Positions 1 to 64,000 of a stretch of DNA of 64,000 nucleotides are shown here, piece after piece. The notes under the pieces are model-generated. The model was not told where the DNA came from. It did no database searches and worked only from the letters and a program-made list of their open reading frames with translations. Location: assembly GCA_003211515.1 (NCBI GenBank), contig QCSN01000003.1, forward strand, positions 1-64,000, in the 5' to 3' direction. Numbering within the stretch: the first letter of the stretch is position 1; every line of letters begins with the position of its first letter. The position numbers were made by a program, and so were the translations under genes. This DNA is from Synechococcus sp. AG-670-F04 (GTDB lineage: Bacteria > Cyanobacteriota > Cyanobacteriia > PCC-6307 > Cyanobiaceae).

Positions 1-11
1 CTAATCACGTC

Positions 12-485
12 ATGATGCGAGTTTGGGATGCCTTCTTGTTTCTAATTATGGCCACCCTTTCGAACGGTGCAAAAGCAGGAACATGGTCGGATGTTGATGC
101 ACTTCGAGAACGGCTGGAACAAAACGGGGTTCGCGTTACGCAGCGTGATTGCCAACGGGGTTTGCAAGGGGCCTACGACGCACGACGGAACAACCTCATT
201 GTTTGTCGATCCCATCGCACCCCCAGGCAAGTTTGGAATACGTTGGCCCATGAAGCAGCGCATCGGATGCAGGATTGCGCAGGTAGAATGATTTCCAGGC
301 CCGAACACCTGCAATCCATGGTCAGGACCCTCGCTAAATATTCTCCTGAAGACATCGCTTCACTCAGAGCCTATCCACGCTCCCAGCACAACATTGAAAT
401 CGAAGCCCGATACACCGCCAAATTACCGCCCAATCAAGTCCTGCAGCTCTTTGATCGCTATTGCGAAGGAATGCAACGTGCCTGA
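12..485 (+). CDS. Small secreted protein with HExxH motif
   Basis: A 157-residue protein with a hydrophobic N-terminus (about residues 4-17) ending in an Ala-Lys-Ala type cleavage site near residue 22, so it is probably exported. Residues 80-84 read HEAAH, which fits the zinc-metallopeptidase HExxH pattern and is preceded by hydrophobic residues as in zincins. Four cysteines (about 47, 65, 89 and 152) could form disulfides outside the cytoplasm. No clear third metal ligand is identifiable, so peptidase activity is only an inference. Two adjacent ATG codons (12 and 15) are both possible starts. I recognise no named family. Confidence 0.7.
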   Translation: MMRVWDAFLFLIMATLSNGAKAGTWSDVDALRERLEQNGVRVTQRDCQRGLQGAYDARRNNLIVCRSHRTPRQVWNTLAHEAAHRMQDCAGRMISRPEHLQSMVRTLAKYSPEDIASLRAYPRSQHNIEIEARYTAKLPPNQVLQLFDRYCEGMQRA

Positions 486-620
486 CAATTTCAAATCAAC
501 GTTTTTTAATTGTGATCAACATCACAGCTTTTGACGACCAGCATCTCAATCGTGAAGGTCAAGCAGTGACATCATTGAACGATCTGGGTTCATCCCCCTT
601 CCCTTTACTTTTTTAAAGAC

Positions 621-797
621 ATGGAATTCATGATTCAAGAGTGGTCTCTCCACGTCGTTTTGATCGGCAGTGTTGCCGTCCTGGAAGCTGTCCGTGGGCC
701 TGAACGGATCAGCACCGATCTCAATCCCTTGGACTCTCCCCGTGAGATTGCCTACCAGTTGATTGATCAGCCCAGTTGTTCATTGAGATGTCATTAA
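621..797 (+). CDS. Small hypothetical protein, 58 aa
   Basis: A short ORF starting with ATG at 621, with a second ATG three codons later. It has a short hydrophobic stretch (about residues 11-21) followed by a polar tail rich in Pro, Arg and Asp. It lies alone between two secreted-protein genes on the same strand. The reading frame is open throughout and its composition looks like protein, but I recognise no family and the support is limited to that. Confidence 0.4.
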   Translation: MEFMIQEWSLHVVLIGSVAVLEAVRGPERISTDLNPLDSPREIAYQLIDQPSCSLRCH

Positions 798-965
798 TCT
801 GCATGCCTTGATATTGCCTAAGCTAGTTCATCTTGACCGATCGCCTTAAGTTTGTCGACTGTCACTCAGTTTGATTTGGTCATAGGTCTGTTGCAGCTGA
901 TTTGCATAAGACGCAATTCCTGATGTCAGACTTTTTCGGTAATTTAAACCACGAGAACACTTATT

Positions 966-1442
966 ATGGAATCACTGTTACTCCAAATTGCGATGGTAGC
1001 GATGAGTCAATTTGGGGGAGTGATGCACGCGCCAATGGCGATGAATCCTGGTCTTCCAAGTCGTCCTGCCATACCTATTCGGTACCCACAAGTCCCTGTT
1101 ATATCTGCTCCAAGGCCAAGGATCCCTGCATATCCGCAACAATCATCGACGATGCAAGCAGGCACTCTTGCTGCGACAACATGTTTGTTACGGTCTGGCC
1201 AGATTGATCGCGGACAGGCCATTTCAATTCTGAACCGTCAAGGTCAGCGTTTGGGTTGGTCTCCAAATTGGGGTCGCAACATTCCTCTCCAGGTGGTTGA
1301 TCGGACGATTGCATCATCAGGGGGATGTGCAGCACTCTTAGATCGAGTTCAGGGGGAAGCGACAAGTGGAATAACTCAAATTTCCGGCACGTCTGTTAGT
1401 CGTAGTGAACAGGAAGGATTTGGGCTTTATCCCTACCGTTGA
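966..1442 (+). CDS. Hypothetical Pro-rich probably exported protein
   Basis: A 158-residue protein with a moderately hydrophobic N-terminus, a Pro/Ile/Arg-rich low-complexity segment (about residues 28-60) and a more regular C-terminal half. The C-terminal half contains two cysteines near 74 and 120 and the phrase GQAISILNRQGQ. The latter resembles cyanobacterial proteins with a small helical domain of unknown function following a signal region, but I cannot name it. It is the last gene before the ctpA convergence and is followed by a structured, gene-free stretch. Confidence 0.55.
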   Translation: MESLLLQIAMVAMSQFGGVMHAPMAMNPGLPSRPAIPIRYPQVPVISAPRPRIPAYPQQSSTMQAGTLAATTCLLRSGQIDRGQAISILNRQGQRLGWSPNWGRNIPLQVVDRTIASSGGCAALLDRVQGEATSGITQISGTSVSRSEQEGFGLYPYR

Positions 1443-1614
1443 ACGGTTGAGATCGTCGGCAGTTAATGCCTTTAGACCTTTGGCTTGAAAGCTTTCTGAA
1501 CGCTTATTAAGTGAACGACTCCACTCGTATCAAGATCCATCAAGAGATATCAACTCATTGATGCAAAGTGGTAAAGAGTATAAACATCAACTGTTTCTGC
1601 CAGGTAATCACGAC

Positions 1615-1705
1615 AAACTATGGCAGGGCTTGCAATGCCCTGCTTTGCCGGGTGATCGGGACCTCGGCTCTAACCCTCTCTTGCGGGAGAGGGCTTTATT
1701 GTTCT
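1615..1705 (+). ncRNA. Candidate structured RNA: three consecutive hairpins
   Basis: Three hairpins follow one another with 3-5 nt spacers. The first is GCAGGGC (1623-1629) with GCCCTGC (1637-1643) and a 7-nt loop. The second is GCCGGGT (1647-1653) with ACC-T-CGGC (1661-1668), a 7-nt loop and one bulged T. The third is CCCTCTC (1674-1680) with GAGAGGG (1687-1693), followed by CTTTATTGTTCTTT, a weak T-rich tail expected of a terminator on this strand. The long gap 1443-1909 has no convincing protein; an ORF at 1558-1890 reads straight through these stems. The transcript start is unknown and I cannot assign an RNA family. Confidence 0.5.
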
Positions 1706-1909
1706 TTGGCATACAGGGGGTCTGGCCTGTTGCGAGACAAATTTGCAGTCAGCGTGGCATCTTAATTCCGACATTTTTGTTTCGTGTATTAGACTGTGTA
1801 TTGGATCAGACCAATAGACTTCTGTTGATTGATTTAATGTTATCTAAAACGTTCATGCATTGGCTCTTCGATGACGACCGAGCTGTTTAATTCATTGGCC
1901 AATTGAATA

Positions 1910-3274
1910 TCAAGATTGGTTCTTATTAATGAGAGCCGAATTTATGTTGCTTGACTTGGGGTTATAAGTTTGTGCTGAATTTGCCTTGCGCAAAACATTG
2001 ATCAGTGTTACTTCAGCGACACGATATTGGCTGTCTTTACCAGTGCCAAGATCATCTGCTGTGATCGAGCGAATTTCCTCTTCACTCATCTCAGCTTGAA
2101 CGTCTGGCTCAATGCCGTTCTTGTGGATGTCGCGACCACTGGGTGTGAGGTATTTTGCAATGGTGACCGTTAATCCAGAACCATCAGCCAGACCCCGCAC
2201 GGATTGCACAAGACCCTTCCCAAAGGTTTTCTTGCCGACTAGCTGAGCTCGATCATTGTCCTGAAGTGCCCCAGAAAGAATCTCACTGGCACTTGCAGAT
2301 CCTTCATTCACCAAAACAACCATTGGCTTATCCGTGATCGCGCTGCCGGTGGCACGTCGAACATCGCGAATCCCTTCACGCGTTCTGGTGCTAACAATGG
2401 TGCCCTCATTTAGCCATTGACGAGCAATATCGACGCTGGCTTCTAGCAAACCGCCAGGATTACTTCTTAAATCGAGCACATAACCCTGCGCTCCCTGCTC
2501 CTCCAACTCACGAATTGCATCACGCATTTCACGCGCAGCATTGGCATTGAATTGTTTGAGTCGGATATACCCAACCTTCCGCCCATTTGGAGCAGAATTA
2601 AGGGAGGTTTCAACAGCATTGATCTCAATGCGTGCCCGCACCAACGGGACGTCCAACAACACACCTTTCCGCCGGAGCCCAAGCACCACTTTTGTGCCCT
2701 CTGGACCACGAATGAGCTTGACCGCATCGGCCGTAGTCATTCCCTTTGTGCTTTCTCCGTCGATGCTGACGATCACATCCTGAGGTTGAACACCCGCCTT
2801 CGATGCTGGTGTCCCCTCAATCGGAGAAACAACGGTGAGTTCTTTGGTGTCTTTGTCCAGACTCAATTGAATGCCGACACCCCGCAGTTCTCCGGAGGTA
2901 TCGATCTGCATCTCTTTGAATTCCTTTGGATCCAAAAAGCGTGTGTATGGATCTTTCAGGCTGGCGAGCATGCCACGTATTGCTTCGTAGGATTCACCCG
3001 TTCCCGCATAAGATTTTGATAACAAATCTCGCCGTAATTGTTTCCAATTGTCTGGGGTGTAACTTCCGTTTGAGTCAAGAAAGTCACGATAAACGATTTG
3101 CCAGACTTGATCAATGACTTCTTTTGGACTGTCAGTGATTGATCCACCCGATGCACTCGGAAGACTCAGGCTGGGCTGAACAATGTTGAAGGCTGTAGCA
3201 ACACCTCCGATCCCTAGGAAGAGAAGCAGAGGACCCGACCGCAGAATGGAACGCAACTGGAACGGTCTGGGCAT
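1910..3274 (-). CDS. ctpA: Carboxyl-terminal processing protease (S41A, CtpA type)
   Basis: A 454-residue serine protease of the CtpA/Prc/Tsp family. In cyanobacteria such enzymes trim the C-terminus of the photosystem II D1 precursor in the lumen, and paralogues also process other exported proteins. The N-terminus has an uncleaved-anchor-like or signal hydrophobic stretch (about 14-30). A PDZ domain covers about 117-205. The catalytic Ser-Lys dyad is visible as S328 in the GSASASE motif and K353 in FGKG, the usual 25-residue spacing. The C-terminal tail after about 430 is Asn/Ser-rich and probably disordered. Cyanobacteria often carry two or three paralogues, so which one this is (ctpA, B or C) is not settled by sequence alone. 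Confidence 0.9.
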   Translation of the reverse strand: MPRPFQLRSILRSGPLLLFLGIGGVATAFNIVQPSLSLPSASGGSITDSPKEVIDQVWQIVYRDFLDSNGSYTPDNWKQLRRDLLSKSYAGTGESYEAIRGMLASLKDPYTRFLDPKEFKEMQIDTSGELRGVGIQLSLDKDTKELTVVSPIEGTPASKAGVQPQDVIVSIDGESTKGMTTADAVKLIRGPEGTKVVLGLRRKGVLLDVPLVRARIEINAVETSLNSAPNGRKVGYIRLKQFNANAAREMRDAIRELEEQGAQGYVLDLRSNPGGLLEASVDIARQWLNEGTIVSTRTREGIRDVRRATGSAITDKPMVVLVNEGSASASEILSGALQDNDRAQLVGKKTFGKGLVQSVRGLADGSGLTVTIAKYLTPSGRDIHKNGIEPDVQAEMSEEEIRSITADDLGTGKDSQYRVAEVTLINVLRKANSAQTYNPKSSNINSALINKNQS

Positions 3275-3306
3275 GAGCCCTCAGCAATGTCTTTACATTA
3301 ACGACA

Positions 3307-4527
3307 TCAAGCTGGATCGACCCAGCGACCGTCATCCTTGATCAACTGGATCAGGGCTTCGACTCCTTCCGACTCCGGCACACGCCGAATCTCCTCTCGC
3401 CCCCTGTACAGAGAAATCACTCCCGGTGCACCTCCCACATAGCCGTAATCCGCATCGGCCATCTCTCCTGGCCCATTGACGATGCAGCCCATCACGGCAA
3501 TGTCGAGACCAGTGAGGTGATCCGTGGCGATGCGCACCTGCTTGAGCACCTCCTCGAGGTTGAACAGCGTTCGTCCACAGCTGGGGCATGCCACATACTC
3601 CACCATGGTTTTGCGGAGTCCCAATGCTTGGAGAATCGAGTAGCAAACCGGAATTTCTTGTTCAGGTGCTTCCGTCAATGAAACCCGAATCGTGTCCCCC
3701 AGGCCCTCGGACAGAAGCGTGGCGATTCCAGCTGTACTTTTGATCCGTCCGTAATCACCATCACCCGCTTCAGTGACCCCGAGATGGAGTGGGTAATTGA
3801 ATCCTTCGCGATCAAGTGTGTCAGCCATCATGCGATAAGCGGCCATCATCACCGGGGCCCGCGATGCCTTCATTGAAATCACGATGTTGTGATAATCCAA
3901 CTCATCACAGATCCGTACAAATTCCATGGCGGATTCGACCATCCCCCAAGGTGTATCTCCATAGGTGAACAACATGCGCTCAGCCAAGGAGCCATGATTC
4001 ACTCCAATTCTCAAGGCCTTGTTCTGGTCGCGCAACAAAGTGACCAGCGGCGCAAATGTTTCACGAATTTTCAGACCGATCGAATCAAATTCTTCCTTTG
4101 AAAATTCCTGGCGATCCGGATCTGGCTTTCCAAAGACAAACAAGCCAGGATTAATTCTGACCTTGTCAACGTGTTTTGCCACTTCGATGGCGATCTTCAC
4201 CCCGTTGTGATGCACATCTGCGACGAGTGGAACATCACAGCCTTCCGCCCGAAGCCGCTCACGGATCTGACCCATGGCCACGGCATGGGATCTGGATGGC
4301 GCCGTAACACGCACAATTTCACAGCCTGCATCGGCCAGGCGTCTGATCCCTGCAACAGCTCCGTCGATATCGAGCGTGTCTTCATTGATCATCGATTGCA
4401 CGACCACTGGATGGTCACTGCCGATCGGCACCTTCCCTACCCAGACGGTCCGCGTCCGGCGTCGATGAATCTGCGTGTCGTAACGACGGTTGAGATCAGC
4501 CTGAGTGGTCTGAAGAGTGGCCGTCAT
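3307..4527 (-). CDS. ispG: 4-hydroxy-3-methylbut-2-enyl diphosphate synthase
   Basis: IspG (GcpE) converts MEcPP to HMBPP in the plastid/bacterial MEP isoprenoid pathway, using a 4Fe-4S cluster and, in cyanobacteria, reduced ferredoxin. The N-terminal TIM barrel is recognisable from [17 protein letters not shown]. The cluster ligands lie in CPSCGRTLF and GCIVNGPGE near the C-terminus. I chose the ATG at 4527 (406 aa) because an upstream ATG at 4590 would run into the 3' end of the neighbouring glycosylase gene, and the extra residues do not look like IspG. It lies 32 bp upstream of ctpA on the same strand, so the two may be cotranscribed. Confidence 0.95.
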
Positions 4528-4549
4528 GGCGTGTGGCGACGCAATCGAG

Positions 4550-5113
4550 TCAACGTTCGCACAGGCGCCGTCGAACGGTGGCCAGGTCATGTCGGGTCAG
4601 ATCCCATGGACCGCCCTTCGCATCAGGGGAGTGGCGGAGCAGATAGGAGGGGTGAAAGATCGGCATCACCAGCCGGTTCTGCCACGTCGTCCACGTTCCA
4701 CGCAACATCGTCATTCCACCTTTCAAGCCAAGGATGGCTTCCACCGCTGTCGCCCCGGCGAGCACGATCACCTGCGGGTCCACCTGAGCAAGTTGCAGAT
4801 CCAACCAGCGTCGACAGGCTGAAAGCTCACCGCGTTTGGGGCGTCTGTTGCCAGGCGGCCTGCACTTGACGGCATTGCAGATATACAGATCACGATCGAG
4901 CTGAAAGCCAACGTCCTGCAACAGCCGATCGAGGGTCTTCCCTGAACGCCCCACGAAGGGTTGCCCCAGAGCATCCTCCTTCGCGCCTGGGGCTTCACCG
5001 ATCAACATCAAACGGGCCTCTGGGTTCCCTCGTGAAATCACAACGTTCTGACGTGTATCCGCAAGGGGACAGGCGGTGCAGTCGCGGCACTGTTTCAGCT
5101 GTTCAGGATCCAT
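4550..5113 (-). CDS. Family 4 (Fe-S) uracil-DNA glycosylase
   Basis: Removes uracil from DNA at the first step of base-excision repair. Family 4/5 signatures are visible: the uracil-binding motif GEAPGAKED, the late HPSYLLR motif, and Cys ligands for a 4Fe-4S cluster, with CRDCTACPL at the N-terminus and further Cys in NAVKCRPP and ACRRW. Length (187 aa from this start) is typical. The frame is open up to an ATG at 5146, which would overlap the upstream VOC gene more; the ATG at 5113 (MDPEQL) gives the usual family N-terminus. It lies between the VOC gene and ispG in a minus-strand run. Confidence 0.88.
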
Positions 5114-5513
5114 GCCTATCCATTGCGATACCGGAGCTGGGCACAACGATCAGGAACGGGTTCTCTTCTGGATCAAGAAGCCAGGCCTCTGCACCGAAGG
5201 GTTCGGAGCGTGGTGCTTCCAGCACCGTTGCGCCTTTCGCTCGGAGATCAGTCACGACAGTCTGGAGTTGTTTGATCGGTTCTTCGTGTTCTTGAAGCCT
5301 CAGACAGGGTGCTAAGCAACGACCTTTCGAAGGGAACGGACGCGTCCTTGAGGGCCTGTAGAACTCGATCCGAAGGTCTTGCGAAATGGTGAGGATCCAA
5401 TGGTGTTGCGCCAAACCCTGATGCGGCTGACCCGCCAACAGCTCCGCGTAAAAAAGGACCAACTGCGCTGGATTGTGTGATGCAAGGACCCAGCTGAACT
5501 GCGTTGTAGACAT
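5103..5513 (-). CDS. VOC (glyoxalase/dioxygenase-fold) family protein
   Basis: A single-domain VOC-superfamily protein of about 136 residues. The pattern is the usual beta-alpha-beta-beta-beta repeat, with FSWVLASHNPAQLVLFYAELL at the start and WLLDPEENPFLIVV near the end, like glyoxalase/bleomycin-resistance proteins. Substrate and metal use cannot be told from sequence. I chose ATG at 5513 (MSTTQF), 11 codons inside the open frame. It overlaps the downstream glycosylase by about 11 bp and is divergent from the aminotransferase. Confidence 0.72.
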   Translation of the reverse strand: MSTTQFSWVLASHNPAQLVLFYAELLAGQPHQGLAQHHWILTISQDLRIEFYRPSRTRPFPSKGRCLAPCLRLQEHEEPIKQLQTVVTDLRAKGATVLEAPRSEPFGAEAWLLDPEENPFLIVVPSSGIAMDRHGS

Positions 5514-5597
5514 CCTGAAAGCATGAACACAGGTTGTGCGGGGCACCAGGTAAGGCAGGATGAGATTTTTAAGCGCACCTGGGGTGGTGCGTCGCCG

Positions 5598-6776
5598 ATG
5601 CCCCGTCTGCCTGTTCTCTCAGATCGCGCCAACGCCCTCAAGCCATCCTTGACGCTCGAGATCTCGGCTCGGGCCAGAGTCCTTCAGAACCAGGGGCATG
5701 ACATCTGCAGTCTCAGCGCTGGTGAACCGGATTTCAATACTCCAAATTTCATTATCGAGGCCGCTCAGAATGCACTGCGTGATGGAGTGACCCGCTACGG
5801 ACCAGCAGCGGGAGCGCCAGAGCTTCGGGCGGCAGTGGCTGAAAAGTTGACTCGGGAAAACGGAATTCCGACCCAGCCCACTCAGGTGCTGATCACCAAC
5901 GGTGGCAAACAGGCGATCTACAACCTCTTTCAGGTCCTGCTGAATCCTGGGGATGAGGTTCTGCTGCCAGCTCCTTACTGGTTGAGTTATCCCGAAATGG
6001 CTCGTCTCGCCGGAGCCAAGGTGAATGTGATTCCGACCTCATCAGCGGATGGGTTTCGCCTGGATCTTTCTCTGCTTGAAGAGCACATCACAGAGAAAAG
6101 CAAACTGCTGATCCTCAATTCCCCTGGCAATCCCACCGGCCATGTGATGTCACGTGCTGATCTGGAGGGTGTCGTTGCACTGATGCATCGCTATCCGCAG
6201 GTCGATGTCATGAGTGATGAGATCTATGAATATTTGCTGGCAGATGGTCAGGAACATTGCAGCTTTGCCTCCATTGATGACGATCTTCTCGAGCGCTGTT
6301 ACACCGTTAACGGATTCGCCAAGGGATGGGCGATGACCGGTTGGCGGCTCGGATATCTCGCTGGTTCTGAGCCAGTGATCAAAGCAGCTGCTGCATTGCA
6401 GAGTCAAAGCACGAGCAATGTCTGCAGCTTTGCCCAGCGAGGGGCCCTGGCGGCCCTTCAGGGATCCAGGGATTGCGTCAGAGCGATGGCCGAGACCTAC
6501 AACGTCCGTCGCAAATTGCTCAGTAAGGGTTTGCGTTCCATTGATGGGATCACGCTGTCTGAGCCACAAGGTGCCTTCTACGCGTTCCCTGAGCTCCCCG
6601 ATATCAAAGGTGGATCAATGGAGTTCTGCCGACGGGCCCTCGATGAAAAAGGATTGGCTGTGATTCCTGGGATTGCTTTCGGCAATGACAGGTGCATCAG
6701 GCTCTCCTGCGCTGTCTCGCATGAGACGATCAGCGAAGGCCTTGAACGTCTGAGTGATTTCCTCAGAACGTATTGA
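5598..6776 (+). CDS. aspC: PLP-dependent class I aminotransferase (aspartate type)
   Basis: A 392-residue fold-type I aminotransferase. Diagnostic stretches are SAGEPDFNTP, ITNGGKQAIYN, LNSPGNPTG, MSDEIYEYL and the Schiff-base lysine in GFAKGWAMTGWRLGY, followed by an Arg-containing IRLSCA near the C-terminus. This pattern fits the Thermus-type aspartate (or aspartate/prephenate) aminotransferases, which make aspartate or arogenate from a glutamate donor. The ATG at 5598 (MPRLPVLS) is chosen over 5523 because the family starts just before the LSDRANALKPS segment. It lies 26 bp before phnD on the same strand; a shared transcript is possible, but a functional link is not obvious. Confidence 0.9.
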   Translation: MPRLPVLSDRANALKPSLTLEISARARVLQNQGHDICSLSAGEPDFNTPNFIIEAAQNALRDGVTRYGPAAGAPELRAAVAEKLTRENGIPTQPTQVLITNGGKQAIYNLFQVLLNPGDEVLLPAPYWLSYPEMARLAGAKVNVIPTSSADGFRLDLSLLEEHITEKSKLLILNSPGNPTGHVMSRADLEGVVALMHRYPQVDVMSDEIYEYLLADGQEHCSFASIDDDLLERCYTVNGFAKGWAMTGWRLGYLAGSEPVIKAAAALQSQSTSNVCSFAQRGALAALQGSRDCVRAMAETYNVRRKLLSKGLRSIDGITLSEPQGAFYAFPELPDIKGGSMEFCRRALDEKGLAVIPGIAFGNDRCIRLSCAVSHETISEGLERLSDFLRTY

Positions 6777-6802
6777 TTTGGCCCAAGTCATTACAAAACG
6801 CG

Positions 6803-7702
6803 ATGCCCATTCGAGAAAACAAGGCCGCAGTTGTCGCTGGACTTCTCCTCAGCCTTGCAACCGCGGCCACACCAACCCCTGCAGCACCAGTCCTGCGGGT
6901 CGGTGCGATTCCTGACCAAAATCCAGAAAAGCTCAACAGGCTCTACGGGGCGCTCTCCAGCGAGTTAGGTGAACAACTCAAGGTCAAGGTGCGTTACGTA
7001 CCGGTTAGTAATTACGCCGCTGCGGTCAGCGCTTTTCGAGCCGGGAGCCTCGACCTTGTCTGGTTCGGTGGCCTGACCGGAGTCCAGGCGCGCCTGCAAA
7101 CACCTGGTGCCCGTGTTCTTGCCCAGCGCGATATCGATGCTCGGTTCACGAGTGTGTTCATCGCCAATGGCAGCAGTGGTTTACGCCCTTTGAGCAGCCA
7201 GGATCAGCTCATCCAGTTGAAAGGAAAACGATTCACGTTCGGCTCTGAGAGTTCGACCTCAGGTCGCCTGATGCCTCAATATTTCATGCAACAGGTTGGT
7301 GTTCTGCCAAGCCAATTCGCAGGCGGTCGCCCTGGATTCAGTGGAAGCCACGACGCCACCATTGCCCTGGTTCAGAGCGGTGCTTATCAGGTTGGTGCTC
7401 TCAACGAACAGGTCTGGAAGAGCAACGTCAAAAATGGCCGTATCGATCCAGCCAAAGTGCGTGTGATTTGGCGAACACCTTCCTACGTCGATTACCACTG
7501 GGTCGCACGACCTGGCCTTGATCAGCGGTTTGGGGCTGGGTTCACCCAACGGATTCAGACCACTCTGATCGGGTTAGAACCCGACACAAGCCGACGTGAG
7601 CTTGTGTTGTCACTGTTTGGTGCCAAGCGATTCATTCCAGCGAACGCCAACCACTACGCAGCAATCGAGAAGGTGGGCCGTCAGCTAGGAAAGATCCGTT
7701 GA
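6803..7702 (+). CDS. phnD: PhnD-type phosphonate/phosphite-binding protein
   Basis: Periplasmic solute-binding protein of a phosphonate/phosphite ABC importer. It has a signal peptide (about residues 8-28, ending TPAAP), then the family pattern VGAIPDQNPEKL, VPVSNYAAAVSAFRAG, DLVWFGGLTGVQAR and FTFGSESSTSGRLMPQY. From this ATG it is 299 residues. The stop codon overlaps the phnC start (TTGA), so expression is coupled. Marine picocyanobacterial PhnD homologues bind phosphite or methylphosphonate; which ligand applies here cannot be told. No C-P lyase genes or phosphite dehydrogenase are in the window. Confidence 0.88.
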   Translation: MPIRENKAAVVAGLLLSLATAATPTPAAPVLRVGAIPDQNPEKLNRLYGALSSELGEQLKVKVRYVPVSNYAAAVSAFRAGSLDLVWFGGLTGVQARLQTPGARVLAQRDIDARFTSVFIANGSSGLRPLSSQDQLIQLKGKRFTFGSESSTSGRLMPQYFMQQVGVLPSQFAGGRPGFSGSHDATIALVQSGAYQVGALNEQVWKSNVKNGRIDPAKVRVIWRTPSYVDYHWVARPGLDQRFGAGFTQRIQTTLIGLEPDTSRRELVLSLFGAKRFIPANANHYAAIEKVGRQLGKIR

Positions 7703-8403
7703 TCGGTGTTCTCGAGTTGGAGGAGGTGGCCTTCACAGGCCGTCTCCGTCCACTCAGTCTCCGAATCAATCCGGGAGAACACATCTGCCTGCTCGGCCGC
7801 AGCGGCGCTGGCAAGAGCACTCTGCTGCAGTTGGCCAATGGCAGTCTCAAGCCAGATCACGGCCAAGTCCGTTGGGACGGTACTGCGCTTCCACAGCTCT
7901 CGCGACGACGACGATGTGACATCGGCACCCTGTGGCAGGACCTGCTGCTTGTCGAAGAACTCAATGTCGTTCAGAACATCAACGCAGGGGCGCTGGGGCG
8001 GCATTCCCTGTTCTGGGCGCTTCGCAATCTTGTGGGCACTCTGAATGAGGGCGCCTGCCACGAGGTGATGCTCCAAGTTGGATTGGAGAGCGATCTGCTG
8101 TTCACGTCTGTGGCTGCGCTGTCGGGGGGGCAACGCCAGAGGGTTGCACTCGCGAGGTTGCTCCGCCAGGAACCATCGTTGGTTCTCGCTGATGAACCCT
8201 TATCAGCCTTGGATCCAGCGCTCAGTGAGCTGGTTCTCGACCGACTCCTGATCCAGAGCAGCTGCCTCGTGAGTCTGCATCGTCCCGACCTTGCTTGCCG
8301 CTTCGATCGGGTGATTGGCCTGGTCGATGGAGAGCTGGTGTTGGACGAACCGGCAACGGGACTCAACCCGGACGATCTGACATGGCTTTACACAACGATC
8401 TGA
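7699..8403 (+). CDS. phnC: PhnC-type phosphonate ABC transporter ATPase
   Basis: ATP-binding subunit, 234 residues. The Walker A GRSGAGKST, the signature LSGGQRQRVAL and the Walker B/Glu SLVLADEP are all intact, with the switch His in SLHRPDL. It starts with TTG at 7699, sharing bases with the phnD stop. The permease ATG lies 22 bp inside its 3' end, so phnD, phnC and phnE form a translationally coupled unit. Confidence 0.88.
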   Translation: MIGVLELEEVAFTGRLRPLSLRINPGEHICLLGRSGAGKSTLLQLANGSLKPDHGQVRWDGTALPQLSRRRRCDIGTLWQDLLLVEELNVVQNINAGALGRHSLFWALRNLVGTLNEGACHEVMLQVGLESDLLFTSVAALSGGQRQRVALARLLRQEPSLVLADEPLSALDPALSELVLDRLLIQSSCLVSLHRPDLACRFDRVIGLVDGELVLDEPATGLNPDDLTWLYTTI

Positions 8404-9379
8404 GGCCAGCACTGCCATTGCTGCCGCTTTTGCCAGGAGTGGTCATACCAGTGCTCGCAGGGAAGGTCGCCCTGGATCTGCATGGAGGTGGACTGGATCT
8501 GCTTGCTGGTTTTTTCGGCGCAGCGCTGCACCCTTCATGGGATCTGACTCTGATCGAAGCCCTGTGGCGCGGGCTTCAAATCACCGTCTTCACGGCGATG
8601 TTGTCCTGGAGCGGGAGCTGCTTGTTCGGCTGCGTTCTCGGCTTCCTCAGTTCCGAAAAAATCTGCACATTGTTGATCAGCTCAGCCGCGCCTTCCCGAT
8701 GGCTTCGGCGGGTTCTCGCTCCACTGCGATCGCTTCATGAACTGATCTGGGGATTGCTGCTGCTGCAGCTGTGTGGATTGAACGCCTGGGTTGCAGTTGC
8801 CGCCATCGCCCTCCCCTACACATCGTTAATGGCAAGGGTTGTTGCTGATCAGATCGACAGCCACGACACCCCAACACTGATGGCGCTTCAGTGCATGGGA
8901 GCCGGCTCTCTTGCCAACCTGCTGACAGCGCTCTGGCCTGCCGTCAGCACGTCTCTCGGTCATCACATGGCCCATCGACTGGAGTGCGCGTTGCGCTCGG
9001 CACTGTTGTTGGGTGTTTTCGGCTTGGGGGGCCTGGGAACAGACCTGAAACTCAGCCTCCAGTCGCTGCAATTCCGTGAACTCTGGAGTGGACTCTGGTT
9101 GCTGGCGATTGTGATGGCGATGCTCGAACTGCTGGTGCACCGCAGCCGCTCGAAGCTTGTTCTACCGGCGATGGGCCTCGCACCCCTCATCGCCATCCCC
9201 TGGGGACGATCCCTGGATCTGGATCTTGCGATTCCAACGATCCTGCTGCCAGCGAATCCGCTGTTCACTGGCACGGTTCGAGAGTCCCTCGCTTCGGCAC
9301 TGGCTTCCGCGCCCTGGGCTGATCTCATGCTGTCCACGCTCGGACTGACCCTGCTGGCCAGCGCCATCGCGATTGCTGG

Positions 9380-9388
9380 CCCCCCCCC
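9380..9388 (+). repeat. Homopolymer C9 at the phnE frameshift
   Basis: Nine consecutive C. The frame in which the upstream permease half is read is lost exactly here, and the downstream half is in the +1 frame. Such a tract is prone both to replication or transcription slippage and to miscounting during sequencing. Confidence 0.85.
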
Positions 9389-9461
9389 TGGGCTTGTTGC
9401 TCCTCCCAGGACGCTTGAGCAACATCACACAACGATTCGTCTGGGGCGGCCTGCGTTTGCT

Positions 9462-9470
9462 CCCCCCCCC
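9462..9470 (+). repeat. Second homopolymer C9 in phnE
   Basis: A second nine-C run 82 bp after the first, encoding Pro-Pro-Pro in the restored permease frame. It does not shift the frame as sequenced, but it is an additional slippage site in the same gene. Confidence 0.85.
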
Positions 9471-9923
9471 ACTGACGGCTTTGCTTTTGCTTCTACTGGC
9501 CAAACCCAGTCTCAGCCTTGCTGCCCTCGCTCTTGGTCTGCACCATTTGGGAATGATGGGGCGGGTCCTCCAAGATGATCTGGACTGCTCAACCGATCAG
9601 AATCATCTCGCCGTTCAGGCGATGGGGGCGGGGCCTCGCATCGCATGGCTCTACGGAAAACTGGCGATGAGCTGTCGCAGCTATCTGGCTTATTCCGCAT
9701 ACCGGGCCGATGTCATCCTGCGCGACACGGCGGTTGTGGGAATGGTTGGAGGTGCAGGACTCGGTTGGCAACTTATCGAATCACTAACGTCTTTTCATTG
9801 GGCGATGGTGTTCTGGCTGGTAATCGCCTACGCCTGCCTGACCAGTCTTGGTGAAGGACTGAGTCATTGGATGCTGGAGCGATGGGCCTGCAAAGCTGGC
9901 CAGCTGCAACAGGGGTCGAGTCG

Positions 9924-10595
9924 ATGGCGATAGCTCCCAAGCAACTGGTGGTCCTGGGAGACAGTGGTGTCCACGGATGGGGAGATCGCGAAAGAGGTGG
10001 TTGGTGCGAGCGTCTCAGGCTGGATTGGATGGGGACGCCAAAAGGACCGGTGGTTTACGGCTTAGGTGTCCGTGGTGATGGTCTTGAGCGTGTTGCTGCC
10101 CGTTGGGAGCAGGAATGGACCTGTCGTGGTGAACTACGGCGCAAAACACCCGATGGGGTGATCCTGAGCATCGGATTGAACGACAGTGCCCGTGTCGGTC
10201 GTCCTGACGGCCGACCCCAGCTGAACCTCGATGGCTACAGCTTCGGAATGGGGCAGCTCCTTGACGAAATCAAGAGCCAGACCTCCGTTTTGGTGCTTGG
10301 ACTGACACCGGTTGATGAACATGTGATGCCCTTTGCGGACTGTCTCTGGTACAGCAATCAGGAGGTTGCCGCTTACGAAAGGGCTCTTGGAGAGGTCTGC
10401 CAGGAGGTCGACGTTCCGTTTCTGGCCCTCCACGAATCGATGCGTGCACAGTCGGAGTGGCTCAGCTGGATCGAACCGGATGGGATCCATCTCAATGCCA
10501 GTGGCCATCACTGGATTCATCAACAGTTGGTTCAATGGGATGCCCTGCTTGGCTGGGCAGGACTGGAGCCACTCGCTAATGTGTGTGTTTCCTGA
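9924..10595 (+). CDS. SGNH/GDSL-family hydrolase
   Basis: A 223-residue SGNH hydrolase, probably an esterase or lipase-like enzyme. Block I is LGDSGVHGWGD (catalytic Ser in GDS), block III is SIGLND (Gly and Asn of the oxyanion hole), and block V is EPDGIHLNASGH (Asp-x-x-His). There is no signal peptide, so it is probably cytoplasmic. The ATG at 9924 overlaps the 3' end of phnE by 10 bp, suggesting coupling to the phn operon. Substrate unknown. Confidence 0.85.
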   Translation: MAIAPKQLVVLGDSGVHGWGDRERGGWCERLRLDWMGTPKGPVVYGLGVRGDGLERVAARWEQEWTCRGELRRKTPDGVILSIGLNDSARVGRPDGRPQLNLDGYSFGMGQLLDEIKSQTSVLVLGLTPVDEHVMPFADCLWYSNQEVAAYERALGEVCQEVDVPFLALHESMRAQSEWLSWIEPDGIHLNASGHHWIHQQLVQWDALLGWAGLEPLANVCVS

Positions 10596-10597
10596 CA

Positions 10598-10777
10598 ATG
10601 GCCGACGGTATGGGACCGGAGCAAACCCCACAACTAACGAATCGCCAGGTCCCCGCACAGCGCAAAACGACGCTCAAATGGGATGCGAACGGCGAGCTAA
10701 CAGCGGTTGATACGGCGAGAATCATTGATCGGCTCACCCATCCCGACTTGAACCGCTGTGATCTCGAATCAGCCTGA
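10598..10777 (+). CDS. Small hypothetical protein, 59 aa
   Basis: A short hydrophilic protein starting at ATG 10598, directly after the SGNH gene (gap of 2 bp). The second half reads like a helix-rich binding domain (LKWDANGELTAVDTARIIDRL). It is similar in style to short conserved picocyanobacterial proteins, but I cannot name it. Its tight position after the hydrolase suggests cotranscription. Confidence 0.6.
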   Translation: MADGMGPEQTPQLTNRQVPAQRKTTLKWDANGELTAVDTARIIDRLTHPDLNRCDLESA

Positions 10778-10830
10778 TTCCCCTTTGTGGAGCTTGCTTT
10801 GATTCATGACATCGGAGGTCTAACAATCTC

Positions 10831-10849
10831 CAGTGACACTTTTTCACTG
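10831..10849. other. Inverted repeat CAGTGA/TCACTG
   Basis: CAGTGA at 10831-10836 pairs with TCACTG at 10844-10849 around a 7-nt CACTTTT loop. It lies between the small gene and the sigma-factor gene. It is not followed by a T run on the plus strand, so a terminator role is weak; a binding site is equally possible. Confidence 0.3.
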
Positions 10850-10887
10850 ATCTTGTCCGCAGCGCTGGTGTGAGTGGGTCACGACAC

Positions 10888-10922
10888 GACACCTTGGTGT
10901 CGCTCAATGACACCTGAGTGTC
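10888..10922. promoter_or_regulatory. Two GACAC/GTGTC palindromes 21 bp apart
   Basis: GACACC-TT-GGTGTC (10888-10901) is followed by GACAC-CTGA-GTGTC (10909-10922). The half-sites are the same and the centres (10894.5 and 10915.5) are 21 bp apart, two helical turns, so two dimers would sit on one face of the DNA. They are 54-88 bp upstream of the chosen sigma-factor start. This looks like a tandem operator; the regulator is unknown. Confidence 0.5.
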
Positions 10923-10975
10923 CTGGCAAAACAACAGCAACAAAGCAACTTGTGGGGGTCATGCAGAACCCCCTT

Positions 10976-11791
10976 ATGAGCGCAAAGAACGACCAAAAAA
11001 CACATGAAAAGCACCGGAGATTGCCCGAATCAATTCGACGTCGCAACATCACATTTCTCGACCACCTTGGTTTGGTCCATCTGGTGGCACAACGTCAGCT
11101 TCAAAAGAGCACAGACTCCTATGACGATCTGGTGCAGGAATCGGCGTTGGGTGCACTGGCTGCTGTCGAACGATTTGATGAAGAACGAGGTTGTCGACCA
11201 AGCACCTACATCGTCAGTCGAGCCAATGGACAAATTCTTCACTATCGCCGCGATCGTTCCTCAATCATCAAGGTGCCATGGCGACATCGTGATCTCGCGA
11301 TCAAAGCTGAAAGGCTTCAAAAACAGCAGACAGTCCGTGGCTTACCAGCCTTGAGTGAGGCGGAATTAGCCATGCATCTAGGTGTGGGTCTTGAGAAATT
11401 GCAAGCTTGTTGCCGAGGCGTTCAGAACTGCAAAACCTTGAGCCTTGACCAACCCCAACACCGGGGAAATCACGAGGTTGATGATCCACTCATGGGGTGC
11501 ATCAAGACAGGCGATCAAAGCCATGATGATGAACACGCCTGGCTGATCTCAGCCCTAAAGAAACTTGACCCTTTCGCTCAACACTGGCTACTGGCTCACT
11601 ATGTGGATGGATGTTCACTCCGTGATCTAGCGGGTCATTGCGGGATGAATACAGGACAGATGCGCATCCTGCTACGTGATGCCGTTCAACTTTTGAAAGC
11701 ATGGGCTAAGCGAGATGGAGTCCTGAAGCCAATGCCATTGCCAGGAGTGCCGCGAAAAGGGTCTGAATCCCATTCACCGCTTCATTGCTGA
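10976..11791 (+). CDS. Sigma-70 family factor, group 3 (SigF-like)
   Basis: An RNA polymerase sigma factor of about 271 residues. Region 2 is clear: HLGLVHLVAQRQL, DLVQESALGALAAVERFD (core binding) and STYIVSRANGQILHYRRDR (-10 recognition), followed by KVPWRHRDL, typical of SigB/SigF-type factors. Region 3 follows (LSEAELAMHLGVGLEKL). Region 4 ends in a helix-turn-helix near YVDGCSLRDLAGHCGMNTGQ. No region 1.1 is present. The ATG at 10976 is chosen because upstream codons run through the palindromic repeats; an open frame continues to 10874. The 3' end overlaps the convergent DUF92 gene by 86 bp. Confidence 0.8.
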   Translation: MSAKNDQKTHEKHRRLPESIRRRNITFLDHLGLVHLVAQRQLQKSTDSYDDLVQESALGALAAVERFDEERGCRPSTYIVSRANGQILHYRRDRSSIIKVPWRHRDLAIKAERLQKQQTVRGLPALSEAELAMHLGVGLEKLQACCRGVQNCKTLSLDQPQHRGNHEVDDPLMGCIKTGDQSHDDEHAWLISALKKLDPFAQHWLLAHYVDGCSLRDLAGHCGMNTGQMRILLRDAVQLLKAWAKRDGVLKPMPLPGVPRKGSESHSPLHC

Positions 11792-12431
11792 GCCAATTGA
11801 TCCGATGTTGCGCTAGTGCTCCCAGCAAGCTTTCGGCCAAGGTGGCAATCAAACCAACCACACTGATCAACAACAATTCAGATGTCGTTGTGATCAATCC
11901 GAAGAGCAACATCACCATTGACATCACCACACTTCCAACGGCACTCGCCAATGTTCCTTCCAGACTGATGGCTCCTTCGGTCCCTGCGGGTACGGGTTGA
12001 AGCGTTGTGATCAGCAATGTGGTCCGGCCCCAGCGTTGCCCGATTTCACTACCAAACGTATCTGCCAGTTTTGCCGCGAAACTGGCAGCAAATCCAATCA
12101 TTAGCAACTTTGCGGGCTGGAGACCGCCTGCGACCATCAGAGCTAGCCCTGCGCCCACAGCTGCAGAACCCCAAACATTCTCTGGGCCGCGTCGTCCCCC
12201 ACGACCTTCCTCCAAACCCCGCTGCTGCTTCACGGCCCAACCGAGTTTGGTCACAAGACTTCCCAGAACGAGATAAGCGACAACGGCACTCCAGCCCTGC
12301 CATCCCAGGGATCCCCAAAGAACAGTGCCCAAAATTCCAGCATTCACCCAACCTGCTGGAGTCAGCAGTGGAATCCGCTGTGCAAGCCCAATCAGCACTG
12401 CATTGACAAGAAATGCCGTTACCCAGATCAC
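11706..12431 (-). CDS. DUF92/TIGR00297 membrane protein (VTE6-like)
   Basis: A 241-residue integral membrane protein with about six hydrophobic segments. The family hallmark KLADTFGSEIGQRWG and the later VPAGTEGAISLEGTLAS are both present. Members include plant VTE6, a phytyl-phosphate kinase that salvages phytol from chlorophyll into tocopherol and phylloquinone; the same role here is inference. Its 3' 86 bp overlap the sigma-factor gene on the opposite strand. Confidence 0.82.
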   Translation of the reverse strand: MIWVTAFLVNAVLIGLAQRIPLLTPAGWVNAGILGTVLWGSLGWQGWSAVVAYLVLGSLVTKLGWAVKQQRGLEEGRGGRRGPENVWGSAAVGAGLALMVAGGLQPAKLLMIGFAASFAAKLADTFGSEIGQRWGRTTLLITTLQPVPAGTEGAISLEGTLASAVGSVVMSMVMLLFGLITTTSELLLISVVGLIATLAESLLGALAQHRINWLSNEAVNGIQTLFAALLAMALASGLHLA

Positions 12432-12533
12432 GGGAGTTGCGCTGCAACGGTGAGACTAAGAGAATGATCAATCATCCAAGAGGCCAGTGATCAAATTGAG
12501 GTCAACAATGAAGGAAGGGTCAAATCAAAGCTG

Positions 12534-13283
12534 TTATGTATCTGATTTTTCCCGTTTCAATTTAGAAAAGATGCTTGCTTCAAAAAAACTGAAACCCAGA
12601 AACAGAATTACAGGGTAAATCGGTGGAATCGAACACGAACCTCCCCAGACAAGGGGCAACCAGATCGCGGTCGACACCATAAAAAAACATGTCTTAACCA
12701 ACAAGCTTCGTCGCAATTGACTGACATGAGAGGAGAGTGTCTGCGGTTGGCCGATACAAAAATGGATGTACATCAGAAAATACATGGCACTGATTAACAG
12801 AAAGGCCATGATCCAGTACAAATAATGCAAATTGGCCCACTCCATAATCACGGAATGAAATCCACTTATTCCCTTGCGACCATTCATGTCACCATTCATC
12901 ATTTGAGCAAACGTTCCTGACTTCACCTTGATGATTAAGATGACATCTCCAGCCCCTAGGCATGTAAACGCCAAAAGCAATCCATTAATAAAATTCTGCA
13001 GCTGACGGTTCAATCCCCCGATTTTTATGATGCATTTTTGAGTCGACCAAAGCTCATAAAGAACCATAAAAGTAATGACATAGGCAGCAAATAAATATGC
13101 AATCACAATGACTTTCATCGAGACATCGATGGCTCCTGGGGGAACACTTACCAATTTGTTGACAAGTTCTGGCAGCTCAACCGCGATCAATGTCATCGCA
13201 ACGGCATAAACGGCATCGATTAGTCCCATCCAGGCATCTGAATTTTCACTCTGGAGGTGATGAACCGAATGCCGTAATGCCAT
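12534..13283 (-). CDS. TMEM175-like (DUF1211) multi-pass membrane protein
   Basis: A 249-residue protein with about six hydrophobic segments. The N-terminal stretch AWMGLIDAVYAVAMTLIAVELPEL resembles the first helix of DUF1211/TMEM175 channels, whose core is an acidic or Ser residue followed by a DGVFAIAITLL-type helix. Bacterial TMEM175 proteins are K+-selective channels. The match is partial (the Phe-Ser-Asp filter pattern is altered), so channel activity is tentative. Composition is more AT-rich than the neighbours. Confidence 0.5.
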   Translation of the reverse strand: MALRHSVHHLQSENSDAWMGLIDAVYAVAMTLIAVELPELVNKLVSVPPGAIDVSMKVIVIAYLFAAYVITFMVLYELWSTQKCIIKIGGLNRQLQNFINGLLLAFTCLGAGDVILIIKVKSGTFAQMMNGDMNGRKGISGFHSVIMEWANLHYLYWIMAFLLISAMYFLMYIHFCIGQPQTLSSHVSQLRRSLLVKTCFFMVSTAIWLPLVWGGSCSIPPIYPVILFLGFSFFEASIFSKLKREKSDT

Positions 13284-13546
13284 CTCAGAGGTGGAGAGAA
13301 GCCTGTCGTGGTTCTAGCTTGAATGCGATGCACAATCGAGCGCCTGACAGGGTTTGAGCGATCCAATCGCTGCTTGTAATGAAGACAGCAGAGCGTTCCC
13401 TATTCGTGTGGGCACCTCTTCGGCTGCGGGGTCACCCGCCGTTCGATCGATCGACACGCCTTCCTCATGTTGCACTCCCCTAAGGAAGGCTCAGCTGCGC
13501 GGCGTTGCACGAGAGAATTCAACCTATATGCGGTGCAGGCAACGTC

Positions 13547-14059
13547 ATGGTGTTCAGCAGTAAGAGAAACAAATTCTTCCTGGTGCTTGAGAAAAGCGGC
13601 GCAACTACTCCCGTCGATCTCAAGCCCGAGGGAGATGCACCCTCCGTTGCTGAGCAGGCCAGTTCATCAGAACAAGCTGAATCGAAGCCGCCCGGTCTCC
13701 TGATTTCGGCACCAGCCTCAGGCCAAACCATTTCCTCAACCGAAACCAGCACCCCAGCCACCACATCGGTCGATCCTTCACCAGACGAGGTGAACACTGC
13801 AGCAACCACCGCCACCGGGGCAGAGTCAGTCCCAGCAGGGGCAGAGCCAGCAGAGCCAGCACCAAGTGTGGTGATAACCACCGCTGAATCGATCGCTGCC
13901 GAGCTCGCTGCTGCAGAGGCCGAACGCCCTGCGCTCACCTTCACTACATTCGCTCCTGAGAATCTGATGCCAGGGCAAGCCCTGGTTCAACGGCGCAGAC
14001 GGCCTGGCGCCAGCATGAAATCGTTCAGCGGGATGGCCGAAGAACTCTTCAAGAGCTGA
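13547..14059 (+). CDS. Low-complexity Ala/Thr/Pro/Glu-rich protein
   Basis: About 170 residues from ATG 13547. A short basic N-terminus (FSSKRNKFFLVLEKSG) is followed by a long disordered Ser/Thr/Ala/Pro/Glu linker (about 20-125). A conserved-looking basic C-terminus follows, including FTTFAPENLMPGQALVQRRRRPGASMKSFSGMAEELFKS in total (about 40 residues). Such a short conserved tail behind a variable linker suggests a peptide that docks on a partner. No family recognised. Its 3' end overlaps rsmE by 11 bp, convergently. Confidence 0.6.
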   Translation: MVFSSKRNKFFLVLEKSGATTPVDLKPEGDAPSVAEQASSSEQAESKPPGLLISAPASGQTISSTETSTPATTSVDPSPDEVNTAATTATGAESVPAGAEPAEPAPSVVITTAESIAAELAAAEAERPALTFTTFAPENLMPGQALVQRRRRPGASMKSFSGMAEELFKS

Positions 14060-14792
14060 GTGAGCGCCAACTCACCAAACTCACGGCAGCCCGAACTGCT
14101 GCTGTTGAAGTCCTGAGGATGGTCTGCCCCATCGCCACAGGTTCCCAACCTTTGTTGAGGGCTCGGTCTACTTCTGTTTCGGTCCATCCACCTTCCGGTC
14201 CCACCACCAACCAGGTCTCAAGGGGATCCTGGGACTTCAACAACCATTCATCCAAACGCTGTCTTGCGGCTGCCCGCGACACCGCAAACCCGATGCGCAC
14301 GGATGGTCCAGGATCCCAGTGCTCCAGCGGGCAAGCGACCCTCAGTTCGGGCTTCCACAATCGCTCACACTGTTCGGTGGCTTCCCGGACCACGGTCTGC
14401 CAACGCTTTGGACGTAGTTCGGCCTGGGACGTGCAGCGATCCGCATGAAGCGGTTGAAAAACATCAACGCCTAGCTCAGTGGCCATCCTGAGCCAATCGT
14501 CCGTGCCTCGCCGGACAAGAGCCACAGCAAGCCCCAGCTTAGGACTTGGCATCGGCTCCTGATCGCGTGGATTCTCAACACCATCGGAGAGTCGCAGCGC
14601 TTGGCCTCGCACAAGCTGGGCGTGCCAGAGGTGCCCCCGCCCATCGATCAAAGCAACTGAATCCCCCACTCGCTTGCGCAAGACCCTTCTTAGGTAGTGA
14701 CCTTCCTCCTGATCAAGGGGCAACAGCTGCTCGTCGGATCTCAAATCCTCCAAACGGGCTGGGTCAACCAACAGACGACGCAGTTCAGCCAC
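14049..14792 (-). CDS. rsmE: 16S rRNA m3U1498 methyltransferase RsmE
   Basis: SPOUT-class methyltransferase that N3-methylates U1498 of 16S rRNA. Family features: an N-terminal PUA-like part (HYLRRVLRKRVGD), LATELGV-type helix (RMATELGVDVFQPL), GPEGGWTETEVD and the trefoil-knot end MGQTILRTSTAAVRA. I place the start at GTG 14792 (247 aa); the frame is open to 14903, but those codons overlap the DUF3531 gene heavily. The GTG overlaps that gene's stop by 8 bp, so the two are coupled. Confidence 0.9.
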   Translation of the reverse strand: MAELRRLLVDPARLEDLRSDEQLLPLDQEEGHYLRRVLRKRVGDSVALIDGRGHLWHAQLVRGQALRLSDGVENPRDQEPMPSPKLGLAVALVRRGTDDWLRMATELGVDVFQPLHADRCTSQAELRPKRWQTVVREATEQCERLWKPELRVACPLEHWDPGPSVRIGFAVSRAAARQRLDEWLLKSQDPLETWLVVGPEGGWTETEVDRALNKGWEPVAMGQTILRTSTAAVRAAVSLVSWRSLSS

Positions 14793-15234
14793 TTGGGGGA
14801 AACATGCTGTCTGGATGGTCTTCCACCGGCCAGTCGGTGTTAACACCTCCCACAACCAGTTCCTCGATCTGGACAACATCCGTATCGAGCTGCCGCAGGG
14901 CATTGATCAACACATCAATCGCCACTCCATCGCTGGTCCCAAGATCCAACCAGCAACGTGCCCAATCCCCCTGGTATTCGAGCTGCCCCATGTTGTGCAT
15001 CAGGGCAGGTATCACAGACTCTGCCTCTTCGTTGTCGTATCCCATCCAGCTGAGATCAGCACCTTCATCGTGAACCTGAAGGTTTTCAGCATTGAAACCC
15101 CCAAGGCGACCAATCACGTACCAACTGTCGAAGACTCCATCGACGTAATTGCGTTCACCTTGACTCGGAACTTCGGAGAAACGAAGCCACAACCAGCAGT
15201 TGAACGGATCGACTTCGCGGAATCGGACGTCCAT
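14785..15234 (-). CDS. DUF3531 family protein
   Basis: A 149-residue protein matching the cyanobacterial/plastid family DUF3531: MDVRFREVDPFNCWLW at the start, GGFNAENLQVHDEG in the middle, and PALMHNMGQLEYQG...RCWLDLGTSD...DVLINALRQLD in the second half. Function unknown. It overlaps rsmE downstream and diverges from the ABC ATPase gene. Confidence 0.85.
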   Translation of the reverse strand: MDVRFREVDPFNCWLWLRFSEVPSQGERNYVDGVFDSWYVIGRLGGFNAENLQVHDEGADLSWMGYDNEEAESVIPALMHNMGQLEYQGDWARCWLDLGTSDGVAIDVLINALRQLDTDVVQIEELVVGGVNTDWPVEDHPDSMFPPSG

Positions 15235-15276
15235 GGGACCAAGGGTCAGCCTTCATCATGAGTCAAGCTGAAACAC

Positions 15277-15915
15277 ATGCTTCAACTCCAGCAGATCCTC
15301 TACGCGCCGGCCACTGCCAGCGAGCCCATTCTCCGCGGGATCGAGTTGTATGCAGCGCCGGGACGGCCTGTCCTTGTGGCCGGTGAAAGTGGATCCGGTA
15401 AATCCAGTCTGCTGGAGGTGATCAGCGGGCTGGCATCCAACAAGTCGGGCTCAATCCGCTGGAACGGTTCCATCCTTAATCAACGCCAGAGACGGGCCTT
15501 GTGCGGAATGGTGTTCCAATTTCCCGAGCGATATTTTCTGGGATTAACCATTACTCAGGAACTGAAATTGGGGCATCGTCGACTTTCAACCGACAGGATC
15601 AATCAGATTTTGCGCCGCGTCGGTCTTGAACAGATTGATCGAACCATGGCTCCAGAACGCCTGAGCGGTGGACAACAACGACGCCTATCCCTTGCCGTTC
15701 AACTGTTACGTGGTGCCCAGGTTCTGTTGCTGGATGAACCCACTGCAGGCCTCGACTGGTCGGTTCGAGACGATGTGTTGTCTTTACTGGCGGATCTGGC
15801 CCGCGATCAGGTGCTGATTGTTGTTACCCATGAGCCCGAACTCTTCCAGCGCTGGGCCTGTGATCGTCATCGTCTTGAGGCCGGCCAACTGACCTCTCTG
15901 ACTACATTGCCCTGA
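15277..15915 (+). CDS. ABC transporter ATPase, small
   Basis: A 212-residue stand-alone ABC ATPase with Walker A GESGSGKSS, the Q-loop GMVFQFPERYFLG, the signature RLSGGQQRRLSLA and Walker B VLLLDEPTAGLD, plus the switch His in VVTHEPEL. The FQFPE Q-loop and overall shape resemble cobalt/nickel-type ECF ATPases (CbiO/EcfA). No permease is adjacent, so the substrate is unknown. hslO starts 16 bp downstream. Confidence 0.78.
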   Translation: MLQLQQILYAPATASEPILRGIELYAAPGRPVLVAGESGSGKSSLLEVISGLASNKSGSIRWNGSILNQRQRRALCGMVFQFPERYFLGLTITQELKLGHRRLSTDRINQILRRVGLEQIDRTMAPERLSGGQQRRLSLAVQLLRGAQVLLLDEPTAGLDWSVRDDVLSLLADLARDQVLIVVTHEPELFQRWACDRHRLEAGQLTSLTTLP

Positions 15916-15930
15916 AGAAGCAAATCAACG

Positions 15931-16848
15931 ATGGCCGATCGGCTGGTCAGGGCAACGGCAGCCGGAGGTGGGATCCGTCTTGTTGCAGTCTCCACGACAG
16001 CTTCAGTGCAGGAAGCCAGAGACCGTCATGGGCTCTCGTACATCACAACCGTGATGCTCGGACGTGCCATGAGTGCCGGACTGATGTTGGCCAGTTCGAT
16101 GAAAGTTCACCATGGCCGGGTGAACCTGCGCGTGGGGTCCGATGGCCCCCTTGGTGGGCTCATGGTGGACGCAGGACGAGACGGCTCGGTACGCGGTTAC
16201 GTGGGAAAACCCAATCTGGAATTGGATCCGGTCGCCGATGATCTCGGGAACTACTGCTTTGATTTTCAGGCCGCTGCGGGGACCGGATACCTTCACATCG
16301 TCCGGGATGATGGTCAGGGCGAGCCCTTTACCAGCACGGTTGAACTGGTGAGTGGGGGTATTGGTGAGGACGTGGCGTCCTATCTGCTCCATTCTGAGCA
16401 GACACCATCCGGTGTGTTCGTTGGCGAGCAGATCAGCAGCACGAACCTGAGCTGCTCGGGTGGACTTCTGGTTCAGATTCTTCCCAAGGCGGCCGAAGAA
16501 CCGGCGCTCGTGGCATTGATCGAGGAACGCTGCAGGGAGATCCAGGATTTCAGCACTCGACTCAGAGATTGTCAGGGGAATCTGGAAACGCTTCTGATGG
16601 ATCTTTTTCCTGATCTAGATCCACAACCCCTCGAAGATGCTGATGCAAGCCAGTCAGTCAAGTTTCATTGTCCCTGCACGCGTAAGCGCAGCATTAATGC
16701 TTTGAAGATGCTGGGACCGACCGAATTAACCGACATGCTGGAAGTGGATGGAGGTGCTGAATTGACCTGCCATTTCTGCAACACGCAATATCAAATATCA
16801 GCAGAAGAATTGCAAGATCTGATCGCCGAATTTCCAAGCGCAGTCTGA
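15931..16848 (+). CDS. hslO: Redox-regulated chaperone Hsp33
   Basis: A holdase that is activated by oxidation when its zinc-binding cysteines form disulfides. The N-terminal domain (about 1-225) shows [15 protein letters not shown] and [15 protein letters not shown]. The C-terminal zinc centre has FHCPCTRKR (CxC, about 249-251) and LTCHFC (CxxC, about 282-285), the complete four-cysteine set. The length of 305 residues is normal. Such a chaperone fits the photo-oxidative stress of a marine phototroph. Confidence 0.93.
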
Positions 16849-16866
16849 CTTAGCAGTCTGACTTAG
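16841..16866 (+). repeat. Tandem 13-bp duplication across the hslO stop
   Basis: CAGTCTGACTTAG occurs at 16841-16853 and again at 16854-16866 with no spacer. The first copy contains the hslO stop codon (TGA). It looks like a recent slippage duplication and does not change the protein. Confidence 0.8.
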
Positions 16867-16872
16867 AAAAGT

Positions 16873-17568
16873 TTAAGCGAGAAAAAGGATCGATACCCAG
16901 AGCAGCAGCAATGCAGGCAGAGCCTGAATTTGATCAGAACCAAGGTAAATCGGTGGAAGGGAGACCGATGCGGTGATGGACGTACAAATCACCCCGATCA
17001 AGAGACCGGCAACCAAGAAGAACAGGCTCCAGCCCAGGGCAGGAAGGGCACGGCGTCCTCGGCGGACACTGCTGATGAAAGCTCCGATCACCGCCAATGA
17101 CAGGATCAATTCCGTACTGCCTCTGGTGAAGACCAGAAAGAGCAGGCCGAGGGAGCCGCCAATCAGTCGAACGATCAGGCCCTGACCTTCGGCAAGACTC
17201 CATTGGGGGGTCAGCCCTGTGAACGACTGGGTCGGATCCGGCAGCTTGGCCCGAAGGCGCTGAACCACCCCAACTCCTGGAAGCCCCTGCGCAGGTCCTG
17301 GCTCAACCGGAGCCACCTCTTCTCTGGCCGATGCCCGTGCTGCCGCCTGGCTGAGCTGCCCGTCCTGCCGGTCCCGGAGCCGAGACATCAGAACAGCGTC
17401 ATAGGCCGCCTCAATCTTCGCTTGAAGTTGCGGATCATCTCCCGCCTCAGTGATGCACCGCTCGCGGGCATCTTGAACAGCTTCAAAGCTCGCACCAGGC
17501 TTCAAACCAAGCCGCTGATAAGGGTCGTTGGCCCCAGACTCTGGACTCGGCTCGCTCACCGCAGCCAT
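16873..17568 (-). CDS. CPP1-like (DUF3353) J-like membrane protein
   Basis: A 231-residue protein. The N-terminal J-domain-like segment (DPYQRLGLKPGASFEAVQDARERC, about 16-39) lacks the HPD motif of true DnaJ. Three or four hydrophobic helices follow (about 130-230). This matches the CPP1/Ycf-like family; the plant member is a holdase that stabilises protochlorophyllide oxidoreductase in the plastid. The equivalent cyanobacterial role is inferred. Confidence 0.8.
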   Translation of the reverse strand: MAAVSEPSPESGANDPYQRLGLKPGASFEAVQDARERCITEAGDDPQLQAKIEAAYDAVLMSRLRDRQDGQLSQAAARASAREEVAPVEPGPAQGLPGVGVVQRLRAKLPDPTQSFTGLTPQWSLAEGQGLIVRLIGGSLGLLFLVFTRGSTELILSLAVIGAFISSVRRGRRALPALGWSLFFLVAGLLIGVICTSITASVSLPPIYLGSDQIQALPALLLLWVSILFLA

Positions 17569-17611
17569 TGAGGTTCAAGAACAAACTTCAGTAGAGCGTA
17601 TCGACGACAGT

Positions 17612-17833
17612 TCAAAAGAGGGGGGTGCCATGACAAAAACCCTCCGAACTTTCCAATCTGAGCCTGCAGCTGATTGCATCCTTCTCGTTCACCCAGCGAC
17701 GTCTCTTCAGCAATGGCATCTGGGGCGGGAGGTGATAGGCCTCGATGATCTCGATCGGGTCACCTCCGCCACGAAAGCAGACGTAATCCGTGCCACCGTC
17801 TGATCGCGTTCGATGCAGCCAGAGAGTGTCCAC
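17612..17833 (-). CDS. Possible small hypothetical protein, 73 aa
   Basis: The frame reads as a plausible soluble protein, with GGTDYVCFRGGGDPIEIIEAY as its most structured part. The other strand also has an open frame at 17630-17803 (57 aa, starting MTKTLRTFQ). Only one is likely to be real. I favour the minus strand because its charged/Gly/aromatic mix looks more like a folded domain, but the evidence is thin. Confidence 0.4.
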   Translation of the reverse strand: MDTLWLHRTRSDGGTDYVCFRGGGDPIEIIEAYHLPPQMPLLKRRRWVNEKDAISCRLRLESSEGFCHGTPLF

Positions 17834-17988
17834 AAAACGTCCTATTTCTTAATCCATCTTGGCGAGGCCCTGCTGCAGGCGCGAGGAACAGCGTGTGTTG
17901 ATGCGAACAGACATCCGGACTTCACAGCCCGAAAGGTGAGGCTTGACAGGGTTTAAGAAGAGGTTAAAGGTGGGTTATCGGGAGCTGA

Positions 17989-18150
17989 ATGATGAAAACG
18001 ATTCATGCATTGGTGGATCTCCTGCGCACTGAGGAGCAGGCTCGGACCTGCCTCACACGCAAAGATGCTCAGGAATGCATCCGACATGCCGAGCAAATGC
18101 GTCGACAGATCTGGGGACCGAATCGGCCCATGAGTTTTGTGAGCAACTGA
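17989..18150 (+). CDS. Small hypothetical protein, 53 aa
   Basis: Starts at one of two adjacent ATG codons (17989 or 17992) and ends at TGA 18148. It is a helical, hydrophilic peptide with two Cys (about 21 and 30) and the phrase LLRTEEQARTCLTRKDAQEC. It resembles short conserved picocyanobacterial proteins, but I recognise no family. It faces the prfC 3' end. Confidence 0.5.
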   Translation: MMKTIHALVDLLRTEEQARTCLTRKDAQECIRHAEQMRRQIWGPNRPMSFVSN

Positions 18151-18202
18151 CCCCCGATGCCAACGGGTCAGTTTTTGGCCTGTTCCGGAGCACAGCTCAT
18201 CA

Positions 18203-19852
18203 TCAGAGGCTGATGGGTTCCACTCCGCTCACCACCGGTGCAACGTTGCTGAGTTTCAGTTCGGGGTGGTCCTCCTTGAGTTGATTGAGATTCCATTCGT
18301 TCTTGAACAGCAACACCGGTCGGTTCCAGGCATCACGCACTGTTTTGCAGTTGAAAATTCGACCAACCTTGTCGAGGCAAGACCAGCCACCTGACACCCA
18401 CCGTGCCACCTGAAAACCAAGGGGTTCGAGGCGTGTTTCGACGCCGTACTCGTTTTCAAGCCGGTGCTGGACCACTTCAAGTTGAAGCTGTCCGACCGCA
18501 GCGAGGATGGGATCCCGTTTGCTTTCGTCGGTGTCGTAAAGAATCTGCACGGCACCTTCTTCGCGCAATTCGTTGACACCCTTGCGGAAGTTCTTAAACG
18601 CCGAGGGATTGGGATTCCGAAGCCAACTGAAGATTTCAGGACTGAAGCAGGGGATGCCTTCGTATTCCACCTTTGGACCCACATAAAGGGTGTCGCCGAT
18701 CGCAAACATCCCTGGATTGTTCAGTCCAATCACATCTCCGGGATAGGCATCTTCAACCACGGCTCGATCCTGTCCGAACAACTTCTGGGGACGGGAGAGA
18801 CGAATCGCTTTGCCTGTGCGGGCGTGCTTGACCGTCATGTCCTTCTCGAAACGACCGCTGCAGACCCGAACAAAGGCAACGCGGTCCCGATGGCGAGGAT
18901 CCATATTGGCCTGCAGTTTGAACACAAATCCGCTGAATCCCTCGCGCAGCGGATCAACGAGCCCCTCAATGCTGGAGCGAGCTATTGGGCGCTGTGCCAT
19001 CTCTAGGAAAGCATCAAGGAAGGGACGCACACCGAAATTGGTCATCGCTGAACCAAAGAACACCGGCGTGAGTTCGCCGGCATGAACCATCTCGAGATCC
19101 AATTCAGCACCCGCGGCCTCCAGCAGGTCCATCTCCTCAACAGCCAGATCCAGCAGGTCCTCTTCAACAAGGTCCCGAAGAGCTGGATCATCGAGGCAAA
19201 GACGCTGTTCGCTGGCCTGCTTGCCACGCTCCGCTCTGCTGAACAACACCACCTCTCGTGTGCGTCGATCGATCACGCCACGGAACTGCTCACCGCTACC
19301 GATCGGCCAGTTCACGGCCCAAGGGGTTAGATCTAGCTCAGATTCGATTTCATCGAGCAAAGCAAGCGGTTCCCGCCCAGGCCGATCCATCTTGTTGATG
19401 AACGTGAAGATCGGAATCTTTCGCATCCTGCAGACCTCGAACAACTTGCGTGTCTGCGGTTCAAGGCCTTTGGCGGCATCCTCAAGCATCACCGCGTTAT
19501 CGGCGGCGGCGAGGGTTCTGTAGGTGTCCTCAGAGAAATCCTGGTGACCTGGTGTATCCAGAAGGTTGATTGTCGTGGTGTCGTAGTCGAACTGGAGAAC
19601 GGTTGAGGTGATGGAAATACCGCGCTGTTTCTCAAGTTCCATCCAATCGGATGTCACCTTGCGCTGTTCACCTCTTGCCTTGACCGCACCAGCCTGCTGA
19701 ATGGCACCGCCGTAGAGCAACAATTTTTCGGTCAGTGTCGTTTTGCCCGCATCTGGGTGGGAAATGATCGCGAAGTTTCGGCGGCTATCGACCGCGGCAG
19801 CCACGACCTGGGCCAGGTCAGTTTCCTTTGCTGTTGAACTACCGCTCATCAA
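18203..19852 (-). CDS. prfC: Peptide chain release factor 3
   Basis: RF3, a translational GTPase that recycles RF1/RF2 from the ribosome after termination. The G domain is complete: G1 [16 protein letters not shown]2 region [10 protein letters not shown]3 DTPGHQDF, G4 [11 protein letters not shown]-Tu-like domain 2 follows ([17 protein letters not shown]), with the RF3-specific C-terminal part ([17 protein letters not shown]). The length of 549 residues is normal. It is followed, 7 bp upstream on the same strand, by a methyltransferase gene, so the two may share a transcript. Confidence 0.94.
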
Positions 19853-19858
19853 TCGTCC

Positions 19859-20545
19859 TCAATCCACCAAGCCTGACACCACCAGATAACGATCTCCCTC
19901 CTCCTCGACGGAGAGGGAGGGGAGCCCGCACTGCTGAAGTTGTTGCTTCACTTCCTCCGCAGTGAATGCCGCCACGAGCGAGGCCAAGAAATCACGGATC
20001 AGAACATCCGGTGCGTCGGGGAGATGACGCTGCTGAAGTTGATGGGCATTCGCCATGCTGCAGGGACGTCTGAGGTCGCGATGCAGGGTCAGACATCCAG
20101 GTGCGGCGAGATGGCGTGTGACCCGCCAGAGCAATTCAGGTTCGTGCAGATGATGCAGCAGGCTGTTGCTGATCACCACATCGGCCCTGTGTTGAAGATC
20201 GGAGCACGGTCCGCGGTCCAGACAATCCTGCAGCCTTAGAACGCGGAAATCAAAACGGCTGTCGCCCTGGCCAGCCTTCTCACGAGCACGCTGGATCATT
20301 GGAGCCGAGCCGTCGATCCCCACAATGCGGGCCTGGTCGAATTGACTGGCTAAACGCAGGGCAATGTTTCCAGGACCACAACCGAGATCAACGATGCAGT
20401 GATCGGATCGTTGTTGAAATTCGGAACTCAACATGGACATCACCAGGTCCACCAGATGGGCATCTCCCTCGTTGAAATCCGCTTCGGCATAGGCCTGCAC
20501 CTGGATCTGATCATTCATCAGCTCGGGTTCTGGCTGCCGCTGCAT
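19859..20545 (-). CDS. SAM-dependent methyltransferase, class I
   Basis: A 228-residue Rossmann-fold methyltransferase. Motif I is IVDLGCGPGNIALRLA, motif II ends in VGIDGSAPMIQRA, and motif IV/post I is VVISNSLLHHLHEPELLWR. Substrate unknown. An internal ATG at residue 10 (MNDQIQVQAYAEADF) is a plausible alternative start and better fits the family N-terminus. It is transcribed with prfC, 6 bp apart. Confidence 0.8.
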   Translation of the reverse strand: MQRQPEPELMNDQIQVQAYAEADFNEGDAHLVDLVMSMLSSEFQQRSDHCIVDLGCGPGNIALRLASQFDQARIVGIDGSAPMIQRAREKAGQGDSRFDFRVLRLQDCLDRGPCSDLQHRADVVISNSLLHHLHEPELLWRVTRHLAAPGCLTLHRDLRRPCSMANAHQLQQRHLPDAPDVLIRDFLASLVAAFTAEEVKQQLQQCGLPSLSVEEEGDRYLVVSGLVD

Positions 20546-20661
20546 CGAAAGCTGCTGTCTGGACCATCAGTCTGAACAAAGCGCTGCCGATAGTGGGAAT
20601 GAAACCTTGCTGACCCCATCTATGGCGTTAGGGTTCAGTTAATCCCTGTGCCCAGCCGCAC

Positions 20662-22992
20662 GTGACCCTGACACCGAGTCGCACTGAGGTCGCCGCCAAC
20701 GACCGCGCCCGTTTCGGCGATTTTCCGATTACTGCACCAGCAGCCAACCCGGTGTTCTACCGGACCTACAGCCGCCGCACTCCCGAGGGCAGAGAAAGCT
20801 GGTCACAGGTCGGTGAGCGCAATCTGAATGGCTTGCGCCGACTGGGCCATCTCAACGACGAGGAAGTCGCTTTTCTGGCTCGGATGCAGGCGAAGAAAAC
20901 CGCCTTGCCCTCCGGCCGCTGGCTCTGGATCGGGGGCACGGATTGGATTGAACAACCCATCAATTTTTCAGGCGCTTACAACTGCACCTCAACCAACCTT
21001 GTCGATTGGGATGCTTTTGGTCTGATGATGGACCTGGCGATGATGGGGTGTGGCACCGGCGCCATCATCGAACCGCATCTGATTGAACGGCTGCCGCAGA
21101 TCAGGAATCCGATCACGGTGTTGAACGTGTCGGACATCGGCGTTACCCCAGCCGGCTCCCGTCAGGATGCCTGCACGCACTCAATCGAAGGCAACCAGGT
21201 CAAGATCAAGGTCGGCGATACCCGGCGCGGTTGGGTGGACAGCTATCAGCTAATGCTGGAGCTGAGCAGCGATGCGCGATTCAAGGGACAAACCGTCGAA
21301 GTTGAGGTGGATCTCTCCGACGTGCGGCCCGTGGGAGAGACCCTCAAGGGTTTTGGCGGGATGGCCAATCCCGTGAAACTGAAGGATCTCTATCACCGGG
21401 TCTCAAAGCTGCTGAACAAAGCGGTTGGGCGACAGCTGAGCTCAGTGGAGTGCTGCCTTCTGATCGATGAGGCAGCGGTCACAATCGTTGCAGGCAACAT
21501 CCGCCGAAGCGCGGGAATGCGTCAGTTCGCTGCCGATGACCAGGCAGCGTCCTCGGCGAAGGACAATCTGTGGCAGCAGGATGATCAGGGCAACTGGCGG
21601 ATCGATCCCGACCGCGATGCCCTGCGAATGGCCAACCACACCCGTGTGTATCACACGCGACCCAGTAAAGAGGTTGTGCTCGCGGCGGTCACCAAACAGT
21701 TCCATTCCGGCGAGGGGGCCATCCAATTCGCCCCCGAAGCGATTGCCAGATCGAATGCAGACCTGCTGTCGACAGCGGAATTACGTCGGGAATTCATCGA
21801 GATCTACTGCGATCAAGGGCGAGAAGAAGCTGGTCGCTGGTTGCAGCTGAATCACGGCCCCATGGATGAGGCCGAGCTGGCGCACCGGCTCGGGCGCTAC
21901 GGGCTCAATCCCTGTGGGGAGATTCTCGGTGCGGACTTCCACTGCAACCTTGCGGAAATTCACCTCAACCAAATCGACCCGAGTGATCATCAAGCACAGG
22001 ACGATGCCTTCCGAGCCGGTGCATTGTCCGTGGCGTGCTTACTGAACCACCGCTTCGAGGTCGAACGCTATCGCCAGAGCCGTGCCTGGGATCCAATCGT
22101 TGGAGTGAGCTTCACAGGCCTCTTTGACTTCTTCGTCCATGCCTTTGGCAGCGATTGGTTGCGTTGGTGGGAAGCGGGTCGGCCTGACACCGCGCAAGGC
22201 CAGAAGTTCAAGAAACAAGAGGCCTCCTATCTGAGCCGCTGGAAGACGGTGGTCAACGAAACAGTGTGGGATTACTGCGACCGGCATGGCCTGCGTCGAC
22301 CCAACCGGTGCACCACAGTTCAGCCGGCGGGGACGAAAAGCTTGCTAACCGGAGCCGCTCCTGGCTGGCACCCACCAAAGGCCCAGCGCTTCATTCGTCG
22401 GATCACCTTTCGTAAAAATGACCCTGTAGCGATGGCCTGTATGGACTACGGCTACACAATTGTGCCGTCTCAATCCGATAAGGATGACGAAGGTCGTCTG
22501 CTGAACGATCCGTTCGACCCACGCTGCACCGAATGGCTGGTGGAAATTCCCACAGAAGTGAGCTGGGCCAATCTTCCAGGAGCAGACGCAGTCGATATCA
22601 ATGGCTTTTCAGCCATGGCGCAATTCGACTTCTACATGCAGGTGCAAAGCCACTACACAGCCCACAACACCTCGGCCACCATCGAATTTCGTGAGCATGA
22701 GATCGAGCCACTCGCCGATGCCCTTCACAAGGCCATGGACGATGGTGAGGGCTATATCTCGGCTGCACTGCTGGCGCGTTTCGACGCCAATGCGACGTTC
22801 CCACGCCTGCCATTCGAGCCCATTGATGCAGAAACCTATGAACAGCTTCAGGCGGACGTTGTCAAACGGCGTGTCAGCAACGAATTCTTCGACGCCTTGA
22901 AGCGTTACGACCAAGGAGAACTCACAGAAGCTGGTCCGGCCGGCTGCGACTCAGACAAGTGTCTGCTGCCACTGGCAAAACCGGAAAGCTGA
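20662..22992 (+). CDS. nrdJ: Adenosylcobalamin-dependent ribonucleotide reductase (class II)
   Basis: Monomeric class II RNR of the Lactobacillus leichmannii RTPR type, 776 residues, reducing ribonucleoside triphosphates with a B12 cofactor. Visible active-site elements: GAYNCTSTN (first redox Cys), LNPCGEILGADFHCNLAEIHLN (thiyl-radical Cys and Glu), the QPAGTKSLLTGA phosphate loop, and the C-terminal redox pair CDSDKC near the end. The start is GTG at 20662. Marine Synechococcus and Prochlorococcus use this enzyme and therefore need cobalamin or pseudocobalamin. There is no riboswitch in the short upstream gap. Confidence 0.93.
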   Translation: MTLTPSRTEVAANDRARFGDFPITAPAANPVFYRTYSRRTPEGRESWSQVGERNLNGLRRLGHLNDEEVAFLARMQAKKTALPSGRWLWIGGTDWIEQPINFSGAYNCTSTNLVDWDAFGLMMDLAMMGCGTGAIIEPHLIERLPQIRNPITVLNVSDIGVTPAGSRQDACTHSIEGNQVKIKVGDTRRGWVDSYQLMLELSSDARFKGQTVEVEVDLSDVRPVGETLKGFGGMANPVKLKDLYHRVSKLLNKAVGRQLSSVECCLLIDEAAVTIVAGNIRRSAGMRQFAADDQAASSAKDNLWQQDDQGNWRIDPDRDALRMANHTRVYHTRPSKEVVLAAVTKQFHSGEGAIQFAPEAIARSNADLLSTAELRREFIEIYCDQGREEAGRWLQLNHGPMDEAELAHRLGRYGLNPCGEILGADFHCNLAEIHLNQIDPSDHQAQDDAFRAGALSVACLLNHRFEVERYRQSRAWDPIVGVSFTGLFDFFVHAFGSDWLRWWEAGRPDTAQGQKFKKQEASYLSRWKTVVNETVWDYCDRHGLRRPNRCTTVQPAGTKSLLTGAAPGWHPPKAQRFIRRITFRKNDPVAMACMDYGYTIVPSQSDKDDEGRLLNDPFDPRCTEWLVEIPTEVSWANLPGADAVDINGFSAMAQFDFYMQVQSHYTAHNTSATIEFREHEIEPLADALHKAMDDGEGYISAALLARFDANATFPRLPFEPIDAETYEQLQADVVKRRVSNEFFDALKRYDQGELTEAGPAGCDSDKCLLPLAKPES

Positions 22993-23053
22993 TCGAAGCA
23001 GGGGCCCTGGATTAGATTGGCCCAGGTTCAACAAGGTTGGGCCTGGACCCCCT

Positions 23054-23140
23054 GGAGAGGTGGTCGAGTGGTTTATGGCTCTGGTCTTGAAAACCAGCGT
23101 GGGTGCAAGCCCACCGTCGGTTCGAATCCGACCCTCTCCG
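23054..23140 (+). tRNA. tRNA-Ser (anticodon UGA)
   Basis: An 87-nt class II tRNA. The acceptor pairs GGAGAGG (23054-23060) with CCTCTCC (23133-23139), discriminator G. The anticodon stem CTGGT/ACCAG encloses CTTGAAA with anticodon TGA. There is a long variable arm (GTGGGTGCAAGCCCAC) and a T arm GTCGG-TTCGAAT-CCGAC. CCA is not encoded. A hairpin terminator follows. Confidence 0.96.
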
Positions 23141-23166
23141 TTCATTCAATGGGCCACTTCCCGACA

Positions 23167-23189
23167 CCCCGTCTACGGCGGGGTTTTTT
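23167..23189 (+). terminator. Rho-independent terminator after tRNA-Ser
   Basis: CCCCG (23167-23171) pairs with CGGGG (23179-23183), followed by six T. It is 27 bp past the tRNA. Confidence 0.85.
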
Positions 23190-23274
23190 GTTGGAACAGC
23201 ATCAAGACAAGTAAGGGCGATGCCCGTCCCCGATGAAGAGCATCCAGCACAGTGAGCGATAGAACTTCAATCTT

Positions 23275-23772
23275 TCACAGGAATTCCGATCGTGCCTGCT
23301 TGACGAATTCGAGGACAGCTTGAGGAGCAGCTGCATCCCGGCTTCCAGAGGCAACGTCTCGATAGAGATCAGCAACCTTCCATGCGGTTGTTGCTGCATC
23401 ACTGCCAAAACGCGGGATGAGATGAACATGGAGGTGAGGCGCACCCTCGCCAAATGCAATCGTGTAAACACGATCACAACCTGTTCTGCGCCGAACAAGA
23501 TCGCAGGCGTCCTTCAGCGCTCGACCCCAGTCCGCCATCTCACGATCAGTGAACTCCCATGGGCCGGCACAATGACGGACGGAATCAAGAAGAAGCCAAC
23601 CGAGTAGTGGCGCAGGATTGCTGTGATGCCGAAGCATCCAACAATCTGAGTGCAAGATCACATGGTCCTGACACTGAATTGGGTCTTGATGCAGTGCACA
23701 GATCGCACATTCGCTGGAGGAATCGAAAGCCACAGAAAGCCGATCAAGTTCTAGAGAGTGAATCGAAAACAA
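23275..23772 (-). CDS. HIT-family protein
   Basis: A 165-residue histidine-triad nucleotide-binding protein. The catalytic HLHVHLIPRFG motif is intact (about 113-117), and the N-terminal CAICALHQDP and DHVILHSDCWMLRHHS fit the HIT domain. These enzymes hydrolyse or transfer nucleoside monophosphates; the substrate here is unknown. The length includes a longer-than-usual inserted region between the nucleotide-binding strands. Confidence 0.82.
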   Translation of the reverse strand: MFSIHSLELDRLSVAFDSSSECAICALHQDPIQCQDHVILHSDCWMLRHHSNPAPLLGWLLLDSVRHCAGPWEFTDREMADWGRALKDACDLVRRRTGCDRVYTIAFGEGAPHLHVHLIPRFGSDAATTAWKVADLYRDVASGSRDAAAPQAVLEFVKQARSEFL

Positions 23773-23858
23773 TAAAAAGGCCTAAACTCATGCCATTTCC
23801 CCGCATCCTGAAGAGCAGTGATACGTGAATCGCATCCAATGCCATCAGTCGAAGCACA

Positions 23859-24215
23859 ATGATCTGGCGCTTTGCGATAACAATAGCAATCAGTTGGTTC
23901 GGCACCATTTTACCGATATTAATGCTCGGATTGATCAAAAACTTAAGTTGGGCAATCCGTTTAGTTCTACCAAACTGGATTGTAAATGGATCATTAGTTG
24001 TTATTTTAATCCTATGGATCGCTGTTGTGTTAACTGCGATTCAGAGAGTCTGGTCCTTCGAAAAGAGAAATATAACCAGGAGTCTCGAAGATCAGCGCTT
24101 GGCCAAACCCCGTCCGTTCCCAATTAAGCCCAGGTCAATAATGACACCAATGGCAAGAATCAACATTCCACTAAAGTTTGATAAACCACCAAAAGATGCC
24201 GACGCCCAACAATAA
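23859..24215 (+). CDS. Small membrane protein, hypothetical
   Basis: 118 residues with two or three hydrophobic segments (about 5-30, 43-62) and a basic, proline-rich tail. It overlaps the convergent membrane-protein gene by 124 bp, so one of the two may be wrong or both may be real. The membrane half is outside the overlap and gives this frame most of its support. Confidence 0.45.
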   Translation: MIWRFAITIAISWFGTILPILMLGLIKNLSWAIRLVLPNWIVNGSLVVILILWIAVVLTAIQRVWSFEKRNITRSLEDQRLAKPRPFPIKPRSIMTPMARINIPLKFDKPPKDADAQQ

Positions 24216-24451
24216 GCAAGTGTTGTTGTTGGCAAAAAAATCAAACCAAGAATTGGTGCGACAGGGCTGGGTAGATCCAATCCATTGAATGGCAAGAGTA
24301 CAAAACCGCTGTTAAAAATCCAAGCCAAGATCAATACAAGTCGGGGCGCAAGCAAACCAACCGCAGCAAAAAGACACACAAGACGATGGCAGCAGCGTAT
24401 TTTTAGCAATCTAAACAGCGCTAGCCAATATTCATGAAGTTGCTTGAACAA
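24092..24451 (-). CDS. Small membrane protein of a picocyanobacterial type
   Basis: 119 residues with two to three membrane helices. The segment LILAWIFNSGFVLLPFNGLDLPSPVAPILGLIFLP followed by TTTLAYCWA and ILAIGVIIDLG (split here by line) resembles a short cyanobacterial membrane family of unknown function. The first 35 residues may be an artefact, as a later start near APRLVLILAW would give the usual length. Its 3' part overlaps the plus-strand gene. Confidence 0.6.
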   Translation of the reverse strand: MFKQLHEYWLALFRLLKIRCCHRLVCLFAAVGLLAPRLVLILAWIFNSGFVLLPFNGLDLPSPVAPILGLIFLPTTTLAYCWASASFGGLSNFSGMLILAIGVIIDLGLIGNGRGLAKR

Positions 24452-24524
24452 GCTGGAGAAAATCTATTGCCAAGTGGTCTTCTTGGACAAGCAGGTCTAA
24501 TAAATAGAAAATTGGATTGATGGA

Positions 24525-24827
24525 ATGCTGTCAACACAGACGCGCCTTCGTCTGCAAAACATCCTCCAGCGCTTGGCAGCTGGGAAAACTGTCAGTTTAA
24601 AAGAAAGAATCGAACTTCAAAAATATTCAGACCATGATCCGACGGTTGCTGCATGGTTGCGACGGGCAAGGCGACAACAGCGCAAAGAACGGGAAAAGCA
24701 CGTCGGAGATCCCTTGCTGAGCGCTCTTGACCTGGATGCCAGTGAACCCCATTCCGAATATTGTCCGGATCAGGATGATCTCGGGGACTGGTTCCAAGGT
24801 GCCCCTTACTGGTTAAGACGGAGTTGA
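24525..24827 (+). CDS. Hypothetical protein, 100 aa
   Basis: A soluble, charged protein beginning LSTQTRLRLQNILQRLA and with a helical basic middle (AWLRRARRQQRKER). It ends with an acidic, aromatic tail (DLGDWFQGAPYWLRRS). It has the look of a conserved picocyanobacterial protein, but I cannot assign a family. It ends 10 bp before the convergent SDR gene. Confidence 0.6.
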   Translation: MLSTQTRLRLQNILQRLAAGKTVSLKERIELQKYSDHDPTVAAWLRRARRQQRKEREKHVGDPLLSALDLDASEPHSEYCPDQDDLGDWFQGAPYWLRRS

Positions 24828-24837
24828 TTGACTGCGA

Positions 24838-25620
24838 CTACACTGTCTCGAGCCCGCAATTGAGCTTGATCTCAAAGGGCACTGAGGAATTCGGAAGACC
24901 CAGAAGGTTACTGGCAAGAGTTGCGATCTCCTCTGGCTGACTCATCGCAACGGGATTGACGGAGCTGATCGATCGTGCCATCTCCGTATTGACCCAACTG
25001 GGACAAATCGCTGTCACGCGAAGACCTGAAGACCAACCTTCATTTCGCATGGACTGACACAACCCCATCAGGGCAAATTTGCTGGCGGAATAACCAGCAA
25101 GCCGTCCCTTCACCCGTTGACCGCTCATCGAGACCAAGACCTGTATGCGGCCGTGGCCGCTCTGGCAGAGCTGAGGCCATGCTGCACGTGTTAACCACCA
25201 AGGTCCCATTACATTGATTCTCCAAAGATCATCAAGTTCGGAGACCTGTTCATCACGAAATAGAAGAGGTGTTGTTCGAAGAATGCCCGCACAGTGAATC
25301 AGTGTGTCCACTGTTTCAGCCCAGTCAAGTGTTGAAGCAACCCACCTCTCCCCAGACTGAGGATCCGCAGCTTCGTAAGAATGCAGGAGTGCCAGATCCG
25401 AAGCCTGAAACGCAGAACTGGCCACAGAGGAGCGAAATTTATGAGGATCACGCATTCCAAGACTGACGCGGTGGCCATCGTTCAACAGCTGACGCGCAAT
25501 TGCGTAGCCAATACCGCGGTTCGCACCACTAATCATCACGACGCGCTTTGACACTGGATGGGTAGTGGAAAGTGAAGCTGAATCTATCGAATCTGTTGAT
25601 CGAAGTGGACGCACAACCAA
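24838..25620 (-). CDS. Short-chain dehydrogenase/reductase
   Basis: A 260-residue classical SDR with the cofactor motif ISGANRGIGYAIA (GxxxGxG), HCAGIL (NAG-like), the active-site Ser in VLVSMSGQRVKG and catalytic YSASKFA. The start is uncertain: the first ~24 residues are not typical for the fold, and the ATG at residue 29 is close to the first beta strand. Substrate not predictable. Confidence 0.85.
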   Translation of the reverse strand: MVVRPLRSTDSIDSASLSTTHPVSKRVVMISGANRGIGYAIARQLLNDGHRVSLGMRDPHKFRSSVASSAFQASDLALLHSYEAADPQSGERWVASTLDWAETVDTLIHCAGILRTTPLLFRDEQVSELDDLWRINVMGPWWLTRAAWPQLCQSGHGRIQVLVSMSGQRVKGRLAGYSASKFALMGLCQSMRNEGWSSGLRVTAICPSWVNTEMARSISSVNPVAMSQPEEIATLASNLLGLPNSSVPFEIKLNCGLETV

Positions 25621-25878
25621 AAAAATTGAAAGTAGAGGGAAATTTCAAAGTTGACAACGATAATAAAGACAAAACATTTGACTCTGCATTGGAATCCTCT
25701 CCAGTGTTATTGAATTAAATTTATCCTTATGAGAATGAGTGGGAATGATTCTCTATCCTGGGTTCAAGAGGGGCGGCAAAAGCGTCGATCCAATCAATCA
25801 GTTGGAACGCAATTAAGTTGGTGCATGGCGCTCTGCTAATCAACGATCCAGATTTTGGACATTATTGCTCTAAGATCA

Positions 25879-26742
25879 ATGGGTGAGCCAAGTCTTCCCT
25901 CATACCAATTCACTCGCGTCGATTCTGAAAGCATGGTGGCCGCACACAACAATCTCACACTCGAATTGGTGGATATCAATTCCATTGGTGATCAAGCAGC
26001 TGGCCTGAATGAACCTTCAGGCCTAACATTGGATGCTGAGGGCAGGTCGCTGTTTACGGTTAGCGATGATACAAAAGCTATTTTCCGCATCGATCTCAAG
26101 GGGAAGTTATTGATCACTGACTGCTTCTTTGTTGAAGTGAGTGATCTTGAAGGCATTGCATGTTCCCCCGACGGAAGCGAATTATTAGTTGTTGAAGAAG
26201 GAACGAACGCAATCATCTGTATTGATCCAAAGCGTCGTCTATCACTCCGACACTGCCCACTCTCCGGCATGAAAAATTATAAAGAGATAAAAAAATACTT
26301 TTCAGATGGCATCACGAATAAAGGCCTCGAAGGGATAACCATTGATCCGCTGAGCCTCAAAGTCTACGTCGTAAAGGAGGGACAGCCAGGTTTGATCATC
26401 GAAGTATCGGCAGATCTAAAGACCATTCTCGACGCAAGAGTCTTGGATCAATCTAACGGATTTGAGCATCCTAAACTAACGGAAAAGAAATTAGATTACT
26501 CTGGCTTAAGCTTTGATTGCTCTCGGAATTTGATCTGGATTGCCAGTGATAAGGGTGAATGCATTTATCTCTATGACTGGATACAAAATCGCGTTGTACA
26601 ACGTATTGACCTGCAGAGGAGCTTGCAAAGCAAAAAGAAACTAATACGAAAAATAGAAGGTGTTGCCGTGGATTGGAAGGGTGAATATCTCTATGCAGTA
26701 AGTGAACGCGATTGCACGCTCTACTCCTACAAAATAACCTAA
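25879..26742 (+). CDS. SdiA-regulated-like beta-propeller protein
   Basis: About 287 residues from the ATG at 25879 (the frame extends to a TTG at 25855). The pattern of repeated strands, with NEPSGLTLDAEGRSLFTVSDD, SDLEGIACSPDGSELLVVEE, KGLEGITIDPLSLKVYVVKE and DYSGLSFDCSRN, fits the SdiA-regulated/phytase-like propeller family. No obvious signal peptide is seen. Function unknown; it lies 13 bp upstream of the POR-like reductase. Confidence 0.7.
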   Translation: MGEPSLPSYQFTRVDSESMVAAHNNLTLELVDINSIGDQAAGLNEPSGLTLDAEGRSLFTVSDDTKAIFRIDLKGKLLITDCFFVEVSDLEGIACSPDGSELLVVEEGTNAIICIDPKRRLSLRHCPLSGMKNYKEIKKYFSDGITNKGLEGITIDPLSLKVYVVKEGQPGLIIEVSADLKTILDARVLDQSNGFEHPKLTEKKLDYSGLSFDCSRNLIWIASDKGECIYLYDWIQNRVVQRIDLQRSLQSKKKLIRKIEGVAVDWKGEYLYAVSERDCTLYSYKIT

Positions 26743-26755
26743 AGTAATTACCAAA

Positions 26756-27796
26756 ATGAAGACTATTCTGATCACAGGTGCGAGTTCCGGAATTGGACTT
26801 CAATCGGCATGCAGCTTGGGTCGATTGGGCCACCATCTGATCCTTACGTGTCGTTCAGAACAACGAGCCCATCAAACAAATTTGGCCTTAACACAAGCTG
26901 GAATTGATGGTCGAAGGCTCAGAATCCTAGTGATGGACCAAGCAGATTTGACGAGTGTCGATCGTTGCTGCATGACAATCATGAACTCAGATGATGTGAT
27001 TAGCCATATCATTTTAAATACTGGAATGCAGTATGCAGGCTTAAAAAAACCACTTTTTTCTAATCAGGGATATGAATTAACTTTCGCTGTAAATCATCTT
27101 TCCCATCAATTGATCCTTATGAGATTAATGTCGCTATGGACCAAAGACCATGACTTAAGGGTGATCATCACAGCTTCCGATGTCCATAATCCCAGCAGTG
27201 GAGGGGGAAGAGTCGGCCGAGCCGCTGGATTGGGAACCATGCAGGGATTACGAACAACCGATTCTGAACCCATGGTTGATGGCACAACACCGTTTGATCC
27301 TGATAAAGCCTACAAAGACAGCAAGCTCTGCAATGTGCTCTTGGCCAAGCAGTTATCAACGCGTTTGAAAACCATTAATCCTCGAATTCCCGTGATCGCT
27401 TGGAGCCCTGGTCTTGTGATACCTCGCTCTGGCGAAGGTTTTTTTCGGACCAGTCGACAACAAAATCCCCTTGGCATGATGCTTTTTGCATTCTTTGCCC
27501 GTGACCTGCTGCGAGTGACAGAATCTCTGAAGACTGCTGGACAATTGCTGGTCGATCTAACTCTTGACGACAAATATAATTGTGCTGGATTTAGATATTA
27601 TAGCAACCAGTTGGTACGCCCTGGCTTGCATCAATTTGAGGAAATATCGCCAAGTGATGAAGCTTTAGACGACTCTAAAGCCAGGGATTTATGGGATTTA
27701 TGTGAAAACCTAATTGAGCATTCACTGAATCAACGCCTGGAGACACCCTTCTTGGAGAATCCCTCCCAGGAGGTTTCCGAGAAAGCTGCTGATTGA
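26756..27796 (+). CDS. SDR resembling light-dependent protochlorophyllide reductase
   Basis: A 346-residue SDR with the NADP site LITGASSGIGLQSA, NTGMQYAG, NHLSHQLIL and the catalytic block AYKDSKLCNVLLAKQL, which is characteristic of protochlorophyllide oxidoreductase (POR). The POR loop that carries the conserved Cys (GCIATTGLFR in true POR) reads SPGLVIPRSGEGFFRTSR here, so this Cys is missing. It is therefore a POR-like paralogue, probably with another substrate. It sits 13 bp after the propeller gene. Confidence 0.8.
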   Translation: MKTILITGASSGIGLQSACSLGRLGHHLILTCRSEQRAHQTNLALTQAGIDGRRLRILVMDQADLTSVDRCCMTIMNSDDVISHIILNTGMQYAGLKKPLFSNQGYELTFAVNHLSHQLILMRLMSLWTKDHDLRVIITASDVHNPSSGGGRVGRAAGLGTMQGLRTTDSEPMVDGTTPFDPDKAYKDSKLCNVLLAKQLSTRLKTINPRIPVIAWSPGLVIPRSGEGFFRTSRQQNPLGMMLFAFFARDLLRVTESLKTAGQLLVDLTLDDKYNCAGFRYYSNQLVRPGLHQFEEISPSDEALDDSKARDLWDLCENLIEHSLNQRLETPFLENPSQEVSEKAAD

Positions 27797-28242
27797 AAGC
27801 AAAAACGTCGATTTGGAATAACACTTATAGTTAAGATCACATCGTGCCGGACAGACTGTTTTGACCTGTTTGGCCTGTGACAACAGAACGGCGCATTAAC
27901 CTGCCATCTGATACGACAAGCCAATAAAAGAGATTGAGAACTGGATCTATCAAAGGTACAACAACCATCGCTCTAATGGCCACTGCTGGGCTATTTGAAC
28001 TCAGCTTGAAGGTGGCAATGATTGACAAACTGATCAACAGATCAAAACATTCAAAAGATGGGCATGACAATGCGATGCGCTTTTTGCAGAGCAGAATTTT
28101 TGAAAGTTTTTTCAAAATTCAGCTTCCATTGCCTCAAAATCCTCTCAAAGAGGTCCAGAACAAAGTTGTTCGTGCGCGATAACACCCAACGCAATTCGTT
28201 GAGTGCTCTTCGACAGAATTGCAGAATTCAAACGCTCATAAC
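27797..28242. other. Gene-poor stretch, 446 bp
   Basis: Weak frames are open on both strands (minus 27837-28115; plus 27976-28182 with an ATG at 27976). Neither looks like a known protein, and they conflict. There is no clear hairpin with a T run. It separates the POR-like gene from the EamA transporter. Confidence 0.4.
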
Positions 28243-29106
28243 ATGACAGGTGTTTTAGCGGCCCTGGGGGCAGCGATTGCTTGGACTGCCGCCAGTGGGT
28301 TGTGGCGGTCTCTATCGACTGTGGGACCTGCATGGTTGCTGAATATCCTGAAAAACAGCCTGGCAACCCTGTGTTTCCTGCCCGTGTTGCTCTCAATTCC
28401 CTGGGGAGGATCCGGCTCTGAGTTGATCTGGCTTCTCTTGAGTGGCGCTGTTGGGATAGCCGTCGGAGACACGTTTTATCTTTTGGCACTGCGCAGGCTT
28501 GGCACCCGCCGCACCCTTACCGTCGAAGCGATCGGTCCCGTCCTCGCGAGCATCGGTTCGGTCAGCTTGATGGGAGAGGTCCTCGAACCCTCAGCCTGGG
28601 TTGGAGCTTGTTGCGTCACAGCCGCTGTGTTGTTGGTCGCCAAGCAAGGAGCATCGATGGGTCCAGCCGACCCGACTGGATTGATCTGCAGTTGTTTGGC
28701 TGTGTTGTGTGGCCTGGCTGGTGCCTTCTTGGCGCGTCACGTCTTGACCAGCAGCTCGCTCTTACCGGTGCAATCAGCGGCAGTGCGTCTGCTCGGCGGT
28801 TGGTTATGCCTTTTGCCCTTCTGCGGCCGAGCGCTTAATCAGCTCCGGCTGACAAACCGGATGCAAGGCGGTGCTGTAGTCGCTGCAGTTTTGCTTGGCA
28901 CCAATCTCGGCATTGTGCTCCAACAGATTGTCTTCAAGTCCTTGCCGGTTGGCCTGGGGGTCAGTTTGATGAGCACGGCGCCAGTGTTTGCTCTGCTCAT
29001 TTCACCGATTGAGCGGGAAAAGATTCAGATTCTCGACGCATGTGCTGCGGCTCTCGCTGTCACTGGTGTGGCGTTGACCGTGATGGCTGGTTCCACCGGC
29101 GCCTAA
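28243..29106 (+). CDS. EamA/DMT-superfamily transporter
   Basis: A 287-residue membrane protein with about ten hydrophobic segments arranged as two EamA repeats. Repeat 1 contains ILKNSLATLCFLPVLL and GIAVGDTFYLLALRRLGTRR; repeat 2 contains VVAAVLLGTNLGIVLQQIVFKSLPVGLG. Members export amino acids, metabolites or nucleotide sugars; substrate unknown. The ATG at 28243 (MTGVLAALG) is chosen so that the first helix starts directly. Confidence 0.85.
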   Translation: MTGVLAALGAAIAWTAASGLWRSLSTVGPAWLLNILKNSLATLCFLPVLLSIPWGGSGSELIWLLLSGAVGIAVGDTFYLLALRRLGTRRTLTVEAIGPVLASIGSVSLMGEVLEPSAWVGACCVTAAVLLVAKQGASMGPADPTGLICSCLAVLCGLAGAFLARHVLTSSSLLPVQSAAVRLLGGWLCLLPFCGRALNQLRLTNRMQGGAVVAAVLLGTNLGIVLQQIVFKSLPVGLGVSLMSTAPVFALLISPIEREKIQILDACAAALAVTGVALTVMAGSTGA

Positions 29107-29165
29107 ACAAGCTCCAACAACAAGAAACCTGGGTCATTTCAACTCCAGCTGATCTCGGTCAGAGG

Positions 29166-30269
29166 TCAACAGCGCACAGCTTGCATCAGAGGACTGAGGC
29201 TTTGTTCAAGTTGCTCGGCTGCATCGGGTTGAAAAGAAAGAACAACCAAATCCAAGCCCTGAGCTTGGCTTGGCCTCCAGGCGGAATTGGGAGCTGATTC
29301 AAACCAACTGTTCAAACGAGGACCGACCATCTGGATTTGCAGAGGAAGACTCTTGTCTGGCAACCAGACCCGACCTTTCAGACGCACCACCTGAAGCCGT
29401 TGGATCAGTTGCGGGAGCTGCAACTCGAGTTCAGTGCGATCAAACAGACCCTCCAGCTGCACCACGCCACTGGCGATGTCCACATGCGTGTGGTCGTGAT
29501 GGTGGTCATGGTCCTGACTGTGGTCATGGCCGTGGTGTTGGACATGATCGTGGTCTTGCTCTGAGCCCTCAGGTGACGGATGGTCCAGCCCGAGCACCAC
29601 ATCCGCATCCACAGAACCTGCGGCGATCGGAAGCAGTGCAGTCCCTTCGCGAATTTGCGCTTTCAAGGACGTGGCCACAGCATCGATCGCGCTCTCCGAC
29701 AACAGATCAGCCCGACTGATCAAGACAAGATCGGCTGCCTGCAGTTGGTCCCGGAAGAGATCTTCGACGGCCGTGAGGTGGTCGAGGCTCGGATCATTCC
29801 GGCGTTGTTCTTCAAGAGCTTGCGGATCGCTCACAGGACTCCCTTGGGACAGGGCCTCCCCATCAACGAGGGTGACCACACCATTGACGTGAACACGTCG
29901 GCGGATTTCAGGCCAGCTCAGGGCGTCAAGCAACGGCTCCGGCAGTGCAAGACCACTCGTCTCCACCACAATTCCATCGAGACGATCACTACGTTCGAGC
30001 AATTGCTCCATCGTCGGCAGGAAATCGTCCTGAACGGTGCAACACAGACAGCCGTTGTTCAGCTCAACCAGGCGACCATCAAGCTCGTCGTCGGGACAAA
30101 ACCCGCAACTGCGGATCAGATCTCCATCGAGGCCGACACTGCCGAACTCATTGACCATCACCGCCAGCCTTTGCCCACTGCTTTTCAGCAGGTGTCGCAG
30201 AACGGTTGTCTTGCCGGAACCCAGAAATCCGGTGATCACTGTCACTGGCAGGCGTTTCTGCATTGACAT
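29166..30269 (-). CDS. COG0523/CobW-family metal GTPase
   Basis: A 367-residue G3E GTPase. Walker A is TGFLGSGKTTVLRHLL, the metal site CLCC occurs in NNGCLCCTVQDDF, and the G3/G4 region is VETSGLALPEP and LISRADLL. A His/Asp-rich loop follows (about 18 His between residues 240 and 270), then the C-terminal CobW_C domain. Such proteins insert or deliver Zn, Co or Fe; a His-rich loop favours zinc or cobalt handling. The ATG at 30269 shares its A with the stop of the pentapeptide gene (TGATG), so the pair is coupled. Confidence 0.87.
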   Translation of the reverse strand: MSMQKRLPVTVITGFLGSGKTTVLRHLLKSSGQRLAVMVNEFGSVGLDGDLIRSCGFCPDDELDGRLVELNNGCLCCTVQDDFLPTMEQLLERSDRLDGIVVETSGLALPEPLLDALSWPEIRRRVHVNGVVTLVDGEALSQGSPVSDPQALEEQRRNDPSLDHLTAVEDLFRDQLQAADLVLISRADLLSESAIDAVATSLKAQIREGTALLPIAAGSVDADVVLGLDHPSPEGSEQDHDHVQHHGHDHSQDHDHHHDHTHVDIASGVVQLEGLFDRTELELQLPQLIQRLQVVRLKGRVWLPDKSLPLQIQMVGPRLNSWFESAPNSAWRPSQAQGLDLVVLSFQPDAAEQLEQSLSPLMQAVRC

Positions 30270-30796
30270 CAGGGGCGACAGCCCAGGCTCTCTCGGGTGA
30301 TAGCACCACTGTGAGGATTGACACCGTCGGCAGTGGCGCAAAGAGCCCGCTGCTGGGGAAGATCGAGAACGGCATCGGTGAAATCAGCGCCTTCGATGCG
30401 CGCATCCGTGAACCGGCTCTGCATCAACATCGCATTGGTGAAGACGGCCCCTCTCAGGTCAGCCCCGTCAAAGCGACTGGCGAATCCAACAACATCGGAC
30501 AGATCGGCATCACGCAGATCAGCACCTTGCAACGAAGAGGTGTTGATCACTGCTCCCCTCAAATCGGTGCCGCTGAGGTTGACATCGCGAAGATCGGCTT
30601 TGAGGAACTCTTTCTCTTTGAGATCCAAACCGTGCATGTCGGCCGTGATCTCCTGAACAGCCCGCTGTCCTCGCAATTCGGGCGCAGTGATGGCACTGAC
30701 CGATTCGGAGAGACCGCAGACCGCCAGAAACAAAAACGTCAAACACACCAGAAAAGAAGCAAGACCTGCTCTAGATCGCATCAGGGAACTGAACAC
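30269..30796 (-). CDS. Exported pentapeptide-repeat protein
   Basis: 175 residues with a signal peptide (about 10-36, ending VSA) and then a right-handed beta-helix of A(D/N)LXX-type pentapeptides (ADLRDVNLSGTDLRG, GADLRDADLSD and so on, about residues 66-145). Two Cys near the C-terminus (about 151 and 173) may form a disulfide. Similar cyanobacterial proteins sit in the thylakoid lumen; function unknown. Cotranscribed with the COG0523 GTPase. Confidence 0.83.
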   Translation of the reverse strand: MFSSLMRSRAGLASFLVCLTFLFLAVCGLSESVSAITAPELRGQRAVQEITADMHGLDLKEKEFLKADLRDVNLSGTDLRGAVINTSSLQGADLRDADLSDVVGFASRFDGADLRGAVFTNAMLMQSRFTDARIEGADFTDAVLDLPQQRALCATADGVNPHSGAITRESLGCRP

Positions 30797-30822
30797 CGAC
30801 GGTTAATTTGTCCGCTAACGAT

Positions 30823-31467
30823 ATGGCAGCTGCCAGCGGAGCGAGTTCCATGGCCATGAGCCTGAGGGTGGTCGTCCCCCCCCACCCCTTGATTGGACAT
30901 TGGCTCACAGTCCTGCGGCAGCGGCAGACCCCATCAGCCATCTACGCCACTGCTTTTCAGGAACTGGGGAAGTGGCTGACCTATGAGGCCCTGAGGGACT
31001 GGCTCCCACACCAACAACAAACCGTTGATTCCGAACAGGGACCGACGCAAGGGACGGTGATCGCACAGGGCATCCCATTGATCAACATTCCTCTGCTCCC
31101 CACCGCCCTCGACCTCTGGCAGGGGGCGAGAGGACTTGTGCCGAACGCCATCCTTTGCCTCGAGGGTGTCCCCGATCAGATCGAAGCCAATGCAGGTGTT
31201 CTGGTGTACATCGACCAGATCACCGATGGAAAACGGCTCCAATCGGTTCTCATTCAACTGCAGGAGAAGGAACTGGATGGTCGACGCCTGAGGGTGATCT
31301 GCGCTGTTGCATCGAATCCAGGACTCAAAGTTCTGGGTGAATCCTTTCCGGATCTGACGGTCTACACCGCATGCATCGACGCAGATTTGACGGCATCTGG
31401 ACTGATCAGTCCTGGGATTGGTGACCCGATGCAACGTCTTGATTTCAGATCTACAGCTCGTAACTAG
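30823..31467 (+). CDS. upp: UPRTase-fold protein, probably degenerate
   Basis: About 214 residues. The N-terminal PPHPLIGHWLTVLRQRQT and YEALRDWLP and the C-terminal VYTACIDADLTASGLISPGIGDPMQRL are typical of uracil phosphoribosyltransferase, which makes UMP from uracil and PRPP. The PRPP-binding loop, usually a VLDPMLATGGS-type sequence, reads VLVYIDQITDG instead, so catalysis is doubtful. Start is uncertain: ATG codons at 30823, 30850 and 30856 are all possible. Divergent from the pentapeptide gene. Confidence 0.75.
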   Translation: MAAASGASSMAMSLRVVVPPHPLIGHWLTVLRQRQTPSAIYATAFQELGKWLTYEALRDWLPHQQQTVDSEQGPTQGTVIAQGIPLINIPLLPTALDLWQGARGLVPNAILCLEGVPDQIEANAGVLVYIDQITDGKRLQSVLIQLQEKELDGRRLRVICAVASNPGLKVLGESFPDLTVYTACIDADLTASGLISPGIGDPMQRLDFRSTARN

Positions 31468-31492
31468 CATCAAGACAGGGATTTCGTCACAG

Positions 31493-31786
31493 ATGGGCCA
31501 GCATCACGACACCGCTCCCGCCACCCTGGTCACCTTGATCACCGGTGCAGTGATTGGTGCAACAGGACTTGCATGGTGGCTGCTGAATGAGACGGAACGG
31601 CGCAGACGTCTGGGGAAGCAGCGGGCCATGCTCTACGCACCCCGGATGCAGGACGGCTCTGAGGTTCTCGAACCACACCCCAACGGAGATCACCGCGACA
31701 AACAACTTGAAGAGCGGGTCGAAAAACTCAACGCAGCGATTGCTGATGTCAGGCGTCAACTGGAGAGCATGGGGGGAGGCAGCTGA
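31493..31786 (+). CDS. Small membrane-anchored coiled-coil protein
   Basis: 97 residues: a hydrophobic helix (about 10-29) followed by a basic stretch and a C-terminal coiled coil (KQLEERVEKLNAAIADVRRQLES). Probably anchored in the plasma or thylakoid membrane with the coil in the cytoplasm. No family recognised. It lies between upp and ilvD on the same strand. Confidence 0.6.
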   Translation: MGQHHDTAPATLVTLITGAVIGATGLAWWLLNETERRRRLGKQRAMLYAPRMQDGSEVLEPHPNGDHRDKQLEERVEKLNAAIADVRRQLESMGGGS

Positions 31787-31837
31787 GCGAGGGGGGATCG
31801 GTAGGTTGGCAGCTACGCACCAGAGGCTGATCGAACC

Positions 31838-33511
31838 ATGCTTCGTTCCGATGCTGTGACGAAAGGGATCCAGCGTTCACCCAACCGAGCGATGTTGAGA
31901 GCCGTCGGTTTTGGTGATGCGGATTTCGGCAAGCCCATCGTCGGTATCGCCAACGGTTACAGCACAATCACACCCTGCAATGTTGGTCTGAACGATCTCG
32001 CTCGTCGCGCCGAGGACGCTGCACGACAAGCAGGTGGCATGCCGCAGATGTTTGGAACCATCACCGTGAGCGATGGAATTTCGATGGGCACGGAAGGGAT
32101 GAAGTACTCGCTGGTGAGTCGCGAGGTGATCGCCGATGCAATTGAGACGGCGTGCAACGGCCAGAGCATGGATGGTGTGCTGGCGGTGGGTGGCTGTGAC
32201 AAGAACATGCCGGGGGCCATGTTGGCCATGGCGCGTATGAACATCCCATCCGTCTTCGTCTATGGCGGGACGATCAAACCTGGAAAGCTCGGAGGTTGTG
32301 ATCTCACTGTCGTTAGTGCCTTCGAAGCTGTCGGTCAGCTCACAAGTGGAAAAATCGATGTGGAGCAGCTGACGGCCGTTGAAAAAAATGCCTGTCCAGG
32401 AGCAGGAAGTTGCGGAGGGATGTTTACAGCCAACACGATGAGCGCGGCCATTGAAACCATGGGCCTAAGCCTGCCCTACAGCTCAACAATGGCAGCGGAG
32501 GATGAAGAGAAAGCCGACAGTGCTGCTCGGTCTGCTGAAGTCTTGGTGAATGCTGTTCAAGCCAATATCCGGCCCTTGGACCTGCTCACAAAAGAAGCCT
32601 TTGAAAATGCTGTAAGCGTGATCATGGCGGTGGGAGGTTCAACGAATGCAGTCCTGCATTTGTTGGCCATCGCCCGTACAGCGGGAGTGGAACTCAGCAT
32701 TGATGACTTTGAACGAATCAGGCAGCGTGTTCCCGTGATTTGTGACCTCAAACCAAGTGGGCGTTACGTCACGGTTGACCTGCACAATGCCGGCGGCATA
32801 CCCCAAGTCATGAAGTTGTTGCTGAAGGCTGGCTTGCTGCATGGGGAATGCCGAACTGTTGAGGGTAAAACTCTGCGAGAGGTTCTGGCCGATGTGCCCT
32901 CAGCACCTCCGGCAGATCAGGATGTAATTCGAACAATGGACAAACCGCTCTATTCAAAAGGGCACCTGGCCATTTTGAAAGGAAATTTGGCAATCGAGGG
33001 TGGGGTGGCGAAGATCAGTGGAGTCAAAAAGCCTGTTCTCACCGGACCAGCCAGGGTTTTTGAGAGTGAGGAGGATTGTCTCGCTGCAATTTTGGACAAA
33101 CAGATCAACGCAGGAGACGTGGTGGTGGTCCGCTACGAAGGACCTGTTGGGGGACCAGGAATGCGTGAAATGCTGGCACCGACCTCAGCGATCGTTGGTC
33201 AGGGACTTGGAGACAAAGTGGCATTGATCACTGATGGACGTTTCAGTGGTGGTACCTATGGATTAGTAGTAGGCCACGTGGCTCCCGAAGCAGCGGTCGG
33301 AGGCAACATCGGACTTGTCGAAGAAGGTGACAGCATTACTGTCGATGCCAATCAGTTGTTGTTGCAATTGAATGTGAATGAAGTGGAGTTAGACCGCAGG
33401 CGTGCAAAGTGGGTCAAGCCAAAACCACGTTATCGGACGGGGATCCTTGGCAAATATTCACGTTTGGTTGCCAGCGCAAGTCGTGGTGCCGTCACTGATC
33501 AACCTGATTGA
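31838..33511 (+). CDS. ilvD: Dihydroxy-acid dehydratase
   Basis: IlvD converts 2,3-dihydroxyacids to 2-ketoacids in branched-chain amino acid synthesis. The Fe-S ligands and family blocks are present: [42 protein letters not shown] and the C-terminal [17 protein letters not shown]. The length of 557 residues is normal. The last genes before a marked drop in GC content. Confidence 0.95.
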
Positions 33512-34017
33512 AACCATGAAAAACTGGATTAACTTCAAACAAAAACAATATTCTTCAGCAATAGCTCTAATGCCTGCAAATAACAAAAATCACTGTGTCA
33601 AATCTGGCTAAAATTACTAAAAAATATCCAAAGAATTTGCATTATCGGATCAATGGCCAACAACCAAAGGAAAATTACGAAACAAGCCCAGCAATCTATA
33701 CTTCAATCTAAAATTGCATGGTGCAAATTATGTCAATGAATAATAATCAGAAACGAGTAGGCTCGCTGCTGGCGCGAGAGAGAAGAAATGGAGAACAACA
33801 AACGTCAAATTAATCGAATATTTTCTGCTTAAACAACTGCATGGTTCAATAACTTACGGGATTTTTTTGAAACAAAAAACAGACAAAGCAGTCACAGAGC
33901 ATCTCTACCTGCAATCACCAAGGTGAATTCGAAGAACAAATAATATATGTTTGCAATGCAACAGCAACCTTGACGACACTGCTGGCAGGGTTAGAATAAT
34001 AAGATCAAGAGAAATGC
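33512..34017. other. AT-rich gene-free boundary, 506 bp
   Basis: No convincing frame on either strand. One short inverted repeat, CTCGC (33762-33766) with GCGAG (33774-33778), is present without a T run. The stretch marks the change from GC-richer core sequence to the AT-rich Mrp cluster and must hold the promoter for that operon. Confidence 0.5.
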
Positions 34018-34362
34018 ATGGACTTGGCTCCGGAAAAAATTCAACTTATCCCAATCTTTATATTGATGGTTATTGGCTGCTTTGGGCTTTTAACTTCAAA
34101 GTCCATTTTGCGTTCATTGTTCGCCCTTGATGTTATTGATACTGCGACAATCAGCATCTTTGTGTTAATTGCAGCCAGCAATGGCACGCAAACTCCAATT
34201 ATTTCTGAGAATTTGTATAGCAACTATGCAGACCCATACCCACAGGCGATAATACTAACTGCCATCGTTATCGGTTTCGCGACTCAGGCATTACTATGTG
34301 CCATTGCATTAAGGCTTGGCAGAGTCTCACCAATGCTTCGATACCGCGATTTAGAGAAATAA
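34018..34362 (+). CDS. mnhC: Na+/H+ antiporter subunit MrpC/MnhC
   Basis: 114 residues with three membrane helices, related to NuoK. Typical are IFILMVIGCFGLLTSKSILR, the segment LDVIDTATISIFVLIA, and the final AIILTAIVIGFATQALLCAIALRLG. It is the first gene of a seven-gene, tightly overlapping operon with AT-rich composition. The Mrp complex expels Na+ (and Li+ or K+) in exchange for H+, important in a marine cell. Confidence 0.85.
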   Translation: MDLAPEKIQLIPIFILMVIGCFGLLTSKSILRSLFALDVIDTATISIFVLIAASNGTQTPIISENLYSNYADPYPQAIILTAIVIGFATQALLCAIALRLGRVSPMLRYRDLEK

Positions 34363-34363
34363 G

Positions 34364-35896
34364 ATGAATGAAGCGATTATTCTTGGGTTTCTGATTTTTC
34401 TACCCGCAACACTTGGATTCATTGGCTGTGTTTTCCCAAAAATAACGTTCCCTCTGAGCATTACGATGCTCGCAGGATATGCATTGTCTTCTTTGTATGC
34501 ATTGAACCACGATATAAATTATGCGTTCACACTGATTGGCGAAGGTGGCATACAATTTTCAATTGACCGCTACAGTTTTCCACTTATCTTTGGAAGCTCA
34601 CTAACACTTTTAATCGTATTTGGTTTGTTCTCCAAGAGGTTTTCTCACTATTACTATCAAGTATGCCTGGTGCTGCTTACAGCATTATTGGTATCTTTTA
34701 GCACTGTTGATTTAATTAGTTTGTTCATTGCCCTTGAACTGCTGGGCTTTACGGCATTTTTACTTATTGCAGATAAAAACGACAAGAGAGCTTTGTTCCT
34801 ATCTTTCCAGTATTTAATCGGTGGCGGCCTAGCCATGCTGATTTACTTGATAGGTGTTATTCAAGCATTCACATTTACAGGTACTTTTTTAATTGCTGAT
34901 CTTGGTAATGCACCTGAGACAGCCTTGTGTTTGATCATCGCTGGACTACTTACGAAGGCAGGCGTCTTTATTTGCGGTCTATGGGTCCCCAACGTCTATT
35001 CCCATGCCAACTGTCAATCAGCAGCTGTTTTATCAGGGTGCGTGACATGCGCAGCAATCGCTCCGATTGAAAGAATGAGTGTCACACTGGCGCCGATTGG
35101 TGAAACATTAAGTGTTCTGGGTGTCTTGAGCGCGGTAATTGCAGCAATTTATGCCGTGTTTGAACGTGATAGTGGTCGTGCACTTGGATGGAGTTCAGTA
35201 TCACAACTTGGCATCGCAATACTTAGCCCAACTTACGGATGTCTTTATGCCATGCAACATGGAATCTGTAAAACGCTTCTTTTTTCAACCTTGCATAACG
35301 ATATTGATGAGGCCCAAATAACGAAAAGTGATGGGGCAAGCAATAAGATTAGAAACCATGAGGAAACAACAAGAGAAATTGTGAGGGTCTTGACATTTAT
35401 CATGGCAAGCTTATCAATCATGGGATTCCCACTCTTAGCAGGATTTGCTACAAAAGCATGGATTAAAAATGATTTGGCAGATGAAGCAAAAATCATCTTT
35501 ACAACAAGCGCACTATTGACATCGACCGTATACGCAAGATTGATATTTGACAGAGTCAATACACTTAGAACAAACTATGATCTACCAAATTACTTCGCCA
35601 GCCTCAAATTATCGAATGAGCTAAAAATGAGCATCTCTGCATCGAGATCGTTGATACTAATATTTTCGATAATCATGCTTGTGATTACTTCTTTATCACA
35701 AATTGATTTATTCACAAGTTACAGTATTCGCTCAGCCATTTTGTCAGCGTTTTTGGGCGGGATCCTCTTCACATCAGTTGTTGGGATCCAAGCCGACCAA
35801 TGGGTGAAACCAGTCACTCGAACACTTGATTTAGTTGGAGCACCGTTTCTCGTTGCAGCTCTACTGCTCGCAAACCTCCTCTATTTTAAAATCTGA
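34364..35896 (+). CDS. mnhD: Na+/H+ antiporter subunit MrpD/MnhD
   Basis: A 510-residue member of the complex I-like proton-translocating family, with about 14 hydrophobic segments. The key Glu of helix 5 lies in LISLFIALELLGF and the helix-7 Lys in GLLTKAGVFICGLWVPNVYSHA. It starts two bases after mnhC and shares its final base with the next gene. It is the only large antiporter-like subunit in the operon. Confidence 0.88.
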   Translation: MNEAIILGFLIFLPATLGFIGCVFPKITFPLSITMLAGYALSSLYALNHDINYAFTLIGEGGIQFSIDRYSFPLIFGSSLTLLIVFGLFSKRFSHYYYQVCLVLLTALLVSFSTVDLISLFIALELLGFTAFLLIADKNDKRALFLSFQYLIGGGLAMLIYLIGVIQAFTFTGTFLIADLGNAPETALCLIIAGLLTKAGVFICGLWVPNVYSHANCQSAAVLSGCVTCAAIAPIERMSVTLAPIGETLSVLGVLSAVIAAIYAVFERDSGRALGWSSVSQLGIAILSPTYGCLYAMQHGICKTLLFSTLHNDIDEAQITKSDGASNKIRNHEETTREIVRVLTFIMASLSIMGFPLLAGFATKAWIKNDLADEAKIIFTTSALLTSTVYARLIFDRVNTLRTNYDLPNYFASLKLSNELKMSISASRSLILIFSIIMLVITSLSQIDLFTSYSIRSAILSAFLGGILFTSVVGIQADQWVKPVTRTLDLVGAPFLVAALLLANLLYFKI

Positions 35897-36324
35897 TGAA
35901 AAATCTTATCCGGCTTTTTATTATTATCTCATTCAGGCTCCTATTATGGTGCCTAATGACATCATCATTTGATGCAAAAAATATTGGTTTTGGGTTAATT
36001 ATCAGCTGCCTTATTCCATTTGGCCAATATAAAAACTTGCAGCTGCGATCTGTTTTGCCAGAACTATTGTTGACACTAAAGCTACCGATAGATATGCTGA
36101 TAGAAAGTATAAAAGTGATGGCTATCAAGAATCCTCATGATAAATTTACAACCATAGAAATCAGTCCGATGGCAAAGAAAAATTCACAGTTATCCATTTT
36201 CATGGATATATTTCGAATAACGTTTACGCCGATGAGTATGGTCGTAGGACGTGCTGATGATGATCATTGGAAAATTCATACTATTGTCTCATCTAAATCT
36301 GATCAATATGGAGAACATAAATGA
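35896..36324 (+). CDS. mnhE: Na+/H+ antiporter subunit MrpE/MnhE
   Basis: 142 residues: two hydrophobic N-terminal segments (about 5-25 and 34-50, including GFGLIISCLIPFG), then a cytoplasmic domain with the phrase ISFR at the start and ITFTPMSMVVGRADDDHWKIHTI, which is the family's conserved TPGT-like region with altered Thr-Pro context. It overlaps mnhD by one base and mnhF by four. Confidence 0.78.
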   Translation: MKNLIRLFIIISFRLLLWCLMTSSFDAKNIGFGLIISCLIPFGQYKNLQLRSVLPELLLTLKLPIDMLIESIKVMAIKNPHDKFTTIEISPMAKKNSQLSIFMDIFRITFTPMSMVVGRADDDHWKIHTIVSSKSDQYGEHK

Positions 36325-36599
36325 TTGAATTCCACACACCAGAATGGTACACCTATGTATTCATCTATGTGATGTTACTGATTAGCCTTGTGCCTATTAT
36401 TGCAATTTCAAGATCGAATGATCCTGCTGCAAGAATTGCTTTCGCAGCCAGTTTCAGTACAAAACTTGCATGTTTAATTATTGCAGCAGGCATTTTCAGG
36501 CAGGACTGGATGATCGGCTGTATTGGAGCCTTTATTTTAATTGTTGGTGATGCAGGCATGCTTTTACTATCACTCTTGGAAATGAAGTTAAGATCATGA
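36321..36599 (+). CDS. mnhF: Na+/H+ antiporter subunit MrpF/MnhF
   Basis: 92 residues with three helices; NDPAARIAFAASFSTKLACLIIAAG corresponds to the family's conserved DR-type motif, and the third helix is GCIGAFILIVGDAGMLLLSLL. ATGA overlaps join it to both neighbours. Confidence 0.78.
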   Translation: MIEFHTPEWYTYVFIYVMLLISLVPIIAISRSNDPAARIAFAASFSTKLACLIIAAGIFRQDWMIGCIGAFILIVGDAGMLLLSLLEMKLRS

Positions 36600-36865
36600 T
36601 TATATTATCTAATTTTCTCATTATTCTTGGTCTTTTATTCTGGCTGTGGGGTACTTTGCCAATCGTAAACAAACAACATTCACTCTTGTACAAATTGCAT
36701 ACTTTAACAGTGTCTGATAGTGTTGGATCATTGATTCTTCTCTTCGGATTATTATTTCGTGTTCCAGACTACTGGCCACTTCTTGTTGTAACTGCGATTT
36801 CACTATCAATTTGGAACACAATTTTTAGTTACATAATCGCAAATGTTGCGGAGAAAAAGCTTTGA
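36596..36865 (+). CDS. mnhG: Na+/H+ antiporter subunit MrpG/MnhG
   Basis: 89 residues, three helices. The segment PIVNKQHSLLYKLHTLTVSDSVGSLILLFGLL matches the MrpG pattern, which has a conserved HAxT/K near the middle helix. It starts with ATG overlapping the mnhF stop and its stop overlaps the next gene (TTGA). Confidence 0.75.
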   Translation: MIILSNFLIILGLLFWLWGTLPIVNKQHSLLYKLHTLTVSDSVGSLILLFGLLFRVPDYWPLLVVTAISLSIWNTIFSYIIANVAEKKL

Positions 36866-37431
36866 ATCAATCACTTTTATCTACTGGTTTTTTGCTTCCA
36901 TTTGAAGTTCTACTTCCCGTTTTGGGAGTTTTATTAATTCGATCAGTTTCACCGATTAATACATTAATTTATAGATCTTTTCTTGGAAGTATTGCAGCAT
37001 TGCTCTATGCATTGGTTGGTGCCCCCGACGTAGCTTTAACAGAAGTCATGGTGGGAACATTACTTTCTTCGCTGCTTTATATCGTAACGATTCGATCATG
37101 CTATACAGTTGTGGTTATACGCGACAAAAGAAGTCAGCCTGAAGATAAAACTGATGAAGCACTGAAAAATATTTTTGAAGAACTAAATTTAAGTATTGAT
37201 TTTCAGCTAGAACAACTCTCATCAAATATTTTACAGGATATTAAATTCTTACATTCATCATCAATGTCTGGATCACCACACGCGATTCTGTTGGATAAAA
37301 ATTTGTATGTTGAAGTTGAAAGTTTAAAGCAAGACATCATTAATACAAAAACCTATATCTCTTCAGATCAATCAATTACTGTCAGTCTTATTCCCGATCA
37401 TCAACAATCGTCACAACCGATTTCATCATGA
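36862..37431 (+). CDS. DUF4040/MrpA C-terminal-like subunit with extra tail
   Basis: 189 residues. The first ~85 are membrane-embedded and match the DUF4040 segment found at the end of MrpA or start of MrpB (LLYALVGAPDVALTEVMVGTLLSSLLYIV). The rest is a hydrophilic Ser/Asp/Leu-rich tail without known relatives. It starts with TTG at 36862. There is no separate full-length MrpA anywhere in the window, so this small protein may stand in for part of it. Confidence 0.75.
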   Translation: MNQSLLSTGFLLPFEVLLPVLGVLLIRSVSPINTLIYRSFLGSIAALLYALVGAPDVALTEVMVGTLLSSLLYIVTIRSCYTVVVIRDKRSQPEDKTDEALKNIFEELNLSIDFQLEQLSSNILQDIKFLHSSSMSGSPHAILLDKNLYVEVESLKQDIINTKTYISSDQSITVSLIPDHQQSSQPISS

Positions 37432-38132
37432 AGCCATCTTTAAAGCTCACAATTAATTCAGATGTTGCCAAATCTGCGGTCTATCTAGTGGCAATTAGCG
37501 TTGTTATGTTAATGGTTTTATTTACAAGATCAGATTCATTCGCGCGTGATACAAATCTGATTGTTAGTCAACTCAGCGAATACACTAAGATACCAAATGT
37601 AGTAACTTCTGTAATACTTGGTACGCGACTTTTTGACACCATTGGCGAGGTAACGGTCTTTACAGTAGCTGGCTTAGGAGTAAAAATATTACTTGGCCAC
37701 GAACAAACGGAAGCTGAACAATTCGGAATTAAAGACCAATCGATTCGTATTCTATTAAACTTTGCAGCTCTTTTAAGCTTTATTCTTGCAATAGATCTAG
37801 CACTCAAAGGGCACCTCACTCCAGGCGGGGGTTTTGCTTCAGGTGTTGCCGGAGCCACTGCTGTGACGATCTTGATGCTTACGGGAGAGCTGCAACGTAT
37901 TGAGCGGCTTTACTTCCAGGCAAACGCTGCAGCAATGGAAAAATTTGCTGTTGTTTGTTTTGTTATCGTTGCATTTACAACCTTCGCATCATTTTTAATC
38001 CCTGACTCGATTGCTGCATCAATATCACCACGTGTTTATATCCCCTTACTTAATGTTGTTGCGGCATTTAAGGTGACAATTGGATCGTGGTCTATCCTGC
38101 GATTGTATATCCTTAAGAGAGGGGTGATTTAG
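37428..38132 (+). CDS. mnhB: Na+/H+ antiporter subunit MrpB/MnhB
   Basis: 234 residues with about five or six helices. The family motif HLTPGGGFASGVAGATAV is present, as is DTIGEVTVFTVAGLGV. It overlaps the previous gene by four bases and ends the operon. A gap of about 290 bp separates it from the binding-protein gene. Confidence 0.85.
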   Translation: MKPSLKLTINSDVAKSAVYLVAISVVMLMVLFTRSDSFARDTNLIVSQLSEYTKIPNVVTSVILGTRLFDTIGEVTVFTVAGLGVKILLGHEQTEAEQFGIKDQSIRILLNFAALLSFILAIDLALKGHLTPGGGFASGVAGATAVTILMLTGELQRIERLYFQANAAAMEKFAVVCFVIVAFTTFASFLIPDSIAASISPRVYIPLLNVVAAFKVTIGSWSILRLYILKRGVI

Positions 38133-38424
38133 TCGAGTATCACGAGAAAAAAATTACACATGCAATAGAAAAAATTATCTGTAAATTCATACAATCAAAT
38201 ATAATTTATTGGAAATTGCTTTTGTTACCAATTCAATTCAACCCTATAAGGAAGCAAAAAATAATAACTTTGCAAACTTGCCATTAGGGATAGGAAATGA
38301 GAAGTAAGTAATGAGAAAATCTCAATAGGATGATAAAGATGGATAAGTTCAGAATTCTCCTTTACGATAATGGCACTTGTCATCATGCTGAATGAACGGG
38401 GACTGCCTCCATGCAGTGAGTCGT

Positions 38425-39285
38425 ATGGCAATCTTCAGGTGGTTGCTTGGTTGCCTAATTATCTGCACCTTCCTATTGATATATCCGAGCATGAGCATGG
38501 CCGTTGAAAATAATTTTATAAATGGAATTCAGGAACGAGGATACATTAAAATAGGATTGCCACCCTATAACACTCCGCCAGCTTATTATATTGATCCGAA
38601 AACAAAGGAACTGAGTGGTTATGACGTCGATTTCGCACGAAAACTAGCCAGCGAACTAGAAGTTGATGTTAAGTTTTATCGAAACTCTAAAGATTTTAAT
38701 GATCTTGTCAGACGTGTAGGAGCTAAAGAATTTGACCTCGCGATGGGCAAGTTAGGTACAACTTATGAACGCTTGTTCAATGCGTTTCCAGTACAGTATA
38801 TGAAACTTCGACATGCGATTCTGGCGAACCGTCAGTCGCTTGAAAAGAATGATTTGAGGAGTGGGCTTCCAGATTTTGGAGACAGGCTCAAAAACTCGTC
38901 AATTCGAATCGGTAGAATGGGTGGTTCAATTTGGGATACGGAAGTAAGGCGTGTATTTCCAAATGCTAAAATTATCAAATTTAATGATTGGGGGGAAGTT
39001 AAGGAAGCATTATTTGAGGGTCGTGTTGATGCAATTTATAGAGATGCAACTGAAATCAAGGCCATTGTTTACCAAGACCCCAACCTTGCGATTCAATATG
39101 TACCTATACTTTTTGAGGATGAATTAACAATGACATCGATATTTATGTCTGAATCTGGGAAATTTGGCTTTAGCGATTTTCTAAAATTTTTTATTGATAG
39201 AGAATGGGGTGAAATTAAAAATGACAGCGCAATCTTTGAAGAGTTTCAAGATTACTACAACTCGCTTTCTAAATTTCAACCATGA
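38425..39285 (+). CDS. Periplasmic solute-binding protein, family 3
   Basis: 286 residues from ATG 38425, with a signal peptide (about 5-30, ending SMA). The fold is bacterial SBP family 3 (amino-acid-type): GYIKIGLPPYNTPPAYYID, LSGYDVDFARKLASEL, EFDLAMGKLGTTYERL and GRVDAIYRDATEI. The Arg and Asp that bind the alpha-amino and carboxyl groups of amino acids are partly altered. The stop overlaps the start of a DAACS-type secondary transporter (ATGA), instead of the usual ABC permease. Confidence 0.85.
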   Translation: MAIFRWLLGCLIICTFLLIYPSMSMAVENNFINGIQERGYIKIGLPPYNTPPAYYIDPKTKELSGYDVDFARKLASELEVDVKFYRNSKDFNDLVRRVGAKEFDLAMGKLGTTYERLFNAFPVQYMKLRHAILANRQSLEKNDLRSGLPDFGDRLKNSSIRIGRMGGSIWDTEVRRVFPNAKIIKFNDWGEVKEALFEGRVDAIYRDATEIKAIVYQDPNLAIQYVPILFEDELTMTSIFMSESGKFGFSDFLKFFIDREWGEIKNDSAIFEEFQDYYNSLSKFQP

Positions 39286-40643
39286 ATTACATTTCAATTG
39301 TCTTCAATTGGCTAATCGCAACCCTACCTAAGCTTCGTAGACCCAAAAATTTCTTTTTAATTATTCTGCCATTTTCCCTGCTTTTGGGAAGACTTGCATC
39401 TGACTATTCGGTTCTACTTAATGAAATTAGTGAAGGATTAATCAATTTAATTGCATTCCCCGCTATACCTCTTGTACTTTCAGCAGTGATGGTATCAATA
39501 GCAAATATTTTTAGTGTTGAAGAACGTTCGAAACCAGATCGATTCAAATTTGCCAGCAGATTTGGAGTGGCATTGGCTTGCGTTGTTCTTTTTATATCAA
39601 TCCTTGCTCTTCTTCTCTCGATATATCAATCACCTGGAATATTATCTCCTGAAGGCAGACTAAATATTGGCCGTTTTATGCTTGATGAATTAGATATTCG
39701 TATTGGTGGTTCAATTGTTGAAAGCGAGCCAACATATTGGTTTGACAGCATCATTCCTACCAACATTCTATTTGATGCGTCAAATAATAACACACTGAAA
39801 GTAATTAGTGGTTCAATAATTGCAGGTTTGGCGATGTCACGTCTCAGCTCTGAGAAAGTTAAACCTCTAATCAATCTGCTTCGGAGTATTAATTCGATTT
39901 CGGTTCAAGTTTTAAACATTGTCTTGAATCTTGCGCCATTGGTGCTGATTTTCGTGATTGCATCGGCCGTAACAAAAATAAATTCGCAAATAATAGTCAC
40001 TTTATTAAATTTCTCAATCTGTGTTTTCTTTACAGCTGTTATATCCCTTGGTATTTCGAGACTGATATTCAAACGTTTTACGACTAGAGATGAGCGTCTT
40101 TTGTTTGCTACGAATCCCATCGACAAAATCTTCTTGCTGGCTTTGTCTACAGGAAGCAGTATGTCAGCCTACTCATTGATATTCGATACATTAATGAAAT
40201 TAAAAAGAGATCAAGCTGAGGTTGAAGCATCAGTCTCTTTAAGTTTGCTAGTCGCGAGACTTGGCAATGTCACCTACAATGTTATTGCAATCATGTTCGC
40301 ACTTAATTTATACGAAGTCCAGTTGAATCCCTTGATCATGATTGAGGTTCTATTTTTCGGAATTGCAACAGGTTTCTCAACCGCAGGCTTAACAGGAGTA
40401 ACAACAATACGGACAATCAGTCTGGCATTGTCGAGTTTCCAAGTACCAACGCAACCTGTAATACCACTTCTCATGGTGATCGATCCCATACTTTCACTTC
40501 CGAGGGCTGCGACAACAGCTGTACTTGCCACAGCAATCGGATTGATCGCATCTGTAGGCTCGACACGGGCTGGGGAAACCGTCGACGCAGGAGAACAGAT
40601 TCATCCCATCGGGCTGGATCCAGGCATCATTGGGGCGGACTGA
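39282..40643 (+). CDS. DAACS-fold secondary transporter, divergent
   Basis: 453 residues, about eight hydrophobic helices plus two re-entrant hairpins, related to the dicarboxylate/amino acid:cation symporters (GltP/GltPh). Helix 7 NMDGT-like segment reads LGNVTYNVIAIMF, and the helix-8 block reads DPILSLPRAATTAVLATAIG. Compared with GltPh, the helix-8 Arg is kept, but the substrate and Na+ ligands Asp394, Thr398, Asn401 and Asp405 are replaced. Substrate is probably not aspartate or glutamate. Coupled to the upstream binding protein. A hydrophilic C-terminal tail (about 30 residues) follows the last helix. Confidence 0.8.
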   Translation: MNYISIVFNWLIATLPKLRRPKNFFLIILPFSLLLGRLASDYSVLLNEISEGLINLIAFPAIPLVLSAVMVSIANIFSVEERSKPDRFKFASRFGVALACVVLFISILALLLSIYQSPGILSPEGRLNIGRFMLDELDIRIGGSIVESEPTYWFDSIIPTNILFDASNNNTLKVISGSIIAGLAMSRLSSEKVKPLINLLRSINSISVQVLNIVLNLAPLVLIFVIASAVTKINSQIIVTLLNFSICVFFTAVISLGISRLIFKRFTTRDERLLFATNPIDKIFLLALSTGSSMSAYSLIFDTLMKLKRDQAEVEASVSLSLLVARLGNVTYNVIAIMFALNLYEVQLNPLIMIEVLFFGIATGFSTAGLTGVTTIRTISLALSSFQVPTQPVIPLLMVIDPILSLPRAATTAVLATAIGLIASVGSTRAGETVDAGEQIHPIGLDPGIIGAD

Positions 40644-40675
40644 AATTAATTAAGGCATATCGACTTTGAAGGCGA

Positions 40676-41995
40676 TTAGAGCAATGATTCTTGCTGAGTG
40701 GCACTGATGACTCCCTTCCATAGAGCCCCATCAAGATCGACCATCCGTCGTTGTTGAGTTGCTAGTGCAATTGGAACATGTGTGAAGAAGTTGTTCCAAT
40801 GTCCAATCACAACATCGGTCTTTCCTGCCATTCCAGCATGAACAGCATGTTCAGCAAGTAAATAGCAAAATACAGCATCAGCCGCATTAGCCTTCACACT
40901 ACGAATATGATAACTTGGGTCAATGTATTTCATCGTAACGCTCTGATTCATCCGACTAAATCTGGAACTAATTTCGTCTTTTAGAAAAACTCCGATATCG
41001 TCTTTTAAAATATTGCCAGACGGGTCTGTCTTCTGAACACTTTCGTTAAACAACCTCTGTCCTGCTCCTTCTGCTACAACGATGACAGCATGCTGGTTGT
41101 GTTCAAGCTTTTGTGTTAAAGCTGATATCAACCCTTTCTCTCCATCCAATTGAAAATCTATTTCTGGTATCAAGCAAAAATCAACAACGGAGTTGGCCAA
41201 GGAAGCAGTTGCAGCAATGAAGCCAGAATCACGACCCATCACTTTGACAATACCAATCCCACGATCCGCACCCTCTGCTTCACAATGTGCTGATGTAATG
41301 ATTTCAGAAGCAACCTGAACTGAAGTTTCGAATCCAAACGTCTTCTCAATAAAACCTAAATCATTATCAATCGTTTTCGGGATTCCAATCACGCTGATCG
41401 GCAACTGGCGCTGCTCGATTTCTGAAGCGATAGCACTCGCTCCACGTAGGGTTCCATCACCGCCAATACAGAACAAGAGATTGATCTTATTCTTCACCAA
41501 TTGATCAACCATTTCTTTTGGGTCTTGATTACCACGGGAAGAACCAAGAATTGTTCCACCCCGAGTATGGAGCTGATCAACAGCCTGAGAGTTTAAGCTA
41601 AAGGGCCGATGAGCAGCCTCCGCTGTTAAACCTTTATATCCATAGCGAATTCCATCGATGTGCTTTACCCCGTAGTCGCCTTCTAACGTTCGTACAACTC
41701 CCTTAATCACATTGTTCAATCCTGGACATAGTCCACCACAGGTAATAATGGCAGCTCTAGATTCAGCTGGATTGTGAAAGATTGACTGCCTGGGGCCGGC
41801 CTTTTCGAAGCTTGGAAAAGTATTACAGCTTTCGATTTGCTGAAAAATATTGTGAACCTGACTGGAAAATGCGATCCGATCTGAATCAGAAACAAACTGA
41901 TGATTTATTCCAGGTGCTTTCAGCATGGAGGGTCCAAGATTTTTGATGTTGAAGTCAAAATCATCTGGACTACTGAGAACATTTTCATAAATCAT
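40676..41995 (-). CDS. pfkA: 6-phosphofructokinase
   Basis: Glycolytic PFK, 439 residues, phosphorylating fructose-6-phosphate. Motifs: ITCGGLCPGLNNVIKG, FCIGGDGTLRGA, GIPKTIDNDLGF and VMGRDSGFIA. The Gly in GGDG points to ATP as donor, while the Lys of PKTIDND is the residue typical of PPi-type enzymes; this mixed pair is known in plant-type ATP-PFKs. An N-terminal extension of about 75 residues precedes the catalytic core. It lies convergent to the symporter and upstream of pgl, in an AT-rich setting. Confidence 0.85.
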   Translation of the reverse strand: MIYENVLSSPDDFDFNIKNLGPSMLKAPGINHQFVSDSDRIAFSSQVHNIFQQIESCNTFPSFEKAGPRQSIFHNPAESRAAIITCGGLCPGLNNVIKGVVRTLEGDYGVKHIDGIRYGYKGLTAEAAHRPFSLNSQAVDQLHTRGGTILGSSRGNQDPKEMVDQLVKNKINLLFCIGGDGTLRGASAIASEIEQRQLPISVIGIPKTIDNDLGFIEKTFGFETSVQVASEIITSAHCEAEGADRGIGIVKVMGRDSGFIAATASLANSVVDFCLIPEIDFQLDGEKGLISALTQKLEHNQHAVIVVAEGAGQRLFNESVQKTDPSGNILKDDIGVFLKDEISSRFSRMNQSVTMKYIDPSYHIRSVKANAADAVFCYLLAEHAVHAGMAGKTDVVIGHWNNFFTHVPIALATQQRRMVDLDGALWKGVISATQQESLL

Positions 41996-42228
41996 TGAGA
42001 TTGAGCAATAAAGCAGAGTTCATTTTAGTAGTGTGATGGATTAAGGCAATCAGATTAGATTCTATTCATTGAACGAAATAAATCGTTTTAAGTCAATAAA
42101 GACTCCTTGGTCAAGTGAACTTAAAACAGCGGTTTGATACTCGGATTAAAAAAAGAAAAGTACATTTTATATCAATTACAATGCCTTCAAAGAAAAAACA
42201 TCAGGCGCATTATCAACCACATCGCTGC

Positions 42229-42942
42229 TTAGAGATTGTTTGTTGCTTCCGCATCTGCGAGAACCACGATCTCTTTGTTTGAATTAACAAGTTTTGCTGG
42301 GGTGCGATCCGGTGATTCATCGGGATCTAACAGCCTTTTCAGGGCAACCTGTTTCGCTGCGCCACTAACCAAAAACACAACCTGTCTAGCAGCACTCAGC
42401 ACAGGAGCTGTCAGCGTGATCCGATCCAACCCTTTGCCCCGTCCAACGGTGACCCAGCGGTCCGTGGTTTTAGCTGCCTGCGTTCCAGGAAACAACGAAG
42501 CAGTATGTCCATCGTCTCCCAAACCCAGCAGCATCAGATCAAAGATCGGTGGTTCTCCTTCGCAAAGCCCCGCAACGGATCGACCAAAGGCATCAGCACT
42601 CGCCTCAGCATTGGCCAACTCCACGGTGGGAACCGGATGAAATGCTGCCCTTGAACCAGGTTCAGCCGCAAGAAGCGTTGTTCGAAGCATTCTGGCGTTG
42701 CTGGATGCATCATCAGGATCCACCCAGCGCTCATCACCCAGCATCACGTCAACTCTGTCCCAGGGAAGACGTTCCTTCCCCAGGAGCGCGTAAGCCCGGG
42801 CTGGAGTGCTGCCTCCCGAGAGTGCGATTTGGCAACGCTCACGTTGATCGAGCGTCAAGCTAATCTGAGATGCAATGAAATCAGATGTCTTTCGAGCGAG
42901 ATCATCTGGATCAATTGCTCGATTAATGCGATAAGTTGTCAT
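42229..42942 (-). CDS. pgl: 6-phosphogluconolactonase
   Basis: Hydrolyses 6-phosphogluconolactone in the oxidative pentose phosphate pathway. Family blocks: IALSGGSTPARAYALL, VMLGDERWVDPDD, LMLLGLGDDGHTASLFPG. 237 residues, normal. It starts 13 bp after the gnd stop, so gnd and pgl form one unit in pathway order reversed. Confidence 0.92.
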   Translation of the reverse strand: MTTYRINRAIDPDDLARKTSDFIASQISLTLDQRERCQIALSGGSTPARAYALLGKERLPWDRVDVMLGDERWVDPDDASSNARMLRTTLLAAEPGSRAAFHPVPTVELANAEASADAFGRSVAGLCEGEPPIFDLMLLGLGDDGHTASLFPGTQAAKTTDRWVTVGRGKGLDRITLTAPVLSAARQVVFLVSGAAKQVALKRLLDPDESPDRTPAKLVNSNKEIVVLADAEATNNL

Positions 42943-42955
42943 TTCTTATTGTGAA

Positions 42956-44374
42956 TTAAGCAAGCCATTCAGTGTGGAACGATCCTTCTTTATCAACACG
43001 TTTGTAGGTATGTGATCCGAAGCAATCACGCATGGCCTGGACCAGGTTCTGAGGTAACCGACCGGTGCGATAGCTGTTGATGTAATCCAGTGTGCTGCTG
43101 AAGCATGGCACTGGAATACCTGACTGGGCTGCCCCTGCAACGACCTGAGCCAACCCTGGCAGCCTTCGATTGATTTGATCCGCAAACCAAGGATCAACCA
43201 TTAGGTTCTCGAGCTGTGGATTCAGGTTGTAGGCATCTTGAATCCTCTTCAATAGTTTTGCGCGAATAATGCAACCTCCTTTCCAAATCTGGGCGATCGA
43301 CGGCATGTGCAGCTCATAATCAAGATCTTGGGAAGCAATACGCAGTAATTCCATCCCTTGGGCATAGCTGGCGACACAGCTCAAGACCACTGCATCCATG
43401 AGCGGTGACATGGCGTCAGAAGGGGTTCCCAGGTCGAAATCTTTGATGGCAGGTCCTTTCAGAATCGATTCAGCTGCTACACGTTGCTCTTTCATGGAAC
43501 TCATCACCCGTCCATTCAAGGAGGCATAAATCGTCGGAACAGACGCACCCATCTGGAGTGCGGTGACAACCGTCCAAAGACCTGTGCCTTTCTGCCCTGC
43601 CTGATCCATGATCTTTTCAACCAGATCAGCACCATCGTCCGGATCTTTTGTCCTCAGACAGACTTCCGTGATTTCGACGAGGTAAGAAGACAGCTCCTCT
43701 GTGGCATTCCATTGAGCAAGGACATCGGCCATCTGTTCTCCGGACATCCCCTTGACGCGCTTCATCAGGTCATAGGACTCGGCCAGGATCTGTTCGATGC
43801 CATATTCGATGCCGTTATGAACCGTCTTGACGAGGTGGCCTGATCCACCAGGACCGATGTAGGTGACACAGGGGCCGTCCTCAACCTGGGCCGCCATTTT
43901 GTTGACCAGGCTCTCGATCGCCTCGTAAGAGGTTTTGGTACCACCCGGCATCATGCTGGGTCCCTCCAAAGCGCCCTTGGCTCCGCCTGATACGCCCATG
44001 CCGATGAAACCAAAACTCTTGCTTTCCAGTTGCTTCACCCGGCGCTCGGTGTCGTGATAGTCGGAGTTGCCCCCATCAATGAGAAGATCCCCCTCATCGA
44101 GGTAAGGAGAAATCTGGTCGACGACAGCGTCAACAGCCGGCCCAGCCTTCACCATCATCAGAATGCGTCGCGGACGCTCAAGTTTTCCAACGAAATCTTT
44201 GAGATCGGTTGCGCCTTGAATGTTTTTTCCCTGGCCACGACCATTCAAAAAGTCTTCGGTTTTGGCGTAGGTGCGGTTGTAGACAACACTTGAAAAGCCA
44301 TTGCGTTCTGCGTTCAGGACAAGGTTTTCGCCCATTACACCGAGACCGATCAGACCGAAGTGAGACTTAGACAT
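42956..44374 (-). CDS. gnd: 6-phosphogluconate dehydrogenase, decarboxylating
   Basis: 472 residues. The NADP site is GLGVMGENLVLNAERNGF; the substrate-binding block is IGMGVSGGAKGALEGPSMMPGG; the catalytic Lys/Glu region contains GSGHLVKTVHNGIEYG. It yields NADPH and ribulose-5-phosphate and works with pgl and rpe. The ATG at 44374 (MSKSHFGLIG) is preferred over the upstream codon at 44395. Confidence 0.95.
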   Translation of the reverse strand: MSKSHFGLIGLGVMGENLVLNAERNGFSSVVYNRTYAKTEDFLNGRGQGKNIQGATDLKDFVGKLERPRRILMMVKAGPAVDAVVDQISPYLDEGDLLIDGGNSDYHDTERRVKQLESKSFGFIGMGVSGGAKGALEGPSMMPGGTKTSYEAIESLVNKMAAQVEDGPCVTYIGPGGSGHLVKTVHNGIEYGIEQILAESYDLMKRVKGMSGEQMADVLAQWNATEELSSYLVEITEVCLRTKDPDDGADLVEKIMDQAGQKGTGLWTVVTALQMGASVPTIYASLNGRVMSSMKEQRVAAESILKGPAIKDFDLGTPSDAMSPLMDAVVLSCVASYAQGMELLRIASQDLDYELHMPSIAQIWKGGCIIRAKLLKRIQDAYNLNPQLENLMVDPWFADQINRRLPGLAQVVAGAAQSGIPVPCFSSTLDYINSYRTGRLPQNLVQAMRDCFGSHTYKRVDKEGSFHTEWLA

Positions 44375-44501
44375 GGTCGACAGGACCACCAACAACTCAC
44401 GTCAGTGTGCGCACAACAACGGCATCCGTCCGCAAACAACACGAATCTGTCAGGAATGAAGGATGCCGTGAGCGTGAAGCATCAGTGCGCGTGAGATTGA
44501 A

Positions 44502-45797
44502 TCAGATCACCATTCCATCAGGGATCGTTGCATTCTTCACAACAACAACGATGCCATTTCGGATGTAGAAGCCTTGATCTGCACGATCAGCTTCTTCAAC
44601 GTTGTCTTTATTGACGATCGTCACATTCGAACCAATCCGAGCATTCTTATCGAGGATGGCGCGCTTGACCGTTGTTCCCTGGCCAACACCAACAGGTGTC
44701 CCTCCACGCTCGCGCAAAAGTGCGCGCTCGTCACTTGATTCAAAGAAATCAGCACCCATTAATAAGGTGTCCTGCAGGACAACATCCATTTCGACTCTGC
44801 TACGCACTCCGAGAACGCAGTGGTGAATACTGCAAGATTTGAGGATTGATCCTTCACCGATGACAGAATTCGTGATCTGAGCATCGACGAGTTTGCTGGG
44901 TGGAAGATAACGAGGCCGAGTATAGATTGGAAACTTCTCGTCGTAAAAACTAAATGCTGGCTTTGGTTGCTGGGTTAAGGCGAGATTGGCCTCATAGAAG
45001 GCACCAATCGTTCCAATATCCTCCCAATAATCGTCGAATACATAACTTTGAAGTTTGTCGCCGCGTGCAAGAGCATCCGGAATAACTTCTTTCCCAAAAT
45101 CCTTGAAGCCTGGGTTTTTATCAAGAAGATCGAATAATGTGTCTCGACTGAAAACATAGATACCCATTGAAGCAAGATAGGGCCTTTCCTTTGCCGATTC
45201 AGCACTGAGTCCAAATCTTGAAGTATCAACGGCCATTTCCAACAAGGAGTCACCCTTGGGCTTCTCGCGAAATTCGAGAATATTGGCGTCGCCATCGGTT
45301 CGCATCAGGCCGAAGGCTTCCGCCTGGGCAGGATCAACTGGCAGAGCAGCCACAGACAAATCGGCACCCGAGCGACGGTGATGTTCGATAAATAAACTAT
45401 AATCCATTCGATAAAGTTGATCACCTGACAAAATCAGATATTCATCAACATCCCATTCCTGAAAGAGCCATTGGTATTTACGAACAGCATCAGCAGTTCC
45501 CTCAAACCATGACGGACTGTCGGGAGTTTGCTGGGCGGCGAGGACTTCTACGAAGCCCTGCCCAAAGGAGGCGCTGAGATTGTATGTCTGACTTAGATGA
45601 CGGTTCAAGGACGCGCTATTGAACTGCGTCATCACGTACATCTTGTTAATGTTCGAGTTAATGCAATTGCTGATCGGAATATCGATCAGACGATATTTAC
45701 CTGCAAGAGGGACAGCCGGTTTGGCCCTCATTTTTGTGAGTGGATAGAGCCTTGTACCAGCTCCGCCACCAAGAATGATGGCTAAAACACGCTTCAT
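44502..45797 (-). CDS. glgC: Glucose-1-phosphate adenylyltransferase
   Basis: ADP-glucose pyrophosphorylase, 431 residues, first committed step of glycogen synthesis and activated by 3-phosphoglycerate in cyanobacteria. Motifs: [35 protein letters not shown], the glucose-1-P region [24 protein letters not shown], and the C-terminal left-handed helix with allosteric Lys residues ([17 protein letters not shown]). Confidence 0.95.
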
Positions 45798-45908
45798 GCC
45801 GCTGACCGATTTCGGCGTTGCCGAAAGAACTTACTGGACTTTGCGTCCCCGCCAGCGAATTCCGATCAGATCCGACGAGATTGCTGCGAATCAGAACGCG
45901 ACAGATCT

Positions 45909-47216
45909 TCAACCATCCGCTTGAGGATCAAGGCTGAACAGCCGTTCTACTGTCCTGAGGGACTGTTGACGTTCCTGTCGTCCCTGCGGCGCCCTGAGTT
46001 GCGTCACGGGGGTGTGGAGGATCTTGTTGATGATTCCTTTGCTGAGGGCCTCCACAACCTTGCGTTCCCTGGCGGAAAAATCGGGTCCCATCCGACTCAG
46101 AGCCTTCTGTAGCTCCTCATGGCGAATCGCTTCCATGGAGGAGCGAAGCCGGTTGATCGTTGGAACCGCTTCAAGGCTGTCCCACCAATCAAGGAACTGC
46201 TGCGCCTCGTTCCTGAGAAGCTCTTCAGCTTCCCGTGCAATCGTCTGTCGAGCTTCCTGATTCCGGGCGACAACCTCCTGCAGATCATCGACGTCGTAGG
46301 ACTCGACACCGTCGACGTCGCCCACATCTGCGGCAATATTTCGAGGAACTCCGATATCGATCAGTCGCAGACAGCTGCGACGATTCAGTGGAGAGAGCCT
46401 TTCAGCCGTGATGATGGGGTCATCAGTGGCCGTGCTCGTAAAGACCAGAGAGCACGTACTCAGAAACTGATCGAGATCGCCCAGTGGACGACACTGCACT
46501 GGAAGATCGGGGAAGTCGGCTGCCAATTGTTCAGCGCGAGCCACTGTGCGGTTCAACAGAACAACCCCGGCAGCACCCTTAGCTTGTAAGTGCTGAAGCA
46601 GCAATCTGCTCATCCGCCCGGCGCCGACAACCGCTATTTGCTCACTGTCCAGGCTGACAAGCTGATCCAAACCTCTGGACTGACCTAACTTGAGTTGAGC
46701 CAGTTCAACGGCAGCTGAACTGATCGAGACGGCACCAGTACCGAGGTTCGTTTCACTCCTAACCCGCTTACCGGTGCTGACAGCCTGGGTCAACAATCTG
46801 TTCAAGATGGGGCCGAGTGACTTGTGCTCTTGGCCCAGGCGCATCATTTTCTTCACTTGAGAAAGGATCTGTCCTTCCCCAAGAACGAGGCTGTCGAGCC
46901 CCGCTGAGACGCGCATCAGATGGTCGACCGCGTCTTCGTGGTGGTAACTAAAGAGATGGGGAGAAAGTTCACGCGTCTCCAAACCGGAGTGGCCGCTTAG
47001 GAAATCACTGACAGCGGAGACACCAAGATCGGGATTTCTGACCAAGGTATAGATCTCAAGACGATTACAGGTGCTGAGGATGGAGGCCTCAAGCACCTGT
47101 TCATTGCCCTTCAAGGACTGAAGGGACGTCTCCATCGTCTGCTCAGGGATACTGAGTCGCTCCCGGATTTCGACCGGTGCCGTGCGATGACTGAGGCCGA
47201 CGACGGCAATGTGCAT
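45909..47216 (-). CDS. hemA: Glutamyl-tRNA reductase
   Basis: HemA reduces glutamyl-tRNA to glutamate semialdehyde, the first step to haem and chlorophyll. The nucleophilic Cys is in ILSTCNRLEIYTL; the NADPH domain has VVGAGRMSRLLLQHL and VFTSTATDDPII; the C-terminal dimerisation helix carries RERKVVEALSKGIINKILH. 435 residues, normal. Conserved next to glpX and glgC in this group. Confidence 0.95.
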   Translation of the reverse strand: MHIAVVGLSHRTAPVEIRERLSIPEQTMETSLQSLKGNEQVLEASILSTCNRLEIYTLVRNPDLGVSAVSDFLSGHSGLETRELSPHLFSYHHEDAVDHLMRVSAGLDSLVLGEGQILSQVKKMMRLGQEHKSLGPILNRLLTQAVSTGKRVRSETNLGTGAVSISSAAVELAQLKLGQSRGLDQLVSLDSEQIAVVGAGRMSRLLLQHLQAKGAAGVVLLNRTVARAEQLAADFPDLPVQCRPLGDLDQFLSTCSLVFTSTATDDPIITAERLSPLNRRSCLRLIDIGVPRNIAADVGDVDGVESYDVDDLQEVVARNQEARQTIAREAEELLRNEAQQFLDWWDSLEAVPTINRLRSSMEAIRHEELQKALSRMGPDFSARERKVVEALSKGIINKILHTPVTQLRAPQGRQERQQSLRTVERLFSLDPQADG

Positions 47217-47247
47217 GGAGACGTTCCTCTAGACCTGTGAATAACGA

Positions 47248-48291
47248 TCAGCTCAAAGCAATGCTCTGAGCACCGTCCTTGATGTGCACGGTGTTGGTGA
47301 AGCGGCAGGTGTTGTCCAGGTTGCTGATCACCAAGCTGCTTGTGCGGGTGCAGTCCTGCTCGAACTTAACTCCATCGAAGAGAAGGCCATCGGTGATGCC
47401 GCTTCCTGCAAAGACAACATGTTGCCCACAAGCAAGCTCAGCAGCTTCATAGACCTTGTCCGGATCAGAGATACCCATTTCAGCAAGCCGAGCAAGGTTG
47501 CCTTCCTTGGTCAGATCAGCCCACTCCTTGGTTTGGGCAACAGCAGGGTCATAGACCAGCTGACCTTGGAAGTGACCGCCCAAAGCCCGCATAGCGGCAG
47601 CGGAAATGACTCCTTCAGGAGCTGCACCAATGCCCATGAGGCAGTGGGTTCCTGAGCCGGCAAATCCACAGGCGATGGCTGCTTGGACATCACCATCGGA
47701 GATCGGCTGAATACGTGCACCCGTAGCCCGAATTTCAGCAATCAAGTCCTTGTGGCGAGCACGATCCATGACAACGATCGTGAGTTCATCGGCCGAAAGG
47801 CCCAGACAATCGCTGAGAATCTTGATGTTTTCGGTAGCACTTTTGCGGATATCTACCTTGCCCTTGGCTGCTGGTGGTGCAGCCAGCTTTTTCATATAGA
47901 AGTCAGGTGCGTTGAACAATCCACCACGGTCGGATGCTGCAAGGACGGCCATGGAACCGCGCTGGCTGAAGGCACAAAGATTGGTGCCTTCGCAGGGGTC
48001 AACGGCGAAGTCAACTCCGGGACCAGTTCCACTTCCCACCTCTTCACCGATGTAGAGCATCGGTGCCTCATCGCGCTCGCCTTCGCCAATCACGATGCGA
48101 CCTTGCATCTGGATCTGACCCATACGCTTACGCATGGCTTCCACAGCAGCGGCGTCTGCCTCGTTCTTCAGGCCTTTGCCGGAGAGCTTGGCGGAAGCGA
48201 TAGCAGCTTGTTCGACAACCTCGAGAATTTCTTGAATGAGGGTCTGATCCACGGGACTCCGGTTGTGGGGTGAAGGGGTATGCAAGTCCAT
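47248..48291 (-). CDS. glpX: Class II fructose-1,6-/sedoheptulose-1,7-bisphosphatase
   Basis: 347 residues. Metal-binding blocks [20 protein letters not shown] and [10 protein letters not shown] are intact, as are [10 protein letters not shown] and [10 protein letters not shown]. In cyanobacteria this enzyme serves both bisphosphatase reactions of the Calvin cycle. Starts 128 bp from the divergent rpe-like gene. It shares strand and likely regulation with hemA. Confidence 0.95.
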
Positions 48292-48418
48292 CAGGGAGGG
48301 CAGTCTGCCCTTGCCGCAGTGGATCTCGACGACTGAGCGCGGCTAAGTGTATCAGTGTCATCTGGTCATCCCAAGCCAACAGGGCTTCACTAAAGTTCTG
48401 CGGTTTATTTGGACTCGT

Positions 48419-49153
48419 ATGGCAGGGCCTCATCGTCCGATTCAGATCATTCCATCAGTCCTTCCAGCGGACTGGGCGGCCATGGGGCAATGCGTCAAAG
48501 ATCTCGAAAATGCAGGGGTTGACCGTATTCAATTCGATGTCATGGATGGGAATTTTGTTCCCAACCTCACCTTTGGCCCCGAACTCATCAAAGCGTGCAG
48601 GCGCTATTGCAGCGTTCCGTTCGAAACGCAGCTCATGGTGAGTCAGTACAACTGCGAAACCATGCTCGAGGATTACGTCGAGGCCACCAAAGGGGCGAAC
48701 GGTGAACCAGGTGTCGTGATCGCACACGTTGAAGCCAACACCCATCTGCATCGGGTGCTCGGACGAATCCGGCAACTAGGGGGCAGTCCATCGGTGGCCA
48801 TGAACCCACACACACCAATGGAAATGGTGAAAAATGTCCTCGACATGGTGGACCATGTTTTGGTGATGACCGTCAATCCAGGATTTGGAGGTCAGGCTTA
48901 CATTCCGACCATGCTGGACAAGATTTCAGAGCTGAGAACAGCAATCATTGAACGGAATCTCGATGTTGATATCGAAGTTGATGGGGGGATTAAGGCTAAC
49001 TGGACCATTTCCCAGTGTTGTGCTGCAGGGGCCAATTGCTTCATCGCCGGCAGTGGCATGTTCGCGTACCCAACCTTGAAAGAGGGATGTGACGACTTAC
49101 GCCGAGTCGCAACGGAAGCGCAAGCAGGAACAGTTCTGCCAACACCGAACTGA
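48419..49153 (+). CDS. Ribulose-phosphate 3-epimerase-like paralogue, His-to-Gln metal site
   Basis: 244 residues with the full RPE barrel pattern: [56 protein letters not shown]. The two acid/base Asp residues (about D40 and the one in EVDGGI) are kept. Both metal-binding His, however, are Gln: RIQFDVMD (Q38) and ETQLMV (Q71), where the true enzyme next door has HVDVMD and VHLMI. It may use a different metal arrangement or substrate. ATG at 48419 chosen for the MAGPHRPIQIIPS start. Divergent from glpX. Confidence 0.85.
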   Translation: MAGPHRPIQIIPSVLPADWAAMGQCVKDLENAGVDRIQFDVMDGNFVPNLTFGPELIKACRRYCSVPFETQLMVSQYNCETMLEDYVEATKGANGEPGVVIAHVEANTHLHRVLGRIRQLGGSPSVAMNPHTPMEMVKNVLDMVDHVLVMTVNPGFGGQAYIPTMLDKISELRTAIIERNLDVDIEVDGGIKANWTISQCCAAGANCFIAGSGMFAYPTLKEGCDDLRRVATEAQAGTVLPTPN

Positions 49154-49170
49154 TCGGTGTAACGGATGTA

Positions 49171-49205
49171 ACATCACGGAGTCATCAACCAATGGTCCGT
49201 GATGT
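49171..49205 (+). promoter_or_regulatory. 10-bp perfect inverted repeat over the rpe start codon
   Basis: ACATCACGGA (49171-49180) is the exact complement of TCCGTGATGT (49196-49205), with a 15-nt loop. The right arm contains both possible start codons (GTG 49199, ATG 49202). In RNA the stem would hide the start, suggesting translational control, or the element is a protein-binding palindrome. Confidence 0.55.
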
Positions 49206-49885
49206 CAGATCGCTCACTAGTCGTATCACCATCCATCCTGTCAGCGGATTTCTCGCGCTTGGGGGAAGAGGTTAAAGCTGTTGATGAGGCAGGGGCAGAC
49301 TGGATACACGTCGACGTCATGGATGGACGGTTTGTACCCAATATCACGATTGGCCCCCTGATTGTTGAAGCACTACGCCCCGTGACTAAAAAACCACTGG
49401 ACGTACATCTGATGATCGTTGAGCCAGAAAAATATGTAGAAAACTTCGCAAATGCAGGCGCTGATATTATTTCAGTACAAGTAGAGGCTTGTCCTCACCT
49501 GCACCGCAACCTTGCACAAATCAAAGATCTTGGCAAAAAAGCCGGAGCAGTGTTGAACCCTGGAACACCTCTAGACACACTTGAATATTGCCTCGAATTG
49601 TGTGATTTAGTCTTAATTATGAGTGTCAATCCTGGCTTCGGCGGACAGAGCTTTATTGAAAATCAAATTAAGAAAATCAGAGATCTACGCAAGATTTGTA
49701 ACGAAAGGGGACTCGATCCTTGGATAGAGGTTGATGGAGGGATTAAAGCCAATAATGCATGGAAAGTGATTGAAGCAGGTGCAAATGCAATTGTAAGCGG
49801 CTCAGGCGTCTTTAATCAGCCGAATTATGCGGAGGCGATCAGAGGAATAAGGAACAGTAGCGCTAACAAAGCAATACTTGTTTAA
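49202..49885 (+). CDS. rpe: Ribulose-phosphate 3-epimerase
   Basis: Canonical RPE, 227 residues, interconverting ribulose-5-P and xylulose-5-P in the Calvin and pentose phosphate cycles. Metal ligands are intact: WIHVDVMDG (H36, D38), LDVHLMI (H69) and IEVDGGIKA; the phosphate loop is [13 protein letters not shown] at 49202 follows an in-frame GTG at 49199. It lies 48 bp after the divergent paralogue on the same strand, so the pair may be cotranscribed. Its sequence is more AT-rich in the second half. Confidence 0.95.
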
Positions 49886-50278
49886 GCGGAAAACAAGTCA
49901 AACCAGACAACAGAGACAAGTCTGCAAAACTAAATCGAGGAAAACATAAGGTATCAGATAGACAAACAAGAGTGATACGATTGTTCGCCATGACGGCAAC
50001 AAATAGAAGCTGTTACCGCAAAACGATAAAATAAAACCCAAAAGAATTAATCATCTCTGAAAGTTGGCCTGACAAACAGAAAAACACGTAATTATTGAGA
50101 AAAGAAACAAAGCCAAAGCGGGTCAACACACGCTTAGAGAGCAATTCAGCACTCTAAAAGGATGAGTGCCAAAATAGCTTGTGCCGAGAATCATAGAATA
50201 GACATCAAAAAACATCACAGCGAACGAATTAAAGAAGAAAGATAGGGCATTGTGCTCACAATCAATGCAAGAGCAAAC
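49886..50278. other. Gene-free AT-rich stretch, 393 bp
   Basis: No open frame of interest on either strand, apart from a weak 66-codon frame (50123-50323, minus) that overlaps the next gene. It marks the start of the sparse AT-rich region. Confidence 0.5.
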
Positions 50279-50626
50279 ATGCTGATTCTGCATTTTTTTG
50301 GATTTGGCGATTCTCTGAGACAATTTGAACTAGAACAATTCACAGGCCTGAGTATTTCAGGATTTAGACCACTCGTCCTAGACGACATGCTTGGATGGTC
50401 TCATCAAATAGCCGAAAAAAAACAGTGGAATAAACTAGATGTGAATAGGATCATCATTCGAAGCTGGGTTAAACAAGCAGAGGAGATTCATCGCTGGCAA
50501 AACACATTAAGAACAATGCCAGAAGAAATGGGCTTGGTCGCAGGGATAGGTGATCGATTGCAATGGCAGAATCACTTGGAATCGATGTTACGTCAACAGG
50601 GAAGGGACAGAGACGAAGAGGAATAA
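50279..50626 (+). CDS. Hypothetical protein, 115 aa
   Basis: From ATG 50279 (a GTG at 50252 is also in frame). It begins MLILHFFGFGDSL and contains a helical, Trp/Arg-rich second half (WSHQIAEKKQWNKLDV, AEEIHRWQNTLR). The first hydrophobic residues are short for a membrane helix. It resembles conserved marine Synechococcus hypotheticals; no family named. Confidence 0.6.
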   Translation: MLILHFFGFGDSLRQFELEQFTGLSISGFRPLVLDDMLGWSHQIAEKKQWNKLDVNRIIIRSWVKQAEEIHRWQNTLRTMPEEMGLVAGIGDRLQWQNHLESMLRQQGRDRDEEE

Positions 50627-50784
50627 AATAGAATTACAATATGAGCCAAATAATTAAAAAATAGATAGGAAAATCGAAGTGACAATTTCAACCAATTGCG
50701 ACAAAAACCAATAAGTTATATATCTTCTTGCAATATGAGAAAGAAAATAACAGAAGTCCCAAAAACAATACTGCAGCTTCAGGG

Positions 50785-51087
50785 ATGTACAAATTGATCG
50801 TGATCAGCAAGAATAGAGATCAAACCGATCAGGCAAGGCAATTGACGAAGTGGGAGTACACACAGCTGAGGTTTGTTCCACGTGGCAAGTCCTGGACAGG
50901 GGAAATCGAAGAGCTATGGCTCGATGATCAGCAGATTATCTCAAGACGACACCCGCAACGCAACGTCACTCTCGTGGGGCTGATGAATGAGCTTGGCTCA
51001 TAAGGGTGGGAACTAGCAACTTATGCTCAGCCATTTACCGGATACCACGGTGGCTGCTACACATTCAAACGGCTGAAGTCGGAGTAA
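50785..51087 (+). pseudogene. DUF4177-like gene with in-frame stop
   Basis: The frame from ATG 50785 reads 72 codons (MYKLIVISKN... ending LMNELGS), then TAA (51001-51003), then 27 more in-frame codons to TAA at 51085: GWELATYAQPF, HGGCYTFKR. Small DUF4177-type proteins normally run straight through here as ELGxEGWEL...YTFKR, so TAA most simply replaced a GAA (Glu). Either a nonsense-mutated gene or a rare readthrough stop. The expected product would be about 100 residues. Confidence 0.75.
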
Positions 51088-51268
51088 TAAAAATAACATT
51101 ATTGCAACAATTGCGACCCAAAATACAATCTAAAACTCTGAAAAAGCATTTAAAATTCAATTGAGACAATAGACGACCCTGCCTTAAGAACCACCAGCGC
51201 ATAAATCCAAAAAAGAAATAAAAAGTGAAAAGAAATAGTATCAAAAAATTGATATAAACAATATGGGA

Positions 51269-51682
51269 CTATGAACGCTTCAATTCATTTGAGTAAACAC
51301 CCGTGAGACCCATGACTCCCATAGCAGATGGATGATATTCATTCAAAGTCGTTAAAACTGAAGCGATGAACATCGTAATCGCAAGTGAATTTTCATTATT
51401 AGAATTTACCGTGAATTCAGGAACAACAATTTGATCAAGAATTGACTGACTTTTCAGTAAAGCATATTCTTTTTCCTGCTTGTCATCAGGAATATTGGTT
51501 GTAAATTTTGATGCAAGGTCAAAGATAAAGGCCGACCTTTCAGGATCGAGAGTTTGAAGATGACACAACAATGCGTTTATAACAAGGTATAGCTGGGGTC
51601 GTTGAAGAGTTCGGGTTGAATCGCCTGCTAATTGATTGATCAGCATGACATTTAGCATAGAAACCAAAACATTGGCCATCAA
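51269..51682 (-). CDS. Hypothetical protein, 137 aa
   Basis: A helix-rich protein without signal peptide or clear membrane segment; VLVSMLNVMLINQLAGD at the start is amphipathic. Adjacent ATGs give two starts. No family recognised. Codon use is AT-rich like its surroundings. Confidence 0.5.
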   Translation of the reverse strand: MMANVLVSMLNVMLINQLAGDSTRTLQRPQLYLVINALLCHLQTLDPERSAFIFDLASKFTTNIPDDKQEKEYALLKSQSILDQIVVPEFTVNSNNENSLAITMFIASVLTTLNEYHPSAMGVMGLTGVYSNELKRS

Positions 51683-52061
51683 AAAGAAATCTAGTGAAAT
51701 TCAGTGAAACGTCAAGCAGAGATAGGCAAAAGCGTGAATTGCTCAGGATTGAAGTGATCTGATTCGTAGATGAAAGAAAATCATTCATAAGCGATAAGTA
51801 AAACATTAAAAGCAACGTGAAAATAAAACAGAACCTAATACAATCGGCATCAAAACCACAGGCTCAGATAAAAAAAGAAAGAGTGAAGGATTTGAATATA
51901 TTGCCGAATCGGAAAAGTAAAGTTGTAATGCCTAACAATTTTCGGAATGGGAACAAAGAAACCCATGTAGAAGTATGTATAAAAAATTACTTTGCTTAAG
52001 CTGCTCGTATAGGGTAGTGGAGTCGAGCTGTGTCATCCCATCTACTGAGAGGAGGTACCCC
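51683..52061. other. Gene-free stretch, 379 bp
   Basis: Nothing convincing on either strand. The end holds the strong ribosome-binding site AGAGGAGGT of the next small gene. Confidence 0.45.
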
Positions 52062-52211
52062 ATGGAGCTCAACGATGATTTGAGGCAACGTGTTCGAGAA
52101 TTAATGCGACAAAAATGGGACCAACATCCGCAGATGAAAAGACTTCAGTTTCAGGGAAGACATCCACATTTGTATCCATCTCTTACACAACATCCTCATC
52201 CTCTGGTTTAG
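52062..52211 (+). CDS. Small hypothetical protein, 49 aa
   Basis: ATG 52062 is preceded by a near-perfect Shine-Dalgarno sequence (GAGGAGGT, 52050-52057), unusually strong for this region, which supports translation. The product is helical at the start (ELNDDLRQRVRELMRQKWDQ) and His/Pro-rich at the end. No family recognised. Confidence 0.6.
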   Translation: MELNDDLRQRVRELMRQKWDQHPQMKRLQFQGRHPHLYPSLTQHPHPLV

Positions 52212-52663
52212 ATAAAGTAGAGAGAATAAATTACCAATGGAAAAAATAATGTTAAAATCAGATGTTTATTGCGCAAAAATATTTTACTAAATCTACAGGA
52301 AAGAGTAAAGCCGAGCAAAAACAATAAATCCAAAGCCATTGATACAACGAAATAATAGAGAGATTTTGAATTGTTATGCAGATGATATATCGCTACAGAC
52401 TAGATGATCTATATAAGTAAATAAATAACAGCAAGAAAGAATTCAATGACTCATAAATATTGAGACTTAAAATCGTTATGATCACAAAAAATTTGAAGTT
52501 ACTCCTTGAAGCGATCTATCAAGCAAGAAACAAGAATCAAAAAAGGAGGGAGGGACGAAGGGTCGCCCTGCAGACGCCGCCCAAATATCACAGTGGGATG
52601 GTGCATTAGGACGCCAAGCAAACGTAATAATCTGTTACAACATACAGGTTCCGAAATTTACTC
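52212..52663. other. Gene-free stretch upstream of hli, 452 bp
   Basis: No convincing gene. It includes a purine-rich tract (AAAAAGGAGGGAGGGA, about 52539-52554) and the leader of the Hli gene. A 73-codon frame (52506-52727) runs into the hli gene in another frame and is rejected. Confidence 0.45.
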
Positions 52664-52801
52664 ATGGACAACGCAAAATTCGGTTTTTCCTCCTTTGCTG
52701 AACAATGGAATGGCCGCTTGGCCATGATGGGCTTTGTGATCGGTTTAGGAACTGAACTCTTAACGGGCCAAGGCATCTTGTCTCAGGTTGGTCTGGGGTG
52801 A
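52664..52801 (+). CDS. hli: High-light-inducible protein (Hli/Scp)
   Basis: 45 residues with the chlorophyll-binding signature FAEQWNGRLAMMGFVIGLGTELLTGQG, the single-helix ancestor of LHC proteins (Glu/Asn and Arg ligands: ExxNGRxAMxGF). It binds chlorophyll and carotenoid, protects photosystem II assembly and is induced by high light and stress. The stop overlaps the start of the next small gene (GTGA). Confidence 0.93.
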   Translation: MDNAKFGFSSFAEQWNGRLAMMGFVIGLGTELLTGQGILSQVGLG

Positions 52802-52959
52802 CATCGAAGTCAGAACAAGACCTCTGGGTCCCTGAAGACAAGAGTGGGTATGCTTCGCTCTTTTATCTTGGATTAATGATGGCTGCCCTAGGGATTGGTG
52901 GAAACATTGCTATTCAATCCCTGTGGGCAACCCTCCAAGATTTGACCGAATTAATCTGA
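52798..52959 (+). CDS. Small membrane protein coupled to hli, 53 aa
   Basis: GTG at 52798 overlaps the hli stop (GTGA). A hydrophilic start is followed by one membrane helix (YASLFYLGLMMAALGIGGNIAI). No family recognised. The overlap implies coupled translation with the Hli protein, so it may be a partner. Confidence 0.6.
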   Translation: MTSKSEQDLWVPEDKSGYASLFYLGLMMAALGIGGNIAIQSLWATLQDLTELI

Positions 52960-53070
52960 CTTTGACACTACGGATTGGTCAATTAGATGCATCTTATTTA
53001 ATGACGAAACCATCAATGGCACAACACCATGTAACATTCTTCATTCAAATATGATTAGCATCATCTTAAA

Positions 53071-53091
53071 TACCCACGATTTGTTCGGGTA
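53071..53091 (+). other. Small hairpin in the hli 3' UTR
   Basis: TACCC (53071-53075) pairs with GGGTA (53087-53091). No T run follows; it lies 29 bp before the strong terminator. Confidence 0.4.
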
Positions 53092-53119
53092 ATCCCCACA
53101 AATCCAAGAAGACAGGGCA

Positions 53120-53145
53120 ACAGGAGGGAGACCTCCTGTTTTTTT
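53120..53145 (+). terminator. Rho-independent terminator of the hli operon
   Basis: ACAGGAGG (53120-53127) pairs with CCTCCTGT (53132-53139) around a 4-nt GAGA loop and is followed by six further T. It is 160 bp past the small gene; the intervening 3' UTR holds another hairpin. Confidence 0.88.
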
Positions 53146-53353
53146 GGGTAAATTCAAATTTAAGAAGAACCATAGCAAAACAGATTAAAAACATTGAATA
53201 AGCACATCATTCAATATCCTATGCTTATTGAAAGGGAAGAGGAACAATTTAATCCTGACCTCTAGCAAGAATCTTCAATACACAGATTCGTAAAATAAAA
53301 TCAAAGAGAAGGTGGGGGCCAGAAGATGATGGGTTAGATCGACTAATAATCAA
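53146..53353. other. Gene-free stretch between terminator and next gene
   Basis: Together with 52960-53119 this is a 394-bp gap between genes. After the terminator nothing is recognisable. Confidence 0.4.
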
Positions 53354-53629
53354 ATGAATTATTATGAGCTAACAACCTTTGACAAAAAATTCCTAAACTT
53401 ATGCTGTTGTGTCATACACTTTGCAGATAATTTGTCGCATTTAAAAGAATTGCAAGGAGTAATTAGATTTCTAAATAAAAGACCTCTATCGGAAGTTTAC
53501 TCATTTGCAAGAAGAGTTGAAAATCTACTAATTCCATCCCTATTGATAGAAGACGAAACCTGGAAGGTTGACAGCTTGGCCTGGAAAAAATTGCTTGTAA
53601 TAATGGAGACATACACCTCATTTCATTAA
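53354..53629 (+). CDS. Hypothetical protein, 91 aa
   Basis: Mostly helical with three consecutive Cys near residue 18 (LCCCVIHFADN). No family, no signal peptide. AT-rich codons like its surroundings. Real gene is plausible but unproven. Confidence 0.45.
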   Translation: MNYYELTTFDKKFLNLCCCVIHFADNLSHLKELQGVIRFLNKRPLSEVYSFARRVENLLIPSLLIEDETWKVDSLAWKKLLVIMETYTSFH

Positions 53630-54012
53630 AAATAGAGAAAGGAGTTATAGGCAAATGATACATAGGGCCTAAATATGAGAGAATAAAATGGCATTAACAA
53701 CACAAATTAGACAAGTGGACAAAAGAGAATAAGGTCATACATAAAAAACCAGTTGTAGCGGATACTTGGACACTGATGTAGGCGAAAATCCCTAAATAAT
53801 GATCAACAAAAAAACATAAAAATTAGTTTTATAACTAAATACAATTAGACAGCCCTAATCAATTGAGAAAAAAAGTTGAAAGGGTATGGATTAGAAGAAA
53901 ACAAAAGAATACAGGAGATTGAAGTTTTTCAGCCACACAACTTCAACTGATCTGTTATAACCTATGAGGCTGCAATCCAATTGTAGTCAAAAATTCGTAA
54001 CAAGTAAAAACG
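53630..54012. other. Gene-free stretch, 383 bp
   Basis: Only short conflicting frames; no clear structure. Confidence 0.45.
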
Positions 54013-54504
54013 ATGATTCAAGTACGTGCTCCAAAAAGATCCATAATTGGAATCGTAATGGCAATTTTTGGCACGCTAGGGCTCGCCGGATCTGGTATTT
54101 TATGGAACTTCCAGGGAAGGGAATATGGCCTAACCGGCACAATAACTTCCATTTTGGCTTTGGTTTTTGGTTTCTTGTTTCTTTGGCCACTTCAGCAAGA
54201 TGTAGTCAAAACTCAGACTTTATCAAATAATACTGACAAGGATACAGATAACGTTGAAGAAGATAATGAAGTTAAAGATGAACTATCGATGAATGATGAG
54301 GACATGGCGAAAAATAACATAGAGGAAACGACTGCGGAGTCGATAACAAGAGAGCTACAGGAAAGTCTTAAATCAATGCCGCCTGTTGAATTAACCAATT
54401 TTTCATGCATACATCTTTTGCCTGGGCAAACGATTAACACGAAACTGAGGAAACCAGGTCCGTCAATTCAGAAGTATCGTACTATGGTTAAAGATATTTT
54501 TTAA
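54013..54504 (+). CDS. Two-helix membrane protein with acidic linker
   Basis: 163 residues: two membrane helices (about 10-30 and 42-60), then a very acidic Asn/Asp/Glu linker (about 74-115) and a C-terminal segment with a single Cys (about 135). The C-terminal part lies on one side of the membrane, probably the cytoplasm. No family recognised. Confidence 0.65.
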   Translation: MIQVRAPKRSIIGIVMAIFGTLGLAGSGILWNFQGREYGLTGTITSILALVFGFLFLWPLQQDVVKTQTLSNNTDKDTDNVEEDNEVKDELSMNDEDMAKNNIEETTAESITRELQESLKSMPPVELTNFSCIHLLPGQTINTKLRKPGPSIQKYRTMVKDIF

Positions 54505-54596
54505 CATCTACATGACATAATCCATTCTCTTGTTGTAGAGAATCGACTCTAGAAATTCTTTGCGTAAGAACGACAAGTTGTAACACAGCATTACTC

Positions 54597-54983
54597 TTAT
54601 GATGGGAAATACCCTGTCCAGTCTTTATCCGAAAGCAATGTTTTAATACGATTTAATATATCCGATTTTGGTTGATTTAAACGATCGTTACCGATACTTA
54701 GCAGATACTCATGTTGACGACCATCTCCCCTTGGCCGCGAGCAGATAATTGTTATATCATCGTATGTTATTGGGAAACAATCAATCAATGATTGTTCCAG
54801 GAGATGTTCAGATATGAACAAAAGAAAATCTAAAATAACAGGATTGAAATACTCCTCAGAAATACTTAGAGCACCAGATCTTATCATTTTCTCACGCGTC
54901 TGGGGAGTGTAGGTAACAAACGAATAACAACTACGACAAGCAGTAAGGTGTAAATACAGTCCTTTAAATACTTTTCTCGTCAT
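54597..54983 (-). CDS. Hypothetical protein, 128 aa
   Basis: N-terminal CRSCYSFV (two Cys) and a helical middle (PVILDFLLFISEHLLEQ); the C-terminal half is rich in Asp/Arg/Lys. No family recognised. AT-rich. Confidence 0.5.
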   Translation of the reverse strand: MTRKVFKGLYLHLTACRSCYSFVTYTPQTREKMIRSGALSISEEYFNPVILDFLLFISEHLLEQSLIDCFPITYDDITIICSRPRGDGRQHEYLLSIGNDRLNQPKSDILNRIKTLLSDKDWTGYFPS

Positions 54984-55121
54984 CTAGGAAAGAATGAATA
55001 ACATTTGAGCTAAGAACAGGTATTTGCTAAGAGATTAATATAACTTACTATCCACTAAGCCAGAAAAGACGTAAAATGATAAATATAGTTATGACTGACC
55101 ACTACAGGATCAAGCGCAGTT

Positions 55122-55298
55122 ATGGAGCTAGAAACGAGTAATGGCATTCTCGGCTTACTTATCACATCAGGGCTTTTCATGGCATTGCAAATCTGGTGGA
55201 TCACGTCCCTCTTACATAGAAATAGGCGACGGACATTCGGGCAACCACTGAACTCCAAAGAGTTTCGTAAAGAGCTGGAGCGAATCTTTAATCGATAA
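55122..55298 (+). CDS. Small single-helix membrane protein, 58 aa
   Basis: A membrane helix (about 9-29: ILGLLITSGLFMALQIWWI) followed by a basic Arg-rich and helical cytoplasmic tail (HRNRRRTFGQ, KEFRKELERIF). Such small proteins are often photosystem or transporter accessory subunits; no family recognised. The opposite strand has an overlapping weaker frame (55055-55258). Confidence 0.6.
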   Translation: MELETSNGILGLLITSGLFMALQIWWITSLLHRNRRRTFGQPLNSKEFRKELERIFNR

Positions 55299-55708
55299 AA
55301 ACTTTACAATCTAACAATTTAAAATTAAAATCAAAAACTACTAGAATAATTCCAGCCTTGACCTGTAAATACTGCATAAGAATAGAAAAGATAGGCCACC
55401 GCCCCAATGATGCATATAGACTAAATTGATAGGAAAAAATTGCTAGTAGCACTTGATTGCTGGAAAGGGTCAAGAACTAGGCATAAATAAACCAAGCTTG
55501 ATGATAGAGACAGCAATAGTCTCGGGAGAATAAACGGAAGTATTCTAGAATAGCCGTTTAAAGCAGTCGAAACGAAAAGTATTGGATAAAAGAAATATGT
55601 ATAACAAAATAGAAATCGCGAGTTTAAACCGAATCAAAAGTGAAAAATAGTCTTTTAAAAACGAAAAAGTGTTATTGTATAAAGGAGTAAAATTGTGTTG
55701 TTCTATCA
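55299..55708. other. Gene-free stretch, 410 bp
   Basis: No convincing coding frame. It ends with AAAGGAG about 20 bp upstream of the CAP gene. Confidence 0.45.
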
Positions 55709-56413
55709 ATGTCATTCATTCTCTCAAAAGGAAAATCATTACATGGAAATCTCCAGCCTGGAGACAACCAGCAAATATTTCAAATCGACAAAAAACCTGG
55801 GCATTTTTTTTCGATTAAATTGAGGTCAAGGAGCATCTCGCCAAGAATCACAGTAGAGAACGGTACAGAAATTGTTGAACAATCGACATGCTATAGCAAT
55901 CAATGCAAAACAGGAACAATTGATGGTGAGCGCTATAGAGAAGATTCCCTGGTCGCAAAAGTATTAGCAATGAGTGGCGGAGGTGATTACAAGATCAAAA
56001 TGATTGATCATGGCGATCTTGATGACATCACCTCGAATGTTATACGCTTCACGAATCGGATGAGACGACGAAATGGTGTCAAACCTCTGAAGAGAAGTCA
56101 ATTGTTGACCGAAGCGGCGCAGGCGCATGTCGATGATATGGATATGGTGGGCCGCTATCTCGGACATGACAGCAGTGACGGTCGAGAACTACGGGACCGA
56201 ATTAATCAAGTGGGGTACAAATGGACTTACATTGCTGAGAATGCTGCCTCAGGCCAGGGTTCAGCAAAAGATGTTGTTAAGTCCTGGATGAACAGCACAG
56301 GACACCGTGCCAATCTGCTGAATAAAGAGATAAGTGAAATTGGAGTAGGTTATGCAATCGATGATTTATCTGGAGCCACATATTGGATTCAGAAATTTGC
56401 TGCTCCTGCTTGA
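55709..56413 (+). CDS. CAP-domain protein (SCP/PR-1 family)
   Basis: 234 residues. The CAP domain occupies about 110-232: FTNRMRRRNGVKPLKRSQLLTEAAQAHVDDM, GHDSSDGRELRDRI, IAENAASGQGSAKDVVKSWMNSTGHRANLLN and EIGVGYA. The His/Glu pairs of the cleft are visible (H in GHDSS, E in IAEN, H in GHRAN). The first ~100 residues form a beta-rich module resembling pre-peptidase C-terminal domains. No signal peptide is visible, unlike most CAP proteins. Confidence 0.88.
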   Translation: MSFILSKGKSLHGNLQPGDNQQIFQIDKKPGHFFSIKLRSRSISPRITVENGTEIVEQSTCYSNQCKTGTIDGERYREDSLVAKVLAMSGGGDYKIKMIDHGDLDDITSNVIRFTNRMRRRNGVKPLKRSQLLTEAAQAHVDDMDMVGRYLGHDSSDGRELRDRINQVGYKWTYIAENAASGQGSAKDVVKSWMNSTGHRANLLNKEISEIGVGYAIDDLSGATYWIQKFAAPA

Positions 56414-56578
56414 AACTTACGAAAAGAGCTAGTAATGATTTTAATTAATTCAAATAGGTATTGAAATTTAAGCATCTCGATCAATCAAAAACACAGCGAA
56501 GAAAAACAAAGGGTTGATCTATGTTCCCCTTACATTCATTGCATAACATGTTAGAATGATGTACTTATAATTTCACAC

Positions 56579-57283
56579 ATGAAATTTGAATTAGATAGTC
56601 GTTTAATTGAACCAAATAGAAGAAAAATGAAAGAGGCCTTAGTGGGCAAACGTGTTTACGTCTGCATGGGGAACTACTTACTCCTTAACGCATTCTGTCT
56701 AACTCGAGCTATAAATGATCGATTAGTCGGCCATTCGACGACTGAACAGGAATGTATATCCGACTTAGTAAATTTAAAACCAGATTTATTATTTATAACG
56801 GAATATTTAGAGTCAGGGTGTGCGGCTTCATTGGTAGAAAAAGCAAAATCTATTCTGCCTGGCTTGAAAACACTCGTATTCATTGATAGTAAAAATGTTG
56901 GATTGGTCGATAAGTGTGTTGACGCAGGCTCAGAGGGTATAATATTTACAACATCTATTGGCACAATTAATGGTAATTATGTAGAAGCAATAGTGAATAT
57001 ATCTGAAGGCAATACCTATTTTCCTATAGATGTGCGGCAGGAAATTACACCTGATAACGCGGAACGATTGAATATAAGTGAATTATCGCAGCTAGAGTTA
57101 GATGTTTTGAAATTAGTGACAGAGGGGAATTCAGATATACAAATAGCAAAAGTACTCTCATTGAGAGAGGCCTCTATCAAAAAGCATATAATAAATATAC
57201 TTCAAAAGCTTGGTATAAAACACAAAACTCAATTGATGGTTGCACGTTTAAAAAATAAGATTCATTTTGAAACCGCAAGCTAA
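56579..57283 (+). CDS. LuxR/NarL-type regulator with degenerate receiver
   Basis: 234 residues. The C-terminal HTH (about 165-228) is clear: LSQLELDVLKLVTEGNSDIQIAKVLSLREASIKKHIINILQKLGIKHKTQLMV. The N-terminal part resembles a receiver, but where the phosphorylatable Asp should lie (DLLFITEYLE, in place of DLVLLDxxLP) there is none, so it is probably phosphorylation-independent. Target unknown; no partner kinase adjacent. Confidence 0.82.
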   Translation: MKFELDSRLIEPNRRKMKEALVGKRVYVCMGNYLLLNAFCLTRAINDRLVGHSTTEQECISDLVNLKPDLLFITEYLESGCAASLVEKAKSILPGLKTLVFIDSKNVGLVDKCVDAGSEGIIFTTSIGTINGNYVEAIVNISEGNTYFPIDVRQEITPDNAERLNISELSQLELDVLKLVTEGNSDIQIAKVLSLREASIKKHIINILQKLGIKHKTQLMVARLKNKIHFETAS

Positions 57284-57541
57284 TAAAACACAGTGACAAT
57301 TGAAAAATAAATCAGCTTAATGAATAAGATCATCCACCATTTTCTCAGAGTATAGGAGAGTACTTATATATTATTATCGGTACTAACAATACTGAAAATG
57401 CACACTCTATTAAGAATCAACCAACACCTTTCGTCGCTAGCTACGAAAATAGATATCATGACGACGCTCAAGGGAGACATTTCTATCGTTTATCTTTCAC
57501 TCAGATCATTTGGCCATTAGCTATGCTCACAATATAAAACA

Positions 57542-57832
57542 ATGGACATGGATGAGTTGATATTAACGATGAACTCTTCTGAAATATTTGGTTTCGCAGC
57601 GGCGACTCTTTCAACAATTGCATTTGTACCGCAAGTCATCAAAACATGGAGGTCGCAATCAGCAGATGATGTTTCTTATGCTCTTCTCTTAACTTTCAGC
57701 ACAGGATGCCTTTGTTGGGTGGTCTATGGATATCAGGTGGATGCAAGACCGGTAATGATCGCAAACACATTCACCTTGGCACTAAATCTAGCGATACTGG
57801 CTATGAAAAAGGTTTTTGAAAAAGAGGTATGA
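57542..57832 (+). CDS. SemiSWEET/PQ-loop sugar transporter
   Basis: 96 residues, three membrane helices. The PQ motif is in STIAFVPQVIKTWRSQSADDVSYALLL; the third helix starts at RPVMIANTFTLALNLAILAM with the helix-breaking Asn. SemiSWEETs are dimeric sugar uniporters, a possible route for compatible solutes or sucrose. ATG at residue 10 is an alternative start. Confidence 0.88.
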   Translation: MDMDELILTMNSSEIFGFAAATLSTIAFVPQVIKTWRSQSADDVSYALLLTFSTGCLCWVVYGYQVDARPVMIANTFTLALNLAILAMKKVFEKEV

Positions 57833-57848
57833 ATCATTCATTATTTAG

Positions 57849-58094
57849 TCAACAATTGTTTTTTATGATTAGAGGTAAATCCTCAAAATTGTCAATCTGG
57901 AAAGGTCCGCTTTGATCATTGATGAAGATAACTTCAAAGCCGTCCCAATTTTTAATTAGATCAATTTCTATAAATTCATCATCCATTGTCATCCTAATAT
58001 TCACACCCCAATCAGCAGAATCAACCAGTAGACCCTGTACGAAGCCAAGCTCCGCATTTTCGATCAGTTGACGAATTTTAGCTTCCATTAACAC
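57849..58094 (-). CDS. Hypothetical acidic protein, 81 aa
   Basis: A small soluble acidic protein (DEFIEIDLIKNWDGFEVIF), alternating hydrophobic residues suggesting beta strands. Convergent to the SemiSWEET gene. No family recognised. Confidence 0.55.
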   Translation of the reverse strand: MLMEAKIRQLIENAELGFVQGLLVDSADWGVNIRMTMDDEFIEIDLIKNWDGFEVIFINDQSGPFQIDNFEDLPLIIKNNC

Positions 58095-59019
58095 GTTGAT
58101 TCCAGTAATATTCTAATTTAAATAAACTGCTAGTCAAATGATATTTAATCACATAAAAAGAGGGAATTTGATTCACTCTTTACTAGCTTTTGATTCACCA
58201 TATGCCAATCTCTCTGCAGGGCGTAGAATATAGTTAAAAAAGACATCTTAGTAAGTATACTCTAAAGAACGATAAAAGCAAGATTGATAGAATATTTATT
58301 TTGTTCAATATGATAAATAGTTCAATGGAGTAACGGTGATGTTTAAGATAAATTGAAACTTTCAAATTAAAATCGTTGAGAATTTTACCAAGAAGAAAGT
58401 TGTTATTATTACTCAGTGTGGGAGTGATCTCATCAACCAACTCTCATACACGAAAAATAAAAGAAAGAAGGCAATGATTCCAACAACAAGGAGTTTGCCA
58501 CTCATTCCGTACCTTGATGCTAGAACGTCTCCTAAATACTTTAGCTCGATCAAGAGAAAATTCCATGTCTTATCAACAGATCACAACCAATAAAAAGATA
58601 TTGTTATATAGGGGAACGTCATTCCGTTGTTATTGAAAAAACAACCTGATGATGAAAGATGATTAGATACCTAAAGAATAGCTATTATGTTTAATCAAAA
58701 ATCTACGGTCTCTTGAGTGAATCTATCAGTTGCTTGCGCTCTAACAGTAGTGCTCCTCATTCTTTCTTCTATTGAAAACACATATTAGACGGTGAAGGTT
58801 GTAGAAAGGAGACACTCCTCGGTGGCAGCTGGGATGATGGAGTGTCCAACGGAAAAGCATCTATTGACTTGGACTTAGAGAGGATGATGTGAAACAAATT
58901 GAGCTCATTCCATGGTTTAGATCTTCGAACTTCTATCGGTCATCAACCGGATAAACTCAGGAAAAACACGAACCATGAACAAAATCATTTAATATAACTC
59001 AACAATTTTCTAAACTACC
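58095..59019. other. Longest gene-free stretch, 925 bp
   Basis: No convincing protein. The plus strand has a 40-codon frame at about 58474 without support. The most structured part is an inverted repeat GACACTCC (58811-58818) and GGAGTGTC (58839-58846) with a 20-nt loop, perfect over 8 bp. It may belong to an unannotated RNA or a control site. Confidence 0.5.
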
Positions 59020-59265
59020 ATGCTTTCAAGTCTATTCCCTTTGATCTATACCGCTGGCATTGTCTTGACGGTGATCAAGGTCATCCAATGGATGGCTTCT
59101 CATGGCCATGGTACCTCCACAGCCAAGAACAGAGACGTTGACAGAACAGGGCTGAAAACAATTCACCCTGAGCTCCTTGATGAGAACGGAGTTGTAACCG
59201 AGGAGGAGCTATGGGCAGTACGTTTTGAGGACTTAGATGGCTTCTCCATCAAAACCAAGGTCTAA
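59020..59265 (+). CDS. DUF2973 family protein
   Basis: 81 residues. One N-terminal membrane helix (about 5-24), then the family signature IHPELLDENGVVTEEELWAVRFED. DUF2973 is a cyanobacterial family of unknown function, often around photosynthesis genes. Single-helix, C-terminus probably cytoplasmic. Confidence 0.85.
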   Translation: MLSSLFPLIYTAGIVLTVIKVIQWMASHGHGTSTAKNRDVDRTGLKTIHPELLDENGVVTEEELWAVRFEDLDGFSIKTKV

Positions 59266-59351
59266 CCAACCCGCATAAGCCAGCATTAAAAGCCTCCATT
59301 GATTCCAGTGCGAGTGGATTGGCCAGTATGTAGATCAGGAACTACCTGCAA

Positions 59352-59510
59352 TCAAATCGAACATTCGTTTCCCCCAGTGCATACCGAACGTTTCTCCCGA
59401 TCGAACACGAGAAACGTGCCCATAACATCATGAACATCACCAGTGGTAGCTGAGAGACCATCGTTCATAAGACAGTTAACGACGAGTGGGATTATTAATA
59501 GGAACTTCAT
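59352..59510 (-). CDS. Possible small secreted protein, 52 aa
   Basis: From ATG 59510 the product starts MKFLLIIPLVVNCLMNDGLSA, a good signal-peptide shape, followed by a short polar mature part with one Cys near the end. No homology known; the frame is open upstream to 59555. Uncertain. Confidence 0.35.
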   Translation of the reverse strand: MKFLLIIPLVVNCLMNDGLSATTGDVHDVMGTFLVFDREKRSVCTGGNECSI

Positions 59511-59762
59511 CCCTGAATCATCATTGTTTAGAGACAGCGTGATTCCATGCTGCAATTACGTCTAAGGGCCCTCTCAACGCTAGCTGAAAACTCTATGAGA
59601 GCAGCATCTGGATCCTTTAAGCAGCGAAGGCATTGTCCCCCTCAACCGACCTGATATGTGTTCCTTAGAGATTGGGATTACTCCCATACCGAGATCAATG
59701 AACAGACAGAAGCGTTCTCAGATAATTCCAAGTCTTTTTCATGCTAACGCTTTAATACCCGC

Positions 59763-59969
59763 TTGACAAAACAATTAAACCAGATCAAGACAGATCTTTT
59801 TCGTATGACACGCTTTATTTTTCGCCAACCCAAGCGGCACATGAAGATCAGTCACTGGTTTGCTGTTGTCACAGGAATGTTGACAGCATCGCTCTGTTTG
59901 GAATTACAATCTGGAATGAAGCCTGAACCGCAGAAAAGTCATGCACATTACTCCTATATCAAAAGCTGA
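59763..59969 (+). CDS. Possible small membrane-associated protein, 68 aa
   Basis: A basic N-terminus followed by a hydrophobic segment (SHWFAVVTGMLTASLCLEL) and a polar tail. An internal ATG (MKISHWF) gives a signal-like start of 42 residues. No family; support limited to an open frame. Confidence 0.35.
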   Translation: MTKQLNQIKTDLFRMTRFIFRQPKRHMKISHWFAVVTGMLTASLCLELQSGMKPEPQKSHAHYSYIKS

Positions 59970-60086
59970 TTTGAAAAGCAAAAATTTGACTCGACAGCAC
60001 TGAAGAAGCTGAGCATTTGAATAAATAAAAAAATCGCATCGTCTTCATAATTATTTGATAGGATTGAATTTAGTTACATATCATTT

Positions 60087-60347
60087 ATGAAAAACCAATC
60101 ACTATTTATTCTGCTGATTGGAGCCGTGGCAATAGGCAATCTTCCCGTACATGCCCTATCTGATCAACAACGCTTTGATCTTTGTCGATCGGTAATGGAA
60201 AATAGACCGCACAATCCAAGCCAAGACGGTCCTTATGCTAAATCCACGAATTCGATCGGCTATGGAGCGTATCCACCAACTGATCAGAAGGGAATTTGGA
60301 TTGAAATGAAGTGCTGGGAAATACCGGGCATCTACGACCCTTTCTGA
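60087..60347 (+). CDS. Small secreted protein, 86 aa
   Basis: Typical signal peptide (MKNQSLFILLIGAVAIGNL..., cut near ALS, residues 22-26). The mature part has two Cys (about 33 and 76) and is rich in Pro/Tyr/Asn (GYGAYPPTDQKG). No family recognised. Confidence 0.6.
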   Translation: MKNQSLFILLIGAVAIGNLPVHALSDQQRFDLCRSVMENRPHNPSQDGPYAKSTNSIGYGAYPPTDQKGIWIEMKCWEIPGIYDPF

Positions 60348-60757
60348 TAAAGCAATACTGAACACAAAAAAATCAACCTAGTATCAGCTCAAATATGTGA
60401 ATCATTTGAATGGCGACTTGAGTAATACATCTTTAATATGCACTAAAGATGGCGGAGAAGATGATTGCTTGTGTTCACACTACTGAACATGGTTGGTTTT
60501 CATGAGCATGGGACAAAACGCACTGAATATTTTGAAAACCCAATGCACATCAAGCTTGAGGATCAGGAAAATACTAGGATGAATATGAGGTTGACCCTGA
60601 GTTCTGCTAGTAACTAAAATAGCTTAATGAAGTCTTTGGTCTGTCTGCAGATCATTTTCGTATTTGAGTGGACTGACATCCTGACAGGGCCTTCCTGATA
60701 GACATAGGTTCTCTTAGGTTGGTGTGGTGCGATGAGTCAACCAAACCACATCCAGCT
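60348..60757. other. Gene-poor stretch, 410 bp
   Basis: The only frame worth noting is 60489-60617 (42 codons, starting MVGFHEHGTKRTEY), without independent support. No hairpin with T run was found. Confidence 0.4.
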
Positions 60758-61480
60758 CTAAAGGTATTCTTGGCACAATTGATTTACATTATTTGCAGCT
60801 GTTTCAGCAGCGTTGTGAGTCATCCCAAGCTTTGAGCGAAGGTCCCGAGGCATCGAGGAGTAAAACTTCTCCCATAGTGTTGTTGGAGTCCAGAGCTGGG
60901 CTGCCATTTTCCAATCAGTACAGGCTCTCATTGGATTATTATCCATCGCTTTTTTGGAAATCCCTCGCCAGTAATAGGCTTCGAATAGTCGAGGGTTGAT
61001 TTCAATTGCCATTGAATAGTCATCAATAGCAGCTTGAAATTTGTCTGATTGATGATTGACTTGTCCACGGCCCAAAAAGGCATCGGCCTTATAAGGTTCA
61101 AGCTTAAGTGCCTTATCAAAGTCAGAAATTGAAGAATTTAAAATTGCTTGATTCAAGACTGCAATTGCAGGATTATTTTCATCATTATATTGAGTTGAAT
61201 TGGCCTTTGCGTGGCCACGTTGCACATAAGCTGTAACATTACCAGGATCATTCTCAATTATTTTCGTGTAATCAACAATTGCACCTTCATGATCATAATC
61301 ATTGACTTTATATCTTGCCAAGATAAAATAATAAGAATTTGATATCGGCGTGCAGCCCAATGTAGCCAAACAAACCAATGCTATAACCAATCCCGACATT
61401 GCCCTGTTGATCGACATTCGCATTCGAATTTGGGAATCAATGGAACTGTTAGATGTGTAGCATAGAAAGATTTCTGACAA
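60758..61480 (-). CDS. TPR lipoprotein
   Basis: Up to 240 residues; the ATG at residue 20 or 22 fits better with the lipoprotein signal LVCLATLGC (lipobox Cys near residue 43). Two or three TPR units follow: AIVDYTKIIENDPGNVTAYVQRG, SISDFDKALKLEPYKADAFLGRG, AAIDDYSMAIEINPRLFEAYYWRG. Probably membrane-anchored on the periplasmic side. The partner is unknown. Confidence 0.83.
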   Translation of the reverse strand: MSEIFLCYTSNSSIDSQIRMRMSINRAMSGLVIALVCLATLGCTPISNSYYFILARYKVNDYDHEGAIVDYTKIIENDPGNVTAYVQRGHAKANSTQYNDENNPAIAVLNQAILNSSISDFDKALKLEPYKADAFLGRGQVNHQSDKFQAAIDDYSMAIEINPRLFEAYYWRGISKKAMDNNPMRACTDWKMAAQLWTPTTLWEKFYSSMPRDLRSKLGMTHNAAETAANNVNQLCQEYL

Positions 61481-61777
61481 AAATCAAAGGGTTAGGCGTA
61501 CAGGTCAAGAGGGCATAAGTGTCAGTTGTAGGCGGTTCATCTTATTTATCAAGTGGATTGGTATAAGTTCGGAAGTGTGAGGAGTTTCTTTTACTGATAA
61601 GAAGTGAATGGTTTGAATTCTCCTAAGGCAAATCAAAAATTTTCTGCATCCACAAGGTTGACAACTGCCCCAAGAAACGAAAATGTGATCTGAACTCTCC
61701 TATTTTATCGCGAATCTTGCAGTTAAACAGGTTGGTTGTAAATATTTAAAAGAGCAGATCCATGGAATCACTGGTTT
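61481..61777. other. Gap before ccsA, 297 bp
   Basis: No gene; it marks the return to denser core sequence. Confidence 0.4.
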
Positions 61778-62719
61778 TCAAAGAAACCAACCGTAACTAT
61801 GTAAACCGATACCGAGTAAATTAACGCCGATGTAGCAGATAGCAATTACAGCAAGGCCAATCACAGCGACAAACGCAGGTCGTCGACCCTGCCAACCGCG
61901 ACTGAGACGACTATGAAGGTACGCCGCATAGACGAGCCAACAAATCAAAGCCCACGTTTCTTTTGGATCCCAACTCCAGTAACTTCCCCATGCTTCATTC
62001 GCCCAAACCGCACCGCTGATAATGCCAACAGTCAACAGCAGAAATCCCACAGTGATGGTGCGATAACTAAGGCTGTCGAGCTGCTCTACCGGACTTAGTT
62101 GGATCGATTTGAGATTGAGAATCCCCACATCACCCATGGCCGTTGCTTGTCGGTAACCGCCGGTTCCGATCGAACTACTCCGCAATTGCAGTGCTTCGCC
62201 TCGATCCGTGAGCAGAACAGCCAACGACAATAAAGATCCAACAAGCAGAGCGGCATAACTCACCATGATCACGCTCACATGCATCACCAACCAACTTGAA
62301 CGCAGGGCCGGAACGAGGGGCGCTGCGCTCTGAAGCGTGTCGGGTAAAGCAAAGCTTGCGAAAGCGATGCAACCAAGACCCATAGGAGTAGCTGCCGCCG
62401 CAACATGGGGAGATGGCCAGCTCCGTTCCACAAGAAGCTGGGTGAGAGTGCAGGCCCAGGCGAGAAAACAAAGCGACTCATACAAGTTGCTGATTGGGAA
62501 ATGGCCGGATTGCCACCAGCGCAAGACCAGTTGAGCTGTAAGGAGAAGGTTGGCCATAGCGACCAGGCTCCTCACCGCCGTTGACGTTTCACGACTGGAC
62601 ACCGACCAGAACGCCACGGGCATCGCCAGAAGCAACAGGACGAAGGCCGTGAAACCAAGGGTGGTCACCACGTTGGCGGCGTCAATCAACACGGCATCCG
62701 TCCAGTCCATACAACCCAA
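61778..62719 (-). CDS. ccsA: Cytochrome c biogenesis protein CcsA
   Basis: System II haem-delivery protein, 313 residues with about eight helices. The haem-binding WWD motif is present as [20 protein letters not shown], with conserved His in VMHVSVIM and LHSRLS and at the C-terminal GLHSYGWF. With Ccs1 it attaches haem to lumenal c-type cytochromes (cyt f, c6). An ATG at 62710 is an alternative start. It ends the run with lptF on the same strand, 15 bp apart. Confidence 0.93.
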
Positions 62720-62734
62720 TTCTGCCTGGCTGAA

Positions 62735-63892
62735 TCACCGACTGGCTTGACACAGCAGAGCACTACCACCGCCAATGCCAATCAAAACCGGGAGCCAAGC
62801 CGCGACAACTGGAGGGAGGGTGCCCTTGACGCCCAATGAACTGAAACTGAAACTGATGACGTAATAAACAACAATGATTCCAAGAGTTAACACAAATGCA
62901 AAACTACGACTGGTTCGATAGCTGGGTTGAGCACCGAGTGTTGCACCGAACAACCCGAACACAACACAGGCCAAGGGAAACGTAAATTTCTCTTGTATTC
63001 GAACACGAATTTTGCGTGCGTCTTTGTTATTTCCTGCTTCTACATAAAGCCGTTCGGCTTGCCTTGCCTCCGCAACCGTCATGTTGACCGCATCTTTCTG
63101 TATTCGCGTTAACCGCAGTGGGCCCGAACCAAGAGGATAAACATAACGGTCAAATTCAACTTTTGTTGAACTGCCATTAGGACTCAAAGTTAAATTCTGG
63201 CCATCAAAAAAATCCCATTGAGCCTGCGCTTCATTCCAGATTGCTTTTTCTGCAACAAGCATCTGAGTAAAACCAACGCGAGAGAAATCCAAGACTGTGA
63301 CATTCAGCATCTCTCCATTGGCAAAACTGCGCGCATAAAACAGCTGTGTTAAACCGCGTCTAGACTCCTCATCAGCATCAGAACTTAAACGTCCAAATTG
63401 TGGATAAATGATATCTTCTCCCTTCTCTGTTGCCAGAGAACGCCCCAAAGCGCGTTGCAACGTCACCTCAGCAAAGCGGTTGCTTCTTGGAACAACAACA
63501 TCGTTCAAAAAGAAGGTAAAACCTGTCATCACGATCGAGAGGACCATGGCAGCCGTGATCATTCGGATTGTCGTAACCCCAAGACTGCGCAGAGCTGTCA
63601 GTTCACTATTGGTAGATAAACGGGTAAAAACAAACAGGCAGGCCATCAATGTTCCCATCGGAACAGAAAACGCCAACCATCGCGGCATGCTGAATAGAAG
63701 AACCTGTACTGCAATTGCAAGTGGAAGATTCTTATCCACCATCTGGCGTACCAGCTCAAACATCACGCCGCCAGTGAGCAGGAGAAGCGTGAACAGCGCG
63801 ATAAAAAACAGCAAAGGACCAATCACTTCGACCACCATCCACCTGTCCAACAGGGGCAACCGCATCCACGTCAATCGCTTCAGTTGTTTCAT
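62735..63892 (-). CDS. lptF: LptF/LptG-family permease
   Basis: 385 residues with the family architecture: three helices, a periplasmic beta-jellyroll part (about 140-270) and three C-terminal helices. Recognisable are GPLLFFIALFTLLLL, FSVPMGTLMACLFVFTRLSTNSELTALRSLGV (coupling helix) and FPLACVVFGLFGATLGAQP. With LptB it moves lipopolysaccharide. The ATG at 63892 overlaps the lptB stop (TGATG); a GTG one codon upstream is also open. Confidence 0.88.
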   Translation of the reverse strand: MKQLKRLTWMRLPLLDRWMVVEVIGPLLFFIALFTLLLLTGGVMFELVRQMVDKNLPLAIAVQVLLFSMPRWLAFSVPMGTLMACLFVFTRLSTNSELTALRSLGVTTIRMITAAMVLSIVMTGFTFFLNDVVVPRSNRFAEVTLQRALGRSLATEKGEDIIYPQFGRLSSDADEESRRGLTQLFYARSFANGEMLNVTVLDFSRVGFTQMLVAEKAIWNEAQAQWDFFDGQNLTLSPNGSSTKVEFDRYVYPLGSGPLRLTRIQKDAVNMTVAEARQAERLYVEAGNNKDARKIRVRIQEKFTFPLACVVFGLFGATLGAQPSYRTSRSFAFVLTLGIIVVYYVISFSFSSLGVKGTLPPVVAAWLPVLIGIGGGSALLCQASR

Positions 63893-64000
63893 CACAGCTG
63901 GAATGCCTCTCCGAGGTAATGGCGTCGAACCAGGGGATCGGCAGCCACCTCATCGGACCGACCGGAGGCCAAAATTGCACCATCGTTAAGGATGTAAGCC
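63892..64000 (-). CDS. lptB: LPS export ABC ATPase LptB, 3' end only
   Basis: Only the last 35 codons are in the window, including [21 protein letters not shown] and [11 protein letters not shown], the standard LptB C-terminus. Coupled to lptF by TGATG. Confidence 0.85.

Follow-up and report, generated by a model that had tools for sequence, protein, structure and literature searches.

The DAACS/SLC1 transporters (PF00375, TC 2.A.23) include GltPh, GltTk, EAAT, and ASCT. The substrate site of DAACS transporters features Asp394, Arg397, Thr398, and Asn401 in GltPh numbering. The available passages of Reddy et al. 2025 (PMC12668577) describe a signature for Na+-coupled members, which consists of [S/T]92-93, N310, [M/S]311, [D/E]312, and [D/E]405, and a signature for H+-coupled members, which consists of a hydrophobic residue at 92, L311, and N405. 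The same passages report that uncoupled transporters from Firmicutes have amino-acid enzymes as gene neighbours. Dependence of secondary transport on a solute-binding protein (SBP) is reviewed in terms of the TRAP and TTT systems in the available parts of PMC5812351, and no description of an SBP-dependent DAACS transporter was recognised among titles and abstract beginnings in the open-access literature.

The DNA analysed here, referred to as the window, is a stretch of 64,000 nucleotides from Synechococcus sp. AG-670-F04 (GCA_003211515.1, contig QCSN01000003.1, positions 1 to 64,000, forward strand). It carries an SBP gene that overlaps the gene of a DAACS-fold (SDF) transporter. The pairing of these genes is conserved, no ABC components are seen beside them, the Na+-ligand residues of the transporter are replaced, and ligand residues are retained.

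The gene pair and its conservation

Table 1. Coordinates of the gene pair and the adjoining antiporter genes in the window
Feature	Position	Strand	Basis or remark
Mrp-type Na+/H+ antiporter run (C, D, E, unmatched small protein, G, MbhD-like, B)	34018..38132	+	Pfam/NCBIfam
SBP (family-3 solute-binding protein) ORF, longest form	38392..39285	+	ORF list and Pfam
SBP probable start	38425	+	ATG, 12th codon of the longest form; opens a hydrophobic signal-like stretch (by eye)
SDF/DAACS-fold transporter ORF	39282..40643	+	ORF list, Pfam, alignments, and fold
ATGA start/stop overlap of the SBP and SDF genes	39282..39285	+	4 shared bases, read in the sequence

The first-pass annotation of the window had described a family-3 SBP gene that overlaps a GltP/GltPh-type gene by an ATGA, and the open reading frames, the sequence, and Pfam all bear this out (Table 1). 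The SBP matches SBP_bac_3 (PF00497) with 43.0 bits (cut-off 26.4) and the transporter matches SDF (PF00375) with 123.3 bits (cut-off 27.9), which places the two proteins in family 3 and in DAACS, respectively. At E 0.001 Pfam assigns the membrane protein to SDF and to no other family, with no match to the DctQ or DctM subunits of TRAP systems (2.A.56). A PF00375 search of the source assembly, which is 68% complete, matched only this gene. The absence of an ABC permease or ATPase, also claimed in the first reading, agrees with the profile searches of the seven upstream window proteins (34018-38132), which gave no ABC-family match, and with the relatives, where none was seen beside the pair. The downstream open reading frame on the opposite strand (40676-41995) is one that we take to resemble phosphofructokinase.

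Clade membership was set at a cut of 290 bits. Under a clade model that favours the finding of linkage because its nine seeds are SBP-linked, 57 of the 63 distinct clade transporters are preceded by a same-strand SBP no more than 300 bp away (56 separate genes and one broken frame, L012). An SBP at such a distance was found beside none of 35 lower-scoring SDF proteins (90–190 bits), of which 33 have room of 300 bp or more, as judged by a profile of nine SDF-linked SBPs that a remote SBP could therefore escape. The comparison of neighbours across relatives, proposed along with the first reading, is thus answered in favour of the pairing. The count of 63 covers proteins of at least 350 amino acids; it leaves out shorter reading frames (e.g. 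L008, L024, L030, L074, L084, L085), four SDF proteins at 190–290 bits (the second SDFs of L089-L091 and L152, with the nearest SBP at 865–1985 bp), nine fusions, and two of 40 strong class-search matches (G766, G818). An SDF match was obtained in 189 genomes, from which the best 30 loci and follow-ups were inspected, and the 35 lower-scoring proteins come from the 30 best-scoring loci of this search, four plasmid loci, and the second SDF of L092.

The commonest spacing of the SBP and SDF genes is the 4-base overlap, which is found in 11 of the 56 upstream pairs. Six clade transporters have no upstream SBP: L152, which features an SBP 299 bp downstream, L154, which has 163 bp of room at a contig end, and L108, L148, L157, and L158, which are unlinked and all belong to one genus, with only 288 bp of room in L108. 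An orphan SBP of the same type (274–278 bits) is located elsewhere in three of the four genomes of this genus, the fourth being 83% complete, and two of these orphan SBPs have no ABC gene, by eye, within roughly 1.5 kb to either side. A family-wide search of 201 genomes, including the source, found the transporter in seven, with the SBP directly upstream in all six that have room and the seventh at a contig end. The scan of genome contigs, a set that overlaps partly with the family-wide one, gave 17 loci with an SBP upstream in 16 of 16 testable cases, L012 among them; L024 begins inside the transporter gene. The class search of 291 genomes returned 40 strong matches (at least 302 bits) in 39 genomes, the rest scoring at most 216 bits, and its alignment includes an unlinked member, L077. 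The SBP was found in none of ten genomes of the source's genus in which the transporter was not found. Additionally, L075 and L076, whose transporters share only 23–24% identity with that of the window, still show the pairing. L012 is 3.3 kb long and assigned to a Rubripirellula MAG; it carries the picocyanobacterial cluster and seems to resemble Synechococcus, and is probably a case of mis-binning.

Searches of plasmids with tblastn revealed clade members (35–37% identity) from Paraburkholderia (two records), Cupriavidus (one), and Gemmobacter (one), each with an SBP upstream, and no such SBP was found at the four weaker plasmid matches that were opened (L095-L098). Among the best 10 of 68 plasmid matches to the window SBP, the four SDF-linked SBPs score highest (109, 94, 91, and 76 bits) and the next match reaches 65 bits; three of the other six in these ten were checked in the annotation and lie beside ABC genes.

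Nine distinct fusions of about 710–755 amino acids combine an SDF domain with a further region at the C-terminal end; seven come from six genomes of the source's family and the other two from plasmids of the gammaproteobacteria Halioglobus and Pseudoalteromonas. Pfam finds both SDF and SBP_bac_3 in the two fusions tested (L080, L094), and at E 0.01 the clade SBP model picks up six of the nine; L078 and L082 are matched by neither the Pfam test nor the clade SBP model, and L082 is nearly identical to L080 in the tree. The fusions form a tree group of their own. Its connection to the canonical rows has 94/96 support, below the full mark of the tree tool, and lies where long branches meet, so two origins of SBP linkage, one as a gene pair and one as a fusion, are likely but not proven by the sequences. 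In an alignment of 10 fusion rows (two from one gene), which is remote and unsure, none has Arg at 311, R397, or D394. One SBP (L076/L130) features an N-terminal peptidoglycan-binding domain (PF01471).

Residues and folds of the two proteins

The window transporter aligns with GltPh without a gap from Asp390 to Asp405, and the residues D401, S405, R408, A409, T412, and A416 correspond to D390, D394, R397, T398, N401, and D405. The helix-8 residues given in the first-pass annotation (Arg kept; Ser, Ala, Thr, and Ala at the other four positions) are therefore correct. In helix 7, which was not part of that reading, the GltPh sequence NMDGT corresponds to A325 R326 L327 G328 N329. An alignment of the clade Arg with Asn310 was rejected, as HMMER alignments and the G313/Y317 anchors put it at Met311. 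Measured against the signatures in the available passages of PMC12668577, the window protein departs from the Na+ type at positions 310, 311, 312, and 405 (A325, R326, L327, and A416) and from the H+ type at 311 and 405 (R326 and A416). Positions 92/93, obtained by a simple anchor count, are mixed in all groups; those of the window are V101/V102, counted from the conserved PG.

These replacements extend through the clade. A residue table of 55 clade members and 34 comparison sequences, which predates the last loci, shows that Asp390 and Arg397 are each present in 55/55 members and that Met311 is replaced by Arg in 54 and by Gln in one. Asn310 (A, S, G, C, or L), Asp312 (L, F, V, M, T, or I), and Asn401 (T, I, L, or S) are replaced in all 55, and Asp405 is G, A, S, or N. 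The 34 comparison proteins, which for the most part show the H+ signature (L311, N405) and so do not form a Na+-coupled control, have N310 in 33 and N401 in 34, with L (31) or M (3) at 311 and N (32) or D (2) at 405.

Among the substrate-site residues D394, R397, T398, and N401, only R397 is kept in the window, so the canonical set is incomplete. In picocyanobacteria (n = 23) D394 is T in 19, D in two, S in one, and M in one. The 32 members from outside the picocyanobacteria have R397 in 32, D (24) or N (8) at 394, T at 398 in 28, and N401 in none. The first-pass claim that the transporter lacks the canonical substrate ligands holds for the window and the picocyanobacteria but not for the other clade members, because the loss of D394 is confined to picocyanobacteria.

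The transporter model has a moderate pLDDT of 70.7 and features the GltPh fold, with a VIA Z of 35.4 and an rmsd of 3.2 over 363 residues aligned to 6uwl (VIA rows within 1 Z were treated as tied). The structure prediction that had been suggested as a check thus returned a GltPh-type fold, at moderate model confidence.

The 57 distinct SDF-linked SBPs feature R127, D218, R147, and E221 in all 57 and K120 and R217 in 56 each. R127 and D218 presumably hold the alpha-carboxylate and alpha-amino groups of the ligand, respectively, as in known SBPs, and their presence in 57/57 proteins points to an amino-acid-binding type. Three ABC-linked SBPs were compared; R127 is present in three of them and D218 in two, K120, R217, and E221 are present in none, and R147 is replaced by Lys, Asn, and Lys. 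The SBP model (pLDDT 83.0) has a fold that matches amino-acid SBPs. The closest fold is that of a sulfobetaine-bound SAR11 protein, which was set aside as a clue to the ligand, many amino-acid SBPs scoring nearly equally.

Gene neighbours of the pair

Neighbours were counted by hand over distinct loci with room, and most labels come from similarity to a typed member. Six of the seven window proteins upstream of the pair match antiporter or complex-I-type families in Pfam, including an MNHE match at 26.4 bits, slightly below the cut-off of 27; the protein at 36321-36596 has no profile match. The Mrp operon that had been placed just upstream of the pair is seen in the window and is conserved at 19 of 22 picocyanobacterial loci with room, so a linkage peculiar to the window was set aside. 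In Cyanobium (L007/L025) a CPA1-type Na+/H+ exchanger (PF00999) is located upstream of the pair in place of Mrp. A K+-channel-like gene precedes the pair at 20 of 22 picocyanobacterial loci, the exceptions being the window and Cyanobium (Pfam confirmed two of the proteins). In the window, where this gene is missing, 259 bases (38133-38391) separate mrpB from the SBP open reading frame.

ComA is present at 12 of the 22 picocyanobacterial loci and absent at 10 (Pfam confirmed three proteins), and a VOC gene is present at four of 22. The ComA-like proteins score 190–222 bits against PF02679 (cut-off 25.2) and 172–190 against the archaeal equivalog, which is under its cut-off of 280. ComA was found in eight of 40 genomes searched, and all eight carry the pair; since all eight copies sit at the cluster, this co-occurrence reflects linkage and is not an independent test. 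ComA was not found in the source assembly (68% complete), which does carry the pair. PF04029, the family of the ComA pathway partner, is present in 39 of the 40 genomes and was set aside as a marker. No description of the Mrp/ComA cluster was recognised among open-access titles and abstract beginnings, and no open-access paper was found that brings together phosphosulfolactate synthase, Synechococcus, and sulfonate.

At the loci examined from other cyanobacteria and from proteobacteria no Mrp adjoins the pair. An Asp/Glu-type racemase is found at 20 of 26 other cyanobacterial loci with the pair and at 4/4 proteobacterial loci, and the four racemases that were profile-searched all score above the cut-off of TIGR00035, an amino acid racemase family. 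Cysteate is the sulfonate analogue of aspartate. The cysteate racemase CuyB interconverts L-cysteate and D-cysteate according to the available text of PMC11382572. The CuyB profile NF052483 (cut-off 190) is passed by the racemases of Cupriavidus (217.8) and Gemmobacter (213.3), and the two cyanobacterial racemases tested lie below it (181.0 and 171.6).

A dCache-HAMP-type protein adjoins the pair at 16 of the 26 other cyanobacterial loci. Four such proteins beside the pair were profile-searched (L130:8960-10981, L134:6912-8438, L139:6341-7831, and L141:4431-5933); HAMP passes in all four, and dCache_1 passes in two and falls short, or just short, in two. The output domain in L130 is a guanylate cyclase, and none was found in the other three. 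In Paraburkholderia and Cupriavidus (L089-L091) the genes run SBP, SDF, racemase, and then a second, diverged SDF gene, amid genes that by eye are type VI secretion-like. In one cyanobacterium (L134:451-3565) the racemase, SBP, and SDF genes come after genes for a contractile injection system (CIS_tube, Phage_base_V), a context that echoes the type VI-like one in Burkholderiales.

Proposed mechanism and comparison with known systems

On the sequence evidence, there is a reasonable probability that the pair forms a third SBP-dependent secondary system besides TRAP and TTT, working without ATP: a transporter of two components that is fed by a binding protein, has lost its Na+ sites, and has an amino-acid-like anion as its substrate. 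The periplasmic SBP would capture this anion, which could be of the aspartate/glutamate type or the sulfonate analogue cysteate, and would dock on and deliver it to a DAACS elevator that is presumably trimeric like GltPh. The transporter, with the substrate Arg kept, the Na+ sites gone, and an Arg at Met311, would carry the substrate independently of Na+. Affinity and direction would be set by the SBP rather than by Na+, as in TRAP systems, and the racemase or other enzymes may hold the concentration of the substrate inside the cell low.

The racemase and ComA neighbours suggest that the substrate is an acidic amino acid or a C3 sulfonate. Points against this reading are that ComA is a biosynthetic enzyme family, that it is missing from 10 of the 22 picocyanobacterial loci and was not found in the source assembly, and that the two cyanobacterial racemases tested score below the CuyB cut-off. 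The non-dicarboxylate substrate of the first-pass annotation is doubtful, since Arg397 and Asp390 are invariant (55/55), as are Arg127 and Asp218 of the SBP (57/57), the neighbouring enzymes suggest an acidic amino acid or sulfonate, and Asp394 is lost in picocyanobacteria only. As far as the genes tell, its coupling of the transporter to an SBP stands; its statement on missing substrate ligands was too broad, and its drive by the Na+ gradient of Mrp is disfavoured. The transporter is probably not Na+-coupled, because throughout the clade other residues stand in place of Na+ ligands of GltPh and because the pair occurs without Mrp at the loci examined from other cyanobacteria and proteobacteria.

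The Mrp genes that picocyanobacteria retain beside the pair (19 of 22 loci with room) nevertheless fit a link to Na+ better than Na+ independence. Together with the CPA1-type exchanger in Cyanobium, they favour an SBP-fed transporter that is still coupled to Na+ or H+ at new sites and powered by the Mrp gradient, which we consider unlikely, as Arg at 311 and Ala at 405 fit neither of the signatures in the available passages of PMC12668577 and no adjoining Mrp is seen at the loci examined from other lineages. Conserved adjacency could serve sensing as well, and this also counts against the binding-protein-fed transporter. The SBP and a slow or transport-dead SDF protein would then signal to a partner such as the dCache-HAMP protein (at 16 of the 26 loci from other cyanobacteria) or the K+ channel (at 20 of the 22 from picocyanobacteria), and the eroded substrate site of the picocyanobacterial proteins would be in keeping with such a role. 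However, neither of these partners is conserved clade-wide, metabolic enzymes (racemase and ComA) are linked as well, and the Arg397 and Asp390 equivalents are invariant, so a sensor or receptor pair is quite improbable. That an orphan SBP and an independent carrier are neighbours in an operon by coincidence would agree with the variation between lineages of the genes outside the pair, but it is very hard to reconcile with pairing that persists at 23–24% identity to the window protein, with SBPs that co-occur even when unlinked, and with a separate group of single-chain SDF-SBP fusions.

More speculatively, the binding-protein-fed transporter may represent a third SBP-dependent secondary family, built on the glutamate-transporter fold and arisen at least twice (pair and fusion), in which an internal Arg lies among the replaced Na+ sites and the control of affinity and direction has passed to the SBP. 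In marine picocyanobacteria this family might then carry a C3 sulfonate (cysteate or sulfolactate) within an ion-and-osmolyte cluster that includes Mrp, the K+ channel, and ComA; this wider proposal is tentative. An SBP-fed member of the fold that human EAATs share, lacking Na+ sites, would offer a natural setting in which to see how coupling and direction can shift from ions to a partner protein, and the pair could be a route by which marine cyanobacteria take up acidic amino acids or sulfonates.

The clade shares with DAACS/SLC1 transporters the SDF family, the GltPh fold, and the Arg397 and Asp390 equivalents; it differs from them in the replaced Na+-ligand residues, the Arg at Met311, and the dedicated SBP gene. 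Loss of the coupling residues is common to the clade and to the Na+-uncoupled DAACS proteins AncInt and ExtInt, as these are described in the available passages of PMC12668577. Among PDB entries, 9bgz (an ancestral uncoupled aspartate transporter) comes first both in sequence comparison and with Foldseek, whereas VIA alignment ranks GltPh (6uwl) first. ExtInt belongs to a Firmicutes group, the available passages of its paper (PMC12668577) give no Arg at 311, and the terms 'binding protein', 'periplasmic', and 'cyanobacteria' were not found in its main text. The fusions feature both domains, like the pair, but in one chain, with the SBP at the C-terminus and on a separate branch. Amino-acid ABC importers have the SBP family and R127/D218 in common with the pair, which has no permease or ATPase seen beside it, and in the comparison with the three ABC-linked SBPs K120, R217, and E221 were found only in the SDF-linked set. 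In the TRAP and TTT systems, according to the available parts of PMC5812351, an SBP feeds an ATP-independent carrier, as is proposed for the pair. The pair differs from these systems in that its membrane part is a single SDF protein and its SBP is of family 3 (PF00497).
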